Notes: generated from the sequence alone by a model not told the origin. Shown: positions 1 through 64,000, numbered from the stretch's first letter. The stretch: 64,000 nucleotides of DNA from Vasconcelosia minhoensis LEGE 07310 (GCF_015207255.1 NZ_JADEXG010000002.1:62001-126000), one strand, 5' to 3'. Made by a program: numbers and translations.

Positions 1-133
1 GAAGATTGTGCCATTTTAAGGAAGGTCAGCGACTGGGATCAAAAAAGCATACTTTTCAAAAAGATACTGCTTTTGCGACCGACCCGGGCAGTTCAGCCCG
101 ACATAGTCAGCTTTTTTAACGATCCCCAACTTC

Positions 134-157
134 GACTATGCTAATAGATGCATAGTC
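134..157. promoter_or_regulatory. Palindromic PadR operator candidate
   Basis: A perfect 8-bp inverted repeat (GACTATGC, 8-nt spacer, GCATAGTC) ends 15 nt before the ATG of the PadR gene. PadR proteins typically bind ATGT-N8-ACAT dyads. This site has the same 8-nt spacing, with ATGC/GCAT cores. Autoregulation is inferred from its position; no -10/-35 assignment was attempted. Confidence 0.6.
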
Positions 158-172
158 ACCTAGTCTCATCCT

Positions 173-766
173 ATGGCGCTTTCCCATGCAATATTGGCAG
201 CACTGATCGAGTGCCCCTGCAGCGGCTATGACCTAGCCAAGCGGTTTGACGGCTCAGTGGGCTTTTTCTGGAACGCTAGCCATCAGCAGATCTACCGTGA
301 GCTGTCCAGACTGGAAGCGGAGGGCCAGATCACGGCTGAAAAAATAGAGCAGGACGGTCGCCCGAATAAAAAGCTGTATTCCATTACCGCTACAGGCAAA
401 GCGCTGCTCCAGGAGTGGATTGCTCAGCCAGCCGAGGTCAGCCCGGTCAAAGATGACCTGCTGGTAAAGCTGTTCTCCGGGCACATCGCACCGCGAGAAA
501 CGATTTTGCAAAAGCTGAAAGAGCACTATCAGCAGCACCGCGCCAAGCTCGAAGGCTATCAGGCCATTGCCCAGCAGCATTTTTCCGACCCCGCCCAGCT
601 TTCAGAAGCCCGTCGGTTTCAGTTCCTAACTTTGAGAGCAGGCATCCGCCATGAGATGGCCTGGATGACCTGGTGCGGCGAGGCCATGAGTTTCCTAACC
701 GAGCCAGCCGAGACTGAGAATACCTATCAATCCAGCTTGTATGTCAGGGATGACCTAGCTGAGTAG
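173..766 (+). CDS. PadR family transcriptional regulator
   Basis: A DNA-binding repressor of 197 residues. Residues 1-80 form the PadR winged helix: the N-terminus MALSHAILAALIE is followed by SGYDLAKRF, the recognition helix around HQQIYRELSRLEAEG and the wing around DGRPNKKLYSIT. The remainder, with a basic helical stretch around residues 95-175, matches the Vir_act_alpha_C-type dimerisation domain. This is the two-domain PadR subfamily that often senses phenolics or other small ligands. A perfect palindrome lies just upstream, so autoregulation is likely. The downstream neighbour is a broken nuclease-like gene, so no target operon is evident. The ligand is unknown. Confidence 0.9.
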   Translation: MALSHAILAALIECPCSGYDLAKRFDGSVGFFWNASHQQIYRELSRLEAEGQITAEKIEQDGRPNKKLYSITATGKALLQEWIAQPAEVSPVKDDLLVKLFSGHIAPRETILQKLKEHYQQHRAKLEGYQAIAQQHFSDPAQLSEARRFQFLTLRAGIRHEMAWMTWCGEAMSFLTEPAETENTYQSSLYVRDDLAE

Positions 767-781
767 GATAGCATCTCGCTC

Positions 782-1454
782 ATGTTCGACACCGTCTGTA
801 AGTTCCTGGCCGAGACCTTTTCGGCAGACTTTGCCAGCTGGCTGCTCGGTGAGTCAGTCACTCTGAGCAAGCTCAGCCCTTCTGAGCTTTCCCTAGAGCC
901 CATCTGAGCCGACGCGCTAATCCTGTGGGGCGACTTTAGCTGGGCTAGTATTGGACAAGGGGTTGATTCAGCAGGCTTTGAGGAAGGAAACGATGCAGGA
1001 GTCGGTAATCTATCAGGACATCATCGCTGAGGGGCGGCGCGCGGGACGCCAGGAGGGACGCCAGGAAGGCCGACGGCAGGAAGCGGTCGCGCTGATCCAG
1101 CGGCAGCTGACTCGGCGATTGGGAACTTTGCCTGAAGTCAGCCGAGCTCAGCTAGCGAGGCTTTCACTAGTACAGATAGAGGCGCTAGGAGAGGCGCTGC
1201 TGGACTTTGGAGCTTTGGCAGAGCTGGAATCCTGGCTGTCACATCAGCAGGCTGAGGGTGCCAGAGTTTTTCGAGAGCTGAGCGGACAGCTGGGTGAACT
1301 ACCTGCTGAGATTAGTGAGCAGGTTCAGGCGCTATCCTTGGAGCAGTTGGCTTTATTGGAAACTGCTCTAGCAGAGGTTTCTGGGGTGAATGAGCTGAGG
1401 GTTTGGTTGCAGAACCAGAGCACTGCGGCTGAGAATTTTGATCAGCTTCAGTAA
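782..1454 (+). pseudogene. Rpn/DUF4351-type PD-(D/E)XK protein, internally deleted
   Basis: Translation from ATG 782 gives MFDTVCKFLAETFSADF, the usual N-terminus of cyanobacterial Rpn/YhgA-like putative nucleases. A TGA at 905 interrupts it where the family has an Arg codon. Reading continues for a few family-like residues (ADALIL) and then jumps near 935, in a different frame, to the C-terminal part: an MQESVIYQDIIAEGR-like segment, a Gly-Arg-Gln-rich linker (GRQEGRQEGR) and two DUF4351-like helical repeats. The middle of the family, including the catalytic core, is missing. The C-terminal frame (951-1454) stays open for 167 codons and could still make a fragment. Confidence 0.75.
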
Positions 1455-1541
1455 CGTTGTTGGGGGCTTTGAGTCAGTGGGTGCGATCACGGCAACAACC
1501 GCAGCTACTGGATCAACCCTTCAGCTGCCTGCGCTGTTCGC

Positions 1542-4247
1542 TCAGTCCTGATCTCGGGGCTGCTTTCGCTTCAGCCAGATCAGGGCGACAGCAAAGACGC
1601 CTAATCCCAATAGCTGACCTGGCTCAGGCACGGACGCCGCTGAACTGAGCGGATTGCCGGGCTGGGTCAGATCGTCCTGGCCGTCTTCGACTTCTCGGTC
1701 AAAGCGATCGCGGCTGGCCTCAGCTTCACGCAACAGATCGCGCTGGCGGTCGTCCACCAATACCAGCATTGAAGAATAGGGCGTGACAATTTCGGTACGT
1801 TTTGCGATCGCGTGAATCTCATCCAGCGTCGCCAGCTGCGTCATATCGGCGCTGCGGCTCTGCTGCAACACCAGCTGCCGGGCGGCAAGTGGTTCAAAGG
1901 CATCAGCGTTGGAAGTCTCGACCGATTCTGCTGACGGTTTCACGGTTGTCACTGACCAGTCGTACCCATCAATTGCGTCGCCTGTCGAATCAGAAGAAAC
2001 TCGCTGTAAAACCGACCCTATATCGGAGGCGATGCCGCCCCGGCTGGTCTGAATTGCCTCTAGCAGACTATCCTCATAGGCATTGGGAAGTTTCCCCCCT
2101 AGATGCACCAGCCATAGGGGCGCAGAAAGGGTAGGCAGGTCTGTTTCCTCGGCCAGCTCATAGCTGCCCTCATCGGTCATCAGCAGGACCGCATCGTAGG
2201 TCTGGCGGCGCTGCTGTGCGAACTGTTGCAATATCTCGGCGGGTTGCAAGCTGCCGTAAAATGTCGTCTGCTCAAACTGCTTTAGCGTCTGAGTCGGTGC
2301 AGACATTCCGGCTGTTGTCGCTTGGTAGAAATCAAGGGAATTATTGCCTGCGGTCTGCTTCAGGTCTCTAAAGGCTCTTTTCAGGTCTTGAGAATGAGCC
2401 GCCATGCTGTAAGAACCATCCAGAATCACCGCCAGACGCTGATTTTTTAGCTGCGCCGAATGGTCAGCCAGCGGCGTCGCCGTCACCCGATAGCCTTCGG
2501 CCAGATCTACAGTATGCGCGACTGCTGATTTCTTCCTAGCCGGTATCTGCTCTTCAAACCACTTATCCTCAGAGAGCTCGGCGGCTTTACCTGGCCGCAG
2601 GTGCTCAGTCTCCGCCGTCCAGAAGATATTGCGCTTCTCCGTCAGCTGAGGCAGGGGCCAGCCGCTATCCTTCTGCATCACCTGATAGGTCATCCACAGG
2701 TGCAGCTGCCCCGGCTCTTGAGCAGATACCGCCTGGGGAATAGGGAACACTCGCAGCCGATACTGGCGCGGTCCCACCTGCTCTAGCAGCGCTGGGTCGG
2801 TGGGGGCCGTCCATTTACTGCGCTCAACTTCTGCCTGGTAAACCTGCTGAGCTGCCCCTCGGGGAGAGACGACGAACTGAAACCGCGGCGACGTTGCGGT
2901 TTCGCCCAGCCAAAGGCCGGTAATCACCGCGCTCTCAGGCAGCGAAAAGCTGTAGAAAATCTCCTGCACCTGGTCAGTCTTATTCTCGTATTGCTCATGT
3001 AGCTCCACCGTGGCCCAGTCGCCCTGCTCCTGTACGGTGACAGACTGACTGGCTAGGCGCACCACTTTTTGATCTAAATTAAGCAATCCGGCCTGAGTCT
3101 CATCGCGGTTAGCGGTTGCCTGCAAGGCGCTGCGAATGGCCGGACGCTCTGCTTTCTGAATCGGTGCATCGAAGAACTGGGCATAGAGCTCTGCCGCTTT
3201 TTTCACATCACTGTCAGATCCGCGATAGAGGAAGGGGGACAGCAGCCCGTTGTGCAGATTTTGCCAGAACTGGGCGGCGGGCTTCGACAGGCTAAACACG
3301 CTCATGTACATCTGCCGCAGCTGGTTGCTGTCTTCCCAAGGGCTCAGGTAGCGATAGTTCGACAGGTAGGCATTGACCAGACCCGCGCGAATTTGGCCAG
3401 ACTGATTGAGTAGAGCCTGACGCGCCTCGACCGTCTGCGGCGGTGAAGCCAGCAGGTCAAAGGCTTTGGCCTGAGGCTGAGGCTGTAAACCGAGAAAGAT
3501 GACCGTGCTGAGCGTAAGCGCGATCGCGCTTGCCCCCCAGCTGCGCCCATAGCCATGCTGCCTGCCAAATGCGTTGAAAATCCGCAGCCACGAGCGCACG
3601 TAGAAATTTGCCATGACGTAGGGCATGGCAAAAAACAGCAGGCAGCTGAGGCCAAAGAGAAACAAGAAAAATAACTGAAAAGGATACCGAAATATTGCCC
3701 ATCCGCCCCACAGCCACTGAAACTGGAAGAAGTGGTACAAAAAGACGCACAGCGCTGGAACGGTATACAGCAGCAGCAGCGCGCCGGCATACAGACCCAT
3801 TACCAGAATCAGACTGTGGCTGACAATCTGCACCCAGGCCAGGCTGCGCCTGTAGGCCGCGTAGCCGGTGAGGATTTCGACCGCAAACATCAGCATGCTA
3901 AACGCCAGCAGCCCCATAAGGTAGCCGCTGGCCGGCGTCATTTCACGGACCAAAAACAGCCGCAGCAGACACAGGGCGAACAGTGGCGCTTCGACCCCAT
4001 AAAACAGCCGCATCAGCAAAATGGGATGCTTCCGCAGCCGCAGCCCACCCACCAAGGTACATACCAATGGAATCACCAGAATACCAATCAGGCTAATCAC
4101 TAAGGTGGGTGGAATCGTACCGTCCTGCAGGGCCTGAAAAATGGCAAAACCAGTCTCAGGCAAAACAAACAGGTAGACAAAGCCTAGAAATCCTAGATTC
4201 CAGGTCCAAAAAATAGCGTGAGAAAGGACATGAAGTGCGGTTTTCAT
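1542..4247 (-). CDS. PEP-CTERM integral membrane protein with VIT and vWA-like regions (TIGR02921 type)
   Basis: 901 residues. The first 260 or so contain about six hydrophobic membrane segments, with a further hydrophobic stretch near residues 240-260. Residues around 395-540 resemble a VIT (vault/inter-alpha-trypsin) domain. Asp610 begins a MIDAS-like DGSYS motif, typical of a von Willebrand A fold that binds a divalent cation. The C-terminus carries VPEP near residue 873, a hydrophobic helix and the basic tail LKRK, which is a PEP-CTERM exosortase-type sorting signal. Multi-pass PEP-CTERM proteins are unusual and match the TIGR02921 family, whose function is unknown. It is divergent from dapF. 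No exosortase is visible in this window. Confidence 0.85.
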   Translation of the reverse strand: MKTALHVLSHAIFWTWNLGFLGFVYLFVLPETGFAIFQALQDGTIPPTLVISLIGILVIPLVCTLVGGLRLRKHPILLMRLFYGVEAPLFALCLLRLFLVREMTPASGYLMGLLAFSMLMFAVEILTGYAAYRRSLAWVQIVSHSLILVMGLYAGALLLLYTVPALCVFLYHFFQFQWLWGGWAIFRYPFQLFFLFLFGLSCLLFFAMPYVMANFYVRSWLRIFNAFGRQHGYGRSWGASAIALTLSTVIFLGLQPQPQAKAFDLLASPPQTVEARQALLNQSGQIRAGLVNAYLSNYRYLSPWEDSNQLRQMYMSVFSLSKPAAQFWQNLHNGLLSPFLYRGSDSDVKKAAELYAQFFDAPIQKAERPAIRSALQATANRDETQAGLLNLDQKVVRLASQSVTVQEQGDWATVELHEQYENKTDQVQEIFYSFSLPESAVITGLWLGETATSPRFQFVVSPRGAAQQVYQAEVERSKWTAPTDPALLEQVGPRQYRLRVFPIPQAVSAQEPGQLHLWMTYQVMQKDSGWPLPQLTEKRNIFWTAETEHLRPGKAAELSEDKWFEEQIPARKKSAVAHTVDLAEGYRVTATPLADHSAQLKNQRLAVILDGSYSMAAHSQDLKRAFRDLKQTAGNNSLDFYQATTAGMSAPTQTLKQFEQTTFYGSLQPAEILQQFAQQRRQTYDAVLLMTDEGSYELAEETDLPTLSAPLWLVHLGGKLPNAYEDSLLEAIQTSRGGIASDIGSVLQRVSSDSTGDAIDGYDWSVTTVKPSAESVETSNADAFEPLAARQLVLQQSRSADMTQLATLDEIHAIAKRTEIVTPYSSMLVLVDDRQRDLLREAEASRDRFDREVEDGQDDLTQPGNPLSSAASVPEPGQLLGLGVFAVALIWLKRKQPRDQD

Positions 4248-4385
4248 GGAGAGAGTCCAGGGTGACGCAGTCGGTTTCTGGGTCCTACAGCGTTGAACAG
4301 CTGGATTCCCAAGGTTACGTCAGCACTGCGCCCGAGCCCGGCGCAAAACTGGTTAAAATGGCGGAGACCGACTGCGGAGACTGCC

Positions 4386-5240
4386 ATGGGAATTGCCTTC
4401 AGAAAGTACCACGGGCTGGGAAACGACTTTATTTTGATCGATCATCGCCAGCAGGTCGAGCTGCAGGTGTCGCCGCAGCAGGCAATTGAGCTGTGCGATC
4501 GCAACTTTGGCATTGGCGCGGACGGTGTCATCCTCGCTTTACCCGGTCAGGGCGAAGCTGACTACGCCATGCGCATCCTTAACTCAGACGGGTCAGAGCC
4601 AGAGATGTGTGGCAACGGTATCCGCTGTTTGGCCCAGTTTCTGGCGGACCTGGAAACCCAGGACGGCCAGTCCCCAGAGCTGCCCCACACCTATCAGATT
4701 CATACGCTGGGCGGCATCATGCGGCCCCAGCTGCGGCCCGATGGTCAGGTTAGAGTCGATATGGGCGAACCTCGACTGCTGGCTCAGGATATTCCCACCA
4801 CGCTGGCCACTGCCGATGATAAGGTCGTCGCTCAGCCCCTGACGGTGGCCGGTCAGGACTGGGCCGTCACCTGCGTTAACATGGGCAATCCCCACTGCAT
4901 TACCTTTGTTGATGACGTGGAGCCTATCCCCCTGGCTGACCTGGGGCCACAGTTCGAGCACCATCCGGCCTTTCCCCAGCGGAGCAATACCGAATTTGTC
5001 CAGGTAGTGCGGCCAGACTATTTGAAAATGCGGGTGTGGGAGCGCGGAGCCGGGGCAACACTGGCCTGTGGGACGGGGGCCTGCGCGCTGCTGGTGGCGG
5101 CTGTGCTAAACGGTAAGGCTGACCGCGCCGCTACGGTAGAGCTACCCGGCGGCTGCCTCCAGATCGAATGGGGACAAGATAACCGAGTTTACATGACCGG
5201 CCCGGCGACGCTGGTCTTCAGCGGTGAGACAGCAGCTTAG
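4386..5240 (+). CDS. dapF: Diaminopimelate epimerase
   Basis: Converts LL- to meso-diaminopimelate, the last shared step before lysine and peptidoglycan synthesis; cytosolic and cofactor-free. The 284-residue product has the normal family length. The two active-site cysteines are visible at Cys75 (EMCGNGIRC) and Cys228 (LACGTGAC). The start at 4386 gives [15 protein letters not shown], the usual beginning of the family; the frame is open further upstream to 4293, but that extension is not conserved-looking. The stop codon directly abuts the surE start, so the two are probably cotranscribed. Confidence 0.96.
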
Positions 5241-5915
5241 ATGATCATCCTGACCAACGATGACGGCATCGACGCCCCCGGCATTCGCGCTTTACAAGCC
5301 GCACTCAACGGCCAGCCCAGCCTGATCGTCGCCCCCGACGCGCCGCTTTCGGGCTGTAGCCATCAGATCAACCGGGGTGGGCCAATCGCGATCGCGCAGC
5401 GCAGCAAAACCGAATATGCCATTGGCGGCACTCCCGCCGACTGTACCCGGGTGGCCCTCAGCTATCTGCATCCTGAGGCCGACTGGGTGCTGTCTGGAAT
5501 CAACGCCGGCGGAAATTTGGGCTCGGATATCTACGTTTCGGGGACGGTCGCCGCCGTTCGAGAGGCGGCTCTGCTCAGGGTGCCGGGAATTGCTCTGTCT
5601 CAATATATTGACCGCCGCCAGCCGATTGACTGGACGCGGGCCACTCGGCTGGCGGCTCGGGTGCTGGCAAAACTGATGGGTCAGCGGCCCCCGCCGGGTC
5701 GGTTTTGGAACGTCAACCTGCCCTGTCTGAGCGAGGCTGACCCTGAGCTGGTTTTTTGTCCCTGCTGTACCCAGCCGCTGCCGACCGACTACGTGGTGGA
5801 GGACAGTCAGTTTCGCTATGTCGGGGCCTATGCCAGTCGGCTGCGTGACGCCGGGGCCGATGTCGAAGTCTGTTTTGAAGGCAATATCAGCATTACTGAA
5901 ATCTGCTTGTGGTAA
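5241..5915 (+). CDS. surE: 5'/3'-nucleotidase SurE
   Basis: A metal-dependent nucleotidase/phosphatase of 224 residues, acting on nucleoside monophosphates in the cytosol. The N-terminal metal-binding motif TNDDGIDAPG is intact, as are SGCSHQ, GTPADCTRVA and the glycine-rich SGINAGGNLGSDIYVSGT segment around the active site. The ATG follows the dapF stop with no gap, indicating translational coupling. It is slightly shorter than the 250-265 residues common in proteobacterial SurE, mainly at the C-terminus. Confidence 0.93.
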   Translation: MIILTNDDGIDAPGIRALQAALNGQPSLIVAPDAPLSGCSHQINRGGPIAIAQRSKTEYAIGGTPADCTRVALSYLHPEADWVLSGINAGGNLGSDIYVSGTVAAVREAALLRVPGIALSQYIDRRQPIDWTRATRLAARVLAKLMGQRPPPGRFWNVNLPCLSEADPELVFCPCCTQPLPTDYVVEDSQFRYVGAYASRLRDAGADVEVCFEGNISITEICLW

Positions 5916-5946
5916 TCGCCAGGGGCCGGTAGAATATCGAATTCCC

Positions 5947-6987
5947 ATGATCCCCAGGTTTGGATCGACTATGTTGACGACGGCTCAGCTGAATAACGTC
6001 TTTACGCTTTTTCTCAGCCTGCTCGTAGAAGCGATGCCCTTTTTACTGATTGGGGTCACTTTTTCCAGCCTGCTGATGTTTTTTGTGAATGAGCAAAAGC
6101 TGCTCAGCATTCTGCCCAAGAATGCGCTGGCCGGTTCGCTAGCGGGTAGCCTGATCGGATTTTTGTTCCCCGTCTGTGAATGTGGCAACGTGCCAGTCGC
6201 CCGACGGCTGCTAGTGCAGGGTGCTCCACCCGCCGTCGCTATTGGCTTTTTACTGGCGGCTCCCACCATTAATCCCGTCGTCTTCTGGGCGACCTGGGTG
6301 GCCTTTCGCGACCAGCCTGAAATCGTCTTCCTGCGGGTGGGCATGACGCTACTGATTGCCACCACCGTCGGCTGGATCTTCAGCCACCAGCGCGATCTGC
6401 GGCCGCTGCTCCAGCCGATGGTGGCCCGCAGTATGCTCACGGCCCCGGCCCGGCCCGCTAGCAGCAGCTCGCCGCTGCTGCAGTCGGGCACCTTTCTCAC
6501 CACCGGCGGCAAGTCGGTCCAGCTGGATATCCCGGCTGCCCAAACGCTGATGGCCAATCCGGCTATGGACAAGCCCTGGCCAGCCAAGCTAAGGCTGGTG
6601 GCCGACAATATGGTGCAGGAGCTGCGGGAGCTCGGCGCTGTCCTGGTCTTGGGTAGCGCGATCGCGGCCACCGTACAGGTCGCCGCCCCCCGTGAGCTGA
6701 TTCTCAGCCTGGGTCAGGGGGCGATCAGCTCCGTGGTGGCGATGATGGTGCTGGCGATGGTGGTCTCAATCTGCTCCACCGTCGATTCCTTTTTTGCCCT
6801 GTCTTTTGCCTCGACCTTTACCAGCGGCTCGCTGCTGGCCTTTCTGGTCTTCGGCCCGATGATCGACCTGAAGAATATCGGCCTGCTGCTGACGGTCTTC
6901 CGCGGTCGAGCGGTCTTTTACCTATTTGCCCTAGCAGCCCAGCTCTGTTTTGCGCTGACGCTGTTTGTCAACCTCTATATTATTTAG
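5947..6987 (+). CDS. Permease of the COG0701 (DUF318/ArsP-like) family
   Basis: A polytopic membrane protein of 346 residues from ATG 5947; an alternative ATG at 5971 would remove eight residues. Two groups of membrane segments flank a cytosolic loop around residues 155-220. The hallmark Cys pair of the family is present in FPVCECGNVPVARRL, followed by GAPPAVAIGFLLAAPTINP. The second half holds the matching SICSTVDSFFALSF segment. COG0701 members move metals or metalloids out of cells or between compartments. The next gene is the TIGR03943/COG3689 partner that commonly accompanies this permease, so the two probably work together. The substrate cannot be read from the sequence. Confidence 0.85.
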   Translation: MIPRFGSTMLTTAQLNNVFTLFLSLLVEAMPFLLIGVTFSSLLMFFVNEQKLLSILPKNALAGSLAGSLIGFLFPVCECGNVPVARRLLVQGAPPAVAIGFLLAAPTINPVVFWATWVAFRDQPEIVFLRVGMTLLIATTVGWIFSHQRDLRPLLQPMVARSMLTAPARPASSSSPLLQSGTFLTTGGKSVQLDIPAAQTLMANPAMDKPWPAKLRLVADNMVQELRELGAVLVLGSAIAATVQVAAPRELILSLGQGAISSVVAMMVLAMVVSICSTVDSFFALSFASTFTSGSLLAFLVFGPMIDLKNIGLLLTVFRGRAVFYLFALAAQLCFALTLFVNLYII

Positions 6988-6991
6988 CGCC

Positions 6992-7768
6992 GTGAATCGC
7001 CCCGCTGCTGCCCGTCGCCGCCCACGCCTGCCCTGGCGAGATCTCCTAGACGTGATTGCCCTAGCCACCTGGAGCGCTATGCTTCTGCGCTACTGGATCA
7101 CCGGTAAACTGCTGATACTGCTGCATCCAGACTATGCCTGGCTGTCCCACTCCGCCGCGATCGCGCTTTTGCTGCTGGCCGCCTTCAAGCTGTTCCAAGC
7201 AGTCCTGCGCCTGACCCAGCCCCTGGTGCAAACCCAGCCATCCCACGTCACCCTGCTGCCGCCCCAGCTCAGCAGTGCCCTGCTGCTCGCCGTTGCCGTC
7301 TTTGGCCTGATCTATACCCCCCGCGCCTTTGCCAGCGACACCGCCCTCCAGCGCGGCATTACCGACACGCTGACGATGACGCGATCGCAGCCCCAGCGCT
7401 TCGTCCGCCAGACTGCTTCAGAAGAGCGTACGATCATCGACTGGGTCCGTCAGCTCAACGTCTACCCCGAGCCCGATGCCTACACCAATCAGGACGTCCG
7501 GGTCCAAGGCTTCGTCATCCGTCCCCCCGACTGGCCGTCAGACTATTTGATGATCTCCCGATTTGTTCTCACCTGCTGCGCCGCCGATGCCTATCCGGTT
7601 GGGCTACCGGTCAAGCTAACCGCACCCCAAGCCGATTATAAAACCGATAGCTGGCTAGAAGTCACCGGCAAAATGGCCACCGACACGCTAGACGGCAAGC
7701 GCCAGCTGGTGATCGACCCTACCCAACTTACTCCCATTCCAGAACCCAAAAATCCTTACCAATACTAA
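6992..7768 (+). CDS. TIGR03943 (DUF1980/YcgQ-like) membrane protein, permease partner
   Basis: 258 residues from GTG 6992, which starts 4 nt after the permease stop. The N-terminus has membrane segments (about residues 18-40, 50-72 and 85-105) with LLRYWITGKL between the first two. The C-terminal half is a beta-rich exported domain with the Cys-Cys signature RFVLTCCAADAYPVG, typical of TIGR03943/COG3689. These proteins are regularly encoded beside COG0701 permeases, in some bacteria under zinc control. That suggests a two-component metal transport or trafficking unit. Metal identity and direction are inference. Confidence 0.85.
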   Translation: MNRPAAARRRPRLPWRDLLDVIALATWSAMLLRYWITGKLLILLHPDYAWLSHSAAIALLLLAAFKLFQAVLRLTQPLVQTQPSHVTLLPPQLSSALLLAVAVFGLIYTPRAFASDTALQRGITDTLTMTRSQPQRFVRQTASEERTIIDWVRQLNVYPEPDAYTNQDVRVQGFVIRPPDWPSDYLMISRFVLTCCAADAYPVGLPVKLTAPQADYKTDSWLEVTGKMATDTLDGKRQLVIDPTQLTPIPEPKNPYQY

Positions 7769-7782
7769 CGCTAAAACGACCT

Positions 7783-7810
7783 GGGCATGGCAACCATGCG
7801 CCTACCCTAT
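7783..7810. repeat. Dispersed 28-bp palindrome-containing intergenic repeat, copy 1
   Basis: The segment contains GCATGG-CAA-CCATGC, a perfect 6-bp stem, followed by CCTACCCTAT. It matches the reverse complement of 49728-49755 at 27 of 28 positions. Both copies lie beside C/T- or G/A-rich runs carrying a gatcactcccc-like motif. This looks like a small mobile intergenic repeat rather than a gene-specific element. Confidence 0.75.
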
Positions 7811-7857
7811 AACCCGATCACTCCCCCACTCTTCGCTCTTCACTCTTCCCCTCCCCC

Positions 7858-9441
7858 ATGTCCCGCCGCATCCAACCCCTAGACCGCGCCGCCGTCATTG
7901 CCATTGTCGTGCTCAGCCTCGCTATTGCCACCTTGCTATTGCTGGGCGACCATGCCCTAGCGCGGGTGCGAAACTTCTCTTGGCAGGGTGAAAAAGTGGG
8001 GGCTGAGGAAGTCGCATTTTTGCTCACTTTCAGCCGCCCGATGAAACCCGAGAGCGTTGAGCAAAACCTCACCATCGAGCCGCCGCTAGTTGGCAAGTTT
8101 AGCTGGGCCGGTCGCCGCATGGCCTATACGCTGGAAACACCAGCCCCCTATGGTCAGACCTTTCAGGTCTCACTGCCTCAGGCCCAAAGTCGTTTTAATG
8201 CTGCGGGCGATACCTCCTTTGAGCCCTTCACCGGCAGCTTTCAAAGTCGCGATCGCGGCTTTGTCTACATTGGCATCGACGGCGAGGAAGCGGGCCGTTT
8301 AGTCCTATACGATCTCACCCAGCAGGCCAAAACCATCCTCACGCCCAAAGAGCAGGTGGTACTCGACTTTGAGCCCTATCGAGCCGGCGATCGCATTCTA
8401 TTTTCTGCTGTTAGCCGAGCCGACTACGAACAGGGTGAGCAAACCCAGCAGCTCTACACTGTCACGACTGGCATGGGCACGACTGGCATGGGCACGACCG
8501 GTATGGGTGAGCCCTCCCTGCTGCCGGGCTGGCGATTTTGGCAGCGACCCAGCGCTCTGCCTGCCGGTGAAACAGCGCTGGTTTTGGACAGCCAAGGCTA
8601 TCAAAATCTTAAGTTTGACCTCTCCGCTGACGGTGAGACGGTGGTGATCCAGCGGGTCAATCGAACCAATCCTGCTGACTTTGGACCCTGGGTGCTCCAC
8701 GCCGATCAGCCACCGCGACCGCTGGAGACTGACCCAGGTGGCGACTTTTTGATTGCCCCTGACAGCCAAACGCTGCTGCTTCAGCAGGGCGAAGGTACCG
8801 CCGTGATTGGATTGGATACGCTGACCACAGAGCAAGTGGGACCGGTAGAGCCCCTAGACTTTTTACCCGAGTATGGCCTAGTGCTCGATGTTGCCAGCAA
8901 CGGTACCGCTGCTGCCTTGGTCAACTTCAACCAGAATGACCCAGAGCAACGCTATACCCAAACTCTCTTTTGGGTATCCAGCCAGGGAGAAGAAAAGCCA
9001 TTACTCAACGCCACTGGCGCCATTTTAGACGCCCAGTTTGACCCCACCGATGAGCTACTTTACTGCCTGATTAGCCAGCTCTTACCTGGAGAAAACTATC
9101 AGGTACAGCCTTATCTGATGGTTGTGAATATTTCCACTGGGGAACTTCAGGAACTGCTGGCGATGCCGCCGCAGCCCAACGTCAGTATGAGCTTAGCCCC
9201 CGATGGCCTGGCTGTTCTATTCGATGAGGCTGTGACGGTCAGCGAGGGTTCTCAATCGACCGGAGGGGCGACCGGAGGGGCGACCGGAGGGGCGACCGGA
9301 GGGGGTCGAGCAGTTTCCTCCAGCCGACTTTGGCTATTGCCCCTCTTTGCTACCCCTGAGGAGCGGCTGGCCAACCAGCCCAGTCAGCTGCCGCCTCAGC
9401 AGCTACCGTTTACTGGGCTAAGACCAGTTTGGCTGCCCTAG
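7858..9441 (+). CDS. Membrane-anchored protein with Ig-like domain and beta-propeller-like region, function unknown
   Basis: 527 residues. A single N-terminal membrane segment (about residues 12-30) is followed by an exported part. Residues around 40-125 resemble a bacterial Ig-like/SbsA (Big_5) fold (EEVAFLLTFSRPMKPESV). The rest, residues 130-520, is rich in short beta-strand repeats with Asp/Gly turns, suggesting a WD40/TolB-like propeller. Two in-frame tandem repeats encode TTGMG (three times) and GGAT (four times) within loops. I do not recognise a characterised homologue. Its stop overlaps the convergent HTH gene by 4 bp. Confidence 0.8.
   Translation: MSRRIQPLDRAAVIAIVVLSLAIATLLLLGDHALARVRNFSWQGEKVGAEEVAFLLTFSRPMKPESVEQNLTIEPPLVGKFSWAGRRMAYTLETPAPYGQTFQVSLPQAQSRFNAAGDTSFEPFTGSFQSRDRGFVYIGIDGEEAGRLVLYDLTQQAKTILTPKEQVVLDFEPYRAGDRILFSAVSRADYEQGEQTQQLYTVTTGMGTTGMGTTGMGEPSLLPGWRFWQRPSALPAGETALVLDSQGYQNLKFDLSADGETVVIQRVNRTNPADFGPWVLHADQPPRPLETDPGGDFLIAPDSQTLLLQQGEGTAVIGLDTLTTEQVGPVEPLDFLPEYGLVLDVASNGTAAALVNFNQNDPEQRYTQTLFWVSSQGEEKPLLNATGAILDAQFDPTDELLYCLISQLLPGENYQVQPYLMVVNISTGELQELLAMPPQPNVSMSLAPDGLAVLFDEAVTVSEGSQSTGGATGGATGGATGGGRAVSSSRLWLLPLFATPEERLANQPSQLPPQQLPFTGLRPVWLP
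8464..8508 (+). repeat. In-frame 15-bp minisatellite, 3 copies
   Basis: Three direct copies of ACGACTGGCATGGGC (the last with three changes) encode TTGMG three times inside the 527-residue exported protein. Copy number is a multiple of five codons, so the reading frame is retained. Confidence 0.95.
9258..9305 (+). repeat. In-frame 12-bp minisatellite, 4 copies
   Basis: Four direct copies of GACCGGAGGGGC (the last imperfect) encode a Gly-Ala-Thr-Gly linker near the C-terminus of the same exported protein. The unit length preserves the frame if copies are gained or lost. Confidence 0.95.
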
Positions 9442-9692
9442 CGACTAATCGGTTCAGCACCGATATTTCTCTGACGCTCCAGATAGAGCTGCAGAAAATT
9501 GTGCGCGGCCGTCGGTTCAAGCACCTCCAGCGCATTGATCACCTCTGGAATCGAATCGGCTAGCGGGTCGCTAACTTCGTTAACCCACTGATTGACGGTC
9601 GAACGGGCCACCCCCATGGTGACCGCTAGGCGGTTTTGGCTAATGCCGTACTGTTGAAGAACGTTCTTCAACGCTTTTCCTGCTCTTCCCAT
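9438..9692 (-). CDS. Small XRE-type helix-turn-helix protein
   Basis: 84 residues from ATG 9692. The frame is open further upstream, but only this start gives the compact MGRAGKALKNVLQQYGISQ beginning. Residues 10-60 form a Cro/CI-like HTH: ISQNRLAVTMGVARSTVNQW, then the linker VNEVSDPLADSIPEVINALEVL. No effector domain is present. It could be an orphan regulator or an antitoxin-like protein. Its 3' end overlaps the convergent upstream-lying gene by 4 bp. Confidence 0.8.
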   Translation of the reverse strand: MGRAGKALKNVLQQYGISQNRLAVTMGVARSTVNQWVNEVSDPLADSIPEVINALEVLEPTAAHNFLQLYLERQRNIGAEPISR

Positions 9693-9841
9693 AACTAATA
9701 TCTCAACGAGTGCATGAATCAGAGTGATAGCCCATAAGCTCAGCTGTCCCCTGTTTCTTAATACTGAGCCAGTACCCGTAATCCTGAAAAAATGCAGCTG
9801 CCCCCAAAGTGATACTGGCAAAATGATACTGAAGTTTCAGC

Positions 9842-10174
9842 ATAGCTCAGGGAAATTACGGTCTCTTATTTTAGGACACTAGCACTTGGGCTAGCGCCGA
9901 TCCTGACGGTAATGTTTGCGTGATGTTCGCTCGACGACTTCCCTAAGCAGGGCAAAAACGACTATAGATGCGGTTTGCAAGCGTTAGCTGCCCCCTGGGT
10001 TGTACCTTATTAGCCAAAGAACTACCGATATCCCCCGTATATCTTCGGAGTCAACCGCGCCGTTTGCTACAGGTATAATCCCTGAATCCATCATAGAACC
10101 TCAGCCGGCCTTGTCAAGAAGAACGAACTTTTTAACCCCCGTGATTCCGTAATATCCGTACCTATAAGATGGGG
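9842..10174. other. Intergenic stretch without a recognised feature
   Basis: About 330 bp separate the HTH gene's upstream region from the 3' end of the mutarotase gene. I saw no ORF with a ribosome binding site, no strong hairpin with a T-run, and no known RNA motif. It may hold the promoter of the HTH gene in its left part. Confidence 0.4.
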
Positions 10175-11044
10175 CTACCGGCGATTCGTAGTGAGCGTGA
10201 CGGTCATCCGTCGGGTTTCTGAAGGCGCTAGCGTGAGCAGATCGGTGCCCGTGTTAAGCGCATTGCGGGGCGCGCTCCAGGGCTCTAGGCAAAAATAGTC
10301 TTTGCCAGAAACGGTCCAAAATACCACGGTGGAGTAAGCCTGATCCCAGCTCAGCACCAGCTGAAGCTGACGCTCCGGGTCGTAAGCCGCTGCCTGCTGA
10401 GCGTTGATGGGCCGAAAGGCAATGTCAATCTCATTCTGAGACCAGTCGAGCTCGCCGCTGTAGGCATGCCTCGTTTTTTCGATCTGATCCTGGTATTGGC
10501 TCGCCGGAATGTCGAGCTGGAGGCCGGGCTTGTGATTGACCCAAAAGTACGGATGAAGACCGGTTGAGAAGGGCATGGGCCGTTCCGAATGGTTGGTATA
10601 GCGCTGCTCAATTTCGAGCGTATTGCCCCGCAATCGGTAGGTAAAGACCAGTTCAAATTTGAAGGGATAGGCGGCGTAGGTCTGTTCGCTGTGGGTCAAC
10701 GCCAAAGTCAGTTGAGCACTGTCTTCCAGATTTTGGTCGCGGACCTGCCAGGGCAGGTCACGGGCAAAGCCGTGCTGCTTTAAGGGATAGGTTTTGCCTG
10801 CGTAGCTGTACCGATCGTCGGGCAGGTTGCCGCAAATTGGGAAGAGGATAGGAATGCCGCCGCGTACCGAGCGAGACGGGTCGCGGAAGCGCTCAGCGTC
10901 AAAATATAGGATTTGCTGGTCTTGCAGCTGCCAGTGGGTGACTAGGCCACCGCGCTCGGGGACCAGCTTAAGGGTGGCATCGGCGTCGCGATCGCGCAGC
11001 ACATAGGTCTCAAATTGCTCCGCTTGGGTGTCGATTGAGTACAC
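10175..11044 (-). CDS. Aldose 1-epimerase (galactose mutarotase-like)
   Basis: Interconverts alpha and beta anomers of hexoses or hexose phosphates; cytosolic. GTG 11044 is chosen because AGGAG lies 7 nt upstream. The longer open frame to 11137 adds an unrelated N-terminus that overlaps the next gene. The 289-residue protein has the beta-supersandwich family features RGGIPILFPICGNLPDD (substrate loop), QHGFARDLPW (catalytic His region), STGLHPYFWV (second His) and CLEPWSAPRNALN (catalytic Glu). It is closest in layout to the COG0676/COG2017 glucose-6-phosphate 1-epimerase-like cyanobacterial enzymes. The exact sugar is not predictable. Confidence 0.88.
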   Translation of the reverse strand: MYSIDTQAEQFETYVLRDRDADATLKLVPERGGLVTHWQLQDQQILYFDAERFRDPSRSVRGGIPILFPICGNLPDDRYSYAGKTYPLKQHGFARDLPWQVRDQNLEDSAQLTLALTHSEQTYAAYPFKFELVFTYRLRGNTLEIEQRYTNHSERPMPFSTGLHPYFWVNHKPGLQLDIPASQYQDQIEKTRHAYSGELDWSQNEIDIAFRPINAQQAAAYDPERQLQLVLSWDQAYSTVVFWTVSGKDYFCLEPWSAPRNALNTGTDLLTLAPSETRRMTVTLTTNRR

Positions 11045-11087
11045 AGCGCAACTCCTTTGGTAGGGGTCTGACCTATTGTAGGCGGGT

Positions 11088-13421
11088 TTAGGGTCGCCGC
11101 TTAAACAGGCCCCAGCCCGAGCGGGGCGGCTCCTCAAAGATGTCGGTTGAAATTTCTTCGGAAGGATCTTCTATCGCGTTGACTGCTGAGCCAGCTCCGC
11201 CGGTCGGTTCATCGATAGGGGAGTCTTCTGAAAGGCCATAGAGGGCAGGCGACGGTCCTCGTAAGGGACTGGTTTCAGGACTGATTTCGGGCCAGGTCTC
11301 GGGCAGATTATCCTGCCAGGCGTCTACTGCCGCCGGAGGGTAGGGCTCAGCCGTCGCCTCACCCTGGCCAGAAGGCTTAGGTCCCCAGTCTGGCAGTTCC
11401 GGATAAGCGTCTGCCAGCCCTGGCGCGGCAGTGCTAAATCCATCGGCGGATTCAGCTTGTGGAATAGCCTCTGTCTCTGGCTGAAAGTCAGGCCAGGATT
11501 CAGCCTGGCGTTCGGCCCCAGCTTCAGCCTGAGGCTCAGTTTGAAATTCGCTTTGGAACTCGCCGTCATCCCACGGTGAGGGAGTAGAAGCCCCCTGCTC
11601 CCAGGATGTTGAGGGCCATGAATCGGCCTCTGAGGGGGGTGTAAAGTCGCGTTCTGAAAAGCCTCGCGGAAAATCTTGGTTGTCAGGGTGTTCTGAAAAG
11701 TCGGTCGGTTCCTCTGACCAAACTGGCAGCTCGGCCGGCGCTGGGTAGGATTTAGCGTCGAATATTTTGGGGAAGGCCAGCGGCTGGGGAAACGACTCAG
11801 ACGCCTGCCGAATCTGCTGGAGAATACCCTCTGCTTGCTTGCCAGTGGCGGTCTGAGGCTGAGCATCACGGACGCTGATTGGGATAAACTCAAGCTTCAT
11901 TTGCCGGTGCCGCAGCAACACTTTGAGCGCGGCGGTATCGTGGTCATCTAGGGGCGCATCGGCAAAGATAAAGTCACCTAGGGAATAGACAATCGGCCGG
12001 TCCTGATAGATTTCTCCGCCCTGCAGCTGGCTGGCATGATAGCCCACCACTAGGTCAGCTCCAGCATCCACCGAGGCCCGCGCTAGGTCAGTTTGCCAGT
12101 CTGCCGGCGTCGCGGCTAGCTCGCCTCGCCAGCGATAGTTGACTATCACCCAGTCAACCTGATGACGCAGGGCCTGAATATCGGCTATCACCTGTGCCTG
12201 TGCTTGGTCATTGACGCCGCCTTTGCCCGCCTGGGCGGCGATGGGCGAATCCGGGCTGTAGCTCAGGTAGGCTACCCGCTGCCCCTTCACATCCAAGATT
12301 TCGGGCCGTCGAGCCTCACGCCCATCGCGGCCAGCCCCTACCCGGTAAATGCCCGCTTGGTCCAGCGTGTCTAGGGTTTCGGCTAGCCCTTGCTCGCCGT
12401 AGTCTAAAGCGCGATCGCCGTTGATTCCCACAATATCTACTCCCCCTGCTTTTAATGCGGTCACCGCCTGCGGCCGGCCCCGGTTATGAAACTCCTCTTG
12501 CAGAGACGTCCCCGCCGTCGCCAGCGGGTCGCCGAGGCCAACCATAGCCACATCGGCCAGCTGATAGGCTTCAATATTGGCCAGAATAGGAACGCGCTGA
12601 CTGCGCGCTCGGCTAGGGGTGATCGAAGCCAGCTCTTCCAGACTGACTTCGCCCCCAAACAGCAGCGTTACCGTCGGGTCGTCTGGGTGCAGCACCTCGT
12701 CATAGGGAATAACGGCTACCGGCTCTAGGGCCGCTTCGACGATACTGCTGCGCTCAGCGGTCGGCTCTGAGCTGGCCGCAGCGTCGTGACTAAAGGCCAC
12801 GTGGGTGGCGCGGGTCTCCTCGGTCGCCCAGTCTGTGACTGCTGGGGTAGCCTTCTCAGCCGTCGCCGCTGACTGCTCAGCCGACAGCATGAGCTCGGTC
12901 AGGCAGCCTAATAAAAAGGCCGTCGCTGCTGCTCCACTGAGGACAGCCGCTCGGAAAAATTTAAACTGGTCACGGACTAGCCGTCGGAACGCGGCGTAAA
13001 GGCTCGGCCCGGCTGGCCTATACTCAACCAGAGAGAGCCACGCTGACCTGGCTTTAGGGCGGGCGACTGTCGATCCGCCCGCGGGGTTAGCAGGCCGGGT
13101 CTGCTGGCGAATCCGCACCCGCCGCTGCCAGAGAATATCGGCCTGGCCCACGGGGCGGGCGATCACATGAATGCCCTCGATCAGCGCTGACTGAAGCTGG
13201 CAAATGCGGCTGCATAGAAACCTGACTAGCCGCTCGGGCTGAGGCGGGCGCTCAAACTCAACTAGAATCTGGAGGCAGCCTGGCCGACGGTCGGCCTGAA
13301 CCTGCGCATAGACTTGCTGCGGCACCAGGGGCTGATTCAGCCAGAGCGCGATCGCGCGAAAATGGCCTGCAGCTGCCCGCTGCCTCACCGCTGAGTCAGT
13401 CGATTCTAGAACTGCGTTCAT
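11088..13421 (-). CDS. CapA family protein (PGA_cap domain) with cyanobacterial N-terminal domain
   Basis: 777 residues from ATG 13421; an upstream start at 13499 would add 26 residues. Residues 1-110 form a conserved cyanobacterial domain (IALWLNQPLVPQQVYAQVQ, RLVRFLCSRICQLQS). A membrane helix follows near residues 160-185 (AATAFLLGCLTELMLS). Residues around 255-510 carry the CapA/poly-gamma-glutamate metallophosphatase-like domain: LLFGGEVSLE, GDPLA, VDIVGINGDRALDYGEQG, a YHASQLQGGEIYQDRPIVYSLGDF-like end. The last 250 residues are acidic, Pro/Ser/Glu-rich and low in complexity. The protein is probably anchored with its enzymatic domain outside the cytosol. A polymer substrate is inference. 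Confidence 0.85.
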   Translation of the reverse strand: MNAVLESTDSAVRQRAAAGHFRAIALWLNQPLVPQQVYAQVQADRRPGCLQILVEFERPPQPERLVRFLCSRICQLQSALIEGIHVIARPVGQADILWQRRVRIRQQTRPANPAGGSTVARPKARSAWLSLVEYRPAGPSLYAAFRRLVRDQFKFFRAAVLSGAAATAFLLGCLTELMLSAEQSAATAEKATPAVTDWATEETRATHVAFSHDAAASSEPTAERSSIVEAALEPVAVIPYDEVLHPDDPTVTLLFGGEVSLEELASITPSRARSQRVPILANIEAYQLADVAMVGLGDPLATAGTSLQEEFHNRGRPQAVTALKAGGVDIVGINGDRALDYGEQGLAETLDTLDQAGIYRVGAGRDGREARRPEILDVKGQRVAYLSYSPDSPIAAQAGKGGVNDQAQAQVIADIQALRHQVDWVIVNYRWRGELAATPADWQTDLARASVDAGADLVVGYHASQLQGGEIYQDRPIVYSLGDFIFADAPLDDHDTAALKVLLRHRQMKLEFIPISVRDAQPQTATGKQAEGILQQIRQASESFPQPLAFPKIFDAKSYPAPAELPVWSEEPTDFSEHPDNQDFPRGFSERDFTPPSEADSWPSTSWEQGASTPSPWDDGEFQSEFQTEPQAEAGAERQAESWPDFQPETEAIPQAESADGFSTAAPGLADAYPELPDWGPKPSGQGEATAEPYPPAAVDAWQDNLPETWPEISPETSPLRGPSPALYGLSEDSPIDEPTGGAGSAVNAIEDPSEEISTDIFEEPPRSGWGLFKRRP

Positions 13422-13616
13422 GCCGCCGTCATCCTGCTCGCGAGACAAAACCACCTCATTATTACCCAGGAGAACTCTGAACCCAAAATGCTGGCCCAAT
13501 GGTATCAGCGCAGGCGGGCTTGGTCATGACGAGGCGATAACTTTCATCATAAGGGTTGCTTTCAGATTGTGACTGTGGTAAAGCGATTGAGAGTAGAACT
13601 GACTGGGTGAGAGGCG

Positions 13617-15182
13617 CTAATTTTCGGATTCGATAAAGGCTTCACCGGGCTCCTCTGCGGCGGCAGGCGTCGCCGGTAGGGGCTGGTTCACGGCTTGAAA
13701 TACCTGCTGTGAGACCCGCTGAATCAGCTCGCGGGCGCGACCGTCATTGTCGGAGCGCTGGACTAAAACCGACAGGGCATAGCGTTTGCCATCGGGCAAG
13801 TCGATCAGGGCAGCATCGCCTAGGGCCAGGGCAATATCCCCAGTCTTGTTGTAAGTGATGGCCCCTTCAACCTCTACACCCGTTGGAATCAGCCGCTTAC
13901 TCTCGGTGCGCTGCAAAATATTGAGGACGCGATCGCGGGCAGCTGTTGTCAGCGTTTTACCTTCGCTGATCACCGCTAGCGTCTGCACCAGGTCCTTAGG
14001 GCTGGTCGTGTTAGTGCCCTCCAAATCAGGCAGCGGATTCTGAATTTGGGTTGCTGTCAGGCCCTGGGCTTTGAATCGGGCGTTAAGTGCCTCGGCTCCT
14101 CCCAGCAGGTCAATGATCATATTCGTCGCGGTGTTATCGCTGGTGATGATCATCGCACTCGCCACTTCTAGCGCTGTGAACTCAGTGCCCGGCGACATAT
14201 CCTGGATGTTGCCAGAGCCGCCGCCAATCTGAGACGCTTGCAAAACCAGCGTTTGGTTCAGGCTAATCCGTCCGGCGTCAACCTCTTCAAAGAAAGCGAG
14301 TAGAATCGGCAGCTTGATCGTGCTCGCCGCTGGCGTCGGTTTGGCCCCCGCAATATCGACATATTGACCGCTGTCCAGGTCGATGAAAAAGACTTCCTGC
14401 ACCAAGCCGGGGAACAGGGCTGCTATCTCCTCAATGCTGGCTTTGAGCGACGTATCTGACTGAAGCAGGGGCAGCGTTTTCGGCTCCTGCACGGTGGGCT
14501 CAGGGGTGCTGAGCGCGGAGTCGGTACGAGAGGCCGTCTGGCCGTTAATAATGGCAGAATCGCTGGCCTCGGGTTCGAGCCATGAGAGCAGGGTACCGGC
14601 AATGACGGCGACGCCCATTCCTAGCACCATCAGCCAAATGGTATAGATCAGGGGGGCCGGCAGCTTCGGTAGGGATCGGCGCGAGCTGGCGCGGCTGGCG
14701 CGCTGACGCGGTGGCCTTACCAGGGCTGAAGGAGATGCCTGAGCGGCGCTACGGCTGAGCGCATGGGGTTCGGGTACCGACTTCAAATGAGTCCGCGATT
14801 GTCCTGCGGTTTTCGCAGCCCCCTTACGGCTGCGGCGGTCTGACCCCTGACGCTGCAGCAGCCCGGCGAAGAGCCCGCCGCCGCGGCCCGGAGCTGCCGC
14901 TGTAGCAGGTGTAGCCGCCCCAGGTGTCAGCCGTGACGAGCGGGACCGACGACCCTGGGCCTTAGATGGGGATCGAGAACTGCGCCGAGGATTGGCCTGA
15001 GAGCGAGCCTGAGGCCGGGCCGAAGCTGCGGACGGCTTAAGTTCGGGCTGCCCAGCCGCTGAGACCGGGCGTGGAGGAAACTGAGCCCCGCCGCGCTTAG
15101 AACGAGTAGACGCACTAGAAGAACTATTCGTGTCTGCCATCGATGAAATTTGTGAATCTGTTGGCATCTCGGTACTGTCCAA
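13617..15182 (-). CDS. Membrane-anchored class A beta-lactamase-like serine hydrolase
   Basis: 521 residues. The first 185 are basic, Ser/Arg/Ala-rich and probably disordered in the cytosol. A single membrane helix follows (about residues 185-207, IWLMVLGMGVAVIAGTLLSW). The exported domain has the serine-penicilloyl-enzyme motifs Ser287-x-x-Lys (STIK), SDN (IITSDNTATN) and KTG (YNKTGD). The family includes class A beta-lactamases and related D,D-peptidase-like proteins. In cyanobacteria such proteins more probably act in peptidoglycan metabolism than in resistance, which is inference. The long basic tail is unusual for the family. Confidence 0.85.
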   Translation of the reverse strand: MDSTEMPTDSQISSMADTNSSSSASTRSKRGGAQFPPRPVSAAGQPELKPSAASARPQARSQANPRRSSRSPSKAQGRRSRSSRLTPGAATPATAAAPGRGGGLFAGLLQRQGSDRRSRKGAAKTAGQSRTHLKSVPEPHALSRSAAQASPSALVRPPRQRASRASSRRSLPKLPAPLIYTIWLMVLGMGVAVIAGTLLSWLEPEASDSAIINGQTASRTDSALSTPEPTVQEPKTLPLLQSDTSLKASIEEIAALFPGLVQEVFFIDLDSGQYVDIAGAKPTPAASTIKLPILLAFFEEVDAGRISLNQTLVLQASQIGGGSGNIQDMSPGTEFTALEVASAMIITSDNTATNMIIDLLGGAEALNARFKAQGLTATQIQNPLPDLEGTNTTSPKDLVQTLAVISEGKTLTTAARDRVLNILQRTESKRLIPTGVEVEGAITYNKTGDIALALGDAALIDLPDGKRYALSVLVQRSDNDGRARELIQRVSQQVFQAVNQPLPATPAAAEEPGEAFIESEN

Positions 15183-15221
15183 TAGGTTAGGCCTGTCAAG
15201 GGGGCCGTGGATCAGGGCAAG

Positions 15222-16046
15222 TTAGGGCGGGTCAGGGGTTGTCGGGGCTGACTGGCTGGCCCATTCAACCTGGCGGAGGATACCCCGGAGGAGGGCGACT
15301 TCACCAGAGGAGGGGGCCGCTCGGTGGAGCAGCCGCCTGAATTTGCGCATTCGACTGGCGGCGGTATGGGGGTAGAGGTACCCAATTTTCAGCAGCACCG
15401 ATTCGAGCTGCTGATAAAACCCTTCCAGCTCATCTAATACAGCGGTTGCTGATTGTTTATCAGAATTTGGCGAATTTGGCAAAGTTTTCGGCAAAAAAGA
15501 TTCGATTTCGGCGGTTACGGCGTCAGGTGCACTGTCATCTTGAATCTGGGGAAGGGTCAGCCCATACAGCTCGTAGCAGCAAATCGCGACGGCCTGGGCC
15601 AGATTGAGTACGGGATACCCCTGATCCGACGGGATCCGGATAAACCGCTGGGCATAGACCAGCTCCTGATTGCTCAGACCCCGGTCTTCGGGACCAAAGA
15701 TAATCGCAGCGCTCACGGCAGGCGTTGCCAGCAGCGGCGCTAGCCCAGCGGCGGGCGGCAGCAGCGGGGCTTCAAAATGACGACTGCGGGCAGTTGTCGC
15801 CACCGCCTGCTGGCAGCCCGCCAGCGCTTCAGGCAGGCTGCTGACCGATTGGGCCTGTACCAGCAGGTCGCTAGCGTGAACGGCCATCCGCCGAGCCTCC
15901 TCCCCCAGCGGGTCGCACTGGGGGTTGACTAACACCAGCTGGCTGAGGCCAAAATTTTTCATCACCCGCGCGATCGCGCCCACATTTAGCGGTCCCGCTG
16001 GCTCCACCAGCACAATCCGAATGGCATCAAAGGCATGTAAAGACAT
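15222..16046 (-). CDS. trmJ: tRNA (cytidine/uridine-2'-O-)-methyltransferase TrmJ-like (SpoU/TrmH family)
   Basis: A SAM-dependent 2'-O-ribose methyltransferase; the TrmJ subgroup modifies position 32 of tRNAs. The 274-residue product shows the SPOUT knot motifs: IVLVEPAGPLNVGAIARVMKNFG (motif 1, N-terminal), IIFGPEDRGLSNQEL (motif 2) and IPSDQGYPVLNLAQAVAICCYEL (motif 3). A C-terminal helical extension (LDELEGFYQQLESVLLKIGY) is typical of TrmJ. It is divergent from the DUF2256 gene. The tRNA target is inferred from the family. Confidence 0.88.
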   Translation of the reverse strand: MSLHAFDAIRIVLVEPAGPLNVGAIARVMKNFGLSQLVLVNPQCDPLGEEARRMAVHASDLLVQAQSVSSLPEALAGCQQAVATTARSRHFEAPLLPPAAGLAPLLATPAVSAAIIFGPEDRGLSNQELVYAQRFIRIPSDQGYPVLNLAQAVAICCYELYGLTLPQIQDDSAPDAVTAEIESFLPKTLPNSPNSDKQSATAVLDELEGFYQQLESVLLKIGYLYPHTAASRMRKFRRLLHRAAPSSGEVALLRGILRQVEWASQSAPTTPDPP

Positions 16047-16138
16047 GATGACAGTCTACTGCAAGGCTTTCGCCCCAAACGCTAGCAGACCTTGTAACTT
16101 AGAAGGAGCAATTTCTTTAAGCAAGATTTAGCCCAGCT

Positions 16139-16297
16139 ATGGCTCGCCAGCGCTCTAAATCGGATCTGCCCAGCAAAGTTTGTCCGGTTTGTCAGCGTCC
16201 GTTCACCTGGCGAAAAAAATGGGCGGGCTGCTGGGACGATGTAAAGTATTGTTCCGAGCGGTGCCGACGCCGTCGCGGAGAAGCAAGCGCAGAGTAG
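16139..16297 (+). CDS. DUF2256 small zinc-ribbon-like protein
   Basis: A 52-residue basic protein. It has four cysteines in CPVC and YCSERC arrangements, and the conserved [17 protein letters not shown] stretch identifies the DUF2256 family. Family members are about 40-60 residues and of unknown function, presumably binding zinc. The stop codon lies in the loop of a perfect 7-bp hairpin (16288-16304), and the next gene begins about 20 nt downstream in the same direction. The gene is easily missed because of its length. Confidence 0.88.
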
Positions 16298-16317
16298 CTC
16301 TGCGGGAGAGGAATGTA

Positions 16318-17280
16318 GTGTCTACCAAAATGATTTGCCCCAAGCTGATTATCCATGGGGGAGCCGGACGCGCCATTCACGATCAGGCGGCAATTGAAAT
16401 TGTCCGTGAGACGCTGCATGAAATCGTCATGGCAGTATACAGCAAGCTAGAGTCCGGAGCCGCCGCCCGGGAAGCGGTAATTTATGGCTGTCAGCTGCTA
16501 GAAGATCATCCCCGCTTCAATGCCGGGCGGGGGTCTGTACTCCAGTCAGACGGCCAGATTCGCATGAGTGCCGCCCTGATGGACGGCGCGGCCCAGCGGC
16601 TCAGCGGCGTGATCAACGTCTCGCGGATTAAGCATCCCATTGACCTGGCCGCGTTCTTGCAGGGCCAGAGCGATCGCATTCTCTCTGATCATGGGGCAGC
16701 CGAGCTGGCTCGCGAGCTGCAGCTGCCGATCTTCGACCCGCTGACGACGCGGCGCTTGCAGGAATGGATGCGGGAGCGCCAGGGCTATTTTCACCGAGAG
16801 ATGGCCAGTGTCGTGGCCGAGACCGACCCGACTGAACCGCCCGAGCCCGACCGCCATGGCACCATCGGCGTAGTCGCCCTGGACAGCGCCGGTCAGCTGG
16901 CGGCGGGCACTTCGACCGGCGGTAAGGGACTAGAGCGAATTGGCCGAGTCAGTGACTCAGCAATGCCCGCCGGTAATTACGCCAACGCCGACGCGGGCAT
17001 TAGCTGCACCGGCGTCGGCGAAGACATCATCGATGAGTGCCTGGCGGCCCGCATCGTGGTGCGGGTGACCGACGGTAGCAGCCTGCCCGAGGCGATGCAG
17101 CGTTCCTTTGCGGAAGCCCATCAGCGCCAGCGCGATTTCGGCGCGATTGGGATCGATCAGACGGGCGCGATCGCCTGGGGTAAAACCAGCGAGGTTTTAC
17201 TGTCGGCCTACCATACGGGCACTAAGGTTGGCGATACGCTAGCGCTAGACCGCTCCTGGCAGACGGGCACTTCCAGCTGA
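16318..17280 (+). CDS. Isoaspartyl peptidase / type 2 L-asparaginase
   Basis: An N-terminal nucleophile hydrolase that autocleaves into alpha and beta chains and hydrolyses beta-aspartyl dipeptides and asparagine. GTG 16318 has AGAGGA five nt upstream and gives VSTKMICPKL; ATG 16330 is the alternative. The product is 320 residues. Thr182 in RHGTIGVVALD is the expected catalytic nucleophile and cleavage site. FNAGRGSVL in the alpha chain, and GRVSDSAMPAGNYA with SCTGVGEDI in the beta chain, are the standard substrate-binding segments. In cyanobacteria the enzyme is linked to cyanophycin-derived beta-Asp-Arg turnover. The last 73 bp overlap a convergent HAD gene. Confidence 0.93.
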   Translation: MSTKMICPKLIIHGGAGRAIHDQAAIEIVRETLHEIVMAVYSKLESGAAAREAVIYGCQLLEDHPRFNAGRGSVLQSDGQIRMSAALMDGAAQRLSGVINVSRIKHPIDLAAFLQGQSDRILSDHGAAELARELQLPIFDPLTTRRLQEWMRERQGYFHREMASVVAETDPTEPPEPDRHGTIGVVALDSAGQLAAGTSTGGKGLERIGRVSDSAMPAGNYANADAGISCTGVGEDIIDECLAARIVVRVTDGSSLPEAMQRSFAEAHQRQRDFGAIGIDQTGAIAWGKTSEVLLSAYHTGTKVGDTLALDRSWQTGTSS

Positions 17281-17939
17281 GGCTGACCAAACAGGCCCAG
17301 ATGCTCCAGCAGCCGCCCATCGGTGAAGTCGTCGATGGCCAAGCTGACGCCTCGCTTGAGCAAGGACGCAGCGCTGTGGGTGGTTGTCAGCCCGACGGTC
17401 GGAATGTCGGCCCCTAGCGCTGCCTGGATGCCTGCGGGGGAGTCTTCAAAGACGACGGCCTGGCTGGCTTTGATCTCCAACCTTCGCAGCGCCTGCCGAT
17501 AGGCCATGGGGTCGGGCTTGGCCCGGGGCAGCTCACCGGCAATCACAATCGGGTCGAAGGCATCGGCCAGACCCAGTGCTTTTAGCATAAACAGGGCAGT
17601 GGGGCGCGGGGCATTGGTCACCAGCGCTAGCTTCAGCTGGTTGACTCGAATCCAGTCCAGCAGATCGAACAGCCCGGGTAAGGGCTTCAGCTGCCCAGCG
17701 GCCAGTTTGAAAAATATCGCTTCCTTATCTTCGCCAAACTGATGTCGCTCAGCGGCATTCAGGTGCGGGAAATACTCGGCAATAATATCGTCGTTCTGAC
17801 GGCCGCTAATATTCTCCTCGAAGAAAGCATCGTCAATCGCCAGGCCATTCGACTTGAAAATCTGCTTCCAGATTTGGAGATGAATGGCGTCGCTCGTGGT
17901 CAAGGTGCCGTCGAGATCGAAAATCGCTGCTTTCAGCAT
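17208..17939 (-). CDS. HAD family phosphatase (beta-phosphoglucomutase-like), copy 1
   Basis: 243 residues. HAD motif I is IFDLDGTLT (Asp nucleophile and acid/base Asp), motif II LVTNA, motif III the Lys of RAKPDP, and motif IV FEDSPAGIQAA. The alpha-helical cap between residues 17 and 85 includes NISGRQNDDI. It matches the beta-phosphoglucomutase/phosphatase subfamily. The reaction is uncertain, because such proteins include general sugar-phosphate phosphatases. The C-terminal 24 residues are encoded antisense to the asparaginase 3' end and are absent from the neighbouring paralogue. They are probably a fortuitous extension after loss of the original stop. Confidence 0.87.
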   Translation of the reverse strand: MLKAAIFDLDGTLTTSDAIHLQIWKQIFKSNGLAIDDAFFEENISGRQNDDIIAEYFPHLNAAERHQFGEDKEAIFFKLAAGQLKPLPGLFDLLDWIRVNQLKLALVTNAPRPTALFMLKALGLADAFDPIVIAGELPRAKPDPMAYRQALRRLEIKASQAVVFEDSPAGIQAALGADIPTVGLTTTHSAASLLKRGVSLAIDDFTDGRLLEHLGLFGQPQLEVPVCQERSSASVSPTLVPVW

Positions 17940-18048
17940 AGAAAAACCTGGCTCGTGTGTTTTGCTTTAATTATCTTAATATTTTTGTAACACTTCGACA
18001 CAAAACCCGCAAGTTTATGAGGAACCTTGCCTAAATTAGGCCTTGAAA

Positions 18049-18702
18049 TTAGGCTCCCAGCCCTAGCTGCCGCAGTCTGGAATCGGTAAAATCCGCGATC
18101 GCAAATTTCACCCCTAGCGCTTCCAAGTCTGCGATTGCATGAGTCGAGGCAATGCCCACCGTCAGCAGCCCCGCCCCCAGCGCCGAGCGAATGCCGGCGG
18201 GCGAGTCTTCAAAGGCCACCGCCTGGTCAGCCGCGATCGCCAGCTGCCGCAGCGCCTCCTGATAGGGCAGCGGGTCGGGCTTGCCGCGCGGCAGGTCATC
18301 GGCGATGATCACGCGGTCGAAGGTCTGGCTAAAGCCCAGGGCTTGCAGCATAAACCGGGCATTGTCTGGCGGCGCATTCGTGACGACGGCGGTTTTAAGC
18401 CCCTCAGCCTGAATCCACTGAATTAAGTTTAAAACACCGGGCAGGGGCTGGAGCTGATCTGCCGCCAGCTGCCGAAAGGTTGCCTCTTTATCCTGACTGA
18501 GCTGTTCGCCCTCGGCCGGGCTGAGCTGGGGCAGCAGATCCGCCACAATCGCCGGATTTTGCCGGCCGCTAATCCGCTGGCGGTAGAGGTCTTCATCCAG
18601 GTCAATAGCGTAGTCTGCGAGGACCGCTTTCCAGACCTGAAAGTGAATGTTGTCGCTAGTGGTCAACGTCCCATCCAGATCAAAAATGACGGCTTGCAGC
18701 AT
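18049..18702 (-). CDS. HAD family phosphatase (beta-phosphoglucomutase-like), copy 2
   Basis: 217 residues, with the same motif set as the neighbour: IFDLDGTLTTSD, VVTNAPPDNARF, RGKPDPLPYQEAL and FEDSPAGIRSALGAG. The two proteins align along their whole length, including ISGRQN and ADFTD.R near the end, so this is a tandem duplication that has diverged. The 110-bp spacer between the copies contains no other gene. Copy 2 has the compact family length. A role in dephosphorylating hexose phosphates is plausible but unproven. Confidence 0.88.
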   Translation of the reverse strand: MLQAVIFDLDGTLTTSDNIHFQVWKAVLADYAIDLDEDLYRQRISGRQNPAIVADLLPQLSPAEGEQLSQDKEATFRQLAADQLQPLPGVLNLIQWIQAEGLKTAVVTNAPPDNARFMLQALGFSQTFDRVIIADDLPRGKPDPLPYQEALRQLAIAADQAVAFEDSPAGIRSALGAGLLTVGIASTHAIADLEALGVKFAIADFTDSRLRQLGLGA

Positions 18703-18784
18703 GGACCTCTCCCAGCCAGCGGTGGCTTAATTTGCTTAAGACAACTCTACACAATCTCGCCCGGGCCCCATGTTACGATGAGCA

Positions 18785-18890
18785 CCTCTGAGTCGGTTCT
18801 GGAGGGGTCAGCCTCTAGATTAAGGGGGAAAGTTCGGTGGAAGTCCGGCACTGTCCCGCAGCTGTAAAGTCAGAACGCCCGCCGTCTCAT
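18785..18890 (+). promoter_or_regulatory. Cobalamin riboswitch
   Basis: The core shows the conserved cobalamin-aptamer landmarks in order: a G-rich AGGGGGAA stretch, GGTGGAAGTCC (the GGTG-AA-CC segment), CACTGTCCCGC and AGCTGTAAAGTCAGAACGCC (B12-box-like end). It lies directly upstream of a CobW-type GTPase gene on the same strand, with about 28 nt from its end to the chosen start codon. That spacing is compatible with translational control. Exact outer boundaries are approximate. Confidence 0.9.
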
Positions 18891-18917
18891 ATTCATCAAA
18901 ACATCCGCGCGGTACGG

Positions 18918-19991
18918 ATGATTAAACCAATGCACAAGATTCCAGTTACGGTCATCACCGGCTTTCTCGGCGCGGGCAAGACGACGCTGGTGCGCCATCT
19001 GCTGCAAAATCAGCAGGGCCGCCGGATTGCGGTAATCGTCAACGAATTTGGTGAGGTCGGTATTGACGGCGAGCTGCTGCGAGACTGCCAGGTCTGCGAC
19101 GATGCAGACACTGCTTCAACAGCGAGTGACAATATTGTTGAACTGACCAACGGCTGCCTCTGCTGCACTGTCCAGGAAGAATTTTTGCCTACCATGCAGG
19201 CGCTGATCCAGCGCCGCGACCAGATCGACTGCATCGTGATTGAGACCTCTGGCCTGGCCCTGCCCAAACCCCTGGTGCAGGCCTTTCGCTGGCCCGAAAT
19301 CCGTACCAGCGCTACGGTAGACGGTGTCGTCACGGTAGTCGATGGAGCCGCCCTGGCCAACGGCGACCTGGTGGGTAACCTGGAAGCGCTGACAGCCCAG
19401 CGTCAGGCCGACGACAGCCTAGAGCATGAAACCCCGATTGAGGAACTGTTTGAAGATCAGCTCAGCTGCGCCGACCTGGTTTTGTTGACGAAGGCCGACC
19501 GGATGAGCCATGCGGACTTAGACCGGGTTAAAGCCTGGTTACAGCCCCAGCTACCCGCCAGCGTGAAGCTTGTGCCCTGTGAGAGTGGCGCGATCGCGCC
19601 TGACCTGCTGCTCGGCTTCAATGCCGCTGTAGAAGATGATCTGGAATCTCGTCCTAGCCACCACGACGATGTTGAGGAACACGAGCACGATGACGATATT
19701 ACCTCAGTGCCGCTCACCTTCGATCGAGAGTTCGACCCTAAAAACCTGATCCAGCGGCTAAAGCAGCTGGTCACCGAGCAGGAAATCTACCGCATCAAAG
19801 GCTTCGTGGCCGTGCCAGAGAAGCCGATGCGGCTTGTGCTTCAGGGCGTCGGCCAGCGGTTTGACCAGTTCTACGATCGCCCCTGGCAGACCGACGAACC
19901 GCGTCAGACCAAGCTCGTCGTCATCGGTCACGCCCTCGACCCCGCTGCCATTCGCTCCGCCCTGTCTGAAAGCCTGAACTCAGCGCTTTGA
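18918..19991 (+). CDS. cobW: CobW-type COG0523 GTPase metallochaperone
   Basis: A G3E-family P-loop GTPase of 357 residues that is thought to deliver a metal, cobalt in the cobalamin-linked branch. Residues 15-23 are the Walker A loop GFLGAGKTT. Cys80-Leu-Cys82-Cys83 (GCLCC) is the CxCC metal site. VIETSGLALP and LTKAD are the switch and base-specificity motifs. A His/Asp/Glu-rich loop (HHDDVEEHEHDDD) near residues 240-255 is a likely metal-gathering segment. A CobW_C domain follows. ATG 18918 is chosen; 18930 is the alternative. The cobalamin riboswitch upstream supports a cobalt/B12 role rather than the zinc-linked branch. Confidence 0.92.
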   Translation: MIKPMHKIPVTVITGFLGAGKTTLVRHLLQNQQGRRIAVIVNEFGEVGIDGELLRDCQVCDDADTASTASDNIVELTNGCLCCTVQEEFLPTMQALIQRRDQIDCIVIETSGLALPKPLVQAFRWPEIRTSATVDGVVTVVDGAALANGDLVGNLEALTAQRQADDSLEHETPIEELFEDQLSCADLVLLTKADRMSHADLDRVKAWLQPQLPASVKLVPCESGAIAPDLLLGFNAAVEDDLESRPSHHDDVEEHEHDDDITSVPLTFDREFDPKNLIQRLKQLVTEQEIYRIKGFVAVPEKPMRLVLQGVGQRFDQFYDRPWQTDEPRQTKLVVIGHALDPAAIRSALSESLNSAL

Positions 19992-20054
19992 CACTGCGGC
20001 TGGGCAGCTGCTGACCTACAATTGAGCTATCGCATTCAGGGTCCGTTGACCGCT

Positions 20055-20858
20055 ATGCCCTCCCCCTTTCCCGGTATGGATCCGTATCTTGAACATCCGG
20101 ATTTTTGGCCGGAGGTGCATCACTGGCTGATTACGCTGATTGCCGAAACGCTGGTGCCCCAGGTCCGGCCTAAATATCGGGTTGCAATTGAAAAGCGAAT
20201 CTATGAAATCAATTCGCTAGGTCAGGGCGGAAATGGCAATTCGCTGCTGGTCGGCATCCCTGACGTATCAATTCACCAACGGGCTGGACAACCCGAGGTC
20301 GCTACGCTAGCAGCAGATAAAGACTCAACCAGTCAGCCCCAAACAGTCACCTTGCCCAGATCAGAGCCGGTCAAGCAGGCTTATCTAGAAATCCGAGACC
20401 TGCAAACCGGGCAGGTAGTCACCGCAATTGAAATCCTGTCGCCAGTGAATAAACGCCCTGGCGAGGGGCGAACCACCTATATCCAAAAGCGGCAGCAAGT
20501 CTTAGCAAGCTTGACTCATCTCGTCGAGATCGATTTGCTCAGAGCCTGGCCGCCCATGCCCGTCTTGGACGCGGCAGCAGCAAGCGACTATCGCGTTCTG
20601 ATCAGCAACAGCGAACGTCGCCCTAAGGCTGACTGGTACGCCATTGACCTACAGGAGCCGCTACCCACCCTACCGATTCCACTGCTCGGTCAAAATGAAT
20701 CGGCCACGCTCAACTTACAGGCTTTGTTCGATGCCGTCTACCACCGCAGCGGGTTCGACTATGTCGTAGACTACAGCCGCGAGCCTAGCCCACCCCTGGC
20801 AAAACCAGAGCATGAATGGGCTACAGCACTACTCATCAACAAAAGTCTGAGAGATTGA
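20055..20858 (+). CDS. DUF4058 family protein
   Basis: 267 residues from ATG 20055, giving the family N-terminus MPSPFPGMDPYLEHPDFWPE. Other conserved pieces are YLEIRD, VVTAIEILSPVNKRPGEGR (the best-conserved block), YIQKRQQVLAS and ISNSERRPKADWY. DUF4058 is an abundant family in cyanobacteria and planctomycetes with no known function. The EIRD..AIEILSPVNK pattern recalls a PD-(D/E)XK nuclease-like core, but that is only a resemblance. A decayed second copy lies 530 bp downstream. Confidence 0.85.
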   Translation: MPSPFPGMDPYLEHPDFWPEVHHWLITLIAETLVPQVRPKYRVAIEKRIYEINSLGQGGNGNSLLVGIPDVSIHQRAGQPEVATLAADKDSTSQPQTVTLPRSEPVKQAYLEIRDLQTGQVVTAIEILSPVNKRPGEGRTTYIQKRQQVLASLTHLVEIDLLRAWPPMPVLDAAAASDYRVLISNSERRPKADWYAIDLQEPLPTLPIPLLGQNESATLNLQALFDAVYHRSGFDYVVDYSREPSPPLAKPEHEWATALLINKSLRD

Positions 20859-20886
20859 AGGCTATGCCGTCATTAATTCTGAAAAT

Positions 20887-21090
20887 TTACGCCTCACCCA
20901 AGGTTGCTCTCTGAATCTTTTGCTCCAAAGTATCCTCCCAATTGGGATCACTAGGATTGATAGTGATCATACGTCCCGATGATTTTGAGCGATCAACATA
21001 AAGACGAAAGGCGTTCATGTCATCCCGATGAGTCAGAATGTACTGACGTAGATCATCGCGTTCCATGGTATTAAAATTAACCTCTGTCAT
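20887..21090 (-). CDS. DUF6887 family small protein
   Basis: 67 residues: MTEVNFNTMERDDLRQYILTH, an acidic/basic helix, then DRSKSSGRMITINPSDPNWE and an amphipathic C-terminus. This matches the small DUF6887 proteins of cyanobacteria, which are normally encoded immediately after a DUF6888 gene. Here the ATG overlaps the TGA of a broken DUF6888 gene (ATGA overlap), showing the ancestral coupling. The function is unknown. A toxin-antitoxin-like role has not been shown. Confidence 0.75.
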   Translation of the reverse strand: MTEVNFNTMERDDLRQYILTHRDDMNAFRLYVDRSKSSGRMITINPSDPNWEDTLEQKIQRATLGEA

Positions 21091-21277
21091 GGTTCAAACC
21101 CTCCAGTTGGTTTAACCTCTAAATCCAGGCTATCTCCAGCTAGCAGGTACAAGTTACCAGTCCGCTCATCAATCCTGACAAGCTCAATGGCTCTATACTA
21201 CCAACCGGATAAATCGCGTTGGTCAATCGGTAGCAGAGTCTATAAAGTCCCTGAGCCTGTTCATCATTCGGTTCCAT
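21087..21277 (-). pseudogene. DUF6888 family protein, frameshifted
   Basis: From ATG 21277 the translation starts MEPNDEQAQGLYRLCYRLTN, and in another frame it ends VRIDERTGNLYLLAGD plus a short tail, both like DUF6888. The shift lies between about 21180 and 21215. The second part ends at TGA 21087-21089, which overlaps the start of the DUF6887 gene. Either a real frameshift or a sequencing error would explain this. Confidence 0.65.
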
Positions 21278-21383
21278 ATCATTTTAGCTTAACTCGATTT
21301 GCTGACTCTTTACGGCCTAGAAAGTCGAGCAAGCTTGTACTGTCCAGGATCTAGATGAGCTAGATCTGGCTTGATGTTGCTAA

Positions 21384-21642
21384 GGTAATTCGCTGCTGGT
21401 TTGCATTCCTGACGGTTCAGCTCACCGTCGGGCGACTCAGAGCCTGGCAGCCTATGCCTGTCTTAGACGCAGCGGCGGCAGGCGACTATCACATTCTTAT
21501 CAGTAACAGCGAACGATCCCTCAAGTCCGATTGGTACACCGTTAATTTACAAGAGCCGCTACACACCCTACCGATTCCACTGCTCGGTCACAATGAATCT
21601 ACTACGCCGAGCCTAAAGGCCCTGTTCGATACTATACGGGCC
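21384..21642 (+). pseudogene. Remnant of a second DUF4058 gene
   Basis: A short piece, GNSLLVCIPDGSAHRRA, corresponds to the middle-N region of the intact DUF4058 protein (GNSLLVGIPDVSIHQRA). It is followed, after a frame change near 21440, by RAWQPMPVLDAAAAGDY and the downstream block to LKALFDTI. The EILSPVNK-containing core between them is missing, and so is the start. Nucleotide similarity to 20234-20740 is obvious, so this is a decayed duplicate. Confidence 0.8.
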
Positions 21643-21782
21643 TGGGGCTATTCAGCGTCATTCTCGTCCCGAGATAACCTGGTTTTAATCGGGTTTCTGC
21701 CAATTCTTAATTTGCCGCTATTGCTGTCTTAGCCCTGGCCGAATAGCCTGCATAGGGTTTCTGTGGGACGAGGAGCAGCGGC

Positions 21783-23549
21783 ATGGGCATTCGGTTAGTG
21801 GGAATAGGATTGGGTCTAGGACTGCTGATTGCGAGTGGGAGCGGGGCCGCACCCACAGCGCCCAAAGCGCCAACAGCGCCCAAAGCGATAGAACTATCGC
21901 CGGTCGCATCCGTCAGCGATCGCCAGTCGGCCGAGGATGCTGACTCAACCGCGTCGGTCCCCGAACTTTGCCCGATGGCTCCCACCGATCCGCCCGGCGT
22001 GCAGCAGCAGCTTACCACCTGGATCAGGCAGCTCAGCCTCAGCAGCCAGGCCCAGATGTCGTTCTGGCAATCGACCCTGGCCGCCTACCTGCAGCCCGCC
22101 GTCTGGCCTGAACTGCACGCGCGATCGCGGCTGGCCAAAGTCCCCGTGATGATGTATCACGACGTTCTACCAGAGCAGGAAATCTTCTTCGACAGGACCC
22201 AGGCGCAGCTAGAAGCCGATTTCCGAATGATTCGAGACAATGGCCTGACGCCTATCAGCCTCGATCAGCTGGTGGCTCATCTCCGGACGGGCGTACCGCT
22301 GCCGCCCAAGCCAATCGTCCTGACCTTTGACGATGGCTACGCTAGCCATTACGACTACGTTTACCCATTGCTGAAGCGCTACCGCTACCCGGGTGCTTTT
22401 TCGGTCTTTACCGATAAGCTAGACGGCAAAATTATTGGGCGTTCCACCTTGACCTGGGAACAGCTGCAAGAAATGGCTGACCATCCGCTGATTACGGTTG
22501 TATCCCACAGCGTCACCCATCCCAGCGACCTCAGAACGCTCTCAGATACCGACCTGCGCTATGAGCTAGAAGCCTCTCAGCGACGGCTCAATAACAAGCT
22601 GGAAATGCCGATTCGCTATTTTACCTATCCCGAAGGCAACCACGATGAGCGCGTCGTGGCCGCCGCCGAAGCTGCGGATTATGTGGCCGGCTTTGTGATG
22701 AACAATGTTTCCGGCGACTATGCGGGTAGCTCAGCGGATCTGCTGGCGATTGAGCGCTTTGGTATGGATCGCCTGGCTGAGGTGGCCGAAGCGGCCTGGG
22801 GTGGGCCGCCGCTACCAGGAACAGCGCCTGCATTGACATTTGACGCCCCAATTCAGCGGATGGAGCTAGAGATAGACGACGTTCCGCTGACGCTGATAGC
22901 GGGCGGGCGGCCGCAGACGATTCATGCGAAGAGTCGCTATTCTGTGGCTGAGATTGTCGCTGATACCGAAGTGGTTGCCGCGGTAGATGGCGCCTTTTTC
23001 TCTTTGGAATATCTCGATTCAAACACAATGATTGGCCCCGTCATGAGTCAAAATACGGGAAAGTTTGTGCCCAGCGATCCGGGTGATGTCAACAAGCTGG
23101 AGGGACGACCCCTAGTTTTAATCGGCCCACAGACCGTCCAGTTCGTGGCCTTTGAACCGGCGAAGCACAATACGCTAGCAGGCATTCAACAGGTGATGCC
23201 CGAGGTTACCGATGTCTTTGTGGGAGCAGCCTGGCTCGTCCGTGAACAGGAGGCCCAAACGGCGGCAACCTTCAAAAATTTGTTTGCCTTTGACGCCCTT
23301 CGCCATCGCGCCTTCTGGGGAATAAACCAGTGGGGGCAGCCGGTGGTTGGGGTGAGCCACGCCCGAATTGACTCAGTCTCGCTCAGCCGAATGCTGGCAC
23401 AGTTGGGCTTTCAAGCAGCCGTCATGCTAGATTCCGGAGCCAGCACCTCGCTGGTCTACAAGGGCGCATCTCTGATGGGCTTTGAGTCTCGACCCGTGCC
23501 CCACGTCGTCGCGCTGACGCCGCCAGATGCCTGTCAGACTGCTCAATAG
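21783..23549 (+). CDS. Polysaccharide deacetylase fused to a phosphodiester glycosidase (NAGPA-like) domain
   Basis: A 588-residue exported protein with an N-terminal hydrophobic signal (residues 1-22) and an Ala/Pro linker (APTAPKAPTAPKA). Residues around 120-330 form a NodB-type carbohydrate esterase 4 domain: PVMMYHDVLPEQ, LTFDDGY (metal Asp184), SHSVTHPSD (metal His pair) and YFTYPEGNHDERVV. Residues around 355-580 match the phosphodiester glycosidase/NAGPA (DUF2233-like) domain: VDGAFFS, RPLVLIGPQ and MLDSGASTSLVYKG. Both halves look intact. The combination suggests trimming of an extracellular polysaccharide or glycan, which is inference. The 3' end overlaps the convergent ogt gene by 7 bp. 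Confidence 0.88.
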   Translation: MGIRLVGIGLGLGLLIASGSGAAPTAPKAPTAPKAIELSPVASVSDRQSAEDADSTASVPELCPMAPTDPPGVQQQLTTWIRQLSLSSQAQMSFWQSTLAAYLQPAVWPELHARSRLAKVPVMMYHDVLPEQEIFFDRTQAQLEADFRMIRDNGLTPISLDQLVAHLRTGVPLPPKPIVLTFDDGYASHYDYVYPLLKRYRYPGAFSVFTDKLDGKIIGRSTLTWEQLQEMADHPLITVVSHSVTHPSDLRTLSDTDLRYELEASQRRLNNKLEMPIRYFTYPEGNHDERVVAAAEAADYVAGFVMNNVSGDYAGSSADLLAIERFGMDRLAEVAEAAWGGPPLPGTAPALTFDAPIQRMELEIDDVPLTLIAGGRPQTIHAKSRYSVAEIVADTEVVAAVDGAFFSLEYLDSNTMIGPVMSQNTGKFVPSDPGDVNKLEGRPLVLIGPQTVQFVAFEPAKHNTLAGIQQVMPEVTDVFVGAAWLVREQEAQTAATFKNLFAFDALRHRAFWGINQWGQPVVGVSHARIDSVSLSRMLAQLGFQAAVMLDSGASTSLVYKGASLMGFESRPVPHVVALTPPDACQTAQ

Positions 23550-24055
23550 GATACAGGAAGACTCAGCTGCTTTGCCCGAATGCAGCGCTCGTGGTCGAGC
23601 AGCCATCGCTTGCGTTCGATGCCGCCGCCATATCCGGTGAGGTTGCCGTTGGCCCCGATGATTCGATGGCAGGGTACGATAATCGAGACTGGATTGCGGC
23701 CATTGGCCAGCCCCACCGCACGGGAGGCGTTAGGCTGGCCAATGGACTGGGCTAGCTCGCCATAGGTCGCTGTTGTGCCATAGGGAATTGTGTTGAGCGC
23801 GTCCCAAACTCGCCGTTGAAAGGGCGTCCCCTGCATCCGTAAAGGCAGATCAAACTGAGTTAATCCACCCGCGAAATAGGCCGTCAGCTGCTGTTTAACC
23901 TCCGAGAAAGGAGCAGCAGATTCATCTTCTATCCAATCAGTTTGAGGAACAGAGTGATGCTTCTCAGACATCATGTATAGGCCGGTAAGCGATTGCCCAT
24001 CGGAGACGAGGCGCAGCGTTTGAATCGGGCTTTCGTACAGCGTGAAATAAATCAT
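23543..24055 (-). CDS. ogt: Methylated-DNA--protein-cysteine S-methyltransferase
   Basis: A suicide repair protein that removes methyl groups from O6-methylguanine and O4-methylthymine. The 170 residues are standard. The acceptor Cys129 lies in IIVPCHRIIG. RRVWDALNTIPYGTTATYGELA forms the HTH, with the Arg finger in ASRAVGLANGRNP. The N-terminal ribonuclease-like domain is short. It starts 4 nt after the alkA-ada gene on the same strand, so both alkylation-repair functions are probably one operon. Confidence 0.95.
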   Translation of the reverse strand: MIYFTLYESPIQTLRLVSDGQSLTGLYMMSEKHHSVPQTDWIEDESAAPFSEVKQQLTAYFAGGLTQFDLPLRMQGTPFQRRVWDALNTIPYGTTATYGELAQSIGQPNASRAVGLANGRNPVSIIVPCHRIIGANGNLTGYGGGIERKRWLLDHERCIRAKQLSLPVSY

Positions 24056-24059
24056 GGGT

Positions 24060-25532
24060 CTATGCGGTAGCGCGAGCAGATTGAACAGGAACAGCGTCAG
24101 AAACTGGCTTGCGCTCCAGGGATTTCCACAGATGCATGACGGCGTAGGAACGCCAGGGCTGCCAGGGAGCCGCGATCGCTAATATTCGCTGCGGACTCGT
24201 CTCACCCAGCGCCTGCCGAATCCCTAAGTCGCTATAGGGAAAAGCATCCGGGTCAGCCAGCACTCGCATCGCAATGTACTGGGCCGTCCAGGGGCCGATT
24301 CCAGGAATCGTTTGTAGCTGGGAAACGGTTTTTTCGGTGGCGCCTCCCGGCACCAGCGAAAGTGTTTGATTAGCAATGGCCTGGGATAGGGCAATGATGG
24401 TCTTGGCGCGTTTTTCGACAATTCCCAAGGACGCGATCGCGCTGACCTTTACCTGAGCCACCCGCTCAGCCGTAGGCGTCAGCCGAGTGAGCTGGGCTGA
24501 GGGGGTAGACATCGGTTCCCCAAAACTTTCGACAAATCGACCCATCAGCGTGGTTGCTGCCTTAACGCTAATCTGCTGCCCAATGATCGTGCGAACGGCA
24601 ATTTCAAAGCTGTCAAAGGCTCCCGGCACTCGCAGCCCCGGCTGCTGTTGCGCCATCGCTCCCAGATGGGCGGCAATCTGCTGGGGCTCAGCCGCCAGGT
24701 CAAACAGCGCCTTTACCTGAGACAGGACAGACAGCAGGACGGGAACCAGAGAGACCGAAATCGCAACTTTTAAGGCGGCTCGGTTGTTGGCGGGCTCAAC
24801 CGAGAGCCAGCCGCGCTGCTGACCGATATGGACCGTACGGCAGTAGCGATTGGCTTCTACCGTTTCTACAGCCGCTATCGCGCGCCCAGCTAGATAACTC
24901 AACAAGGCTTGCCAGTCCAGCGGCGGGCGATAGGCCACTTCACTGACAATGCAGTCTTGCCCAACCGCTGATTTCTTTTTTCTCAGCTGGGTCGGCTGTA
25001 GCCGATAGCGCTCTTGAAACAGCCGATTAAACCGGCGCAGGCTGCCGAAACCGCTGGCGTAGGCAACATCCACGATCGATAGCGTAGTATCCGTCAGCAG
25101 CTGCTTGGCCAGCAGCAGCCGATGGGTTTGCAAGAGCTGGATCGGCGCAACGCCAAACTCCTGACGCACTACCCGGCGCAGGTGTCTCGGGCTGACCCCC
25201 AGTTCCTGAGCTAGCGTCTCAAACCGCTGCTCGACAAATGTGCCCGCCTCAATCCGCCGGGCGACAGCCGCAGCCAGCCGACCAGCCGCATCGATGCGGG
25301 CATGGCCAGGCGCTAGCTCTGGGCGGCAGAGCAAACAGGGTCGAAAGCCAGCCTGCTCAGCAGCGGCAGCACTGGGATAAAAGGTACAGTTTTTTCGCTG
25401 GGGCGTTCTCGCATGGCAGACCGTGCGGCAGTAAATGCCGGTACTGGCAACGCCGACGAAGAATACCCCGTCAAAGCGAGAATCTCGGGTGAGCACGGCC
25501 TGATAGCAGCAGTCGGCGTCCTGGGTAGCCAT
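24060..25532 (-). CDS. Ada regulatory domain / AraC / AlkA 3-methyladenine DNA glycosylase fusion
   Basis: 490 residues in four parts. Residues 10-75 are the Ada N-terminal zinc domain with Cys35, Cys39, Cys66 and Cys69 (the methyl-phosphotriester acceptor is expected among the first pair). Residues 85-185 are an AraC-type HTH (LGVSPRHLRRVVRQEFG, ASGFGSLRRFNRLFQERY). Residues around 200-275 are the AlkA N-terminal domain. The rest is an HhH-GPD glycosylase fold with TIPGIGPWTAQYIAMR and the catalytic-Asp region PYSDLGIRQAL. Methylation of the Ada domain should turn the protein into an activator of its own operon, which also carries ogt. Confidence 0.93.
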   Translation of the reverse strand: MATQDADCCYQAVLTRDSRFDGVFFVGVASTGIYCRTVCHARTPQRKNCTFYPSAAAAEQAGFRPCLLCRPELAPGHARIDAAGRLAAAVARRIEAGTFVEQRFETLAQELGVSPRHLRRVVRQEFGVAPIQLLQTHRLLLAKQLLTDTTLSIVDVAYASGFGSLRRFNRLFQERYRLQPTQLRKKKSAVGQDCIVSEVAYRPPLDWQALLSYLAGRAIAAVETVEANRYCRTVHIGQQRGWLSVEPANNRAALKVAISVSLVPVLLSVLSQVKALFDLAAEPQQIAAHLGAMAQQQPGLRVPGAFDSFEIAVRTIIGQQISVKAATTLMGRFVESFGEPMSTPSAQLTRLTPTAERVAQVKVSAIASLGIVEKRAKTIIALSQAIANQTLSLVPGGATEKTVSQLQTIPGIGPWTAQYIAMRVLADPDAFPYSDLGIRQALGETSPQRILAIAAPWQPWRSYAVMHLWKSLERKPVSDAVPVQSARATA

Positions 25533-25675
25533 GTCGGCGGGTAGATATCACAACTCCCTGATTGTAGAAGCTGCCATGTCAGCCGTCTCGCCATTTTCGG
25601 ACATGACTGTCAGGTAGAGTGAGCTAATTTTAGAGTTGATTTGAGCACAGCATAATGATGTAAAACCCCAGCGCT

Positions 25676-25772
25676 TGCCCTCACTCTAAATTTCTCTCCC
25701 AGAACGGGAGAGGAACTTTGAATCCGGCCCCCCTTCTCCCTTTTTGGGAGAAGGAGTTGAGGGATGAGGGCA
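25676..25772. repeat. Intergenic repeat with two pyrimidine/purine hairpins
   Basis: CCCTCAC..., a hairpin CTCTCCC-AGAAC-GGGAGAG, a second hairpin CTTCTCCC-TTTTT-GGGAGAAG, then TGAGGGATGAGGG. The outer CCCTCA and TGAGGG are also complementary, so the whole can fold as a branched structure. The composition is that of the common cyanobacterial CCTCACCCC..CTCTCCC..GGGAGAGG repeat family. It sits between the divergent ada-alkA and osmC-like genes. Confidence 0.75.
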
Positions 25773-25813
25773 AATAGGGTATCTGTAAAAATGAGATACA
25801 TCCGGTGATTTCG

Positions 25814-26299
25814 ATGGTAGGTCAAAAGGCGCATCGCTATTCAGTTCAGGTTGTGTGGACGGGCAATACGGGACAGGGGACGGCTAGCTACCGGGACTAT
25901 GCGCGATCGCACGAAATTCGCATTGAAGGCAAGCCCGTCATTACCGGGTCGGCAGACCCCGCCTTTCGGGGCGACAAAACCAAGCACAATCCCGAGGAGC
26001 TGCTGGTTGCGTCTCTGTCGAGCTGCCACATGCTCTGGTATCTGCACCTTTGCGCAGAGGCATCCGTCATCGTTGTCGATTACCAGGATCAGGCCGTTGG
26101 CACAATGGTCGAAGTTGACAGCGGCAGCGGACGATTCAGCGAAGTCATACTCAGGCCAGCAGTAACCGTGTCATCTGGCAGTGAGCAGATAAAGGCAGAA
26201 CGGCTCCACGAGCAGGCTCATCACCTTTGCTTCATTGCCAATTCAGTGAACTTTCCAGTCCGCTGCGAACCCACCATGCAGGCTGAGAACGCGGTTTAG
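25814..26299 (+). CDS. OsmC family protein
   Basis: 161 residues from ATG 25814 (GTG 25805 is also in frame). The family reduces organic or fatty-acid hydroperoxides with a Cys pair. One expected cysteine is visible in LVASLSSCHMLWYLHLC, where helix 1 carries HNPEELL before it. The second lies in VNFPVRCEPTM near the C-terminus. The N-terminal domain has the AHRYSVQVVWTGNTGQGT start seen in the YhfA/SACOL1771-like cyanobacterial members. A role in peroxide defence is inferred from family membership. Confidence 0.9.
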   Translation: MVGQKAHRYSVQVVWTGNTGQGTASYRDYARSHEIRIEGKPVITGSADPAFRGDKTKHNPEELLVASLSSCHMLWYLHLCAEASVIVVDYQDQAVGTMVEVDSGSGRFSEVILRPAVTVSSGSEQIKAERLHEQAHHLCFIANSVNFPVRCEPTMQAENAV

Positions 26300-26314
26300 G
26301 ATCCGTAAACGATT

Positions 26315-26998
26315 ATGAAACTTGATGAACTAGTGCCCTGGGGCAGATCGCTGGCCGAATACAGCAAGATGTTTGCCCTGTCTGAAGCAGACCTAAACAC
26401 CAAAATCCTTGGCTGCGGTGACGGTCCGGCTAGCTTCAATGCTGAAATGACTGAGCAGGGCTATGCGGTGACGTCCATCGACCCGATTTACCAGTTTTCG
26501 GCTGAGCAAATCAGGCAGCGGGTCCAAGCCACCTATGAGCCCGTCATCTCTCAGGTCAAGCAGAATGCAGACCGCTACGTTTGGAAAGACTTTCGTGACG
26601 CCGATGAGCTGGGTCAGGTACGCCTGGCCACGATGGAAAAGTTTCTATCAGATTATGCAGTGGGCAAAGCCGCAGGGCGCTATCAATGTCAGGCTTTGCC
26701 CAGCCTAGCGTTCGCCGACGGACAGTTTGAGCTGTGTCTCTGTTCTCATCTGCTTTTTCTGTATTCGGAACTGCGATCGCTGAATTTCCACCTCGCCTCC
26801 ATCCAAGAACTCCTCCGAGTCTCCCAGGAGCTCCGCATTTTTCCACTGGTAATGCTAAACAGTGAGCGATCGCCGTACCTTGAGCCCATTATTCAAGAAT
26901 TCACGTTCCAAGGCTTTGACGCGCAAATACAGCCGGTGAGCTATGAGTTCCAAAAAGGCGGTCGCCAAATGCTAAAAATTAGTCAACCCGGAGCTTAG
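26315..26998 (+). CDS. SAM-dependent methyltransferase-like protein
   Basis: 227 residues. KILGCGDGPASFNAEM (residues 31-46) is a class I methyltransferase motif I, and YAVTSIDPIY corresponds to motif II with the ribose-binding Asp. SLAFADGQFELCLCSHLLF is a good motif IV. LRIFPLVMLNS and the C-terminal strands complete a Rossmann-type fold. I do not recognise a substrate-specific subfamily. It starts 15 nt after the OsmC gene and is probably cotranscribed. Confidence 0.78.
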   Translation: MKLDELVPWGRSLAEYSKMFALSEADLNTKILGCGDGPASFNAEMTEQGYAVTSIDPIYQFSAEQIRQRVQATYEPVISQVKQNADRYVWKDFRDADELGQVRLATMEKFLSDYAVGKAAGRYQCQALPSLAFADGQFELCLCSHLLFLYSELRSLNFHLASIQELLRVSQELRIFPLVMLNSERSPYLEPIIQEFTFQGFDAQIQPVSYEFQKGGRQMLKISQPGA

Positions 26999-27116
26999 AA
27001 TTTTTTCAAGCCCGCGCGATCGAATTAAGAATACTTATTAAATCTTCAGCGATTCCACGGTGCTTTTTACCTCAATCTGGGGTACATTAGCCATCAATGT
27101 TTACTCAGCCTCAGGT

Positions 27117-27818
27117 ATGAAGCGCCCCTCCGACTGGCAGCGATATTCGGTCTATCAGACCTCTTCAGAACCGACTCCAACCCCTTCGCTGCCAGGTCTG
27201 CGAACCTTCTTCAGCGTCATGCTGGCGGGCGGACTGCTTTCCCTGGGCTCTTTGGGACTGAACCAGATAGCGCCTCAAGCCTTGCGTCTGGAAGCCGCCA
27301 AAGCCACGACCGAAACCCAGGTTGCGGCCCGTCCCGGTACGGCCTATTGGAGCTCAGCTTCTTTCCCCGTCGAAAATTTTCAAGCCTATACTTCGGCCTT
27401 TGGCTACCGGCAGTCGCCCTATGGCGGCGAGCAGTTCCACTACGGTTTGGATATTGCTGCGCCGCAGGGCAGCTATATTCGCAACTGGTGGGAGGGCCGC
27501 GTGGTTGAGGTCTCTGACGACAGCGCCTGCGGTACGTCGATAGTGATTGAGTCGGGTGACTGGACGCATATTTACTGCCATATGCAGGGCTACGTCACTC
27601 AGGAGGGCAGACGTCGGTCCTTTGTGGACCGGGAGGGTGGACTGCACATTGTGGAAGGGCAAGACATGCCTGCTGGGGCGCGGATTGGTCGAGTCGGGAT
27701 GACCGGTCGGACCACCGGCCCACATCTGCACTGGGGGCTCAAGTATCAAAATGACTGGGTCGATCCCGGTATCATCCTCCAGGCGATGTACGACGACCAG
27801 GAAACGGCCTCCCGGTAG
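27117..27818 (+). CDS. M23 family metallopeptidase
   Basis: A 233-residue peptidoglycan-type endopeptidase from ATG 27117; the frame is open to a GTG at 27060. A hydrophobic segment at residues 31-52 anchors or exports it. The LytM-type zinc site is visible: His and Asp in FHYGLDIAAP, then HIYCHM, and the HxH of GPHLHWGLK. YTSAFGYRQSPYGGEQ opens the domain. No LysM or coiled-coil region is present. The likely role is cell wall remodelling outside the inner membrane. It is followed directly by the decayed region. Confidence 0.9.
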   Translation: MKRPSDWQRYSVYQTSSEPTPTPSLPGLRTFFSVMLAGGLLSLGSLGLNQIAPQALRLEAAKATTETQVAARPGTAYWSSASFPVENFQAYTSAFGYRQSPYGGEQFHYGLDIAAPQGSYIRNWWEGRVVEVSDDSACGTSIVIESGDWTHIYCHMQGYVTQEGRRRSFVDREGGLHIVEGQDMPAGARIGRVGMTGRTTGPHLHWGLKYQNDWVDPGIILQAMYDDQETASR

Positions 27819-27828
27819 AACCGTCGGT

Positions 27829-28075
27829 TCACTCCAGCTGGGCGCGGAAGCGATTGATGCTGATCCCCAGCAGCAGCCCGGTTAAAAGCAGCCAGTACAA
27901 CAGCTTCTGGCAATAGCACCTCTATGCCGACGCCTTTGAGGATGAGGCTGCGGGCGATGTTGACATCGTGCCGCAGCGGGTCGAAGAAGGACAGCAAGCG
28001 GAAGAAGGGCGGCATTCTCTCGATCGGTGCGATCGCGCCTGAAAGCTGAATAATCGGCACGTTAAAGAAAAATGA
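27829..28075 (-). pseudogene. ABC-2 type transporter permease, C-terminal remnant
   Basis: Minus-strand translation gives NVPIIQLSGAIAPIERMP, FFDPLRHDVNIARSLILKGVG (shown here in pieces) and, in another frame, LYWLLLTGLLLGISINRFRAQ before a TGA at 27829. Both are typical of the last part of ABC-2/DrrB-like permeases. At least one frame change separates them, and everything upstream is gone, where transposase-like sequence begins. Confidence 0.75.
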
Positions 28076-28346
28076 CCGTCGAAGACGAGACCAGCGAACC
28101 GCTCAGCGTCAGCGCTTTGCTCTCGAAAAACTCGCTAAACAAATGCAGGGGGGCGCTGATGAAGCCCAATGCGTTTAAGAGCCTTGCTGTGACGACTTGC
28201 CCTGCACTCACATGCTGCAGGCAATGCGGCTCTATCAGCTCATCGGTGAGTTCGACTAGCCCTAGCTCATCTATCAGCCCAGCTACTAAGCCCAAATGGT
28301 CCAAATTCTCAATTCGCAATAGCTGACTCCATCCCTGAAAGCGCAA
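28076..28346 (-). pseudogene. Transposase N-terminal fragment (DUF4277, IS1634-like)
   Basis: The frame from 28346 encodes IENLDHLGLVAGLIDELGLV, a short acidic stretch, and VSAGQVVTARLLNALGFISAP followed by LHLFSEFFESKAL. This is the DUF4277 N-terminal part of IS4/IS1634-type transposases. The catalytic DDE domain is absent. The sequence then runs into the ABC-2 permease remnant. I saw no terminal inverted repeats. Confidence 0.7.
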
Positions 28347-28376
28347 TGCTTTAGCTTAGGCCATACCACTCATCTT

Positions 28377-28496
28377 TTATTCCCTGTCAACCTGCGGAAT
28401 GTCTGTTTCACAGATGCGATCCAGAATTTCTAAAGAGTCCCGCTGGGGAGGACGTAAGCTGAGGCGACCTGCGATGGCATTAACATGACGATTCAT
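28377..28496 (-). pseudogene. Type III restriction enzyme (Res) N-terminal fragment
   Basis: ATG 28496 gives a 39-residue product starting MNRHVNAIAGRLSLRPPQR, the usual first residues of Res/DEAD-type subunits (helicase-nuclease) of type III systems. AGGAG lies 10 nt upstream, overlapping the end of the toxin gene. The helicase and nuclease domains are missing. Confidence 0.65.
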
Positions 28497-28501
28497 AGGA
28501 C

Positions 28502-28987
28502 TTATTCTCCTGCTTTCTGCTTTAGGAGGCGTATTAGATCGTCTGATAGCCACAGTCCAGCATTCCGTAGAGCCTGAACAGGCTCCATAACAGATGAAAT
28601 TAAACCTCTCCGTTTAGCCAGCACGGTCAATCCAGCTGTGCCAAGAGTGGGGATATTACAGCTAACAGGGCAACGTCTTGCAGCGGCGTCATCAATCATG
28701 GCCGTAAAGGTAGGGTGCTCTATGGCATAGCTGAGAACTTCTGATTCTCCGGCTCCTAGATCCCAAGCCAACACTAGGGAGCTAATATTAACAGCTTCAG
28801 TTTGAGATATCCACGAAGTATGAGGCAGAGCTTGAGCTGCAATATCATTTTTGTAGGCAGTTACTTCCCGAAAAACTGCTGGAGGAACCCGGATTTGGTC
28901 AAACATCTGTGGTAACAGGTCAGCTAGCTGACTTTTAAAGAGCGCAATCAGCGGTGACGCATTCACTACCAAATCTTTAGTCTGCAT
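28502..28987 (-). CDS. DUF3368 PIN-like toxin
   Basis: 161 residues. NASPLIALFKSQLADLLPQ provides the first PIN-type Asn/Ser start rather than a canonical Asp. DLGAGESEVLSYAIEH carries the conserved acidic pair, and AMIDDAAARR the third acidic cluster. GTAGLTVLAKRRGLI is the usual DUF3368 C-terminal block. DUF3368 proteins are predicted RNases of toxin-antitoxin pairs with UPF0175 antitoxins. Here the antitoxin gene overlaps its start by 11 bp. It appears intact, although the restriction genes on either side are broken. Confidence 0.85.
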   Translation of the reverse strand: MQTKDLVVNASPLIALFKSQLADLLPQMFDQIRVPPAVFREVTAYKNDIAAQALPHTSWISQTEAVNISSLVLAWDLGAGESEVLSYAIEHPTFTAMIDDAAARRCPVSCNIPTLGTAGLTVLAKRRGLISSVMEPVQALRNAGLWLSDDLIRLLKQKAGE

Positions 28988-29231
28988 AATTCAGCTCTCT
29001 ATCAAGATCTGCCTCGGTATACTGAAAGGGAGAAACCTGATAGCGGGAGAGGGCCTGAATAAATTCAGCACGGGTCAATCCGGCAATTTCAGCAGCTTTG
29101 CCCTGCGATATTTGCTCCAGCTCATACCATTTGACAGCGGCAGCGACCCGCATTTCTTGAGCAAATTCATCTGGGGTTTTGCGCAGGGCTGAAAAAGCCG
29201 TATCGGGCAAGTTAAGGATAATGTTGGTCAT
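28977..29231 (-). CDS. UPF0175 antitoxin-like protein
   Basis: 84 residues from ATG 29231 (the frame is open to 29360, but the extension is not family-like). EFAQEMRVAAAVKWYELEQISQGKAAEIAG is the conserved UPF0175 helical core, followed by LTRAEFIQALSRYQVSPF. The protein is the expected DNA-binding/neutralising partner of the overlapping DUF3368 gene. Transcription would start upstream in the restriction operon or just before 29231. Confidence 0.85.
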   Translation of the reverse strand: MTNIILNLPDTAFSALRKTPDEFAQEMRVAAAVKWYELEQISQGKAAEIAGLTRAEFIQALSRYQVSPFQYTEADLDRELNYAD

Positions 29232-29369
29232 GATTCCCGTAAGCAGGAGTAGATTACAATTGAACCTGTTTGGCAAAGGCTTAAAGCCGCTATCTAGGTC
29301 TATATCCTGCCTGCTCTCGTCCTCTAACTGGATTGAGATTGACAAAATAAATCTGCCCACGCTGAATAC

Positions 29370-29621
29370 TCATTCAATATCAAGTCCATCCATTTGAGCG
29401 ATCGCAAACTCAGTATTAATATCAGCTAGTTCTGCTTGAATATCGGGGTCTGCGGCCATTTGGGCGAGCTGAGCAGCGCGGACTTGCGGGTCTGGGGAAA
29501 CGCCCGGCATTGGCAAGACAACAAAGATATCCACCTTTTGCCCTTCCGAACCGGATGGCAGCTGAACTTCGATACGATTTCCGGGTAGCACTTTGGTTGT
29601 GATGTGTAAGGCAGATTGCAT
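29370..29621 (-). CDS. Small acidic protein, unrecognised (antitoxin-like)
   Basis: 83 residues with a good ribosome binding site (AAAGGAG, 6 nt from ATG). The N-terminal half, ITTKVLPGNRIEVQLP, then VDIFVVLPMP, has a swapped-hairpin look like proteins found next to PIN toxins in cyanobacteria. The C-terminal half is an acidic helix (ELADINTEFAIAQMDG). It lies between mod and the UPF0175 gene. The function is unknown, and an antitoxin role is inferred from place and size only. Confidence 0.55.
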   Translation of the reverse strand: MQSALHITTKVLPGNRIEVQLPSGSEGQKVDIFVVLPMPGVSPDPQVRAAQLAQMAADPDIQAELADINTEFAIAQMDGLDIE

Positions 29622-29660
29622 GGTGGCTCCTTTGGGGGTGTCGATTGGGCAATAGCGGTT

Positions 29661-30256
29661 TTACAGGTCAAACTGCAATTGGCCGGGTTCGGGCGGGGCT
29701 TGGGGGAGGTTTTCAACTTTCAGGCTGTAGTCATCGTGCCCCCATTCGCAGCGGTAGAGAACATGTTTGGGAATTTTTTTGATGGTTAGGTTGGGAAAGT
29801 CGGCTTTGCTGCGAAAGGCCATGCAGAGGATGAGCAGGGTGAGATCGCTGCCAACTTCGTCGGCGAGCTGGGCGAGCTGGTCGTGGCTGAGATTTTGGGT
29901 AGTGACGTAGATGAAGTCGCGCTCGGTGGAGTAGCGGATAATCTCCAGGCGGTCTCTCATCATCGATAGCCAGATCGAATGCTCCAAGCCATCGTCATAG
30001 TGCTCAAATGCGCTTCCCGTGTTGTAGGGCGAGTCAATAAAACACATTTTATCTTGCCTGCAAACTCCGCCTCCAGCGCCTTCAGCGCCAGCAGATTGTC
30101 GCCAAAAATCAGCCGATTGTCAAAGCTGTCATTCTCTGATACTCGATGGGCCGCATGGTAAGACTTCTTCGGGTCTTCCAGCAAAATTCGCGGCCCTAGC
30201 TTAGGCCGATGGTCTTTGCCAATCCAGGTCAGTTCGAGTTTCTGCTTACGGGTCAT
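29661..30256 (-). pseudogene. Type III DNA methyltransferase (Mod), frameshifted and internally deleted
   Basis: ATG 30256 begins MTRKQKLELTWIGKDHRPK, and NRLIFGDNLLALKALE is the Mod N-terminal block. A missing base in the A-run at 30036-30043 shifts the frame just before the catalytic motif, which reads IDSPYNTG instead of the usual DPPYN. Continuing in the new frame, SIWLSMMRDRLEIIR is followed at once by the far C-terminal part (DFIYVTTQNLSHDQ, then PKHVLYRCEWGHDDYSLKV). The target-recognition middle is therefore lost. The locus cannot encode an active methyltransferase as written. Confidence 0.78.
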
Positions 30257-30324
30257 CGTTGAGTTTATGTGTCGATCAATTCCTGTCACAAAACGTCAGC
30301 TGCGGTCTTTCCCATCTTTGGAAC

Positions 30325-30747
30325 TTAGGTGGGCTTTGAGCCAAGGTCAGCAATTTTGAGAGCTTCGAATAGCCTGCGCTCAGCTGAGCTTATCCCATCG
30401 TTCAATTCTGCCAAAGTTAGCCGAAGCGCATAGGCCAGCCGGAGCAAATACAGCGCATCGGGCGAAAGTTGCTCCGGCTCTACTTCTGACAGAGATAAAA
30501 ACTCTTGCTTAAAGTCGGGCTCCTGAGGAGGCTCAGGCAAAAAGAAAAGTGCTAGCGGACGTCTGTACAGCAGATAGGCAAGTTTTTCCAGTTGAGCATA
30601 GGTAGGGGCGGCTTTGCCCGTTTCCCAATTTATTAACTCAGTAGGGTCGCACTTGAGCTTTTTAGCAGCCTCGTCTACGGAATAGCCCGCCGTTGCCCTG
30701 GCCCACTTGAGCACCTCTGGTTGTATCCCTGCCACTGGCCCAGCCAT
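30325..30747 (-). pseudogene. XRE-HTH / ImmA-IrrE family protein, truncated after the HTH domain
   Basis: 140 residues. VEAAKKLK-like HTH residues run from about 15 to 70 (VLKWARATAGYSVDEAAKKL, INWETGKAAPTYAQLEKLAY). RRPLALFFLPEPPQEPD and an AERRLFEALKI helix follow. Full-length relatives continue with an IrrE-type zinc peptidase domain (HExxH), which is absent here because a stop follows at 30325. The fragment may still bind DNA. It sits between the broken mod gene and the DUF262 gene, all on one strand. Confidence 0.65.
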
Positions 30748-30868
30748 CCCAGCGCATCTCCTGCTAACTCCTGTTAGTCTACCTCGTACTTACTAGTCCC
30801 CAATCTATGCAAAAATAAGTGGCGATTCACACTGTAAGTCGTAGGCAGATAATTTCTAACCTCAAAGG

Positions 30869-32593
30869 TTATCCAGAAAGCTGAGGAATTCGCCAGATGG
30901 CCGTAGCCTGTTTTGCCATCCAACTCTGGCGAGCGGCAACCCTTTCGGGAGTCCAGTCTGCGTTTTCGACCGCAATTTTTTGAGTCAGCAAAAAATTACT
31001 ACGCTGGTAGCCTTCACGTTTTCTGCTGTAATCAGCATTGCTCAAATCCCGATTTAGCTTCGTTTCACACAGAGTCATATTTCCCAATCGATAAACCATC
31101 GCCTCGGCTTCATCATCGCTAAAAGCCTCCCAGCCCACCTCAGGGTTTTGCGGCAAAACATGCTCCAGGTTAAACCTATCGCTGTCGAAATCGTAAGTTG
31201 GTCCATTCACATGGCGCTCAATCTGGCAGAGCAGGTAGCGTACCAGGCGACGATTTCTGGACTGAGTCGTGCGGATAGTCTTATCGGCAAAGGCCGCCCG
31301 GAATGGCTCATCCGCCAGATAAATGCTAGTCAACGCTCCCAGAACGGCTGCCAGATTAGCGAACTCGCCTTTAGATAGCCTTTGAGCTACCTGATTGTAG
31401 ACCCGTTCTTGCTCGCTCGGCGGTTGGCTACCAATCACGTTATACCGAAATGAAAACACGACGCCAGCCCGTAGTAATGTCTCAAAATCAGCCTCAGAAA
31501 ACTGCCTACGCGCGGCTAGCAGCAACGGGAAAGGTTGCCGCACGCTAAACATCCGCAAATACCCCGCCGCGTCTTTAGCCTCGCGCGACCACGCGGAAAG
31601 CTCTGGCTCAGATAACCCGAGATAGGTATCAATATCCTCATCCATCTCCCGCAGTAGGTTAAAAACCTGCTCCCGCGTGGTTACCCGACTGCGAATCGTT
31701 TTGAACAGTTCTGCCTGCCGCACAAAACTATGACGGCTATTCCAATGAACCCGTAGAAAATCTGGAAAGCTTTCGCTGCCCAAACGCCCCACCATTGACT
31801 CCCAGCGATCTTCCAAAGTCTTTAGCTCGTGCTCATGCTGCTGACGGCGGTGCAGCACCGAAAACAGGTAGTTTTTTAGCAGGTCGGTCGAGGAAAGTCG
31901 CACCCCTCTAGCGTTCAAGGTTTCAAATACCCGATAGGCATTTAATTCATCCGTTACAGTAATCACCGTGAAAAACAACTTGTCGCTCATCTGATCAACA
32001 AACTGAGCGAGCACTCGTCCCTGATCGGTTTCACCTGATTTACGAAGATACTCTCCTAAACGTTTATCAAACCAGGAAAAAGCTTTGCGAAGACTATGCT
32101 CCGATGCCCGAAATCCGCGCTGCGGTAGCCGATCAACCAGAGGGATCAGGTAGGTTTGATAATAATTATCGTTATTGCGATTTAGGGTAAGCTTGGCGCG
32201 AGGGACCAGAGTCACCGGATCGAGATACCCTACATAGGTCTGTCTAAGTTGCTCAAGGCGCTGTTTTGTTCGCTCTGGCTCTATGGCAGCTTCAATCAGT
32301 CGCTGAAGGTGTTTCAACGTAGCCAGCACGATCAGACTGAGCGTCGTCAACCGCTGTTGCCCATCAATAACATCAAAAGTCTTATCGTCTTGCGATTGCA
32401 GCACCAGATAGCCCATATAGTGGGCGGGTTCTCCATCAGGCTCTAGCGTGCCTAAAATATCTAGCCAGAGATCTTCCCACTCCGCCTCTGTCCAACTATA
32501 GTCCCGCTGGAAGGGCGGAATACGGTAAGTTAACCCATTACCCATGAGCTTTCGGTAAGTGTCATTCTTGGTATTGAAATTAGTAGCAGCCAT
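30869..32593 (-). CDS. DUF262/DUF1524 protein (GmrSD-like type IV restriction family)
   Basis: 574 residues, apparently complete. The DUF262 (ParB-like nucleotide-binding) part shows LTYRIPPFQRDYSW and Asp77-Gly-Gln-Gln-Arg81 (VIDGQQRLTTLS). The region around ARGVRLSSTDLLKNYL is typical of its second half. The C-terminal DUF1524 HNH-like part has FNLEHVLPQNPEVGW and YRLGNMTLCETKLN. Related GmrSD/BrxU enzymes restrict modified phage DNA with nucleotide hydrolysis. It lies 15 nt from an internally deleted helicase gene, so it may have been part of a larger defence operon. Confidence 0.85.
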   Translation of the reverse strand: MAATNFNTKNDTYRKLMGNGLTYRIPPFQRDYSWTEAEWEDLWLDILGTLEPDGEPAHYMGYLVLQSQDDKTFDVIDGQQRLTTLSLIVLATLKHLQRLIEAAIEPERTKQRLEQLRQTYVGYLDPVTLVPRAKLTLNRNNDNYYQTYLIPLVDRLPQRGFRASEHSLRKAFSWFDKRLGEYLRKSGETDQGRVLAQFVDQMSDKLFFTVITVTDELNAYRVFETLNARGVRLSSTDLLKNYLFSVLHRRQQHEHELKTLEDRWESMVGRLGSESFPDFLRVHWNSRHSFVRQAELFKTIRSRVTTREQVFNLLREMDEDIDTYLGLSEPELSAWSREAKDAAGYLRMFSVRQPFPLLLAARRQFSEADFETLLRAGVVFSFRYNVIGSQPPSEQERVYNQVAQRLSKGEFANLAAVLGALTSIYLADEPFRAAFADKTIRTTQSRNRRLVRYLLCQIERHVNGPTYDFDSDRFNLEHVLPQNPEVGWEAFSDDEAEAMVYRLGNMTLCETKLNRDLSNADYSRKREGYQRSNFLLTQKIAVENADWTPERVAARQSWMAKQATAIWRIPQLSG

Positions 32594-32608
32594 AGGTACC
32601 TCAGAGCC

Positions 32609-33394
32609 TTAAACTAATTTCCATTGGATTGTAAACAAAAACTGAAGCTCGCTTTTCTGCTCCAGTTTTCCTTCAATTTGGGCAATCAGCTCATCCCTGC
32701 GCTCATCGACCTGATCCTGAGCTTCAAATAGCGATTTTCGCTTTTGATTTCGCTGCTTTTCCAGATCCTTTACGTGCTTCTGTCCCTCAAGCGAGTCCCT
32801 AATGGTGTTGGCAATGACATTTGTAGGCTTGTACACATTTCGTAGCCGGTGGGCTTCATCAATCACGACCAGATCCCAAGGTGTACTCCTTACATCAACC
32901 TCCTTATTGCGAGCAAATTGGTACGAGCAGATAACAATTGACTCTCCACTATCAAACGGACGCGTATTACCTGCTTTTACCTTTGCCTTATATAGCTTCG
33001 TTTCTAAAATTGTGCAGGGCAGGAAAAACTTTTCAGTCAGCTCCTGATGCCACTGCTTACGCAGATTCGAAGGCGTAATCACTAAAATCCGCCGGGCGCG
33101 TTCAGCCCATTTTTGGGCAATTGCTAACCCTGCTTCGATAGTTTTACCCAACCCGACTTCATCAGCCAGCAGGGCTCCCTTGGACAAAGTCGAACTAAAG
33201 GCGAAAAGTGCTGCGTCAACCTGGTAGGGATTGATATCTACCTGCGCCCCTGCAAACGTCCCAGCCAATTTCTCTAGCCTGTCAGACGAGCAGCGTTTCG
33301 TTAATTCGTAAGCGAAATATTTGGCATGATAGTCCGTTAGATGCGTGGGCTGCCTTTCGGGGCGAGTTGAATCTAGCTGACTTACATCCACCAT
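32609..33394 (-). pseudogene. SNF2-family DEAD/DEAH helicase with in-frame deletion of the middle
   Basis: The N-terminus from ATG 33394 (TTG 33415 also possible) has INPYQVDAALFAF, the Walker A loop ADEVGLGKTIEAG and the DEAH box (VVIDEAHRLRN). Just after NVIANTIRDSLEG the sequence switches to QKHVKDLEKQRNQKRKSLFE and ends ELQFLFTIQWKLV, which is the extreme C-terminus of these roughly 950-residue helicases. The reading frame stays open across the junction, but helicase motifs IV-VI are lost. The product would be an ATPase-lobe fragment fused to a coiled coil. It is most likely inactive. Confidence 0.8.
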
Positions 33395-33621
33395 CCATCC
33401 ACTCGATTTCAGCAATCGAAAGCCTACCTCAATCCCTAAGTAGCTTTCCGTAGTAAATTATGCCCAGACCAGGTTTCTGATTAGCATCTTTACACATGTC
33501 TATATTGTTCGCATGAATGAGAGCCATCTAGAACTGCAATCAGGCTATTGAAGTCTGGCAGTATTGCACTGGGTAATCAGCGACCCGTAGGCAATTCGCT
33601 CATCGAGGTTAATGATATAGA

Positions 33622-33695
<74 letters not shown>

Positions 33696-33717
33696 GGGTG
33701 AGTTACTAGGTATAGCA

Positions 33718-33830
33718 TAGATTGGGGTGAGGGGTGAAGGGGTGATGGAGTGATGGAGTGATGGGGTGGGGGAGTGAGTGTGGGCGGAGGGTAGTCAGTA
33801 GTGAGTAGAGGGTAGGGGGTAGGGCAGAGT
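33718..33830. repeat. G/A-rich low-complexity intergenic repeat
   Basis: Irregular tandem copies of GGTGATGGAGTGAT-like units (three in a row near 33740-33765), then GGGTAGTCAGTAGTGAGTAGAGGGTAGGGGG. Similar purine-rich blocks lie beside the dispersed palindrome at 49690-49725 and, on the other strand, at 7815-7857. No coding signal was seen. Confidence 0.6.
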
Positions 33831-33831
33831 C

Positions 33832-34341
33832 TTAGGGGGTTGGGGATTTGACCAGAGCGGCTAGGCGAAAGGCGGCGATTTGGTTGATTTCGGCTAGGGC
33901 CTTGAGGGTTTCTTCTTCTGGGGAATGGCTGAGGCGCTGCTCGAAGGCATGTAGGATGCTGTCTTTGGTGTGGTTCTTGACCGAGGCGATGAAGGGGAAG
34001 CCAAACTTGTCTTTATAGGCTCGGTTAAGGGCTTGGAAACGCTCGTACTCGCGTACGCTGAGGCGATTTAGGCCGAGTCCTGACTGCTCCTGGACTGATG
34101 CCGGCGCCATTTTGGCCTGGCTGCCCAGGTCGGGATGGGCTCGAATGAGGGCGAGCTGCTGTTTTAGGGGAAGGCGGTTAACGTGGGTGGCCATCTGCTG
34201 TTGCAGCGCACTGCCGTCAGCAAAGGGGCGCTTTGACCAGATCTGGCGCGCGATCGCGGGGGTCTCTTCATACACTGCCCCAAAAGCCGAGACGAACTCC
34301 GCCTGACTCATCTGGTTAATTTCATTGATTGAGTAGGCCAT
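33832..34341 (-). CDS. uraD: 2-oxo-4-hydroxy-4-carboxy-5-ureidoimidazoline (OHCU) decarboxylase
   Basis: 169 residues. Catalyses the last step of urate conversion to S-allantoin. MSQAEFVSAFGAVYEETPAIA is the N-terminal helix. LIRAHPDLGSQAKMA contains the conserved catalytic His and HPDL signature. SGLGLNRLSVREYERFQALN and KFGFPFIASVK are the other family blocks. It lies 4 nt downstream of the urate hydroxylase gene. The intermediate enzyme, 5-hydroxyisourate hydrolase, is not in the window. Confidence 0.93.
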   Translation of the reverse strand: MAYSINEINQMSQAEFVSAFGAVYEETPAIARQIWSKRPFADGSALQQQMATHVNRLPLKQQLALIRAHPDLGSQAKMAPASVQEQSGLGLNRLSVREYERFQALNRAYKDKFGFPFIASVKNHTKDSILHAFEQRLSHSPEEETLKALAEINQIAAFRLAALVKSPTP

Positions 34342-34345
34342 GGCC

Positions 34346-35509
34346 CTACCGCAGCGGACCTTTCAGAATGGTTCTAGAAATGGCGTCCATGATGGTGGTG
34401 CCGTCTTCATGCTCTAATTCTTTATACCACTGCTGGGTTTCCTGCGGCTCCTTGCCGTGGGTCATGTTTGAGCGCTCGCGAGCTTTTCGAATCACGTCGG
34501 CGGTGCGTTCTTTGCGGGCTGCCTCGTAGCGCTTGAGCGCATCTGCGACGCCGAGGTTAGTCGTCAGCAGGGCATTGCTCATCACCCAGGCATCCTCCAT
34601 CGCCTGGCAGCCGCCCTGTCCCAAGTCGGGAGCAGTGCTGTGGCTGGCGTCCCCGAGAATGGCCACCCGTCCCCGAGCGAAGGCGGGCAGCGGTTCGATG
34701 TCGTGAATTTCAACCCGGTTGGTCTTAGCCGGGTCGAGCCGCTGGATCAGGGTTTGGACGGGATCGGCCCAGCCCTTGAAAAAGCCTGCCAGCTCTTCCC
34801 GGTAGGTTTCGGCCTGACTCTCAGTCCCCTTGGGCAGCGGCACGTCAAAGAAAAAGTAAAAGCGATCGCCCCCCACCGGCATCATCGAAGCCCGCTGATG
34901 ATCGCCAACGTAGATGACCCAGCTATTTTTTGGCGCGAGGTCAGGGCTAGCGGGCACCAGCCCATTCCAGTTGACATAGCCCACGTAGCGCCGCTCAACC
35001 GATTGGCCCAGCACGTGACTGCGAATAATTGAATGGGTGCCATCGGCCCCAACCACGACATCGCCGGTCGCCCGCCGCCCGTCTTCAAAAATGGCGTTGG
35101 CGCTGTCGGCATCCTGCTCCACCGCGACGCATTTAGAGTTGAGCTGTACCTGGTCGGCTCCGTAGGCGTCCAACAGCATTTGCTGTAGGTCCGTCCGGGA
35201 GACCGGGTAGGGTCGCTGCCCCACCGTCTCAACAATCGGATGCAGGCTGAAGTCGGTCAGGGTTTCACCCGACTTGCTAACGTAGGTCATCCGGTCCATC
35301 TGACCGCCGATTTCGGCAATCTCTTTGCCCAGCTTCAGCCGGTTGAGCACCTTGACGCCGTTGGACCAGAGCGAGATGCCCGCCCCCGCTGGTCGCAGCT
35401 CGCTGACGCGATCGTAGATTTCGACCTCGTAGCCCGCCTGACGCATCGCGATCGCGGTCGTCAGGCCACCCATGCCCGCGCCTACAATCACAACCTTCAG
35501 ATTGTCCAT
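34346..35509 (-). CDS. hpxO: FAD-dependent urate hydroxylase (HpxO type)
   Basis: 387 residues. Oxidises urate to 5-hydroxyisourate with NADH and O2, replacing classical uricase. Residues 5-30 are the FAD dinucleotide fold (VVIVGAGMGGLTTAIAMRQAG). VVVGADGTHSIIRSHV is the DG motif and VAILGDASHSTAPDLGQGG the GD motif. RPAGAGISLWSNGVKVL and FYFFFDVPLPKG are close to the HpxO pattern rather than to generic salicylate hydroxylases. Adjacency to uraD and a purine permease supports the urate assignment. Confidence 0.9.
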   Translation of the reverse strand: MDNLKVVIVGAGMGGLTTAIAMRQAGYEVEIYDRVSELRPAGAGISLWSNGVKVLNRLKLGKEIAEIGGQMDRMTYVSKSGETLTDFSLHPIVETVGQRPYPVSRTDLQQMLLDAYGADQVQLNSKCVAVEQDADSANAIFEDGRRATGDVVVGADGTHSIIRSHVLGQSVERRYVGYVNWNGLVPASPDLAPKNSWVIYVGDHQRASMMPVGGDRFYFFFDVPLPKGTESQAETYREELAGFFKGWADPVQTLIQRLDPAKTNRVEIHDIEPLPAFARGRVAILGDASHSTAPDLGQGGCQAMEDAWVMSNALLTTNLGVADALKRYEAARKERTADVIRKARERSNMTHGKEPQETQQWYKELEHEDGTTIMDAISRTILKGPLR

Positions 35510-35571
35510 AGATACCCCTTGCCGCTCAACATTGGCGACTGCCCAGCCCGTCTCACTACAGAAGTTAGCAT

Positions 35572-37473
35572 CTAAAAGAAGAGCTGCGTTTGTAAATTGA
35601 ATACAAAAATGTCAGGATTGTCGCTGAAATTGTTGACATTGCGAATCAGGTAGAACGAGGGCACGATGGCGAAGTTTTGAGTCACCGGGTAGCGGTAGGA
35701 AATTTCCAGTTCCTCCTGGACGCCGCCATCGCCGCCGCCGGAAACTAAGAATCGGCGGCCGTCTAGCAGGGCAAAGGGCCGGACGTAGGAAATTGTGGCC
35801 AGCGCCCCTTCCTTCAGCAGGTCTGGCAAGGCCACGCCGAGCTGTAGGGCCTGCGCGTTGACATCGCCCGCTTCGCGCCCGGGTGTCGCCGCTGAAAGGT
35901 CGGTACTGCCGTAGCTGTAGCGGCCAAACAGCCCTAGCCAGTCCATCACCAGCCAGTCAAAGTTAAACAAAAAAGTATCAGCCGTCGCGCCATCTAACGG
36001 CCCGCCCAGGCCATCGTCTGCCAGGCCATAGAGCGGCTCACCGAGAGCCCCACCGACTAACCCAGACTGATTGGCTTCTAGCTCAGAGCGGGTGTAGAGA
36101 AATCTCAGGTTTAGTTCGTCTGTAGGATATAGGCCGATCTGGGCCGTTAACATATTTGTGCCGCCAAAGATGCCGCGACTGGGGTCGGCAGCGGCGCTGG
36201 TGCGTCGAATAAACTCGGTGGCCTCAGACAGATAGCCCACTCGCAGGTCGAGCCAGTCAGTAATGTCCAACTGGGCGATCACCCCTGAGCCGCGATCCAG
36301 CGTGTTGACCTGCGTGCCGCCGCTGGAGTTAAAGGTATTGGCCCCGGTCACTAGAAAGGTAAAGCGGTTGTTATCAAAATGCCGATACCAGTTAATTTTC
36401 GGCCCGATGACAATGGAGAGCCGATCGCCGACCGGAAAAGAGTAAAAGGCTTCCCGCAGCAGGACCGCGTCTTCTGCCTTGCCGCCCTGCTGAAGGGTAA
36501 AGGGCACCCCAAAGGTATTAAACAGACCCGCCGAAGCAAACGTATTGGCCGGGGCATTGCCGCTGCCCGCAGCCAGCTGTAGGGTGAGCCGGTCGGAGCC
36601 GGTGAAGGAGGTATCGAGATTCAGCCAGGTGAGGTAGCTAAAGGTAATTTCCGGATCGTCGGTAATTTCCCGGGTGCCGGGCGCTAGCGTAATCGGGTCG
36701 CGGGCGCCTGCGGCGAAGACATTGAGGCCCTCAGCAGTGACGTCGCCACCGGCAAAGGCACCATCGAGATGGGCGAATACGGTGCCGCTGAGCCGGGTGG
36801 TGGTCGAAAACTGGTTGGCCTCCAGCTCCGCTATGTCGGCTTCAACGATGTCTACCCGACCCCGGATATCAGCCAGCTCAGCCGCAAATTCTTCTTGCAG
36901 TCGGCGGATCGTATCCAGGTCGCCATCCGGACCGATCAGCTGAACGACTACGTCTAGACAGGCATTCAGCCCGGCGGCAAACTCATAGCGGGCTAAGGCG
37001 CGATCGCCGCGATAGGTGCGGTCTGGAAATCCCTCTAGGCAGCCGTATTCCTCAACCAGCCGCTGTAGGGCGGTGTAGACCCAGTCGCCGGGGGCCACGT
37101 CGCTCAGCTCGGAAAGGCTAGTAACCTGGGCCAGAGCACCGTCTAAAGACGAGGTGGCAGGTACCGCTTGAATGGGAGCATCGGTGGCTACTGTTAGAAC
37201 TGGGACCGCAGTTTCGGTCGCCGCCGGTGCGGTGTTGGTCAGCGTTTCTGCAAAATCAGCTTCTGCATCAGCTTTTGTTGAATCATTCCCAGCCGCTGCT
37301 AGGGCAGCGTCCAGAGGAGACAGCTCGGTTCCAAAGGCAGTGCTGGCTGAATTTTCGAAGATGGGTTCAGCCGCGATCGCGCGCTCAGCTAAAGCTAGCC
37401 CAGCTGCTAAAATTACCCACGCTAAAGCGCTTGGCAGAGGCTTCAGCCGCTGCCCTACCGCTGTTATGGACAT
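35572..37473 (-). CDS. SLH-domain iron-uptake-type porin (OprB family)
   Basis: A 633-residue outer-membrane beta-barrel. A signal peptide covers about residues 1-35 (ALAWVILAAGLALAERAIA). An SLH domain at about 120-180 includes GDWVYTALQRLVEEYGCLEGFPD and ALARYEFAAGLNACLD. A coiled coil follows (residues 190-220, RRLQEEFAAELADIRGRVDIV). The remainder is amphipathic barrel strands ending in the aromatic VFNLQTQLFF. Such cyanobacterial porins pass inorganic ions, including iron, rather than sugars. It lies between the urate hydroxylase and the purine permease, so a role in purine entry is conceivable but speculative. Confidence 0.9.
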   Translation of the reverse strand: MSITAVGQRLKPLPSALAWVILAAGLALAERAIAAEPIFENSASTAFGTELSPLDAALAAAGNDSTKADAEADFAETLTNTAPAATETAVPVLTVATDAPIQAVPATSSLDGALAQVTSLSELSDVAPGDWVYTALQRLVEEYGCLEGFPDRTYRGDRALARYEFAAGLNACLDVVVQLIGPDGDLDTIRRLQEEFAAELADIRGRVDIVEADIAELEANQFSTTTRLSGTVFAHLDGAFAGGDVTAEGLNVFAAGARDPITLAPGTREITDDPEITFSYLTWLNLDTSFTGSDRLTLQLAAGSGNAPANTFASAGLFNTFGVPFTLQQGGKAEDAVLLREAFYSFPVGDRLSIVIGPKINWYRHFDNNRFTFLVTGANTFNSSGGTQVNTLDRGSGVIAQLDITDWLDLRVGYLSEATEFIRRTSAAADPSRGIFGGTNMLTAQIGLYPTDELNLRFLYTRSELEANQSGLVGGALGEPLYGLADDGLGGPLDGATADTFLFNFDWLVMDWLGLFGRYSYGSTDLSAATPGREAGDVNAQALQLGVALPDLLKEGALATISYVRPFALLDGRRFLVSGGGDGGVQEELEISYRYPVTQNFAIVPSFYLIRNVNNFSDNPDIFVFNLQTQLFF

Positions 37474-37589
37474 ATTAAGTTTTCCTCACACCGTTTTAAT
37501 GATCCTTTAATCGGGTTTTAAGCTACCAGGATAGAAAGCTTAAAAAAAGTAGCTGGGAGAACAGTTCCCAAAAATAAACAGGTCTTCAT

Positions 37590-37606
37590 TTGTTCAGGAC
37601 GAACAA
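37590..37606. promoter_or_regulatory. Weak inverted repeat in the divergent porin/permease region
   Basis: TTGTTC-AGGAC-GAACAA has perfect 6-bp arms and sits in the 255-bp spacer between the divergent porin and NCS2 permease genes. It could be a regulator site for the urate module. No cognate regulator is encoded nearby. Confidence 0.3.
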
Positions 37607-37728
37607 TCAGCGAAAATCCTTTCTTGGTAATTTGGCATACAGCTCTAGCTTCAGACTTTTTTGGCTCAACCATCGGGTTGCATAGCTAGATAGACCTGAA
37701 TTTCGCTCCGAGGGGGAGGATGAGGCCG

Positions 37729-39144
37729 ATGACAAATGAAGAACTCCGGTTAGAGGCAGTCGGGCAAACGAGCACGGCAACTGAGGAAAAGCCTTCCCCA
37801 TCAGCCGTTTCTTCCGATTTGATTTATGGCTTAGACGCCAGACCGCCGTTGAGAGAGGCTATCTTTGCGGCTTTACAGCATGTGCTGGCGTCGTTTGTTG
37901 GCATTGTTACCCCATCGCTGATTGTGGGTGGAGCCCTGGGCCTGCAGCCGGCGACGACGGCCTATTTGGTCAGCATGTCGCTGTTTGTCTCAGGCATCGC
38001 CACCTTTATCCAGGCGAAGCGGATTGGGCCAGTGGGCTCTGGGCTGCTCAGCGTGCAGGGCACCAGTTTTGCCTTTATCGGACCGATTATTGGGGCGGGG
38101 AGTGCCGCGATCTCAGCGGGTGTGTCGCCAGAGGCTGCCTTGGGTACGGTGTTTGGGCTCTGCTTTTTTGGCTCCTTGATCGAAATGATTTTTAGCCAAT
38201 TGATTCAGTTTGCCAGCCGGGTGATTACACCACTCGTCACCGGAACTGTCGTCTCGCTGATTGGCCTAACTTTAATCAACGTCGGCATCACGGCGATTGG
38301 CGGCGGCGCTCCGGCCCGCGAGGCAGGTACCTTTGGCAGCCCTCAGAATCTCTTTCTGGCCGGACTGGTGCTGGTGATTATCATCGTCCTCAACAGCGCT
38401 CGCAATCCGTTTCTGCGCATGGCTTCGATTGCGATTGGCCTGATTGTAGGCTACGTCGTCGCGCTGTTCATGGGTCTCGTGAACCTGAGCAGCCTCAGCA
38501 ACCTGTCGTTCTTTGAATTTCCGATTCCCTTCAGCTTTGGCTTTGGCTTTAGTCCAGTTGCTTTTATCCCCTTTGCCTTTCTCTTTTTAATTACGACTAT
38601 CGAATCGATTGGCGACCTGACGGCTACCTCGGCCATTACCGGCGAGCCGATTCAGGGCGAAACCTACTTCCGCCGGATTAAGGGCGGCGTCTTGGGAGAT
38701 GGCGTCAATTCGCTGATTGCCGCCTGTTTCAACACTTTTCCCAACACGACCTTTAGCCAGAACAACGGGGTGATTCAGCTGACCGGCGTTGGCAGCCGCT
38801 ACGTTGGCTTTTTTATCGCCGGAATTTTTCTGATCTCCGGCCTATTTCCCCTGATTGGCGGCGTTTTACAGGCCATTCCACAGCCGGTGCTGGGCGGTGC
38901 GACGATTATTATGTTCGGCAGCGTCGCGGCAGCTGGCGTCCGCATTCTCTCGACGGTTGACTTTAATAAGCGATCGTCAATTATCCTCGCCACGTCTCTC
39001 GGGCTGGGGCTGGGCGTTACCTTCGCGCCCGACGTGCTGGATAATATGCCCGAGCTCGTGAAAAGCATTTTCGCCTCGGGCATCGCCACCGGCGGCCTCT
39101 GCGCGCTAATTTTGAATATCCTGCTGCCGGGCCAGCGGGACTAA
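37729..39144 (+). CDS. NCS2 family purine (uracil/xanthine/urate) permease
   Basis: 471 residues from ATG 37729, which has GGAGG 9 nt upstream; at the other ATG, 37720, that GGAGG would touch the start codon. About 12-14 membrane segments are present. ALQHVLASFVGIVTPSLIVG is the family start with the QH pair. TTIESIGDLTATSAITGEPI carries the TM8 Glu region, and NTFPNTTFSQNNGVIQLTGVGSRYVG the NCS2 signature QNxGxxxxT. The substrate is most likely xanthine or urate, because the urate hydroxylase and OHCU decarboxylase genes are close by. Confidence 0.9.
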   Translation: MTNEELRLEAVGQTSTATEEKPSPSAVSSDLIYGLDARPPLREAIFAALQHVLASFVGIVTPSLIVGGALGLQPATTAYLVSMSLFVSGIATFIQAKRIGPVGSGLLSVQGTSFAFIGPIIGAGSAAISAGVSPEAALGTVFGLCFFGSLIEMIFSQLIQFASRVITPLVTGTVVSLIGLTLINVGITAIGGGAPAREAGTFGSPQNLFLAGLVLVIIIVLNSARNPFLRMASIAIGLIVGYVVALFMGLVNLSSLSNLSFFEFPIPFSFGFGFSPVAFIPFAFLFLITTIESIGDLTATSAITGEPIQGETYFRRIKGGVLGDGVNSLIAACFNTFPNTTFSQNNGVIQLTGVGSRYVGFFIAGIFLISGLFPLIGGVLQAIPQPVLGGATIIMFGSVAAAGVRILSTVDFNKRSSIILATSLGLGLGVTFAPDVLDNMPELVKSIFASGIATGGLCALILNILLPGQRD

Positions 39145-39159
39145 GCTTTGCCGCCTGAG

Positions 39160-39987
39160 TCAGGAAGTCTCTTCGTCATCTTCCCAAACTTCAAACGCTT
39201 CAATATCAATTGTTTCTTTAGCGTTTCCTTTTGCTTTTGAGGCTTTGGGAGAGAAGGGTTCTGGCCGCTGAAACGAACTGCTCTGCAAGCGATCTTTTGC
39301 CTCAGAAACCCGCTGCTGCATCTGGTCTTTGACCTGCTGAGTTTTCTCACGCAGCTGGTCTGCTAGTTCAGGCAGGTTCTGCTGGGAGAGTTTTTCGGTC
39401 TGAGCCTGGAGCTGCTCGGCCAGTGACTGAGCACCCTTGGCAAAGGAGCGCCAGTCGGTGGGGTCAAACTCGGACTGGGCAGTAGCTGGGTCGAGGCCAT
39501 CGGCGTAGAGCTCGGCCTGCTCGATGGCTTCGGCCCCGACCATAATTCGCTTGCGACCAGCGCTAATCAAGGCCGCCGCCGAGAGGCCATAGACCCCTTC
39601 GATGGTGTCGCGCTCAGCGGCAAACAGGTAGCGAGTCACGGTTCCCGTGCGAATATCCAGACAAAAATCGATCAGGTGGCCGACTCGGTCACCGGCATCT
39701 GTCCAGACTTCCAGGCCAATCATGGGCTGGGCGGCGTCCAGGTCTGGGGTGTCACGCTCCCCCTCTACCAAAATTCCGTCATGGCCAATATTCTTCAGCT
39801 GCTCCCAGCTGAAGCGCTGCTGGCTGCGGCCCCAAAAGCCCGATTTGCAGGTTAGACCCTTCACCTGAGACGATTTAACCTCGACTAAAAGCTGCTCCAC
39901 CTGGCCGACTTCTTCGGTGGTGTCATAGTCCATTACCAGGCGACCCAGCAGCTGGCTCTGACGAATAATGGTATCAGCGTCGTTCAT
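39160..39987 (-). CDS. PRC-barrel domain protein
   Basis: 275 residues. Two PRC-barrel-like units are visible: residues 8-75 (SQLLGRLVMDYDTTEEVGQV, VKGLTCKSGFWGRS) and 80-160 (MIGLEVWTDAGDRVGHLIDF, GTVTRYLFAA). A Gln/Lys-rich coiled coil (residues 180-240) and an acidic tail (AFEVWEDDEETS) follow. The family includes photosynthetic reaction-centre H-subunit relatives and RimM. The cyanobacterial two-barrel proteins are uncharacterised. No membrane segment is present. It is convergent with the permease. Confidence 0.82.
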   Translation of the reverse strand: MNDADTIIRQSQLLGRLVMDYDTTEEVGQVEQLLVEVKSSQVKGLTCKSGFWGRSQQRFSWEQLKNIGHDGILVEGERDTPDLDAAQPMIGLEVWTDAGDRVGHLIDFCLDIRTGTVTRYLFAAERDTIEGVYGLSAAALISAGRKRIMVGAEAIEQAELYADGLDPATAQSEFDPTDWRSFAKGAQSLAEQLQAQTEKLSQQNLPELADQLREKTQQVKDQMQQRVSEAKDRLQSSSFQRPEPFSPKASKAKGNAKETIDIEAFEVWEDDEETS

Positions 39988-40065
39988 AGCAGTTTTCCTT
40001 AACCCAGATGAGCTCTTATAATCAATTGCCTGATCTCCGCTCTATTTCAGTTTATCGAAGCCTAG

Positions 40066-40935
40066 ATGTTTGAGGGGTTTATCAGCCAGCGGATTAAAAC
40101 CGCTGAGGCGACCATCTTTGCGCGGGTAGGCGGCAGCGGCCCGCCGCTGCTGCTACTGCATGGCTATCCCCAAACCCATGTGATGTGGCATCGGGTCGCG
40201 CCTCAGCTCGCTCAGCGCTTCACCGTGGTCTGTACCGACCTGCGGGGCTACGGCGATAGCGACAAGCCACCCGCCGACTCGACCCATGCGGCCTATGGCA
40301 AGCGCAGGATGGCAGCGGATCAGGTGGCGGTGATGCAGCAGCTTGGCTTTGAGCAGTTTAGGGCAGTCGGCCACGATCGCGGCGGGCGGGTTCTGCATCG
40401 GCTGCTGCTTGACTATCCGCAGCGGGTCAGCCGAGCGGCGCTGCTGGATATTGTGCCGACTCGCCACGTTTTCAACACGATCGATCAGCAGATGGCGACG
40501 ATCTATGAACATTGGTTTTTCCTGATCCAGCCCGATGGCTTTCCCGAATACCTGATTGGCCAGGACCCAGACTACTACCTGTCTGCCAAGCTGCGTCGCT
40601 GGAGTGCCCGCTTTGAAGCTTTTAGCCCCGAGGCCATGGCTGAGTATCAGCGCTGCTTTCGCCAGCCCGAGACGATCCACGCCACCTGCGAAGACTACCG
40701 GGCTGCTGCCACCATTGACCTAGCTCACGACGAAGCCGACCAGGATCAGAAAATTCAATGCCCGCTGCTGCTGCTTTGGGGGCAGGCCGGGGCGATGGAG
40801 CGCTGCTATGACGTACTGGAGGTATGGCGCGATCGCGCGTCCCAAGTTCAGGGTTACAGTATCCCCGGCGGCCATTTCCTCCCAGAAGAAGCCCCCGCCG
40901 AAACGCTCCAGGCGCTGCTGGCGTTCTTTCAGTAA
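40066..40935 (+). CDS. Alpha/beta hydrolase, haloacetate (fluoroacetate) dehalogenase-like
   Basis: 289 residues. The nucleophile elbow is VGHDRGGRVLHR, with Asp104 in place of Ser and the carboxylate-binding Arg105/Arg108. Asp128 follows in ALLDIVPTRHVF. His149-Trp150 (IYEHWFFL) match the halide-binding pair of fluoroacetate dehalogenases, and CEDYRAAATIDLAHD the family's lid segment. The general-base His is expected in IPGGHFLPEE. These residues together distinguish it from epoxide hydrolases. The natural substrate in a cyanobacterium is unknown. Confidence 0.85.
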   Translation: MFEGFISQRIKTAEATIFARVGGSGPPLLLLHGYPQTHVMWHRVAPQLAQRFTVVCTDLRGYGDSDKPPADSTHAAYGKRRMAADQVAVMQQLGFEQFRAVGHDRGGRVLHRLLLDYPQRVSRAALLDIVPTRHVFNTIDQQMATIYEHWFFLIQPDGFPEYLIGQDPDYYLSAKLRRWSARFEAFSPEAMAEYQRCFRQPETIHATCEDYRAAATIDLAHDEADQDQKIQCPLLLLWGQAGAMERCYDVLEVWRDRASQVQGYSIPGGHFLPEEAPAETLQALLAFFQ

Positions 40936-41149
40936 AAATGTTTCGCTCAATACCATCGTCTGCCGCGACTCGATGGCTATGTCATGAACCTGGATCAAAT
41001 CGTTCAATTCCATGCCCTGAGCTTTTTTCACCCCAGTATCTGCGGATCTGCGACTGGGCTGGGAAAGCGACCCGACCCAAGGCTTCATAAGATCCTCAGA
41101 TCTACTTTTTATGCTGAAGCTGAAGACCGATTTCTCTAGGAGGCTTCTC

Positions 41150-41668
41150 ATGCTCACTGCAATGCCTACTGCAACCGCTCAAGTTTCTACCCAATACCGC
41201 TTTCTGGTCATTGGCTACGGGAACGAGCAGCGCGGCGACGATGCCGTCGGTCCCAAGGTCGCCAAAGCTGTGGCCGACTGGCAGCTCCCATCGGTTAAGC
41301 CGATAGCGGTGCATCAGCTCACGCCAGCGCTCGCCGCCGACATTGCCGCAGCCGAATACGTGATTTTTGTCGATGCCTGCGGGGAGCGCTGTGCCCAAAC
41401 GGTCCAACTTGATCCGATTGTAGTAGGCAGCCAGGTTCCCAACACGGTTTCTTCCAGCACCCACAGCTGTAGCCCCTGGGCCTTGCTGAATCTTACCCGC
41501 AGGATCTACGGACGTCATCCCCAGTCCTGGCTGCTGCAGGTTGCGACCGAACGTTACAACCTGGGCGACCCGCTTTCGAGCACCGCCGTGGATGGCTGCG
41601 ATCGCGCCCTCAGAAAAATTGAGCAGTTCCTCAAAACCTACCAGCGACCCACCTGGCAACCTGCCTAA
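41150..41668 (+). CDS. Hydrogenase maturation protease family protein
   Basis: 172 residues from ATG 41150, with AGGAGG 6-7 nt upstream; the longer open frame to 41111 lacks this. FLVIGYGNEQRGDDAVGP is the HycI/HyaD/HoxW N-terminal signature with the first nickel-binding acid. IFVDACGE carries the second and SSSTHSCSPWALL the His. The enzymes clip the C-terminus of the [NiFe] large subunit. No hydrogenase structural gene is in this window, so the partner is elsewhere or the protein has another role. Confidence 0.85.
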   Translation: MLTAMPTATAQVSTQYRFLVIGYGNEQRGDDAVGPKVAKAVADWQLPSVKPIAVHQLTPALAADIAAAEYVIFVDACGERCAQTVQLDPIVVGSQVPNTVSSSTHSCSPWALLNLTRRIYGRHPQSWLLQVATERYNLGDPLSSTAVDGCDRALRKIEQFLKTYQRPTWQPA

Positions 41669-41743
41669 ACTGGTCAAAGACTCACCTGCGCGACAGCCGG
41701 GGTCATAGAATTAGGGGGCAATCTTTTGAAGGTAGGCTATGAA

Positions 41744-42049
41744 ATGGCAACGCTGGCTGGGGATGTTTGTGGGCGTTCTTTAGATTTGGAACTGCGGCCC
41801 ACCGAGCTGATTGTTTTTGGCAATCCCGCCGTGGGAACGCCACTGATGCAGTGCCAGCAATCCGTCGCAATCGATCTGCCGCAGAAGGCCCTGATCTGGC
41901 AGGATGCTCAGGATCGCGTCTGGCTCGGTTATAACCAGCCTGCCTATTTGAAACAGCGCCACAGCGTCGAAGGCTGCGATGAGCTGCTCGACCGGATTGC
42001 CGGAGTCCTAGATGGGCTCGCCCAGGCAGCAACTGATCCTGGTGAATAA
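41744..42049 (+). CDS. DUF302 family protein, short at the N-terminus
   Basis: 101 residues from ATG 41744 (a TTG at 41726 is in frame). LELRPTELIVFGNPAVGTPLMQ and VAIDLPQKALIWQDAQDRVWL are the conserved DUF302 core, and YNQPAYLKQRHSVEG and a helix end the domain. The usual first 30 or so residues of the family (the strand and helix before the HA..G.ELRPT block) are absent here. The gene may be 5'-truncated or the subfamily simply shorter. The function is unknown. Confidence 0.75.
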   Translation: MATLAGDVCGRSLDLELRPTELIVFGNPAVGTPLMQCQQSVAIDLPQKALIWQDAQDRVWLGYNQPAYLKQRHSVEGCDELLDRIAGVLDGLAQAATDPGE

Positions 42050-42084
42050 TGCCCCTACCTGAGTTAGCATGGGCCTGTTGTTCT

Positions 42085-42109
42085 CCTACGCAATCTCAGA
42101 TTGCGTAGG
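42085..42109. terminator. Perfect 11-bp hairpin between convergent genes
   Basis: CCTACGCAATC-TCA-GATTGCGTAGG forms a perfect 11-bp stem with a 3-nt loop in the 76-bp gap between the convergent DUF302 and monooxygenase genes. There is no strong T-run on either side, so factor-independent termination is uncertain. Confidence 0.5.
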
Positions 42110-42125
42110 AAGGCGCTGTCTACAG

Positions 42126-43769
42126 CTATCTTGGCAGCATCAGGGCTGGGTCGGTAGTTTTGGGACTAGCGGTCTTAGTCCGCGATACACCGAAATAGCT
42201 CTGAACTGCTTGGTGAAGGGCGTCAGCCTCAACCGCGTTTGTTCTAAGGGCTAGGTAAGCATCAGGGCGAACGAGGTAGGCGGTGGAATTGCGTCCGTGA
42301 AACCTGGCGAGAGTTTTAGTGTCACAGCCTAGCGTGTTAGGCTGCGCGTTGGGCGTAACAATATGGACTTTGAGGCTAAAGGTCGCTTCGAGCGCTTCCC
42401 TAAGCTTGAGTAGAGGCTCAATATTGCCCTCACGAGTGCATACAAAAAGATGATGGTGGGCATAGTCGAGGAGCGTATAGCTGCTTACGGTTCTATCTTT
42501 TTGAACAAAGCTGACGTAGGGCCATCGCTTACCCGGTTCGGGGGCAGCCTTGGGAAACCCTTTAGTTTTGTCTTGAATTAACCAGCCGCGATCGTAGTCA
42601 ATACCCGTTTGACTGACGATCCGAAAGAGCTGTTTCTGTGCGCCCGGCAGGCGAGTGACTAGCTTGATTAGAGGTGCAAACAGGTATGCTCGAATAAAGT
42701 TGGCCATTGGGGCCTGTTCACTAATCGTTTGAAAAATCTGGTCGGTTGTTTTGAGCAGCTTTTGGGCAACTGGGTGGCGCTCGGCATGGTACGAGTCGAG
42801 GGCCTTCTCGGACAGCTCACCTTTCACCACTAGCGCCAGCTTCCAGGCCAGATTGTGGGCATCTTGCAGGCCGGTGTTCATACCCTGGCCACCAACCGGG
42901 GTATGGATGTGGGCGGCATCACCAACAAAGAAAATACGGCCTTTGCTGAAATGTTCGACGCTACGGCTGTGGATGCGGTAGGACGTATACCAAGCCGGGT
43001 CGCTGACTTCAGGATGTCCCGGAAAATTGTTGTGCACAAAATCGCAGAAGTCCTCAGCGGTGGGGTCTTCCTCCCCGAATTCGGGCGGCAGGGTGCTGAT
43101 CACTCGATAGCGCCGGTCGGCTGGCAGTGGGAAGAGAGCAATGTCTCCTTTGCGACTAAAGTTGAGCGCGATCGCGTCCCCCACCTCTCCGTTCACCGTG
43201 GCATCCATGACCATAAACCTTTCCTCGACCGTATTTCCGGTAAAGGGCATATTGACCTGCTTGCGAATTAGGCTGTGGGCACCGTCGGCGGCAATCACAT
43301 AGCGGGCTTGGACGGTCTCCGTTTCCCCATCGAAGCGCGTTAGGTCGGCTCGGACGCCTGCCTCGTCCTGCTGCAGCGCTGTCAGCTCGGTTTCCCACTC
43401 CAGACTGCGACCCAAGCTCTGTAAGTGCTGATAGAGCAGCTTTTCCGTCTCGCTCTGCTCAAGCATGAGACCAAAGCTGTAGCGCGTTTTACCGTCCCCC
43501 GCGCCATAGATATTGATTTCGGTCTTGCCGCTGTGCTCGTGTAGCACTCCCCCCCGAACCCGGCGTCCTTGGGTCAGGAAGCTATCGACAATGGCCATCT
43601 GCTCTAGCAGCTCTAGCGAGCGGGGCTGAATGACTAGCGCCCTTGAGTTCTCCGAGAAAGCGGCTTTCTTGTCAATTAGCCGGATATTGATTCCGTAGTT
43701 TGCCAGCAGTGAGGCTGCCATCAGCCCTGAGGGACCACCGCCTACAATCAGGATGTCTATCTTGGCCAT
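42126..43769 (-). CDS. FAD-dependent aromatic-ring-hydroxylase-type monooxygenase 1
   Basis: 547 residues from ATG 43769 (GGAGG 8 nt upstream). FAD motif IDILIVGGGPSGLMAASLLA is at residues 4-24, DG motif AADGAHSLIRKQ near 165, and GD motif FFVGDAAHIHTPVGGQGMNTG near 285. The C-terminal 150 residues form the thioredoxin-like third domain of the phenol hydroxylase/PgaE/Rox group (AYLVRPDAYLALRTNA). These enzymes hydroxylate phenols, polyketides or rifamycins. The divergent TetR gene and its operators indicate substrate-inducible expression. Confidence 0.88.
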   Translation of the reverse strand: MAKIDILIVGGGPSGLMAASLLANYGINIRLIDKKAAFSENSRALVIQPRSLELLEQMAIVDSFLTQGRRVRGGVLHEHSGKTEINIYGAGDGKTRYSFGLMLEQSETEKLLYQHLQSLGRSLEWETELTALQQDEAGVRADLTRFDGETETVQARYVIAADGAHSLIRKQVNMPFTGNTVEERFMVMDATVNGEVGDAIALNFSRKGDIALFPLPADRRYRVISTLPPEFGEEDPTAEDFCDFVHNNFPGHPEVSDPAWYTSYRIHSRSVEHFSKGRIFFVGDAAHIHTPVGGQGMNTGLQDAHNLAWKLALVVKGELSEKALDSYHAERHPVAQKLLKTTDQIFQTISEQAPMANFIRAYLFAPLIKLVTRLPGAQKQLFRIVSQTGIDYDRGWLIQDKTKGFPKAAPEPGKRWPYVSFVQKDRTVSSYTLLDYAHHHLFVCTREGNIEPLLKLREALEATFSLKVHIVTPNAQPNTLGCDTKTLARFHGRNSTAYLVRPDAYLALRTNAVEADALHQAVQSYFGVSRTKTASPKTTDPALMLPR

Positions 43770-43803
43770 TTGTCTTTCCTCCAAAGCGGATTATTTCCCG
43801 AAA

Positions 43804-43879
43804 TGACCGAACGGTTCAGTCATTTACTCTTGTGGTACCATTACTTTCAGATGTTGTCAAGGTGACCGAACGGTTCAGT
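43804..43879. promoter_or_regulatory. Pair of identical TetR-type operators
   Basis: TGACCGAACGGTTCAGT occurs exactly twice, at 43804-43820 and 43863-43879, 59 bp apart. Each copy contains the palindrome ACCG-AA-CGGT. They flank the divergent promoters of the monooxygenase (minus) and TetR (plus) genes. The second copy ends 8 nt before the TetR ATG. Autorepression and repression of the monooxygenase are the natural reading. Confidence 0.88.
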
Positions 43880-43887
43880 TAGCTTTT

Positions 43888-44502
43888 ATGATTGCCAAGA
43901 CCCCGCTAGACCTGAAGAGTCCAAAGGCCCGTCAAATTTTAGAGGGGGCCAAGACCGCCTTTTTAGAGCTCGGCTATGAGGGTGCGAGTACCGATGAAAT
44001 CGTCAGGCGGGCCGGGGTTTCTAAGGGAACGCTATATAACTACTTTCCCGATAAGCAGTCCCTATTCAGAGCGTTTGTCGAAGGCGAATGTCAGAGGCAA
44101 ATCAGCCAGATCTTTGAAATCTCAAATCCTGAGGATACCGAGTCAACGCTGCGGGAAATTGCCCAGCATATTGCGAAGCTGCTGACGTCGCCCGCGATGC
44201 ACAGCATTTTTCGACTGGTCGCCGCCGAAACGCCTCGCTTCCCGGATCTCGCCCGCACCTTTTTTGACTCCGGCCCAGACCTAGGCGTCCGCCGTCTGGC
44301 TCAGTTCTTAGCCGCCGCGGTGGCGCGGGGCGACCTAAAGATTGACGACATCGAGCTGGCGGCCAGTCAGTTTGAGCAGCTCTGCCGGGCCGATATTTTT
44401 CATAAGCAGCTGTTCCATATTCGCCAGTCGTTTACCCAGTCGGAAATCGACCGGGTAGCCGATGGTGCTGTGTACGTGTTTCTTAGGGCGTATCACCCGT
44501 AG
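43888..44502 (+). CDS. TetR family regulator of the adjacent monooxygenase
   Basis: 204 residues. The HTH is residues 15-60: ILEGAKTAFLELGYEGASTD, EIVRRAGVSKGTLYNYFPDK. The ligand domain begins SLFRAFVEGECQRQI and ends with a TetR_C-like helical bundle (IDDIELAASQFEQLCRADIF). It resembles the AcrR/TetR_C_7 group. Position and the two identical palindromes on either side of the promoter region make it the likely repressor of both itself and monooxygenase 1, possibly also of monooxygenase 2 downstream. Confidence 0.9.
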   Translation: MIAKTPLDLKSPKARQILEGAKTAFLELGYEGASTDEIVRRAGVSKGTLYNYFPDKQSLFRAFVEGECQRQISQIFEISNPEDTESTLREIAQHIAKLLTSPAMHSIFRLVAAETPRFPDLARTFFDSGPDLGVRRLAQFLAAAVARGDLKIDDIELAASQFEQLCRADIFHKQLFHIRQSFTQSEIDRVADGAVYVFLRAYHP

Positions 44503-44547
44503 CTGTTATCAAGGATGATTTAGCTGGTTGCGGGCTTGTTGAGAAGT

Positions 44548-46128
44548 CTAGAGGCTTTGCTTCCAGGCTTCTAAGGAATTAGCGATCGCGCCCTCATCCC
44601 ACTGATCCAGGTCAAAAGCAACATAGCCGTCAGGCCGCAGCAGCAGCGCCCGCCCGGTTTTGGCTCCTAGCCGAGTCTCAAAATCACCGCGATAGTCTAC
44701 CAGGGTGCTAGCCCCAAACTGGTGCAGCTCCGGCAGGCCATTATTTAGAACTATGTGCAGCCGCAGGCCATCATCGCTGTAGCCCGTGATGGTGTCAATA
44801 GCCCCACGCGTGGCCCGGGCCTGGTCTGGGTTAATGAACAGCAGTAGCGTATAGCCTGGAAAGCGCAGCAGCTCATAAAGCCGAACAATATCGTGCTCAC
44901 CGGTCATCAGGGCCATATCAGGGATACGCTGACCTGTCATATCGCCATCGCCTGTGTCATATTGAATACCCAGCCCTGAGAGATTGAGCGCTAGGCTGCG
45001 CTGGACAAACGGCAGTGGAATCAGCAGGCGAAAGAGCAGCTCCCGCAGCGATCGCAGTATCGGCTGACGCAGCAGCAGGCTTCGTAAGAGAAAATCGCTC
45101 GTCCGCAATATCTTTTTGCCAATGGGATGCCGTTCGGCATTGTAGGTATCCAGCAGCGTAGCCGGAGCTTGACCTTTAACCACGAGGCCCAGCTTCCAGC
45201 CCAGGTTAAAGGCATCCTGGACGCCGGTATTCAATCCCTGACCGCCAGCCGGACTGTGGGTATGAGTAGCATCGCCGCCGAGGAAGACACGCCCGACTCG
45301 ATACTGAGATGCCAGCCGCAGGGAAGAGCCCCAGCGGGTCAGCCACACTGGGTCACTGAGCTCAACGGGCTTCTCTAAAATAGCGCTGATCGATTCTTGC
45401 AGTTCTTCAAGGGAGAGATCGCTTTTTTTGGGGTCGCCCTGATATTTGCGGTCGATGGTAACAATGCGGTGAGAGCCGTCGTCGAAGGGGACAATAAAAG
45501 CTAAGCCGCGATCGTTGGAATGTTGCTCTGTACCGCCTTCAGCGTGATGCCCATGGAGATGAACATCGCCTAGAAACGCTGTCCAGTCATAGGAAGCACC
45601 TTCAAACGGCAGACCCAGGGTTTTACGGACGATGCTGTGAGCCCCGTCGGCTCCCACTAAATAGCGGGACTCAATCTCGAAGGAACTGCCGTCGGCGTTT
45701 TCAACCGTACTTCGGACGCCGTCCTGAGTTTCAGTAAACTGGGTCAGCTTGCAATTCCGCTCAACTTGAACACCCAGCTCATTCAAACGACGTTCGAGAA
45801 TAGCTTCTGTCTCCGCCTGGGGCAGAATCAGGATAAACGGAAAGCGAGTATCGAGGCCATACATATTTGCTCGCAGTGGGTTTTGAGCGTTGGCACTGAA
45901 GTCAATGCCAGGGGACGTATACCCTCGACGCACCATGTCATCAGCCACGCCCAAAATATCCATAAATTCTAGAGTGCGGGCGTGAATCACGAGGGCTTTA
46001 CTCCGAGTGGAAGGCTGGCTGCGGCGCTCGATAATGCGCACCTTAACGTCGCGTCGTACGAGTTCGACAGCAGCTGTGAGGCCGGTCGGTCCGGCTCCGG
46101 TCACGAGAACATCAGTTTGATTAGTCAT
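44548..46128 (-). CDS. FAD-dependent aromatic-ring-hydroxylase-type monooxygenase 2
   Basis: 526 residues with AGGAG upstream of the ATG. DVLVTGAGPTGLTAAVELVRR is the FAD fold, LVGADGAHSIVRKTLGLPF the DG motif and FLGGDATHTHSPAGGQGLNTG the GD motif. The C-terminal thioredoxin-like domain ends GRALLLRPDGYVAFDLDQW. It shares fold and layout with monooxygenase 1 but is clearly diverged, so it is not a recent duplicate. It is convergent with the TetR gene. The substrate is unknown; antibiotic or aromatic degradation are the family's usual roles. Confidence 0.88.
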   Translation of the reverse strand: MTNQTDVLVTGAGPTGLTAAVELVRRDVKVRIIERRSQPSTRSKALVIHARTLEFMDILGVADDMVRRGYTSPGIDFSANAQNPLRANMYGLDTRFPFILILPQAETEAILERRLNELGVQVERNCKLTQFTETQDGVRSTVENADGSSFEIESRYLVGADGAHSIVRKTLGLPFEGASYDWTAFLGDVHLHGHHAEGGTEQHSNDRGLAFIVPFDDGSHRIVTIDRKYQGDPKKSDLSLEELQESISAILEKPVELSDPVWLTRWGSSLRLASQYRVGRVFLGGDATHTHSPAGGQGLNTGVQDAFNLGWKLGLVVKGQAPATLLDTYNAERHPIGKKILRTSDFLLRSLLLRQPILRSLRELLFRLLIPLPFVQRSLALNLSGLGIQYDTGDGDMTGQRIPDMALMTGEHDIVRLYELLRFPGYTLLLFINPDQARATRGAIDTITGYSDDGLRLHIVLNNGLPELHQFGASTLVDYRGDFETRLGAKTGRALLLRPDGYVAFDLDQWDEGAIANSLEAWKQSL

Positions 46129-46205
46129 GGATTTTCTCCTTGTGATACAACGTTTGTCTATAGGGAAAAGATTGACCTAGCAGCTGAGCCTGGCCGTCAA
46201 GCTAT

Positions 46206-46532
46206 CTATGAATCGCGGTCAAAGAAAGAGATATCTTTGAGATAGCCATCTTCGAAGTAATCGGGATGATAGTAACGAGCTTGACTATGCCAGCAGCGCT
46301 CAATCAGCCAGACCGGATCTTCTTCTAGATGAGTGCGATCGCAAAAGCTGCGGTGAGCTTCTACAAACTTTTCGTAGTCAGTGTTCCAGCATTCTTCTAA
46401 ATAAACATTGTTCAAGCAGCGCTTTAGATGCTGCAATTTGTAGGCCTGCCAGAATCGGCAAGGGTTCAAAGTGAACGGACGAGAGTCATTCCCGATGGGC
46501 TGACTCAGATAGCGCCAGAGTGAAAAATACAA
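46206..46532 (-). CDS. Unrecognised 108-residue protein with TTG start
   Basis: There is no ATG in the frame. TTG 46532 has GGAG 7 nt upstream, and the product begins LYFSLWRYLSQPIGND. It is rich in Tyr, Trp, Phe, Cys and His (CRFWQAYKLQHLKRC, EECWNTDYEKFVEAHRSFCD, RCWHSQARYYHPDYFE) with no membrane segment. Five cysteines and several histidines could bind metal. I cannot assign a family. It lies between monooxygenase 2 and the RND pump, on the same strand as both. Confidence 0.6.
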   Translation of the reverse strand: MYFSLWRYLSQPIGNDSRPFTLNPCRFWQAYKLQHLKRCLNNVYLEECWNTDYEKFVEAHRSFCDRTHLEEDPVWLIERCWHSQARYYHPDYFEDGYLKDISFFDRDS

Positions 46533-46561
46533 GAGACTTTCTCCAAAGCAACGTCAATCAA

Positions 46562-49500
46562 TTAGGCTGAAGTTTTTTTGCGATGGCACAGCAGCAGATA
46601 GGCTGCCGGCACGAAGTACAGTGCCAGCAGCGAGGAACCCCCAATGCCGCCGGCGATCGCGATCGCCAGGGGTCGCCAAAAAGGGTCGCCACCCATCAAT
46701 AGAGGAATGAAGCCCGTTATCGTGGTCACGGTGGTGGTGAGAACATGGCGAGTCGCCTTGAGCAGCACCTGCTGCACCGCTCTAGGGTCACCTTGGCTCG
46801 CTGCTGGGTCTTCATTGAAGGCGCTCAACACGACGATGGAGTCGTTGATAGCGATGCCCACTAGGCCCATCGTGCCAACGATGGCCATAAAGCCCAGCAG
46901 CGAGTCGAAGATTTTCAGCGAAAACAGTGCCATGCCGATGGCAGCCACGGCCACCGCAGCAATGATGCCCGCCTGTCGAAAGGAACCCAGGGACAGCACC
47001 AAAGCCGTTACCATAATGAGCGCCAGAATCGGCACGTACAGCAGCAGGTTGCCTACCGCCGTTTGACGCTCGGCATATTCGCCGCCAAACTCATAGCGAT
47101 AGCCGGAGGGAAGTTGGAAATTCTCGGCTTCCAGCTTTTCTTGCAGGGCGGTGAGCACCGTATCGGGTAGCACCCCAGAAGTGACGAACGCCTGTACCGT
47201 GTTGACCCGCTGCTCTTCGCGGCGGGCAATGCTGGCGAGTTGGGGCAACAGGTCAAATTCGCCGAGGGCAGAAGTCGGGCGAAATTCACGGTCCTGAGCC
47301 TGATCGGGACGCAGATCGAGGGAAGCTAGGGCCTGCAGGCTGGCGCGATCGCGGTTAGAGAGCCGTATCCGCACCGGCAAGTTTTCGGTAGATTCGAGAA
47401 TAGCACCGCCGGTAACCCCCTCAGAATAGGCGGCGAGCTGCTGGGCAATGGCTGTATTGCTCAGCCCGGCCTGCTGCACCTGTTCGTTGTCCACCGATAG
47501 GCTCAGCGTCGGGCGACCTTCCGTTAGATCATCTCGCACTGATATCACGTCGGGAATTGTGGTCATCATCTTTCGGACTTCCATGCCGAGACGACGTAGC
47601 TCGGTGAGGTCCGGGCCATAGATACGCATTTCTACGGGCGCATTAAACGGCGGTCCCTGCTGGAATTTTTGCACGATGATCCGGGCCGCAGGCAGCAGCG
47701 TATCCAGCTCTTCCTGAAGCTCCCGTACCAGGGCCTGCACGCCGTCTTCGGACTTTAGCTGCACCATGGCCTGGGCATAGTAGGGCTGGTTTTGGCGACT
47801 GCCCGTCAGGTTGTAGTAAAACTTGGGAACGCTCTCGCCCACGAACCAGTGGACATTTTGCACGTTTTTATGCGCCAAAATTGCCTGCCGCGCCTGCATC
47901 ACCTTGGCTTCGGTTTGTTCAATGGCAGTTTGCGAAGACAGCTCTACTTCGATGTGAAACTGATCGCGATCCAGCAGCGGGAAGAACTGGTTGTCTATTG
48001 TTTGTGCCAGAATGAAGCCCAGCAGCGGAATAGAGAGGGAAAGCGCGATCGCCAGCCGGGGTCGTGCGACAGCTCGTCCGATCGACCAGCGGTAGGGCCG
48101 ACCCGGCAGCGAAATCCCCTCATTCCACCAGGCACCTGGCTTCATTAACGTCATCACGATTTGGTCGCGCCAGCTTTTCTGAGATTTTTGGCGGGCTGCT
48201 TCATAGTGATGCGTGCTATTGCCCAGCATGCGCCCCGCTAGGGCAGCAATCACCGTTAAGGAGATGACTAGCGAAGAAACCAGTGACAGAATCACGCTTA
48301 AGGCAATAGAGCCGACAAACTCGCCTGCACCCCCTGGCAGGAGGTAAATCGGTAAAAACGTCATTACCGTTGTCAGCGTTGAGGCAAACAGCGGCACCTG
48401 TAGATACTTCACCGTTTTGGTGACGGCATGGCGCGGGTCCTCACCGTGCTGCATCTCCGTCTGAATCTCATCGACAACAACGATCGCGTTGTCAATCAGC
48501 AGACCCAAGGCGATGATCAGCCCGGTGACCGACATTTGGTGAATGGGCAAGCCAAAGACGCTCATCCAGCCAAACACGGCGAAGATGCTTAACGGTAAGG
48601 CAGCGCCTACCACAATCGCCGATCGCCAGCCCATCGACACCAGCGTCACGCCGACCACCAGCCCGGCACCCATCACCAAGTTCGACAGCAGGGTGCTGAT
48701 CCGGTCTGCCACATAGCCACTCTGGTCAAAGATGATATCGAGACTGACGCCCTGAGGAACGCGATCGCGAAACGCCTCAATTTCGCCCCGCATTTCTGCC
48801 GCCCACTGGTCAATGCGCAATCCCGATTTCATCATCACGCCGACTACTACCGCAGGCTTGCCGCTGATGATTGCCCGATCGGTCAGGGGATAGCGGACAC
48901 CGCGCTCTACCCGGGCGATATCGCTAAGCCGGGTGAACTGTCCATTGCCAGTTTGAATGGGGATTTGGCGAATCTGTTCTAGGGTTTCTAGCTCACTCTC
49001 CACCTCCATGGCAATGTTCCGATCCGGGCTGCGCAGCTGTCCAGCGCTGACTTTGGCATCGCTGAGGCTGACCTGATTTGCCAGCTGCTGCGGCGACAGT
49101 CCGACGCCCACCAGCTCTGCCGCGTCAATTTCTACCAGAATCTCTTCATCGGGGCTGCCAAAAAATTCCACCTCTTCGGTGCCCTCTACGCCCCGCATGA
49201 TTACCGCTAGCTCCTCGGCGTAGCGGCGCAGCACGGCGTAGTTGGGCGCGTCGGGTAGATTCCAGGTGAGCGACGTGATGATGGTGTACGCCTTCATATT
49301 GGTTTCTTCCAGCTCCGGTTCTGCTGCCCCTGGTGGAAACCGAGCTGCCGCATCATCCATCTGATCGCGCACCTTCGACCAGATCGGCTGGGCGTTCTCG
49401 ACAGCGTCAACCAGTTCGACGGAGACGATAGAGAAGCCTACCCGCGAAGTAGAAGACAGTACGTCAACCTCTTCAATTTCGGCGATTTCTGCTTCCAGCA

Positions 49501-49690
49501 CGGTCGTGACCAGAGCCTCGACCCGCTCAGCACTCGCCCCTGGAAAGGCGGTTGTCACGACAGCCGTGCGGGCCACTAGCTCAGGGTCTTCTTGACGGGG
49601 CAGTCCCTGGTAGGAGGAGAGTCCCCAGCCGAGGATGAGGATGATGGTGAGGATGAGGAGGCGGATGTTTTGGTAGAAGGGGCGGACCAT
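46562..49690 (-). CDS. RND family efflux transporter (AcrB-like, HAE1/unclassified)
   Basis: A 1042-residue inner-membrane pump. One membrane helix begins the protein (residues 9-28), then a large exported loop (PGASAERVEALVTTVLE), then helices 2-6 with the proton-relay segment GLIIALGLLIDNAIVVVDE (two acidic residues in TM4). The second exported loop and helices 7-12 follow (GLVGIAINDSIVVLSAFNE). It cannot be assigned to a metal or drug subfamily with confidence. The adaptor gene is immediately upstream and the TetR gene beyond it, so it is a standard regulated tripartite system without its outer-membrane channel. Confidence 0.92.
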   Translation of the reverse strand: MVRPFYQNIRLLILTIILILGWGLSSYQGLPRQEDPELVARTAVVTTAFPGASAERVEALVTTVLEAEIAEIEEVDVLSSTSRVGFSIVSVELVDAVENAQPIWSKVRDQMDDAAARFPPGAAEPELEETNMKAYTIITSLTWNLPDAPNYAVLRRYAEELAVIMRGVEGTEEVEFFGSPDEEILVEIDAAELVGVGLSPQQLANQVSLSDAKVSAGQLRSPDRNIAMEVESELETLEQIRQIPIQTGNGQFTRLSDIARVERGVRYPLTDRAIISGKPAVVVGVMMKSGLRIDQWAAEMRGEIEAFRDRVPQGVSLDIIFDQSGYVADRISTLLSNLVMGAGLVVGVTLVSMGWRSAIVVGAALPLSIFAVFGWMSVFGLPIHQMSVTGLIIALGLLIDNAIVVVDEIQTEMQHGEDPRHAVTKTVKYLQVPLFASTLTTVMTFLPIYLLPGGAGEFVGSIALSVILSLVSSLVISLTVIAALAGRMLGNSTHHYEAARQKSQKSWRDQIVMTLMKPGAWWNEGISLPGRPYRWSIGRAVARPRLAIALSLSIPLLGFILAQTIDNQFFPLLDRDQFHIEVELSSQTAIEQTEAKVMQARQAILAHKNVQNVHWFVGESVPKFYYNLTGSRQNQPYYAQAMVQLKSEDGVQALVRELQEELDTLLPAARIIVQKFQQGPPFNAPVEMRIYGPDLTELRRLGMEVRKMMTTIPDVISVRDDLTEGRPTLSLSVDNEQVQQAGLSNTAIAQQLAAYSEGVTGGAILESTENLPVRIRLSNRDRASLQALASLDLRPDQAQDREFRPTSALGEFDLLPQLASIARREEQRVNTVQAFVTSGVLPDTVLTALQEKLEAENFQLPSGYRYEFGGEYAERQTAVGNLLLYVPILALIMVTALVLSLGSFRQAGIIAAVAVAAIGMALFSLKIFDSLLGFMAIVGTMGLVGIAINDSIVVLSAFNEDPAASQGDPRAVQQVLLKATRHVLTTTVTTITGFIPLLMGGDPFWRPLAIAIAGGIGGSSLLALYFVPAAYLLLCHRKKTSA

Positions 49691-49727
49691 GGGGAGGGGA
49701 GGGGAGTGATGGGGTGATGGGAAGGCA

Positions 49728-49755
49728 ATAGGGTAGGGGCATGGTTGCCATGCCC
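49728..49755. repeat. Dispersed 28-bp palindrome-containing intergenic repeat, copy 2
   Basis: This is the reverse complement of 7783-7810 with one mismatch. It lies in the 71-bp gap between the RND adaptor and pump genes, next to G/A-rich runs (49691-49725) like those at the first copy. Its insertion separates two genes that are normally very close. That could affect translation of the pump, which has no purine-rich ribosome binding site before its ATG. Confidence 0.75.
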
Positions 49756-49761
49756 TATGGC

Positions 49762-51120
49762 TTAGGGGTGGAGGGGGATGACTTGTTGGTTGGGGACCAG
49801 GCGGTGGACGCCGGTGGCGACAATGCGTTCGCCGGGCTGTAGAGTGCCGCGAACGAGTACGCGGTTGTCGGCTTGGTGTAGAATCTCGACGGATTTGGGC
49901 TCTGCGGTGTAGATGTCTTCGTCAGCATTTTCTGAAGGGACTATCACGTAGCTGGTCCAGAGTCCGCGAATGCCCTGGGTTAGGGCCTCTGAGGGGAGCC
50001 AAACGCCGTCGGTGGGAATGGTTTCAGTTAGCTCAACCCGAGCAGTCTGGCCTGGGCTGAGGCTGGGAATGGCCGATGATTCCAGGGTAAAAACAACGAC
50101 CTGGGTGCGCGTGTCCGGGTCTACCTCTGGCAGGATAGAGTTCACGGTTGCCTGGTAGGTTTTGCCGCCCAGCCTAAGGGTCTGCTCCAGCCCGATCTGG
50201 AGCCGGTTGACAGCGGTGCTAGGCATACCGATACGGGCCTCCGGGGCTGCGTTTTCGACCAGACGGATGACGGACTGGCCCGCGTTAACGACCGTGCCTT
50301 CGTCTACCTGGCGAGTCGATATCACGCCGTCAAAGGGGGCAGTCAGGGTGCTTTTGCGGATATTGACATCGACATCGGCAATTTGGGCGTCGAACTGTCG
50401 AACCAGGGCCTGCTGGGCAACAATTTGCTCCTGGCGAGTGCCGTTTTGCAGCTCTTGAAGATTGCTGCGGGCCTGATCTAGGCGCGCTTCCAGAGATTCT
50501 GCCCCGAAGGAAAATTCGTCTAGCTGCTCTCTCGAAATCGCGCCCTCCTGATAGAGAAATTCCCGGCGATTGCGCTGGGTTTGCTGGAGCGCCAGCTGCT
50601 GCTCCAGGTCGCGTACGGCGGCGGCAGCAGCGGCAATGTCTTCCGCTCTGGGTCCGGCCTGGAGTTCGGTCAGCTGAGCTAGCGCCTGAGCTTTTTGGGC
50701 CTCTAGCTGCCGTCGCTGGGTTTGCAGATTGCGGGTATCGAGCTGGGCTAGGGACTGCCCGGCAGAAACGCGATCGCCCTCTTCTGCCAAAACGTCAGTC
50801 AGCTGACCGCTGCGCTCAAACCCTAGCTCGCTGGTGCGCAGAGCGACAATCTCACCCGTATACGACCGCGACACCTGATAGCTAGAGACAGGCTCAACAG
50901 TCAGAACATCCACTGGCAAAGCTTCTGTGGCTTCAGTCGCGCTTGTCGGCAGGGCCGTAAGCTGCTTTCTGACAGCTGGTACGCCAATCAGCAGCAGACT
51001 GCCTATCCCTAGACCGATGAGCAGCCGAGCATGACGGCTAACCTGATTTTGCAGCCTATCCTTGATTTTGGGTGAAGTACTGACAGAGTTAGGGTTTAGA
51101 GAAGGGGGATGGGATTGCAT
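49762..51120 (-). CDS. RND periplasmic adaptor (HlyD/MFP family)
   Basis: 452 residues. A membrane anchor or signal at about 35-52 (LLIGLGIGSLLLIGV) is followed by a barrel-sandwich hybrid half (VEPVSSYQVSRSYTGEIVAL). A long Gln/Ala/Leu-rich coiled-coil hairpin covers residues around 120-245. The second half is LTAPFDGVISTRQVDEGTVVNAG. Beta-barrel and membrane-proximal domains end the protein (GERIVATGVHRLVPNQQVI). It links the RND pump to an outer-membrane channel not encoded here. It is divergent from the TetR gene across palindromic sites. Confidence 0.92.
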   Translation of the reverse strand: MQSHPPSLNPNSVSTSPKIKDRLQNQVSRHARLLIGLGIGSLLLIGVPAVRKQLTALPTSATEATEALPVDVLTVEPVSSYQVSRSYTGEIVALRTSELGFERSGQLTDVLAEEGDRVSAGQSLAQLDTRNLQTQRRQLEAQKAQALAQLTELQAGPRAEDIAAAAAAVRDLEQQLALQQTQRNRREFLYQEGAISREQLDEFSFGAESLEARLDQARSNLQELQNGTRQEQIVAQQALVRQFDAQIADVDVNIRKSTLTAPFDGVISTRQVDEGTVVNAGQSVIRLVENAAPEARIGMPSTAVNRLQIGLEQTLRLGGKTYQATVNSILPEVDPDTRTQVVVFTLESSAIPSLSPGQTARVELTETIPTDGVWLPSEALTQGIRGLWTSYVIVPSENADEDIYTAEPKSVEILHQADNRVLVRGTLQPGERIVATGVHRLVPNQQVIPLHP

Positions 51121-51146
51121 TGCGAGTCAGATTGAGGATGATAGCA

Positions 51147-51188
51147 TTCAAACGTTTGTTTGATAAGATTAAAACGTACGTTTGAACA
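51147..51188. promoter_or_regulatory. TetR-type palindromes upstream of the RND adaptor
   Basis: CAAACGTTTG (51149-51158, perfect 10-bp palindrome) and AACGTACGTT (51173-51182, perfect) lie 24 bp apart. They are embedded in the larger inverted arrangement TTCAAACG ... CGTTTGAA. They sit about 25-65 bp upstream of the adaptor start and face the TetR gene. The likely regulator is the TetR protein at 51297. Confidence 0.75.
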
Positions 51189-51296
51189 AATTGCAAGGCT
51201 AATTTCGATTTTCCTGGCTTTGCTCCTTCTAGTTTTGCCTAAAGGCAGCTCCCGAACCGTCTTCGCTTAGGATGGTATTCACACGACCGAATCACT

Positions 51297-51920
51297 ATGA
51301 GCAATGCCGCTTCTACCGACACCAAAACCCAGCTGCTGGATGTGGCTGAGAAAATGTTTGCAGAACGGGGCTTTGCCAGCACCACCCTACGCAGCGTCGT
51401 GAACGAAGCCGGGGCGAATTTAGCCGCTGTCCACTATCATTTCGGCTCTAAGGAGGAGCTACTGCGGGCCGTCGTCGCCCGGATTTCCCAGCCCGTCGTA
51501 AAGCAACAGCTGCGGCGGCTGTCTGAGCTGGAAGGTCAGTCTGAGTCGCCTTCGGTGGAAGCCATCCTGACGGCCTTTTTGGCTCCCTGTTTGGAGTTCA
51601 TCGTCCAGGATGAGGGCTCTAGGATGGTTCGAGCCCAGTTTATGGGCCGCTGTCGAACGGAGCCTGAGCCGATTCAAAGCATTGCTAATAGCGAGTTCGG
51701 AGCGATTGAAGAAGCTTCTCTAGATGCGCTGCAAAGAGCCTTGCCGGAACAGTCGCGATCGCGGCTCCGCTGGAAGCTCGACCTCGTAGTCGCAGCCTTA
51801 GTGCGCGTCCAAACCGAGGCTGGTAAGCCTAACGCGCTATTGCAGAGCAGCGCCCCAAAAGATGTTCAGCAAACCATTTCGCAGCTCGTAAACTTCATGG
51901 CCGCTGGAATGCGGGAGTGA
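51297..51920 (+). CDS. TetR family regulator (CerR-like, DUF1956 C-terminus) of the RND operon
   Basis: 207 residues. The HTH is KTQLLDVAEKMFAERGFAST, LRSVVNEAGANLAAVHYHFG, with the NLAAVHYHFGSKEELL recognition region typical of the CerR/YbiH subgroup. The ligand domain includes FLAPCLEFIVQDEGSRMVRAQ and ends ISQLVNFMAAGM. CerR-type repressors commonly control efflux genes divergent from themselves. That matches the divergent MFP-RND genes and palindromes here. Confidence 0.9.
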   Translation: MSNAASTDTKTQLLDVAEKMFAERGFASTTLRSVVNEAGANLAAVHYHFGSKEELLRAVVARISQPVVKQQLRRLSELEGQSESPSVEAILTAFLAPCLEFIVQDEGSRMVRAQFMGRCRTEPEPIQSIANSEFGAIEEASLDALQRALPEQSRSRLRWKLDLVVAALVRVQTEAGKPNALLQSSAPKDVQQTISQLVNFMAAGMRE

Positions 51921-52093
51921 GCTAGGTCCAACCTGATAGAACTTTCCCCAAGGGCGTGGTGAACATTGACGGACAGAGCCGCGATCGCTAACATCTGCAA
52001 GCCCATCATTACCCGACGGATGGCATCGTCGGTATCAAATCGGTTGGCGTACCTGTTAGTTTTATCAGGGAGTTAGCTGATGGCGTCTTAGGA

Positions 52094-52405
52094 CTAGGAA
52101 GCCCTGCTACGGCTGCGAATACGCCGCAGATCTAACCACATTTTGCCGCCGGTGATGGCCATAAACAACAGACCTAAGGCATTTAGAAAGGGATAGATAA
52201 CGTCTAAGTGGAGAGGGCCGAAGTTTCCCTTGTGAATGCTCAGCAGCCAGCCTGCATCACCAGCCCGCCCTAGCAGAGCGAAAGCCTGATAGAGTGAGCC
52301 CGTGATCAGAGTCAGGATGATTGGGATAACGACGAAAGGGGCGACAAAAGCATGGACCTGCTTAAGCTTCTGCAACTGTCGCTTTACCGTCTGGAGATTT
52401 GGCAT
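52094..52405 (-). CDS. Small membrane protein, PepSY-TM-like
   Basis: 103 residues from ATG 52405 (AAGG 8 nt upstream; ATG 52423 is also in frame). Two membrane helices are visible, AFVAPFVVIPIILTLITGSLY and VIYPFLNALGLLFMAITGG, with SIHKGNFGPLHLD between them. The H-x-G layout and ITG motifs resemble PepSY-associated membrane proteins, which are often involved in ferric reductase or iron-related electron transfer. The exact role is unknown. Confidence 0.75.
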   Translation of the reverse strand: MPNLQTVKRQLQKLKQVHAFVAPFVVIPIILTLITGSLYQAFALLGRAGDAGWLLSIHKGNFGPLHLDVIYPFLNALGLLFMAITGGKMWLDLRRIRSRSRAS

Positions 52406-52499
52406 GAATAAGGCCTTCAACATATTTTAGATAGAGATTTGAACAGTTTAAGACCAGCCTCTTCAACTTGTCCATGATTAGGAAGCTACATACGGGTAA

Positions 52500-52741
52500 C
52501 CTCATATACCGACCTGCTTCAGCCATTCTATTTTGAGCTTGGAGGCTTTGGCTGAGGCCGTAGAGTGACCAGCTGTTGGCCGGGTAAGCGGCGAGGTCGG
52601 CACAGAAAGCCGCCTCTGCCTCATTTGGGCGGTCAGCCGCGAGTAAGACCTGACCCCAGCAGATTGCGAGTGGGAGAGTACCAGTCGGGCGGCTCGGTGT
52701 AAACCAGCCGACCTTCCAGCGCGACTAAAGATGCGACTTCA
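52500..52741 (-). pseudogene. C-terminal remnant of a TPR protein, frameshifted
   Basis: Minus-strand reading from 52741 gives LEGRLVYTEPPDWYSPTRNLL, here in part, then a frame change near 52650. It continues LLAADRPNEAEAAFCADLAAYPANSW and SLYGLSQSLQAQNRMAEAG (quoted in pieces). This is the end of a family of long TPR proteins (EPPDWYY..R..LG, NSWSLYGL). The upstream part has been replaced by the SRPBCC gene, whose stop lies at 52739. Confidence 0.7.
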
Positions 52742-53635
52742 AAAGCTGTACCTTTTAGCCTGTTGACTATTTTTAGGGATGTCGTTCTGACCTAACGCAT
52801 CCTCTGCCATACGCTGAATAATCTGTACTAGGTCGCGGTCAGCAGAGAAGGCCAGAATTGGCAATAGGATAGGGCTTAGAAAGCGCGGCTTGGGCGCAAG
52901 CTCCCACCACACCATCACATCAGAACCGGTGCCAGCCGAGATGACCTCCCATCCGCCGACCATAGTGCTGACTGGGAACGGAAAATTTGGGGCCTCAGAG
53001 ACAAAACGGACTGTGAATGAATGGCCTACCTCAAAATCAATACACTCCTCAGCCCAGCGCCTGCCGGCTCGATCGGTGCAGCGCCGGACCGCACCAACAC
53101 CGGGTGACTTGCCATCAAGCATCTCCGACCTGACCAGCGATGATGTGTAGTTTTGAATATCGCCCATCCGCCCAATCACATCCCACATGTCAGTCGCTGG
53201 GGCTTTGGTGCGTACAACCAGACAGTGTCGATATAGTGCTGAGTCTTCTGCTCGGTGAGTCCGATCAATCCCCCACAGCTGCCAAATCCCAAAGGTCAGT
53301 ACGATCAGGGCAACTGTCAGCAGCGTCGCGGTCCCAGTCGCAGAAAGCAGGCGATGAAACAGCAGTAGCCCTAGCACGGAACCAAGCACCCAGAGAAAAT
53401 CCCCAGCACAGGCATACAGAGCACGCCAGGTCGCCAGGCGTGGCCGCGTAGCCTGATGCAGCAGGTCAATCGCAAAGAGCAGCAGGCCTAAGCCCACCAG
53501 TGGCAAAATCAAGGGTGCCTGTATGCCCAGCAGACCTTCGATAAGCGAAGGCCAAGCCAGCAGCAGTAGACCACAGGTCACAGAAAAAACGGCATTGGCC
53601 AATAGTGCGGTACGCAGGGGACGGGTATTGTTCAT
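52739..53635 (-). CDS. Membrane protein with C-terminal SRPBCC (polyketide cyclase-like) domain
   Basis: 298 residues from ATG 53635 (GGAGG 5 nt upstream). Four hydrophobic segments occupy about residues 8-130 (LLANAVFSVTCGLLLLAWPS, LILPLVGLGLLLFAIDLLH, FLWVLGSVLGLLLFH, LLTVALIVLTFGIWQLWG). Residues around 145-285 match the START-like SRPBCC fold (ATDMWDVIGRMGDIQNYTSS, VGAVRRCTDRAGRRWAEECI). Such a fusion suggests a membrane-bound ligand binder or cyclase. It is divergent from a MarR gene and has operators in its promoter region. I know of no characterised equivalent. Confidence 0.8.
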   Translation of the reverse strand: MNNTRPLRTALLANAVFSVTCGLLLLAWPSLIEGLLGIQAPLILPLVGLGLLLFAIDLLHQATRPRLATWRALYACAGDFLWVLGSVLGLLLFHRLLSATGTATLLTVALIVLTFGIWQLWGIDRTHRAEDSALYRHCLVVRTKAPATDMWDVIGRMGDIQNYTSSLVRSEMLDGKSPGVGAVRRCTDRAGRRWAEECIDFEVGHSFTVRFVSEAPNFPFPVSTMVGGWEVISAGTGSDVMVWWELAPKPRFLSPILLPILAFSADRDLVQIIQRMAEDALGQNDIPKNSQQAKRYSF

Positions 53636-53683
53636 GGCAGCCTCCAGCATGGAATAAATAAGCGTGAAAACCCAACGGCGCGG

Positions 53684-53744
53684 TTGTAAACTAAGTTGAC
53701 ATAAGCATAAGGGAGTGATTACTTCGTGTCAACCGAGTTTACAA
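53684..53744. promoter_or_regulatory. Two inverted copies of an 18-bp MarR-type operator
   Basis: TTGTAAACTAAGTTGACA (53684-53701) recurs inverted at 53727-53744 with two mismatches. Each copy is itself an imperfect dyad (GTAAACT-N-AGTTGAC type). The first lies close to the start of the SRPBCC gene. The second overlaps the proposed GTG start of the MarR gene. Confidence 0.8.
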
Positions 53745-54202
53745 AGCGTGGCATTTCCATGGCCGATAGCCAATCTCTAAGGTTAGTATTCGCTTCTGCC
53801 ACCCTCCACAGTCGGTTTACCGAGTACGTGGCCGAATGCCTCCACTCAAGAGGTTTTAGTGCTATTTCCCCTTCCACGCTCGATTTTCTCAGCGCTCTGG
53901 ATTGTGGTATTAACTATGGTGCCGAGATTGCCCGCCGGTTGCAGGTGTCACGGCAGATGGTTTCTAAAACGGTCAAGGAGCTTTGTCAGGTTGGTTATTT
54001 GGAACAAAGGGAAGGTGTCGGCAAGCAGAAGCAGATTCTGTTTACTGAACAAGGTGAGCGGCTGATGTCTATGGCGAGATTGGTGCTGGCAGATTTAGAT
54101 CAGGTGTTTATCGAACGCTTTAGTGAAGCGCAGGTAGGAGAGATAATTTCACAACTCGAAGCATTGACGAGCCTGCTGACGACGGACAAAGAGCTGGGCT
54201 AA
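53726..54202 (+). CDS. MarR family transcriptional regulator
   Basis: 158 residues from GTG 53726 (GGGAG 10 nt upstream). ATG 53759 (MADSQSLRLVF) would give 147 residues and leave the second operator copy untranslated, so it is a serious alternative. The winged helix is seen in INYGAEIARRLQVSRQMVSK, TVKELCQVGYLEQREGVGKQ and ILFTEQGERLM. The C-terminal helices dimerise. The divergent SRPBCC membrane gene and paired operators suggest local repression. The ligand is unknown. Confidence 0.88.
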   Translation: MSTEFTKRGISMADSQSLRLVFASATLHSRFTEYVAECLHSRGFSAISPSTLDFLSALDCGINYGAEIARRLQVSRQMVSKTVKELCQVGYLEQREGVGKQKQILFTEQGERLMSMARLVLADLDQVFIERFSEAQVGEIISQLEALTSLLTTDKELG

Positions 54203-54292
54203 CGGTTGAGTTTAGCAAAATCCAGGGTTTCAGCGATCGCAAAACCTTTTCTAGGCAGCCGCAACACCTTGTGTGGCTTGTTTTAGCGAGAG

Positions 54293-57052
54293 TTACCGAG
54301 CGCGTCCGGCTTTTGCTTGGGGTGGGTCAATAGCGTTGGCCAACATTGCCATTGGCACCATCAGGACCATTGGGAGTAGGCAAACAAGCCACTGATTCCC
54401 GGTGAGCGGTGCCGTCTCGAACAGTGTGTTCATCACCGACCACTGGCTAAACACAATCTGTAGAATAATGGCAGCAACAATTCCCACAATTAGAATGGGA
54501 GCATTCGTCACAGCGGGGGAGCGGCGGCGAATGTAGTTGAGCAAACTCATCCCCAGCTGGCTAATGCTCAGAAGGTAGATAATGCGAGCCGCAACGAGCG
54601 CTTGAATCGCCATAGTTCGAGCTACGGCAACGTCCCCGGTGGTCGTTTTTGCCCACTCAAAGATGCCAAAAATAAGAATCCAGTTGAAGACTGAAACCGC
54701 TAAAATTCTATGTAATAATTTTCGGGTCACCAACGGTTCGGAAGGATTGCGTGGCGGCTGCTGCATGGTGCCCTTTGACTTGGGCTCAAAGGCCAAAGGA
54801 ACGGTCATCGTGAGGGAATTGATCATGTTCAACCATAGGACCTGTAGCGAGAGAATCGGCAAATCTCGGGCAAGTAGAGCGCTGATGAGAATCGTCATCG
54901 ACTCGCCGCCGTTGACGGGTAAGAGAAACGCGATCGCTTTCCGCAGATTTTGATAGACGGTGCGTCCCTCTTCCACAGCCGCAGCAATGGAGGCAAAGTT
55001 GTCGTCTGTGAGGAGCATGTCGGCGGCTTCGCGGGCAACTTCGGTGCCGCCTTTTCCCATAGCAATGCCAATGTCAGCCTGTTTGAGGGCTGGGGCGTCA
55101 TTCACCCCATCGCCGGTCATCGCTACGACTTCTCCTTTAGACTGGAGCGCTTCGACCAGGCGCAGCTTTTGGGCGGGGGCAACGCGGGCAAAGACATCCC
55201 CGGCTTCGATCGCCTGAGCGAGCTGACCATCGTCCATCTGGGCGAGCTGCCTGCCCTCAAACGCCAGCACCCGCTCTGCTTTGGGGATATCCATGCGCTG
55301 AGCAATGACCTGGGCGGTAGCAATGTGGTCTCCAGTAATCATCTTGACCTGAATGCCAGCCGTCCGACAGGCGTGAACCGCCGCGATCGCCTCCGGGCGG
55401 GGTGGGTCAATCATGCCCTGTAGTCCCAAAAACACGAGTCCCGTCGCGATGTCGCTATGGTCTAGCGAATGCTGGTGGGCAGCCACCGCTTTTTTCGCGA
55501 ACGCCAGAACGCGCAGTGCCCCCGCTGTCATCGCTTCAACGGCCTGCTCAATCGGCGATCGCGCCAGCGGAATTTCCTGACCTTGGCTGTCTACCATCTG
55601 AGTGCAGCGGCTCAATAGCGCTTCAACCGATCCTTTGACGTAGACGACCCGATACTCAGTATCGTGCAGCGTCGCCATATATTGATACTGGGATTCAAAC
55701 GGAATAGAGTCTAATCGGGGTCTGGCAGCAACTAGCCCAGACTGGCTGAGATCGGCTTTAGCTGCCGCGGTCAGTAAGGCCCCTTCGGTCGGATCGCCGA
55801 CGACAGACCAATGTTCTCCGTCCTGCTTGAGCTGAGCGTCATTACACAGGGCACCAGCGATTAGACATTCCTCCAGCGCTGGCGGTAAGCCATCCTCAAA
55901 CGGCTGTTCTATAGCGTCGGGATTCGAGCCGCTGTGAACCAAGCGGCTGATTTCGCCTTTGGGACTGTAGCCACTACCGCTAGCCCGATAAAGCTGCCCC
56001 CCAGCATAAATGGTCTGTACCGTCATCTGGTTTTCTGTAAGCGTTCCAGTTTTGTCGGAACAAACGACGGTAGCGCTCCCTAAAGCTTCGACTGCGGGCA
56101 GTTTGCGGATAATGGCATGACGCCGAGCCATGCGGTTGACCCCAATCGCCAGCGTGATTGTGACTACGGCGGGCAACCCTTCTGGAATGGCACTCACCGC
56201 CAGGGCCACGGCGGCTTCAAACATGTAAACCCATGACTCTCCCTGTCCCAGCCCGATGGCAAAGGTCAAGCTTGCCAGCGTCAAAATGACATAGAGCAAA
56301 AGGCGGCTGAACTTGGCGAACTTGCGGGTTAGCGGCGTACTCAGGTTAATTCGGCGCGCCATCGATTGGGAAATCTGCCCGACCTCCGTGGCGTCTGCCG
56401 TGGCAATGACAATGCCCGTGCCCTGTCCAAAGGTGACGAAGCTGCCTGCGTAGGCCATGTTGGTGCGTTCTGCTAGGGGAGTCTCCGGCGGCAGGGGTTG
56501 AATGGTTTTTTCGACGGGAACGGATTCGCCGGTCAGGGCAGACTCATCCACTTGCAGGCTGCGAGCCTTCAGCAGCCTCAGGTCTGCGGGCACTTTATCC
56601 CCCGAGGCCAGCAGCACGATGTCGCCCGGAACCAGGTCTTGCGACGGCACCTGCAATAGCTGTCCTCCTCGCAGCACTGTAGTTTCTGTGGTTACGGCTT
56701 TGGCTAGGGACGCGATCGCGCCCTCTGCTTTGGCTTCTTGCACATAGCCAATCACCGCATTGATCAGCATAACTCCCCAGATCACGGCGGCATTTGTCCA
56801 AGACCCTAAAAACGCTTTGACTCCTCCAGCGAGCAGCAGGATGTAGAGCAGCGGCTGATGAAACTGCAATAGAAACTTCAGCCAGCCTGGCTTTCCTGGA
56901 TGGCTTGGCAGCTGGTTCCAACCATAGGTTTCATAGCGACTCGCAACCGCTTCGGCAGTCAGACCTTTTTCTAAATTACTATTGAACTTTTTAATCGCTT
57001 CTTGATTAGAAAGCTCATGCCAAAAAAAAGATTTTGTTTGAGTTTGTGCCAT
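54293..57052 (-). CDS. P2-type cation-transporting ATPase
   Basis: A 919-residue membrane pump. The cation ATPase N-terminal domain is LSNQEAIKKFNSNLEKGLTA. The actuator motif is TGES in DESALTGESVPVEKT. The TM4 ion site is AIPEGLPAVVTITLAIG. Phosphorylation Asp333 is in CSDKTGTLTENQM. The P-domain motifs are MITGDHIATAQ and VAMTGDGVNDAPALK. TM4 PEGLP and the TM6 stretch LWLNMINSLTMTVPLAF fit the PMR1/PacL-like Ca2+/Mn2+ or Na+/K+-type group rather than heavy-metal P1B pumps. The exact ion is undecided. It is monocistronic, with a 400-bp upstream gap. Confidence 0.92.
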   Translation of the reverse strand: MAQTQTKSFFWHELSNQEAIKKFNSNLEKGLTAEAVASRYETYGWNQLPSHPGKPGWLKFLLQFHQPLLYILLLAGGVKAFLGSWTNAAVIWGVMLINAVIGYVQEAKAEGAIASLAKAVTTETTVLRGGQLLQVPSQDLVPGDIVLLASGDKVPADLRLLKARSLQVDESALTGESVPVEKTIQPLPPETPLAERTNMAYAGSFVTFGQGTGIVIATADATEVGQISQSMARRINLSTPLTRKFAKFSRLLLYVILTLASLTFAIGLGQGESWVYMFEAAVALAVSAIPEGLPAVVTITLAIGVNRMARRHAIIRKLPAVEALGSATVVCSDKTGTLTENQMTVQTIYAGGQLYRASGSGYSPKGEISRLVHSGSNPDAIEQPFEDGLPPALEECLIAGALCNDAQLKQDGEHWSVVGDPTEGALLTAAAKADLSQSGLVAARPRLDSIPFESQYQYMATLHDTEYRVVYVKGSVEALLSRCTQMVDSQGQEIPLARSPIEQAVEAMTAGALRVLAFAKKAVAAHQHSLDHSDIATGLVFLGLQGMIDPPRPEAIAAVHACRTAGIQVKMITGDHIATAQVIAQRMDIPKAERVLAFEGRQLAQMDDGQLAQAIEAGDVFARVAPAQKLRLVEALQSKGEVVAMTGDGVNDAPALKQADIGIAMGKGGTEVAREAADMLLTDDNFASIAAAVEEGRTVYQNLRKAIAFLLPVNGGESMTILISALLARDLPILSLQVLWLNMINSLTMTVPLAFEPKSKGTMQQPPRNPSEPLVTRKLLHRILAVSVFNWILIFGIFEWAKTTTGDVAVARTMAIQALVAARIIYLLSISQLGMSLLNYIRRRSPAVTNAPILIVGIVAAIILQIVFSQWSVMNTLFETAPLTGNQWLVCLLPMVLMVPMAMLANAIDPPQAKAGRAR

Positions 57053-57458
57053 GACTGCTATGATAATTAAGCAAAGACTCGGTGCCCTGTTAAGCGTTTA
57101 TCAGAGACTCTCTAGGTCTACTTTGATCTCTAGGTCTGCTTTCTTTAAAGAGTGATTGAGTTCGGCAAAGGTAGCCTGGCTAAGTTCTTTACGTCTCATG
57201 GAGCGATCCTAGCAAAGACGATCGTCCATGGTTATAAAATTTCTTCATCATGACGATAGAAAGACACCAGTTGCTATCTTGATTTTTTTGGGATAAAGAC
57301 AAGAAAAGACAATTAGATGTTTTTTCTTCGACATCAACATATTATACCAGCTCTTTCAAGGTACTTTATTGTTTTCTTTAGCATTAGCGGGCAAACGGAC
57401 CGTTGAGACATGAGGTCTTTTTTCTGAGGTTTCGGCTTCGGCATCTTCTTTTTTTGCC
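57053..57458. other. 400-bp gap between the ATPase and fimbrial genes
   Basis: The left part is the ATPase promoter region. A 32-codon minus-strand frame (57101-57199, MRRKELSQATFAELNHSLKK...) has no good ribosome binding site and is doubtful. Near 57418-57470 CTGAGG ... CCTCAG with A/T-rich flanks could terminate the fimbrial operon just after its last stop codon. The centre is AT-rich with no recognised element. Confidence 0.4.
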
Positions 57459-57767
57459 TCAGGGATGAGAGCGAAACTGAGATAGCTCTACCTGCCCAGC
57501 CAGCTGTTTAAGCAGCTCACCGGTCGTTCCCAAATCGAGCTGTGCAAGCAGCAACCACTGAGCCGGTGGAATCGCAATCATCATGCCGTCATGAACGCGG
57601 CGGATTTCATCAGCCAGATAATAATCAGGCAAACCCGCTTCAATTTTGCCGACCCCATGCACACTGCGTAGAGCCGCATTGACCGACGGGCTGATACCGC
57701 ACACCACCAGACTCATCAGCGTCACCACACGCGAAAACAGCATGTCGCTAGCGTCAAATAAAGCCAT
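57459..57767 (-). CDS. Secreted 102-residue protein at the end of the chaperone-usher operon, unrecognised
   Basis: ATG 57767 has AGGAG 6 nt upstream and lies 42 nt after the usher stop codon, so it is the last gene of the operon. Residues 7-31 form a signal-peptide-like hydrophobic stretch (LFSRVVTLMSLVVCGISPSV) with possible cleavage after VNA. The mature part, about 71 residues, has DYYLADEIRRVHDGMMIAIP, PAQWLLLAQLDLGTTGELLK and an acidic/polar end. It is not a chaperone, usher or immunoglobulin-like subunit. It could be a small tip, anchor or assembly accessory protein. No family is assigned. Confidence 0.7.
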   Translation of the reverse strand: MALFDASDMLFSRVVTLMSLVVCGISPSVNAALRSVHGVGKIEAGLPDYYLADEIRRVHDGMMIAIPPAQWLLLAQLDLGTTGELLKQLAGQVELSQFRSHP

Positions 57768-57808
57768 AGGAGTCTCCTGAGTGATCCTCAACTGCCAAAG
57801 GTTAAAGA

Positions 57809-60800
57809 TCAATCGAGAAGAAAACGGGAAGGCGCGGCCTTTACGGCTACTGGCAGTCTCAGAGTCCCTACCTCATATAGACCAGAAGCCTGCTCCGGGA
57901 TGACAAACTCCGTTATCCCATTTTCTAAGCCTATCATTCGTACAGAATAAGAACCGGGTTTGAACCCAAATAGGGCAAATCGTCCAACCCGATTCGTAAA
58001 GAGTTCCACATCGGGCCAGTCTGGGTCTGAGAGCGATTCAACTACGCCTCGTTGCAGGGATACTGGATGACCTTCGACACCCACCAGTACACCGCGAATA
58101 AACACCGTCGCTTCAGTCCCAGCAGCAATGACGGTGCCGCTTCGGTAGGAGGGTAGCAGGGTATAACTGCTGGCACCCAGGTCGTAGCCAACGGGTAAAT
58201 CTGGAGCATCTAGAGACAGCGTAGTCAATGTATAAGGTTGAATTGGCAGCACCGCTGGTCCGCTCCCGTTAGCTCTTCCCTGGTCACCCGTTTGACTGGG
58301 ATTGACCCGAACAAGCCGACCTTCAGCCGTGCCCTGGCGGGTAACAATGGCAAAGCTGTTGTCAATGGGCCGAGACCAGCCGAAGATGCCATCGGCAAAG
58401 ACTAGAGCCGTTCCCCAGGTCAGGCGGGAGCTTGTTTCCCGTGAATGACCCGGGGTAATCCTATGATCCAAATTCAATAAGGCTCGGTAGCCTTGATATC
58501 GGGTCTGGTTAGTGACACCTATATCATTGGCATTGAGCGAAAGGCTTAGAGTGTTGCTGATGCTGTTGAGAGCGCGGGGAGAGCTGTAGTTCCAGTTCAT
58601 CCGACTGGTGGTTCTCCCGGATGGGTCCAAGGTAGTGGTGCTGGTGATCCTTTGCCGTTGTCCTGGCAGAGATGAGGTTAAGCCTACACTAATTCGCTGG
58701 ATCGGCTCGCCATCGGTATCTACCCCATAGCTGCCATTGAGGGAAAGGTTGAAGCCCTGTCTCAACGGCTGAGTGATAGATAGCCCAAGGTCGTAGGCAT
58801 TCGCTGTATTATTGCGAGTCATTTGATAACGGCTACTGAGAGTCGCCCGCATATTGCCAAAAATCAGCTGGCTATAGGACGCCGTCAAATCCAGACTGTT
58901 AGGATTAGATGGGTCTTCTTCGCCAAGGGAGACAAAGTCTTCACCTCGGTATTCCAGACCGATTCTCAGAGATTTCTGATTATCGCCGGAAACTCCTCCC
59001 TGCAGAAGATCATAGAAGACTCGCATCGCAAAATCATTGCCAAAGCTAGAATCGCGGCTGAACGCTGCATCCCAGGTCCAGTTCCCAAAAGATGTGGCCC
59101 AGGTTCCTTCAACACCCAGCAGCTGCCGTTCTAAATTTCCTTGAAAATATCCCCCAAGAGTCAGCTGGTCGGTAATTCCAATCCGATGGGATAGCGTGAG
59201 CACCGTTTTACTAGCGTCGTATTGGCGCTCGAACCCTGACTGTTCTGAAGGCAAGCCCAGGCTATAGGCAAACTGCTGGACTCCTGAAGCTAGCAGATCG
59301 CTGGAGACACCGGTAGCAAAGTCGAGTCGCTGTACCTGGCCGACAGAATCGGTAATGACGAGCTGTACTCCGTTAATGCCCGCGTTCAACGGCAGGTTTC
59401 GCACATCCTGTGGACCAGCCTCAAGCTGCAGGGTCTGCACCAGTCGGCCATTAACAAAGACCTCGACGGTGGCCTCACGTTCCAGGAAAAACTCAAATCG
59501 GCTAATGGGTCGAGTGACTCGGAAAGGCTGTAAAGAAAAGTTGCGCGCGACAGTAATGCCACCCATCGGGATACTACTCTGATAGCCGCGAGTGGGCACC
59601 GACAGATCGCCGATTCGATATCGGACGGCTTGGGAAATATCATCATGCACCAGGCTGAAGTTGCCTAGCTGCCAGGCAGAGCTGTTCCCTTCGGTAAAAT
59701 CGACCTGGCCCTCTAAAACCCAACCGCCAATGTTAAGGGCACCGTCGAAGTTCAGCAGCACCGGCTGCCGACCTGTTTCACTGGCATCGCCAGACCAGAC
59801 CACTGCTTGGCCGCCGCGGACATTGACGTAGGCACTGGTCCGGCTAGGTCGCAGTGCGGTGTCATAGCCCATAGGCAGGTCGCGGCTATTCACGTCTAAT
59901 ACATGAGTCGCCCTGAGGGCGGCAGGTACCTGCATCTGCAGTTCCAGCCGACGCTCATCAACATTGACTTCCAAGCCCATCTGACGAATATCGCGGAGGT
60001 TGATTTGGCCGGTTTCGTCTACAGCCGCTGATAGCTGAGCTTGAATATCAGGCCGCACCAGGTTCGCAGTAGCTTCAAGCAGATCGCTGCCGTCGATCAA
60101 AATGTCTGCTTGATTGCCCCCTGGCAGTTGCAAAAAGACCTGTCCCCGTTGCTGCTGATCGATGAATAGAGGCACCACAACCGGTTGGGGGGTGAGATTG
60201 CGAGGGCGACCAAAAACGTCCTCAAACACTTGATCGGTCTCTGGGCTGTTAGCCGACTCAGCTGTAGGGAAGTGCTCGGGGGAAGCGTCCGTCGCCGGGT
60301 CGATCGCGCTAGCAGCAGGATACTCGTCTGAAGCTGGAGCGGGGCTGGCAGGCTCCTCCTCAGGAGCATCGGTTGCCTGGCTAGGAGGAGACTGGGCAGA
60401 GGCCAACGAGGGCGATTGATAGAGTTGGGGTGCAGGCATGGTTGGTTGCGGCGTCCATACCCCGCTCCTGGCCTGTAAATCAGCGGCTTGAGTACTGTCG
60501 GCTGAGGCAGGCGAAAACGCAGGAGCAGCTGGAGCAGTCACTCGGGGAGACTCCGCCATTGAAAAGCCGGGGGCTGACTCGATTGGTTCTGGCTCGGGAG
60601 CCGTATGAGCGATCTCATGAGTCTCCTCTATCGGTATGCGCTCTGCCTGAACGGGCGCTGGAGCCATCACTCGGGACCCCTCTGCCGTTGACAATCGGGG
60701 AGTTGGCTTGATTGGTTCTGGCTCGGGAGCTACATCAGCGACCTCACAAATGTCCCCCATTGTCCTGCGCTTCGCCTGAACGGGCGATAAATCATCTGGC

Positions 60801-60859
60801 AGCAGATTTGGCGGTGCTGCCACCGCGCAGCCATGCGCTGTTAAAACAATGGGTAACAT
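57809..60859 (-). CDS. Fimbrial usher with a long low-complexity N-terminal extension
   Basis: 1016 residues; GGAGGG 6-7 nt before ATG. It is the outer-membrane pore and assembly platform of a chaperone-usher pilus. Residues 1-18 are a short, atypical export signal (MLPIVLTAHGCAVAAPP). Residues about 20-215 are Pro/Ala/Glu/Ser-rich and hold two 43-residue repeats. An N-terminal periplasmic domain (QMGLEVNVDERRLELQMQVP, about 285-310) precedes the 24-strand-type barrel with the usher block FEFFLEREATVEVFVNGRLV, VQTLQLEAGPQDVRNLPLNAG. C-terminal domains end in VGRFALFGFKPGSYSVRMIG. It matches the sigma (archaic-like) usher clade. Confidence 0.9.
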   Translation of the reverse strand: MLPIVLTAHGCAVAAPPNLLPDDLSPVQAKRRTMGDICEVADVAPEPEPIKPTPRLSTAEGSRVMAPAPVQAERIPIEETHEIAHTAPEPEPIESAPGFSMAESPRVTAPAAPAFSPASADSTQAADLQARSGVWTPQPTMPAPQLYQSPSLASAQSPPSQATDAPEEEPASPAPASDEYPAASAIDPATDASPEHFPTAESANSPETDQVFEDVFGRPRNLTPQPVVVPLFIDQQQRGQVFLQLPGGNQADILIDGSDLLEATANLVRPDIQAQLSAAVDETGQINLRDIRQMGLEVNVDERRLELQMQVPAALRATHVLDVNSRDLPMGYDTALRPSRTSAYVNVRGGQAVVWSGDASETGRQPVLLNFDGALNIGGWVLEGQVDFTEGNSSAWQLGNFSLVHDDISQAVRYRIGDLSVPTRGYQSSIPMGGITVARNFSLQPFRVTRPISRFEFFLEREATVEVFVNGRLVQTLQLEAGPQDVRNLPLNAGINGVQLVITDSVGQVQRLDFATGVSSDLLASGVQQFAYSLGLPSEQSGFERQYDASKTVLTLSHRIGITDQLTLGGYFQGNLERQLLGVEGTWATSFGNWTWDAAFSRDSSFGNDFAMRVFYDLLQGGVSGDNQKSLRIGLEYRGEDFVSLGEEDPSNPNSLDLTASYSQLIFGNMRATLSSRYQMTRNNTANAYDLGLSITQPLRQGFNLSLNGSYGVDTDGEPIQRISVGLTSSLPGQRQRITSTTTLDPSGRTTSRMNWNYSSPRALNSISNTLSLSLNANDIGVTNQTRYQGYRALLNLDHRITPGHSRETSSRLTWGTALVFADGIFGWSRPIDNSFAIVTRQGTAEGRLVRVNPSQTGDQGRANGSGPAVLPIQPYTLTTLSLDAPDLPVGYDLGASSYTLLPSYRSGTVIAAGTEATVFIRGVLVGVEGHPVSLQRGVVESLSDPDWPDVELFTNRVGRFALFGFKPGSYSVRMIGLENGITEFVIPEQASGLYEVGTLRLPVAVKAAPSRFLLD
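60527..60784 (-). repeat. Two 43-residue imperfect repeats in the usher N-terminal extension
   Basis: Usher residues 26-68 and 69-111 align: both begin PVQA, contain APEPEPI in the middle and end with a Ser-Arg/Pro-Arg-Val-x-APA segment. The DNA similarity is strong enough to produce a repeated pair of antisense open frames. The arrangement indicates a tandem duplication of 129 bp. Confidence 0.75.
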
Positions 60860-60979
60860 ACAGTCCCTCCAACCGGCTCGAAGCGATCGGGTTGGTCAAT
60901 CCAAAAGGCCTAGGACGTGATTGAAATAGTTATATTCGTGGGCAACAGTCAATCTTCCAGTGCCAGAGCCGACGATCGC

Positions 60980-61735
60980 CTATTCGCGCGGTTGGTACTG
61001 AAATGTTGCGCTAATCGGACCGTTCGGTAGATTAGCGGGGCGCGGTATCACAAAGCGTCGTTGATGTCCTGCGAGAATCACCTGGCCGACCATTCCCTCC
61101 AACTGATCGGGTCCTAGAGTGACCGGGGTCTCCTGAGCAGTTAGAGTCACCTGCAGGTTTCGTAAATGGGTGCTGGCGGTGCCCTGGTTCGACAGCGTGA
61201 TCGCCACCTGAGCCTCTCCCCCGGCGTTAGTAATCGCCTCTACCGAATCGAGTTGGACATTTGCCGTAGCCCCTGTCGGGCGAATGTAGAAAGAGCCTAG
61301 ATAGCGCAGCAAAATTTGCACCGAACCCGTCGGCCGCGCTGCCTGCTGATCCGGCGCGACTAAGCTAATCGGCAACTGCTCAGCCACCAGGCGGTAGGCT
61401 AGCTCCTGGGACGGCTCGGGGTCACCCAGCCAGGTGACTCGAACCGTTTGCACAGTTTGAGGCTCCAAAATCATTTGGGGGGGATAAATCAAAAAGTCTT
61501 CGTCGGCCAGATTGTAAGTCTCCTGCCCGTCAATTGCCATGCTACGTTCTACTACCGAGACTTCCACCGCAATCCGTTCGTCGCTATCGTTGATCACTGT
61601 GTAGGACCGGGTCGCCTCATTGCCAATGGGGGCAAACACCTGAGAGATTGGTTTAAGCTGAAACGCTAAGGTGGGATTGACATACGCTAATGTCAGGAAA
61701 AGCGCAGCGATCGCAGTCTGAAATAATCCTTTCAT
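60980..61735 (-). CDS. Periplasmic fimbrial chaperone
   Basis: 251 residues from ATG 61735 (AGGA 8 nt upstream; ATG 61744 is also possible). A signal peptide is at residues 1-23 (LFLTLAYVNPTLAF). The two immunoglobulin-like domains of PapD-type chaperones follow. The G1-type region is LAYRLVAEQLPISLVAPDQQ, SVQILLRYLGSFYIRPTGA, and the A1 strand region is FQLKPISQVFAPIGNEATRS. The second domain is LSNQGTASTHLRNLQVTL. It caps pilus subunits by donor-strand complementation before handing them to the usher encoded next. Confidence 0.9.
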   Translation of the reverse strand: MKGLFQTAIAALFLTLAYVNPTLAFQLKPISQVFAPIGNEATRSYTVINDSDERIAVEVSVVERSMAIDGQETYNLADEDFLIYPPQMILEPQTVQTVRVTWLGDPEPSQELAYRLVAEQLPISLVAPDQQAARPTGSVQILLRYLGSFYIRPTGATANVQLDSVEAITNAGGEAQVAITLSNQGTASTHLRNLQVTLTAQETPVTLGPDQLEGMVGQVILAGHQRRFVIPRPANLPNGPISATFQYQPRE

Positions 61736-61895
61736 AGGAGCCATCCTGATTAAGTACTTGCTCAATAGAGAAGCTGCTACATCCGAAAAATAGGTCCAGC
61801 TGCTTGCCCTCTATTTCGCCTAATATTCCCAATAGCGCCTCAAGCAGCACACAGATGCTAAAAGGGGCCTTGAATTCAACATAAATACCTCAACA

Positions 61896-62003
61896 ATGAA
61901 ATTTACATAGAAGGAATTGTCATTCCGAGCAGAGCGAGGAATCTCTCAGCTACTGATGATTCTGAGCGAGATGCCTCGACGGACTCGGCATGACATCAGG
62001 CTT
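61896..62003. repeat. Intergenic palindromic repeat, plain form (copy A)
   Basis: ATGAAATTTACATA is followed by TTGTCATTCCGAGCAGAGCG, AGGAATCTC, a short spacer and GAGATGCCTCGAC...GGCATGACATCAGG. The two arms are complementary and fold into one long hairpin (TGTCATTCCGAG / CTCGGCATGACA). It lies in the spacer between the second subunit gene and the chaperone gene. Confidence 0.85.
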
Positions 62004-62054
62004 TGTTTCACTAAATTTCGCAATTAACCTTGCTTTACTACTTGTAAGCAAGTT

Positions 62055-62498
62055 TTAGTTATTATCGTCAACCCAGACATCGATCGTACTGGCGTAGTTT
62101 CCTGGATCCTGTAGAGCTGCTGGGCGGTATAGGATATAGAGATCCCGGCTATGATTTCCAGCGCCGCTCGTGGTGTAGGTGTATACTGACCCGGATGGCA
62201 CTGAAAAGTCTCCCTCTGAAGGCGCTACATCATTATCGAGGACGGTGACCACCTGAAAATCAATATCTACCCCATCAGGCTTGGTGAGCGAGCCAGAAGT
62301 TACAGAAAGCGTTAAGCCCAGGGCACTATCCGTGGAAAAGGATAGGTCGGCCACTTTAACAATATGGGTTGTCGCTGTTCCCTCTCCGTCCAGGTCCAGA
62401 GAACTGACGACAGCAGTTGGACTGGTCGCGAGTGTAGGTAGCGCTAGAGCAGGAGTGGGGATTGCAGATAGGAAGAGAATCAGAAACCCCAGTTTCAT
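62055..62498 (-). CDS. Fimbrial subunit 2 (sigma-type chaperone-usher pilin)
   Basis: 147 residues from ATG 62498; a GTG at 62516 would add six residues but sits directly on the GGGGG run. The signal peptide is MKLGFLILFLSAIPTPALAL. The mature part shares the framework of subunit 1: TATTHIVKVADLSF, SGSLTKPDGVDIDFQVVTVL, SRDLYILYRPAALQDPG and YASTIDVWVDD. It lacks cysteines. The N-terminal strand AVVSSLDLDG could serve as donor strand. The lower similarity and different acidic loops suggest a minor or tip subunit rather than a copy of the shaft pilin. Confidence 0.85.
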   Translation of the reverse strand: MKLGFLILFLSAIPTPALALPTLATSPTAVVSSLDLDGEGTATTHIVKVADLSFSTDSALGLTLSVTSGSLTKPDGVDIDFQVVTVLDNDVAPSEGDFSVPSGSVYTYTTSGAGNHSRDLYILYRPAALQDPGNYASTIDVWVDDNN

Positions 62499-62610
62499 GA
62501 GTTTGATACGAATCACCCCCTAAGTCAGGGATTTCCCATAATGATCAGGAAAGGCTATTTCGGCACAATAGTTTTTATTAATACGATTGGAGAATTAAGT
62601 ACCTGAGCAT

Positions 62611-62768
62611 TGAAATTTACATAAAAGAACTTGTCATTCCGAGCAGAGCGTAGACGCTTGCGGCTTCCCGCAGGGTGGAATCTCTCGAACGCTGATGCTT
62701 CTGGGTGAGATGCCTCGACCAGTTACGCTTTCAGCGTCGCTCCGCGAACGGCATGACATCAGGTTTTG
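62611..62768. repeat. Intergenic palindromic repeat with insertions in both arms (copy B)
   Basis: The ends match copy A (TGAAATTTACATA, TTGTCATTCCGAGCAGAGCG, GGAATCTCTC, GAGATGCCTCGAC, GGCATGACATCAGG). After GAGCAGAGCG an extra segment of about 27 nt is present (TAGACGCTTGCGGCTTCCCG...). After GCCTCGAC another segment of about 29 nt is present (CAGTTACGCTTTCAGCGTCG...). Copy B lies in the spacer between subunit 1 and subunit 2. Confidence 0.85.
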
Positions 62769-62846
62769 CTCTGCAAAAGGCATGTAATTAATTTTGATTG
62801 ACTACTTAGCATTGTAATACTTAAGCGATTCAGTCTTAGCTTAGAA

Positions 62847-62883
62847 AACAAAAGGGCGGGGGTCATTTCCCCGCCCTTTTGTT
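62847..62883 (-). terminator. Rho-independent terminator after subunit 1
   Basis: On the minus strand AACAAAAGGGCGGGG, a 7-nt loop and CCCCGCCCTTTTGTT form a perfect 15-bp stem followed by TTCT. It begins 49 nt downstream of the subunit 1 stop. Partial read-through would give much subunit 1 and less subunit 2, chaperone and usher. Confidence 0.88.
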
Positions 62884-62931
62884 CTTCAGCTATAGACACA
62901 AGTCAGATACAGGGGATCAAGGTAGGATGAC

Positions 62932-63423
62932 CTAGATGTCGGTCACAGTCACAGTGATGGTGCTGGTATAAGTGCCTGGATCTAAAAGAGCAGGGGCGTC
63001 ATACTCAATATAAAGATCTCGGGCAGCTACACCGCTAGCGAAATCAGTCACTGACTTGCTGTCGCTCGTAGCCGTGAAGTCAGTCGCGACTGGAGTCGCA
63101 GCCCCATCCGCAACAATTAGAACTTGGTAAGCTAAACTACCAGTACCATTGGTCAAACTGCCACCGGCGGCAGCGGCCAGCGTGACACCTTGACTATTAT
63201 TGGATGAGAGGGCCATATCGGCTACCTTAACTACCGTGTCAGCGGCGGCAGTGCCTTGGCCCGCCAGGCTCAGAGTAGTCGCCCCTGCTGTAGCGGTTGA
63301 GGTGACGCTGCTAGTACTCGCGACAGTGCCACTGAGGTTAACGGTATCGGCAAAGGCCGGGGCGCTGAATGCGATCGCGCCCACTAGAGCACCGGCAGTG
63401 ATTGCAAAACGACGTAATAACAT
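62932..63423 (-). CDS. Fimbrial subunit 1 (major chaperone-usher pilin candidate)
   Basis: 163 residues; AGGAG 8 nt before ATG. The signal peptide is residues 1-25 (ALVGAIAFSAPAFA, cleavage after AFA). The mature protein is Ala/Thr/Ser/Gly-rich and cysteine-free. It has an alternating N-terminal strand TVNLSGTVASTSSVTSTATA (donor-strand candidate), the shared VVKVADMALS, GSLAYQVLIV, RDLYIEYDAPALLDPGTY motifs and the C-terminal strand STITVTVTDI. It is the first gene of the operon and is followed by a strong terminator, which suits the most abundant subunit. Confidence 0.85.
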   Translation of the reverse strand: MLLRRFAITAGALVGAIAFSAPAFADTVNLSGTVASTSSVTSTATAGATTLSLAGQGTAAADTVVKVADMALSSNNSQGVTLAAAAGGSLTNGTGSLAYQVLIVADGAATPVATDFTATSDSKSVTDFASGVAARDLYIEYDAPALLDPGTYTSTITVTVTDI

Positions 63424-63440
63424 AGTAATTCTCCTAAAGG

Positions 63441-63476
63441 CTTATGGACTGGGCTTATGGACTGGGCTTATGGACT
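63441..63476. repeat. 13-bp tandem repeat in the subunit 1 leader
   Basis: CTTATGGACTGGG occurs twice, followed by a partial third copy CTTATGGACT, within the first 60 nt upstream of the subunit 1 start codon. It will be in the 5' untranslated RNA or near the promoter. Confidence 0.9.
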
Positions 63477-63814
63477 AGATTTTTTGGGTTGAAGGAATCA
63501 CCGCTTGAATAGGGAATCTCATCTCGTCTCCGGAAAGTGAGTCTTTTTCAGGCTGTCCCAAGGGTTTTCCTCTACTCCCATAATAGGAAGTATGCCTATC
63601 TAACCTCTCAGAGAAGGTACGGAACTTGGGCCGGGAAAGTCAATCAAATCTCTCGTGGAAGTACGGAGCAGTTGCTGTTAACCCCAGTCGAAAGTTGATT
63701 AACTCAGGAGATTCTGGTCTTAAAGACAAAAGGGGATGGCAATGGATTTGCCTACCCCCGGTTTCAGAAAATGGGTTAGCTGGTCAGCTTACTGAGCTAT
63801 TGACGGGCGTAAAC
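63477..63814. other. Upstream region of the fimbrial operon, no gene seen
   Basis: About 340 bp between the fimbrial operon and the co-oriented partial gene at the window end. It should contain the operon promoter. I did not find a confident -10/-35 pair or a known RNA. The open frame on the plus strand lacks a ribosome binding site and shows no family features. Confidence 0.4.
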
Positions 63815-64000
63815 TCAAACCATCGTAAAGTCTGCTGCGCTCAAGTCAGCAGTCGATACGTTTAGCAGGGCTAGAACCTCGTCGTTGAAGCTAATTTCGC
63901 TGCCCGTCAGGGTTAGCTGGCCGAAGGACAGGCCGTCTGCTAAACCAATTAGGTCGATTCCTATCTCAAAATCCACAATGGTATCGGTGCCTTCGCCTGC
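63815..64000 (-). CDS. Partial C-terminus of a large protein, calcium-binding/adhesin-like
   Basis: The minus strand is open from the window edge to TGA 63815-63817. It encodes 61 residues: GEGTDTIVDFEIGIDLIGLA, then LSFGQLTLTGSEISFNDEVL and a tail with STADLSAADFTMV. The GTDTIxDFxxGxDxIGL pattern is the conserved end of RTX/hemolysin-type calcium-binding and cadherin-like cyanobacterial surface proteins. It is co-oriented with the fimbrial operon. The rest of the gene lies outside the window. Confidence 0.8.
   Translation of the reverse strand, partial: AGEGTDTIVDFEIGIDLIGLADGLSFGQLTLTGSEISFNDEVLALLNVSTADLSAADFTMV

Follow-up and report, generated by a model that had tools for sequence, protein, structure and literature searches.

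In the draft genome of the cyanobacterium Vasconcelosia minhoensis LEGE 07310 (5.26 Mb), genes for two pilin-like proteins, a chaperone and an usher form a single minus-strand run within the analysed window (C72:62001-126000, a stretch of 64,000 nucleotides from whose first letter all positions are counted). The first gene, SUB1 (62932-63423, minus), encodes a secreted single-domain pilin of 163 aa that we propose to be the major, fibre-forming subunit, and the second, SUB2 (62055-62516, minus), a secreted single-domain pilin of 153 aa with a proposed role as tip or initiator subunit. These are followed by an archaic-like periplasmic chaperone of the PapD type (60980-61765, minus), which has 261 aa when counted from TTG but for which the ATG at 61735 is the likelier start, and by an outer-membrane usher of 1016 aa (57809-60859, minus). 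The original prediction of a chaperone-usher operon in a cyanobacterium, with these four products in one orientation, agrees with both the coordinates and the family profiles: the usher matched PF00577 (E=2e-17; 63.7 bits against a Pfam cut-off of 27.1), the chaperone matched PapD_N, PF00345 (E=4e-9; 36.8 bits against a cut-off of 23), and both subunits are predicted to fold as pilins. As had also been predicted, neither SUB1 nor SUB2 contains any cysteine. Profile searches of the whole genome found no second usher, chaperone or further pilin; the sole NCBIfam match was to a PefC/AfrB-type usher, far under its cut-off, and a sequence search of the PDB gave no useful match. The operon is flanked upstream by a phosphatase/phosphodiesterase-like gene with RTX-type repeats and downstream by a cation-ATPase-like gene. 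On the upstream side and on the same strand (L002 10815-17000, from window position 63815 onward), a 1405-aa protein with two glycerophosphodiester-phosphodiesterase-like stretches and an alkaline-phosphatase-like protein are encoded, and by eye both sequences appear to end in RTX-type repeats.

SUB1 and SUB2 are homologous (37% identity) and belong to one pilin family of about 70 ORFs located upstream of related ushers, in which unrelated neighbouring ORFs do not score; neither protein matched Pfam above a cut-off. Their AlphaFold models have pLDDT values of 93.8 (SUB1) and 93.9 (SUB2). The solved fold nearest to SUB1 is CsuA/B of Csu pili (Foldseek, 6fq0, E=3e-4), and VIA structural alignment with 7zl4 gave a Z of 8.0 with an rmsd of 2.8 over 116 residues. 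For SUB2 the best Foldseek matches were the PapG pilin domain, FimG and CsuA/B; the top VIA rows also included hexosaminidase domains, so that Z alone is not decisive here. Since Z-scores of 7-8 can be reached by unrelated folds, we regard the Foldseek lists, which consist mostly of chaperone-usher pilins, as the stronger evidence. Cumulatively, the models and their Foldseek and VIA matches bear out the incomplete Ig fold of the subunits, on which the prediction had been made to depend. Kinship of the pilin family with SCPU pilins is distant: profile-profile comparison with an SCPU set gave an hhalign probability of 96%, the SCPU profile matched 4 of 50 family members weakly with no family-wide score, and nothing in the genome matched the SCPU domain PF05229 at E<=1. 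The two cysteines that are invariant in the SCPU set have no conserved counterpart in the pilin family.

In alignment with CsuC, the chaperone keeps the equivalent of the archaic Arg89 (YR[LI] on strand F1, here LAYRLVAEQ) as well as the donor tyrosine at P0 equivalent to Tyr116 (ILLRY), both of which have been described as residues of archaic chaperones (PMC4654587); the Arg89 equivalent is absent from FimC, YehC and YbgP. The domain-2 carboxylate anchor of CsuC, Tyr196/Arg174, is not kept in the sequence alignment and its positions vary across the clade. At the positions of the classical Arg8/Lys112 anchor the chaperone has Q and S, respectively, with R in place of Q in some relatives.

The first ~205 residues of the usher are a low-complexity, Pro-rich linker (60245..60859, minus) with no Pfam match, which leaves an usher proper of ~805 residues; across the aligned family the length of this linker varies from a few tens to more than 200 residues. 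Directly ahead of the usher N-terminal domain lies a conserved motif of the type LFExVFGRPR (60200..60229, minus), possibly a chaperone-binding tail by analogy with the FimD N-tail. Ushers ~40-54% identical to this one were found in other cyanobacteria, including Adonisia, Leptolyngbya, Tildeniella, Nodosilinea, Pseudanabaena, Nostoc, Symploca, Iningainema, Synechocystis salina and a Gloeobacterales MAG, and the gene order SUB1-SUB2-chaperone-usher is kept in many cyanobacteria, with SUB1-chaperone-usher in some. Their spread is patchy: 18 of 47 good genomes from the family of the window's own organism carry an usher of this clade, and an usher of either cyanobacterial type was detectable with Pfam in 20 of 386 cyanobacteria. 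In some relatives (usher loci G436, G455, L109, L097) the usher is split by frameshifts or stops, which suggests recurrent loss of the system or errors of assembly.

In phylogenetic trees the cyanobacterial ushers, including that of S. salina, form a clade with a support of 99-100. Closest to this clade are the usher of a Rhodospirillales MAG and those of alpha- and gammaproteobacteria. The EcpC outgroup branch in the first tree was too long (4.06) and the tree was rebuilt without it. Rooted on classical ushers, it separates the clade, by a branch ~1.1 in length that has full support, from CsuD and the SCPU ushers, together with the second cyanobacterial, SCPU-associated usher type and E. coli FimD, YehB and YbgQ. 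The clade was separate from CsuD in both trees, and its placement within the sigma ushers or beyond them varies with the choice of root. Because the Synechocystis usher sits inside the clade, the system belongs on sequence grounds to the cyanobacterial CccS-CccP-UshA branch, a kinship read via S. salina genes that stand in for slr1667 (CccS), slr1668 (CccP) and slr0019 (UshA) of Synechocystis PCC 6803. The S. salina usher (L094) shares 40% identity with ours, three genomes of this genus group have pilins of the SUB family (E=3e-21, 7e-19 and 2e-11), and one has a 41% identical chaperone (L057). Synechocystis differs in having one pilin and a detached usher, where V. minhoensis has two pilins and all genes in one operon; further, an SCPU domain has been reported for CccS (PMC4390875), whereas SUB1 and SUB2 show neither an SCPU score nor cysteines.

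The same data make it unlikely that the locus is an ordinary sigma, or archaic, operon of the Csu type with SCPU pilins. The chaperone does keep Arg89 and Tyr116, but not Tyr196/Arg174; the pilins are linked to the SCPU set by hhalign and have CsuA/B as nearest fold, but the genome lacks any SCPU match and the pilins both invariant cysteines; and although SCPU ushers are paraphyletic to the clade when the tree is rooted on classical ushers, the usher is separated from CsuD and the SCPU ushers by the long branch. Likewise, no CsuE-like adhesin was found (see below). Compared with the Csu pili of Acinetobacter baumannii, the usher is ~23% identical and of another clade, and the A'-A'' hairpin used for the clinch of CsuA/B (PMC9452303) has no obvious equivalent in the SUB1 sequence. 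The original assignment to a sigma, archaic-like clade is thus supported in part: the archaic-like machinery with its Arg89/Tyr116 site stands, but the usher groups neither with CsuD nor with the SCPU-type ushers of cyanobacteria, and the domain-2 anchor, SCPU score and cysteine pair are missing; the system is a variant of sigma/Csu rather than a textbook example. SCPU-type clusters of Nodularia and Thermosynechococcus are likewise cyanobacterial chaperone-usher systems (PMC5853447, PMC7005997), and the second cyanobacterial type in our set (L052, L053, L064, L067) has ushers of ~780 aa, ~22% identical to ours, and two-cysteine SCPU pilins.

The two pilins differ in the part of the molecule on which polymerization depends. 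A motif test and structural alignment identified an N-terminal donor strand in SUB1 at residues 26-35 (DTVNLSGTVA; 63319..63348, minus), where the mature N-terminus fits the donor motif phi-x-phi-x-G-x-phi with VNLSGTV. This motif occurs in 21 of 35 SUB1-type proteins and in none of 15 SUB2-type proteins, as compared with a mean of 0.36 and a maximum of 3 in shuffled sequences of the SUB1-type set; it is present in FimA, FimI, FimF and FimG and absent from the tip adhesin FimH. The stretch from the cleavage site to strand B measures 22-31 residues in SUB1-type proteins and 13 in those SUB2-type proteins whose AxA site is recognisable. Because structural alignments of SUB1 start only at model residue 10-11, corresponding to pilin residue 13-15, the donor-strand residues precede the pilin body, whereas mature residue 1 of SUB2 already aligns with pilin residue 14-15, FimH 160, PapG 196 and CsuE 180. 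A Tildeniella and Nodosilinea subgroup has SUB1 proteins without the strict motif, yet these have kept the extra N-terminal length. Two findings are new here: throughout the cyanobacterial clade an N-terminal donor strand is present in SUB1 and lacking from SUB2, and the adhesin-like gene of the proteobacterial relatives, described next, is missing.

The proteobacterial relatives of the operon have an additional gene at its end: in 29 of 31, a two-domain, adhesin-like ORF of 250-400 aa starts less than 300 nt from the usher stop, and many of its products end like pilins. Among 41 cyanobacterial loci, each with at least 1 kb of downstream sequence, a pilin-like ORF past the usher was found in one, an Aphanothece MAG, where it encodes 247 aa of the pilin family directly past the usher on the opposite strand (L074 2778-3521, minus). 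In V. minhoensis no CsuE-like two-domain tip adhesin follows the usher, and a genome-wide search with the pilin profile gave no additional pilin at E<0.1. Two extra matches, with E-values of 0.1 and 0.66, were considered as a hidden two-domain adhesin and rejected, as they cover just 34-42 N-terminal, signal-peptide-like positions.

We interpret these data, with a probability of roughly 0.75, as a chaperone-usher pilus operon of the CccS-CccP-UshA branch in which a fibre of SUB1 is started by SUB2 as a single-domain tip. By the mechanism of donor-strand exchange, a subunit that offers a groove and lacks a donor strand can only be the first in a fibre. SUB1, which has both a donor strand and an acceptor groove, could therefore polymerize, and SUB2, with a groove alone, would be confined to the distal end as the starter. 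Both subunits would be exported by Sec and receive the G1 strand of the chaperone via its archaic-type Arg89/Tyr116 site; the usher would then take up the chaperone-subunit complexes and join the subunits, SUB2 first and then many copies of SUB1, so that a single-domain tip would replace the two-domain adhesin of the proteobacterial relatives. We speculate that the usher N-tail may reach such complexes across the periplasm by means of the Pro-rich arm and the LFExVFGRPR motif. An adhesive or biofilm function would be in keeping with this class of pili.

A donorless subunit could instead simply block growth, and some members of the clade, in Nostocales, Gloeocapsopsis and Synechocystis, have one SUB-family pilin in the whole genome; since these have only SUB1, a donorless tip is not obligatory and SUB2 is dispensable in part of the clade. 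SUB2 might then be a capping, inhibitory or secreted pilin beside self-started homopolymers of SUB1. We consider this improbable, as SUB2 is always donorless and is kept beside SUB1 in most members, and as a subunit of this kind would by the known mechanism enter at the distal end alone, as does SafD, which caps Saf pili of Salmonella and provides a precedent for a donorless end subunit (PMC5700814). In the SafA/SafD system, too, the fibre is capped by a small minor subunit, which receives its donor strand from the major pilin (PMC5700814); Saf pili are of a different chaperone-usher lineage, and the comparison is one of function. Returning to SUB2 as the tip, we tentatively extend the reading, at slightly less than even odds, to a distinct lineage in which the two-domain tip adhesin, kept by the proteobacterial sisters, was lost and a donorless, single-domain tip pilin, with its gene between those for the major pilin and the chaperone, took its place; in this lineage the chaperone would anchor subunits by a different domain-2 site, and a long Pro-rich periplasmic arm would tether the usher.

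The operon is interrupted by several elements. Copies of one dispersed genomic repeat lie between SUB1 and SUB2 (62631..62762, minus) and between SUB2 and the chaperone gene (61917..61999, minus); the core of this repeat occurs 19 times in near-exact form across the genome, 17 of these outside the operon. The gaps that hold the two copies, of 415 and 289 bp, compare with 2-42 bp in the closest relatives. Just past SUB1 there is a strong hairpin followed by a T-run (62848..62882, minus; predicted -26.4 kcal/mol), and similar hairpins follow the first gene in the relatives L045, L046, L098 and L105 but are absent in others. It is possible that this hairpin is a partial terminator that favours SUB1 expression and may keep SUB1 in excess; that two repeats and a strong hairpin interrupt the operon speaks against taking expression of the downstream genes for granted. 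A perfect 13-bp tandem repeat of 2.9 copies lies just upstream of the SUB1 ribosome-binding site (63439..63476, minus), and changes in its copy number could shift expression of the fibre subunit. Upstream matches to an SYCRP1/CRP-type site were at chance level, with none in the SUB1 promoter region, and a sigma-70 promoter scan also gave chance-level results.

The further secreted protein that had been placed at the end of the operon (57459-57812) is not part of the pilus system. This ORF matches the first and last parts of an ORF of ~470 residues in relatives of the same family that encodes a DDE transposase (PF01609, E=4e-13), and its sequence has 27 matching places in one related genome. 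We conclude that it joins the two ends of a transposase frame in an internally deleted IS remnant (57462..57767, minus), and we rejected it as a secreted fimbrial protein, its apparent signal peptide being transposase sequence. That the whole operon is decaying and non-functional, broken by repeats, a terminator-like hairpin and this remnant, is very unlikely, for despite the repeat-filled gaps, the IS remnant adjoining the usher stop and the broken ushers of some relatives, none of the four frames is broken, and they keep the residues conserved in the family, at 45-65% identity to the nearest relatives.

To our knowledge, there is no agreement on the molecular identity of cyanobacterial thin pili. 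In Synechocystis, with its single pilin detached from the usher, mutant phenotypes conflict: cccS and cccP mutants are non-motile (PMC4390875), whereas an usher mutant is motile and flocculating (PMC6755745). The description of the system as little-described holds in the sense of little studied but not of undescribed: a review of 2015 covered cyanobacterial cccS-cccP-usher operons (PMC4390875), and phenotypes of the Synechocystis usher mutant have been published (PMC6755745). Complete two-pilin operons, with a clear fibre subunit and a candidate tip, make the thin-pilus question directly testable. If SUB2 is indeed the tip, the operon would encode a minimal archaic-like pilus, consisting of a fibre and a single added domain, from which one could learn how assembly is initiated.

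A literature search worded around SCPU tips of archaic pili gave no match. In the second, SCPU-type cyanobacterial operons (L053 5520-5972 and L064 6171-6662), the usher is followed by a single-domain pilin that apparently also lacks an N-terminal donor strand, and single-domain tips may perhaps be commoner in archaic systems than has been described.
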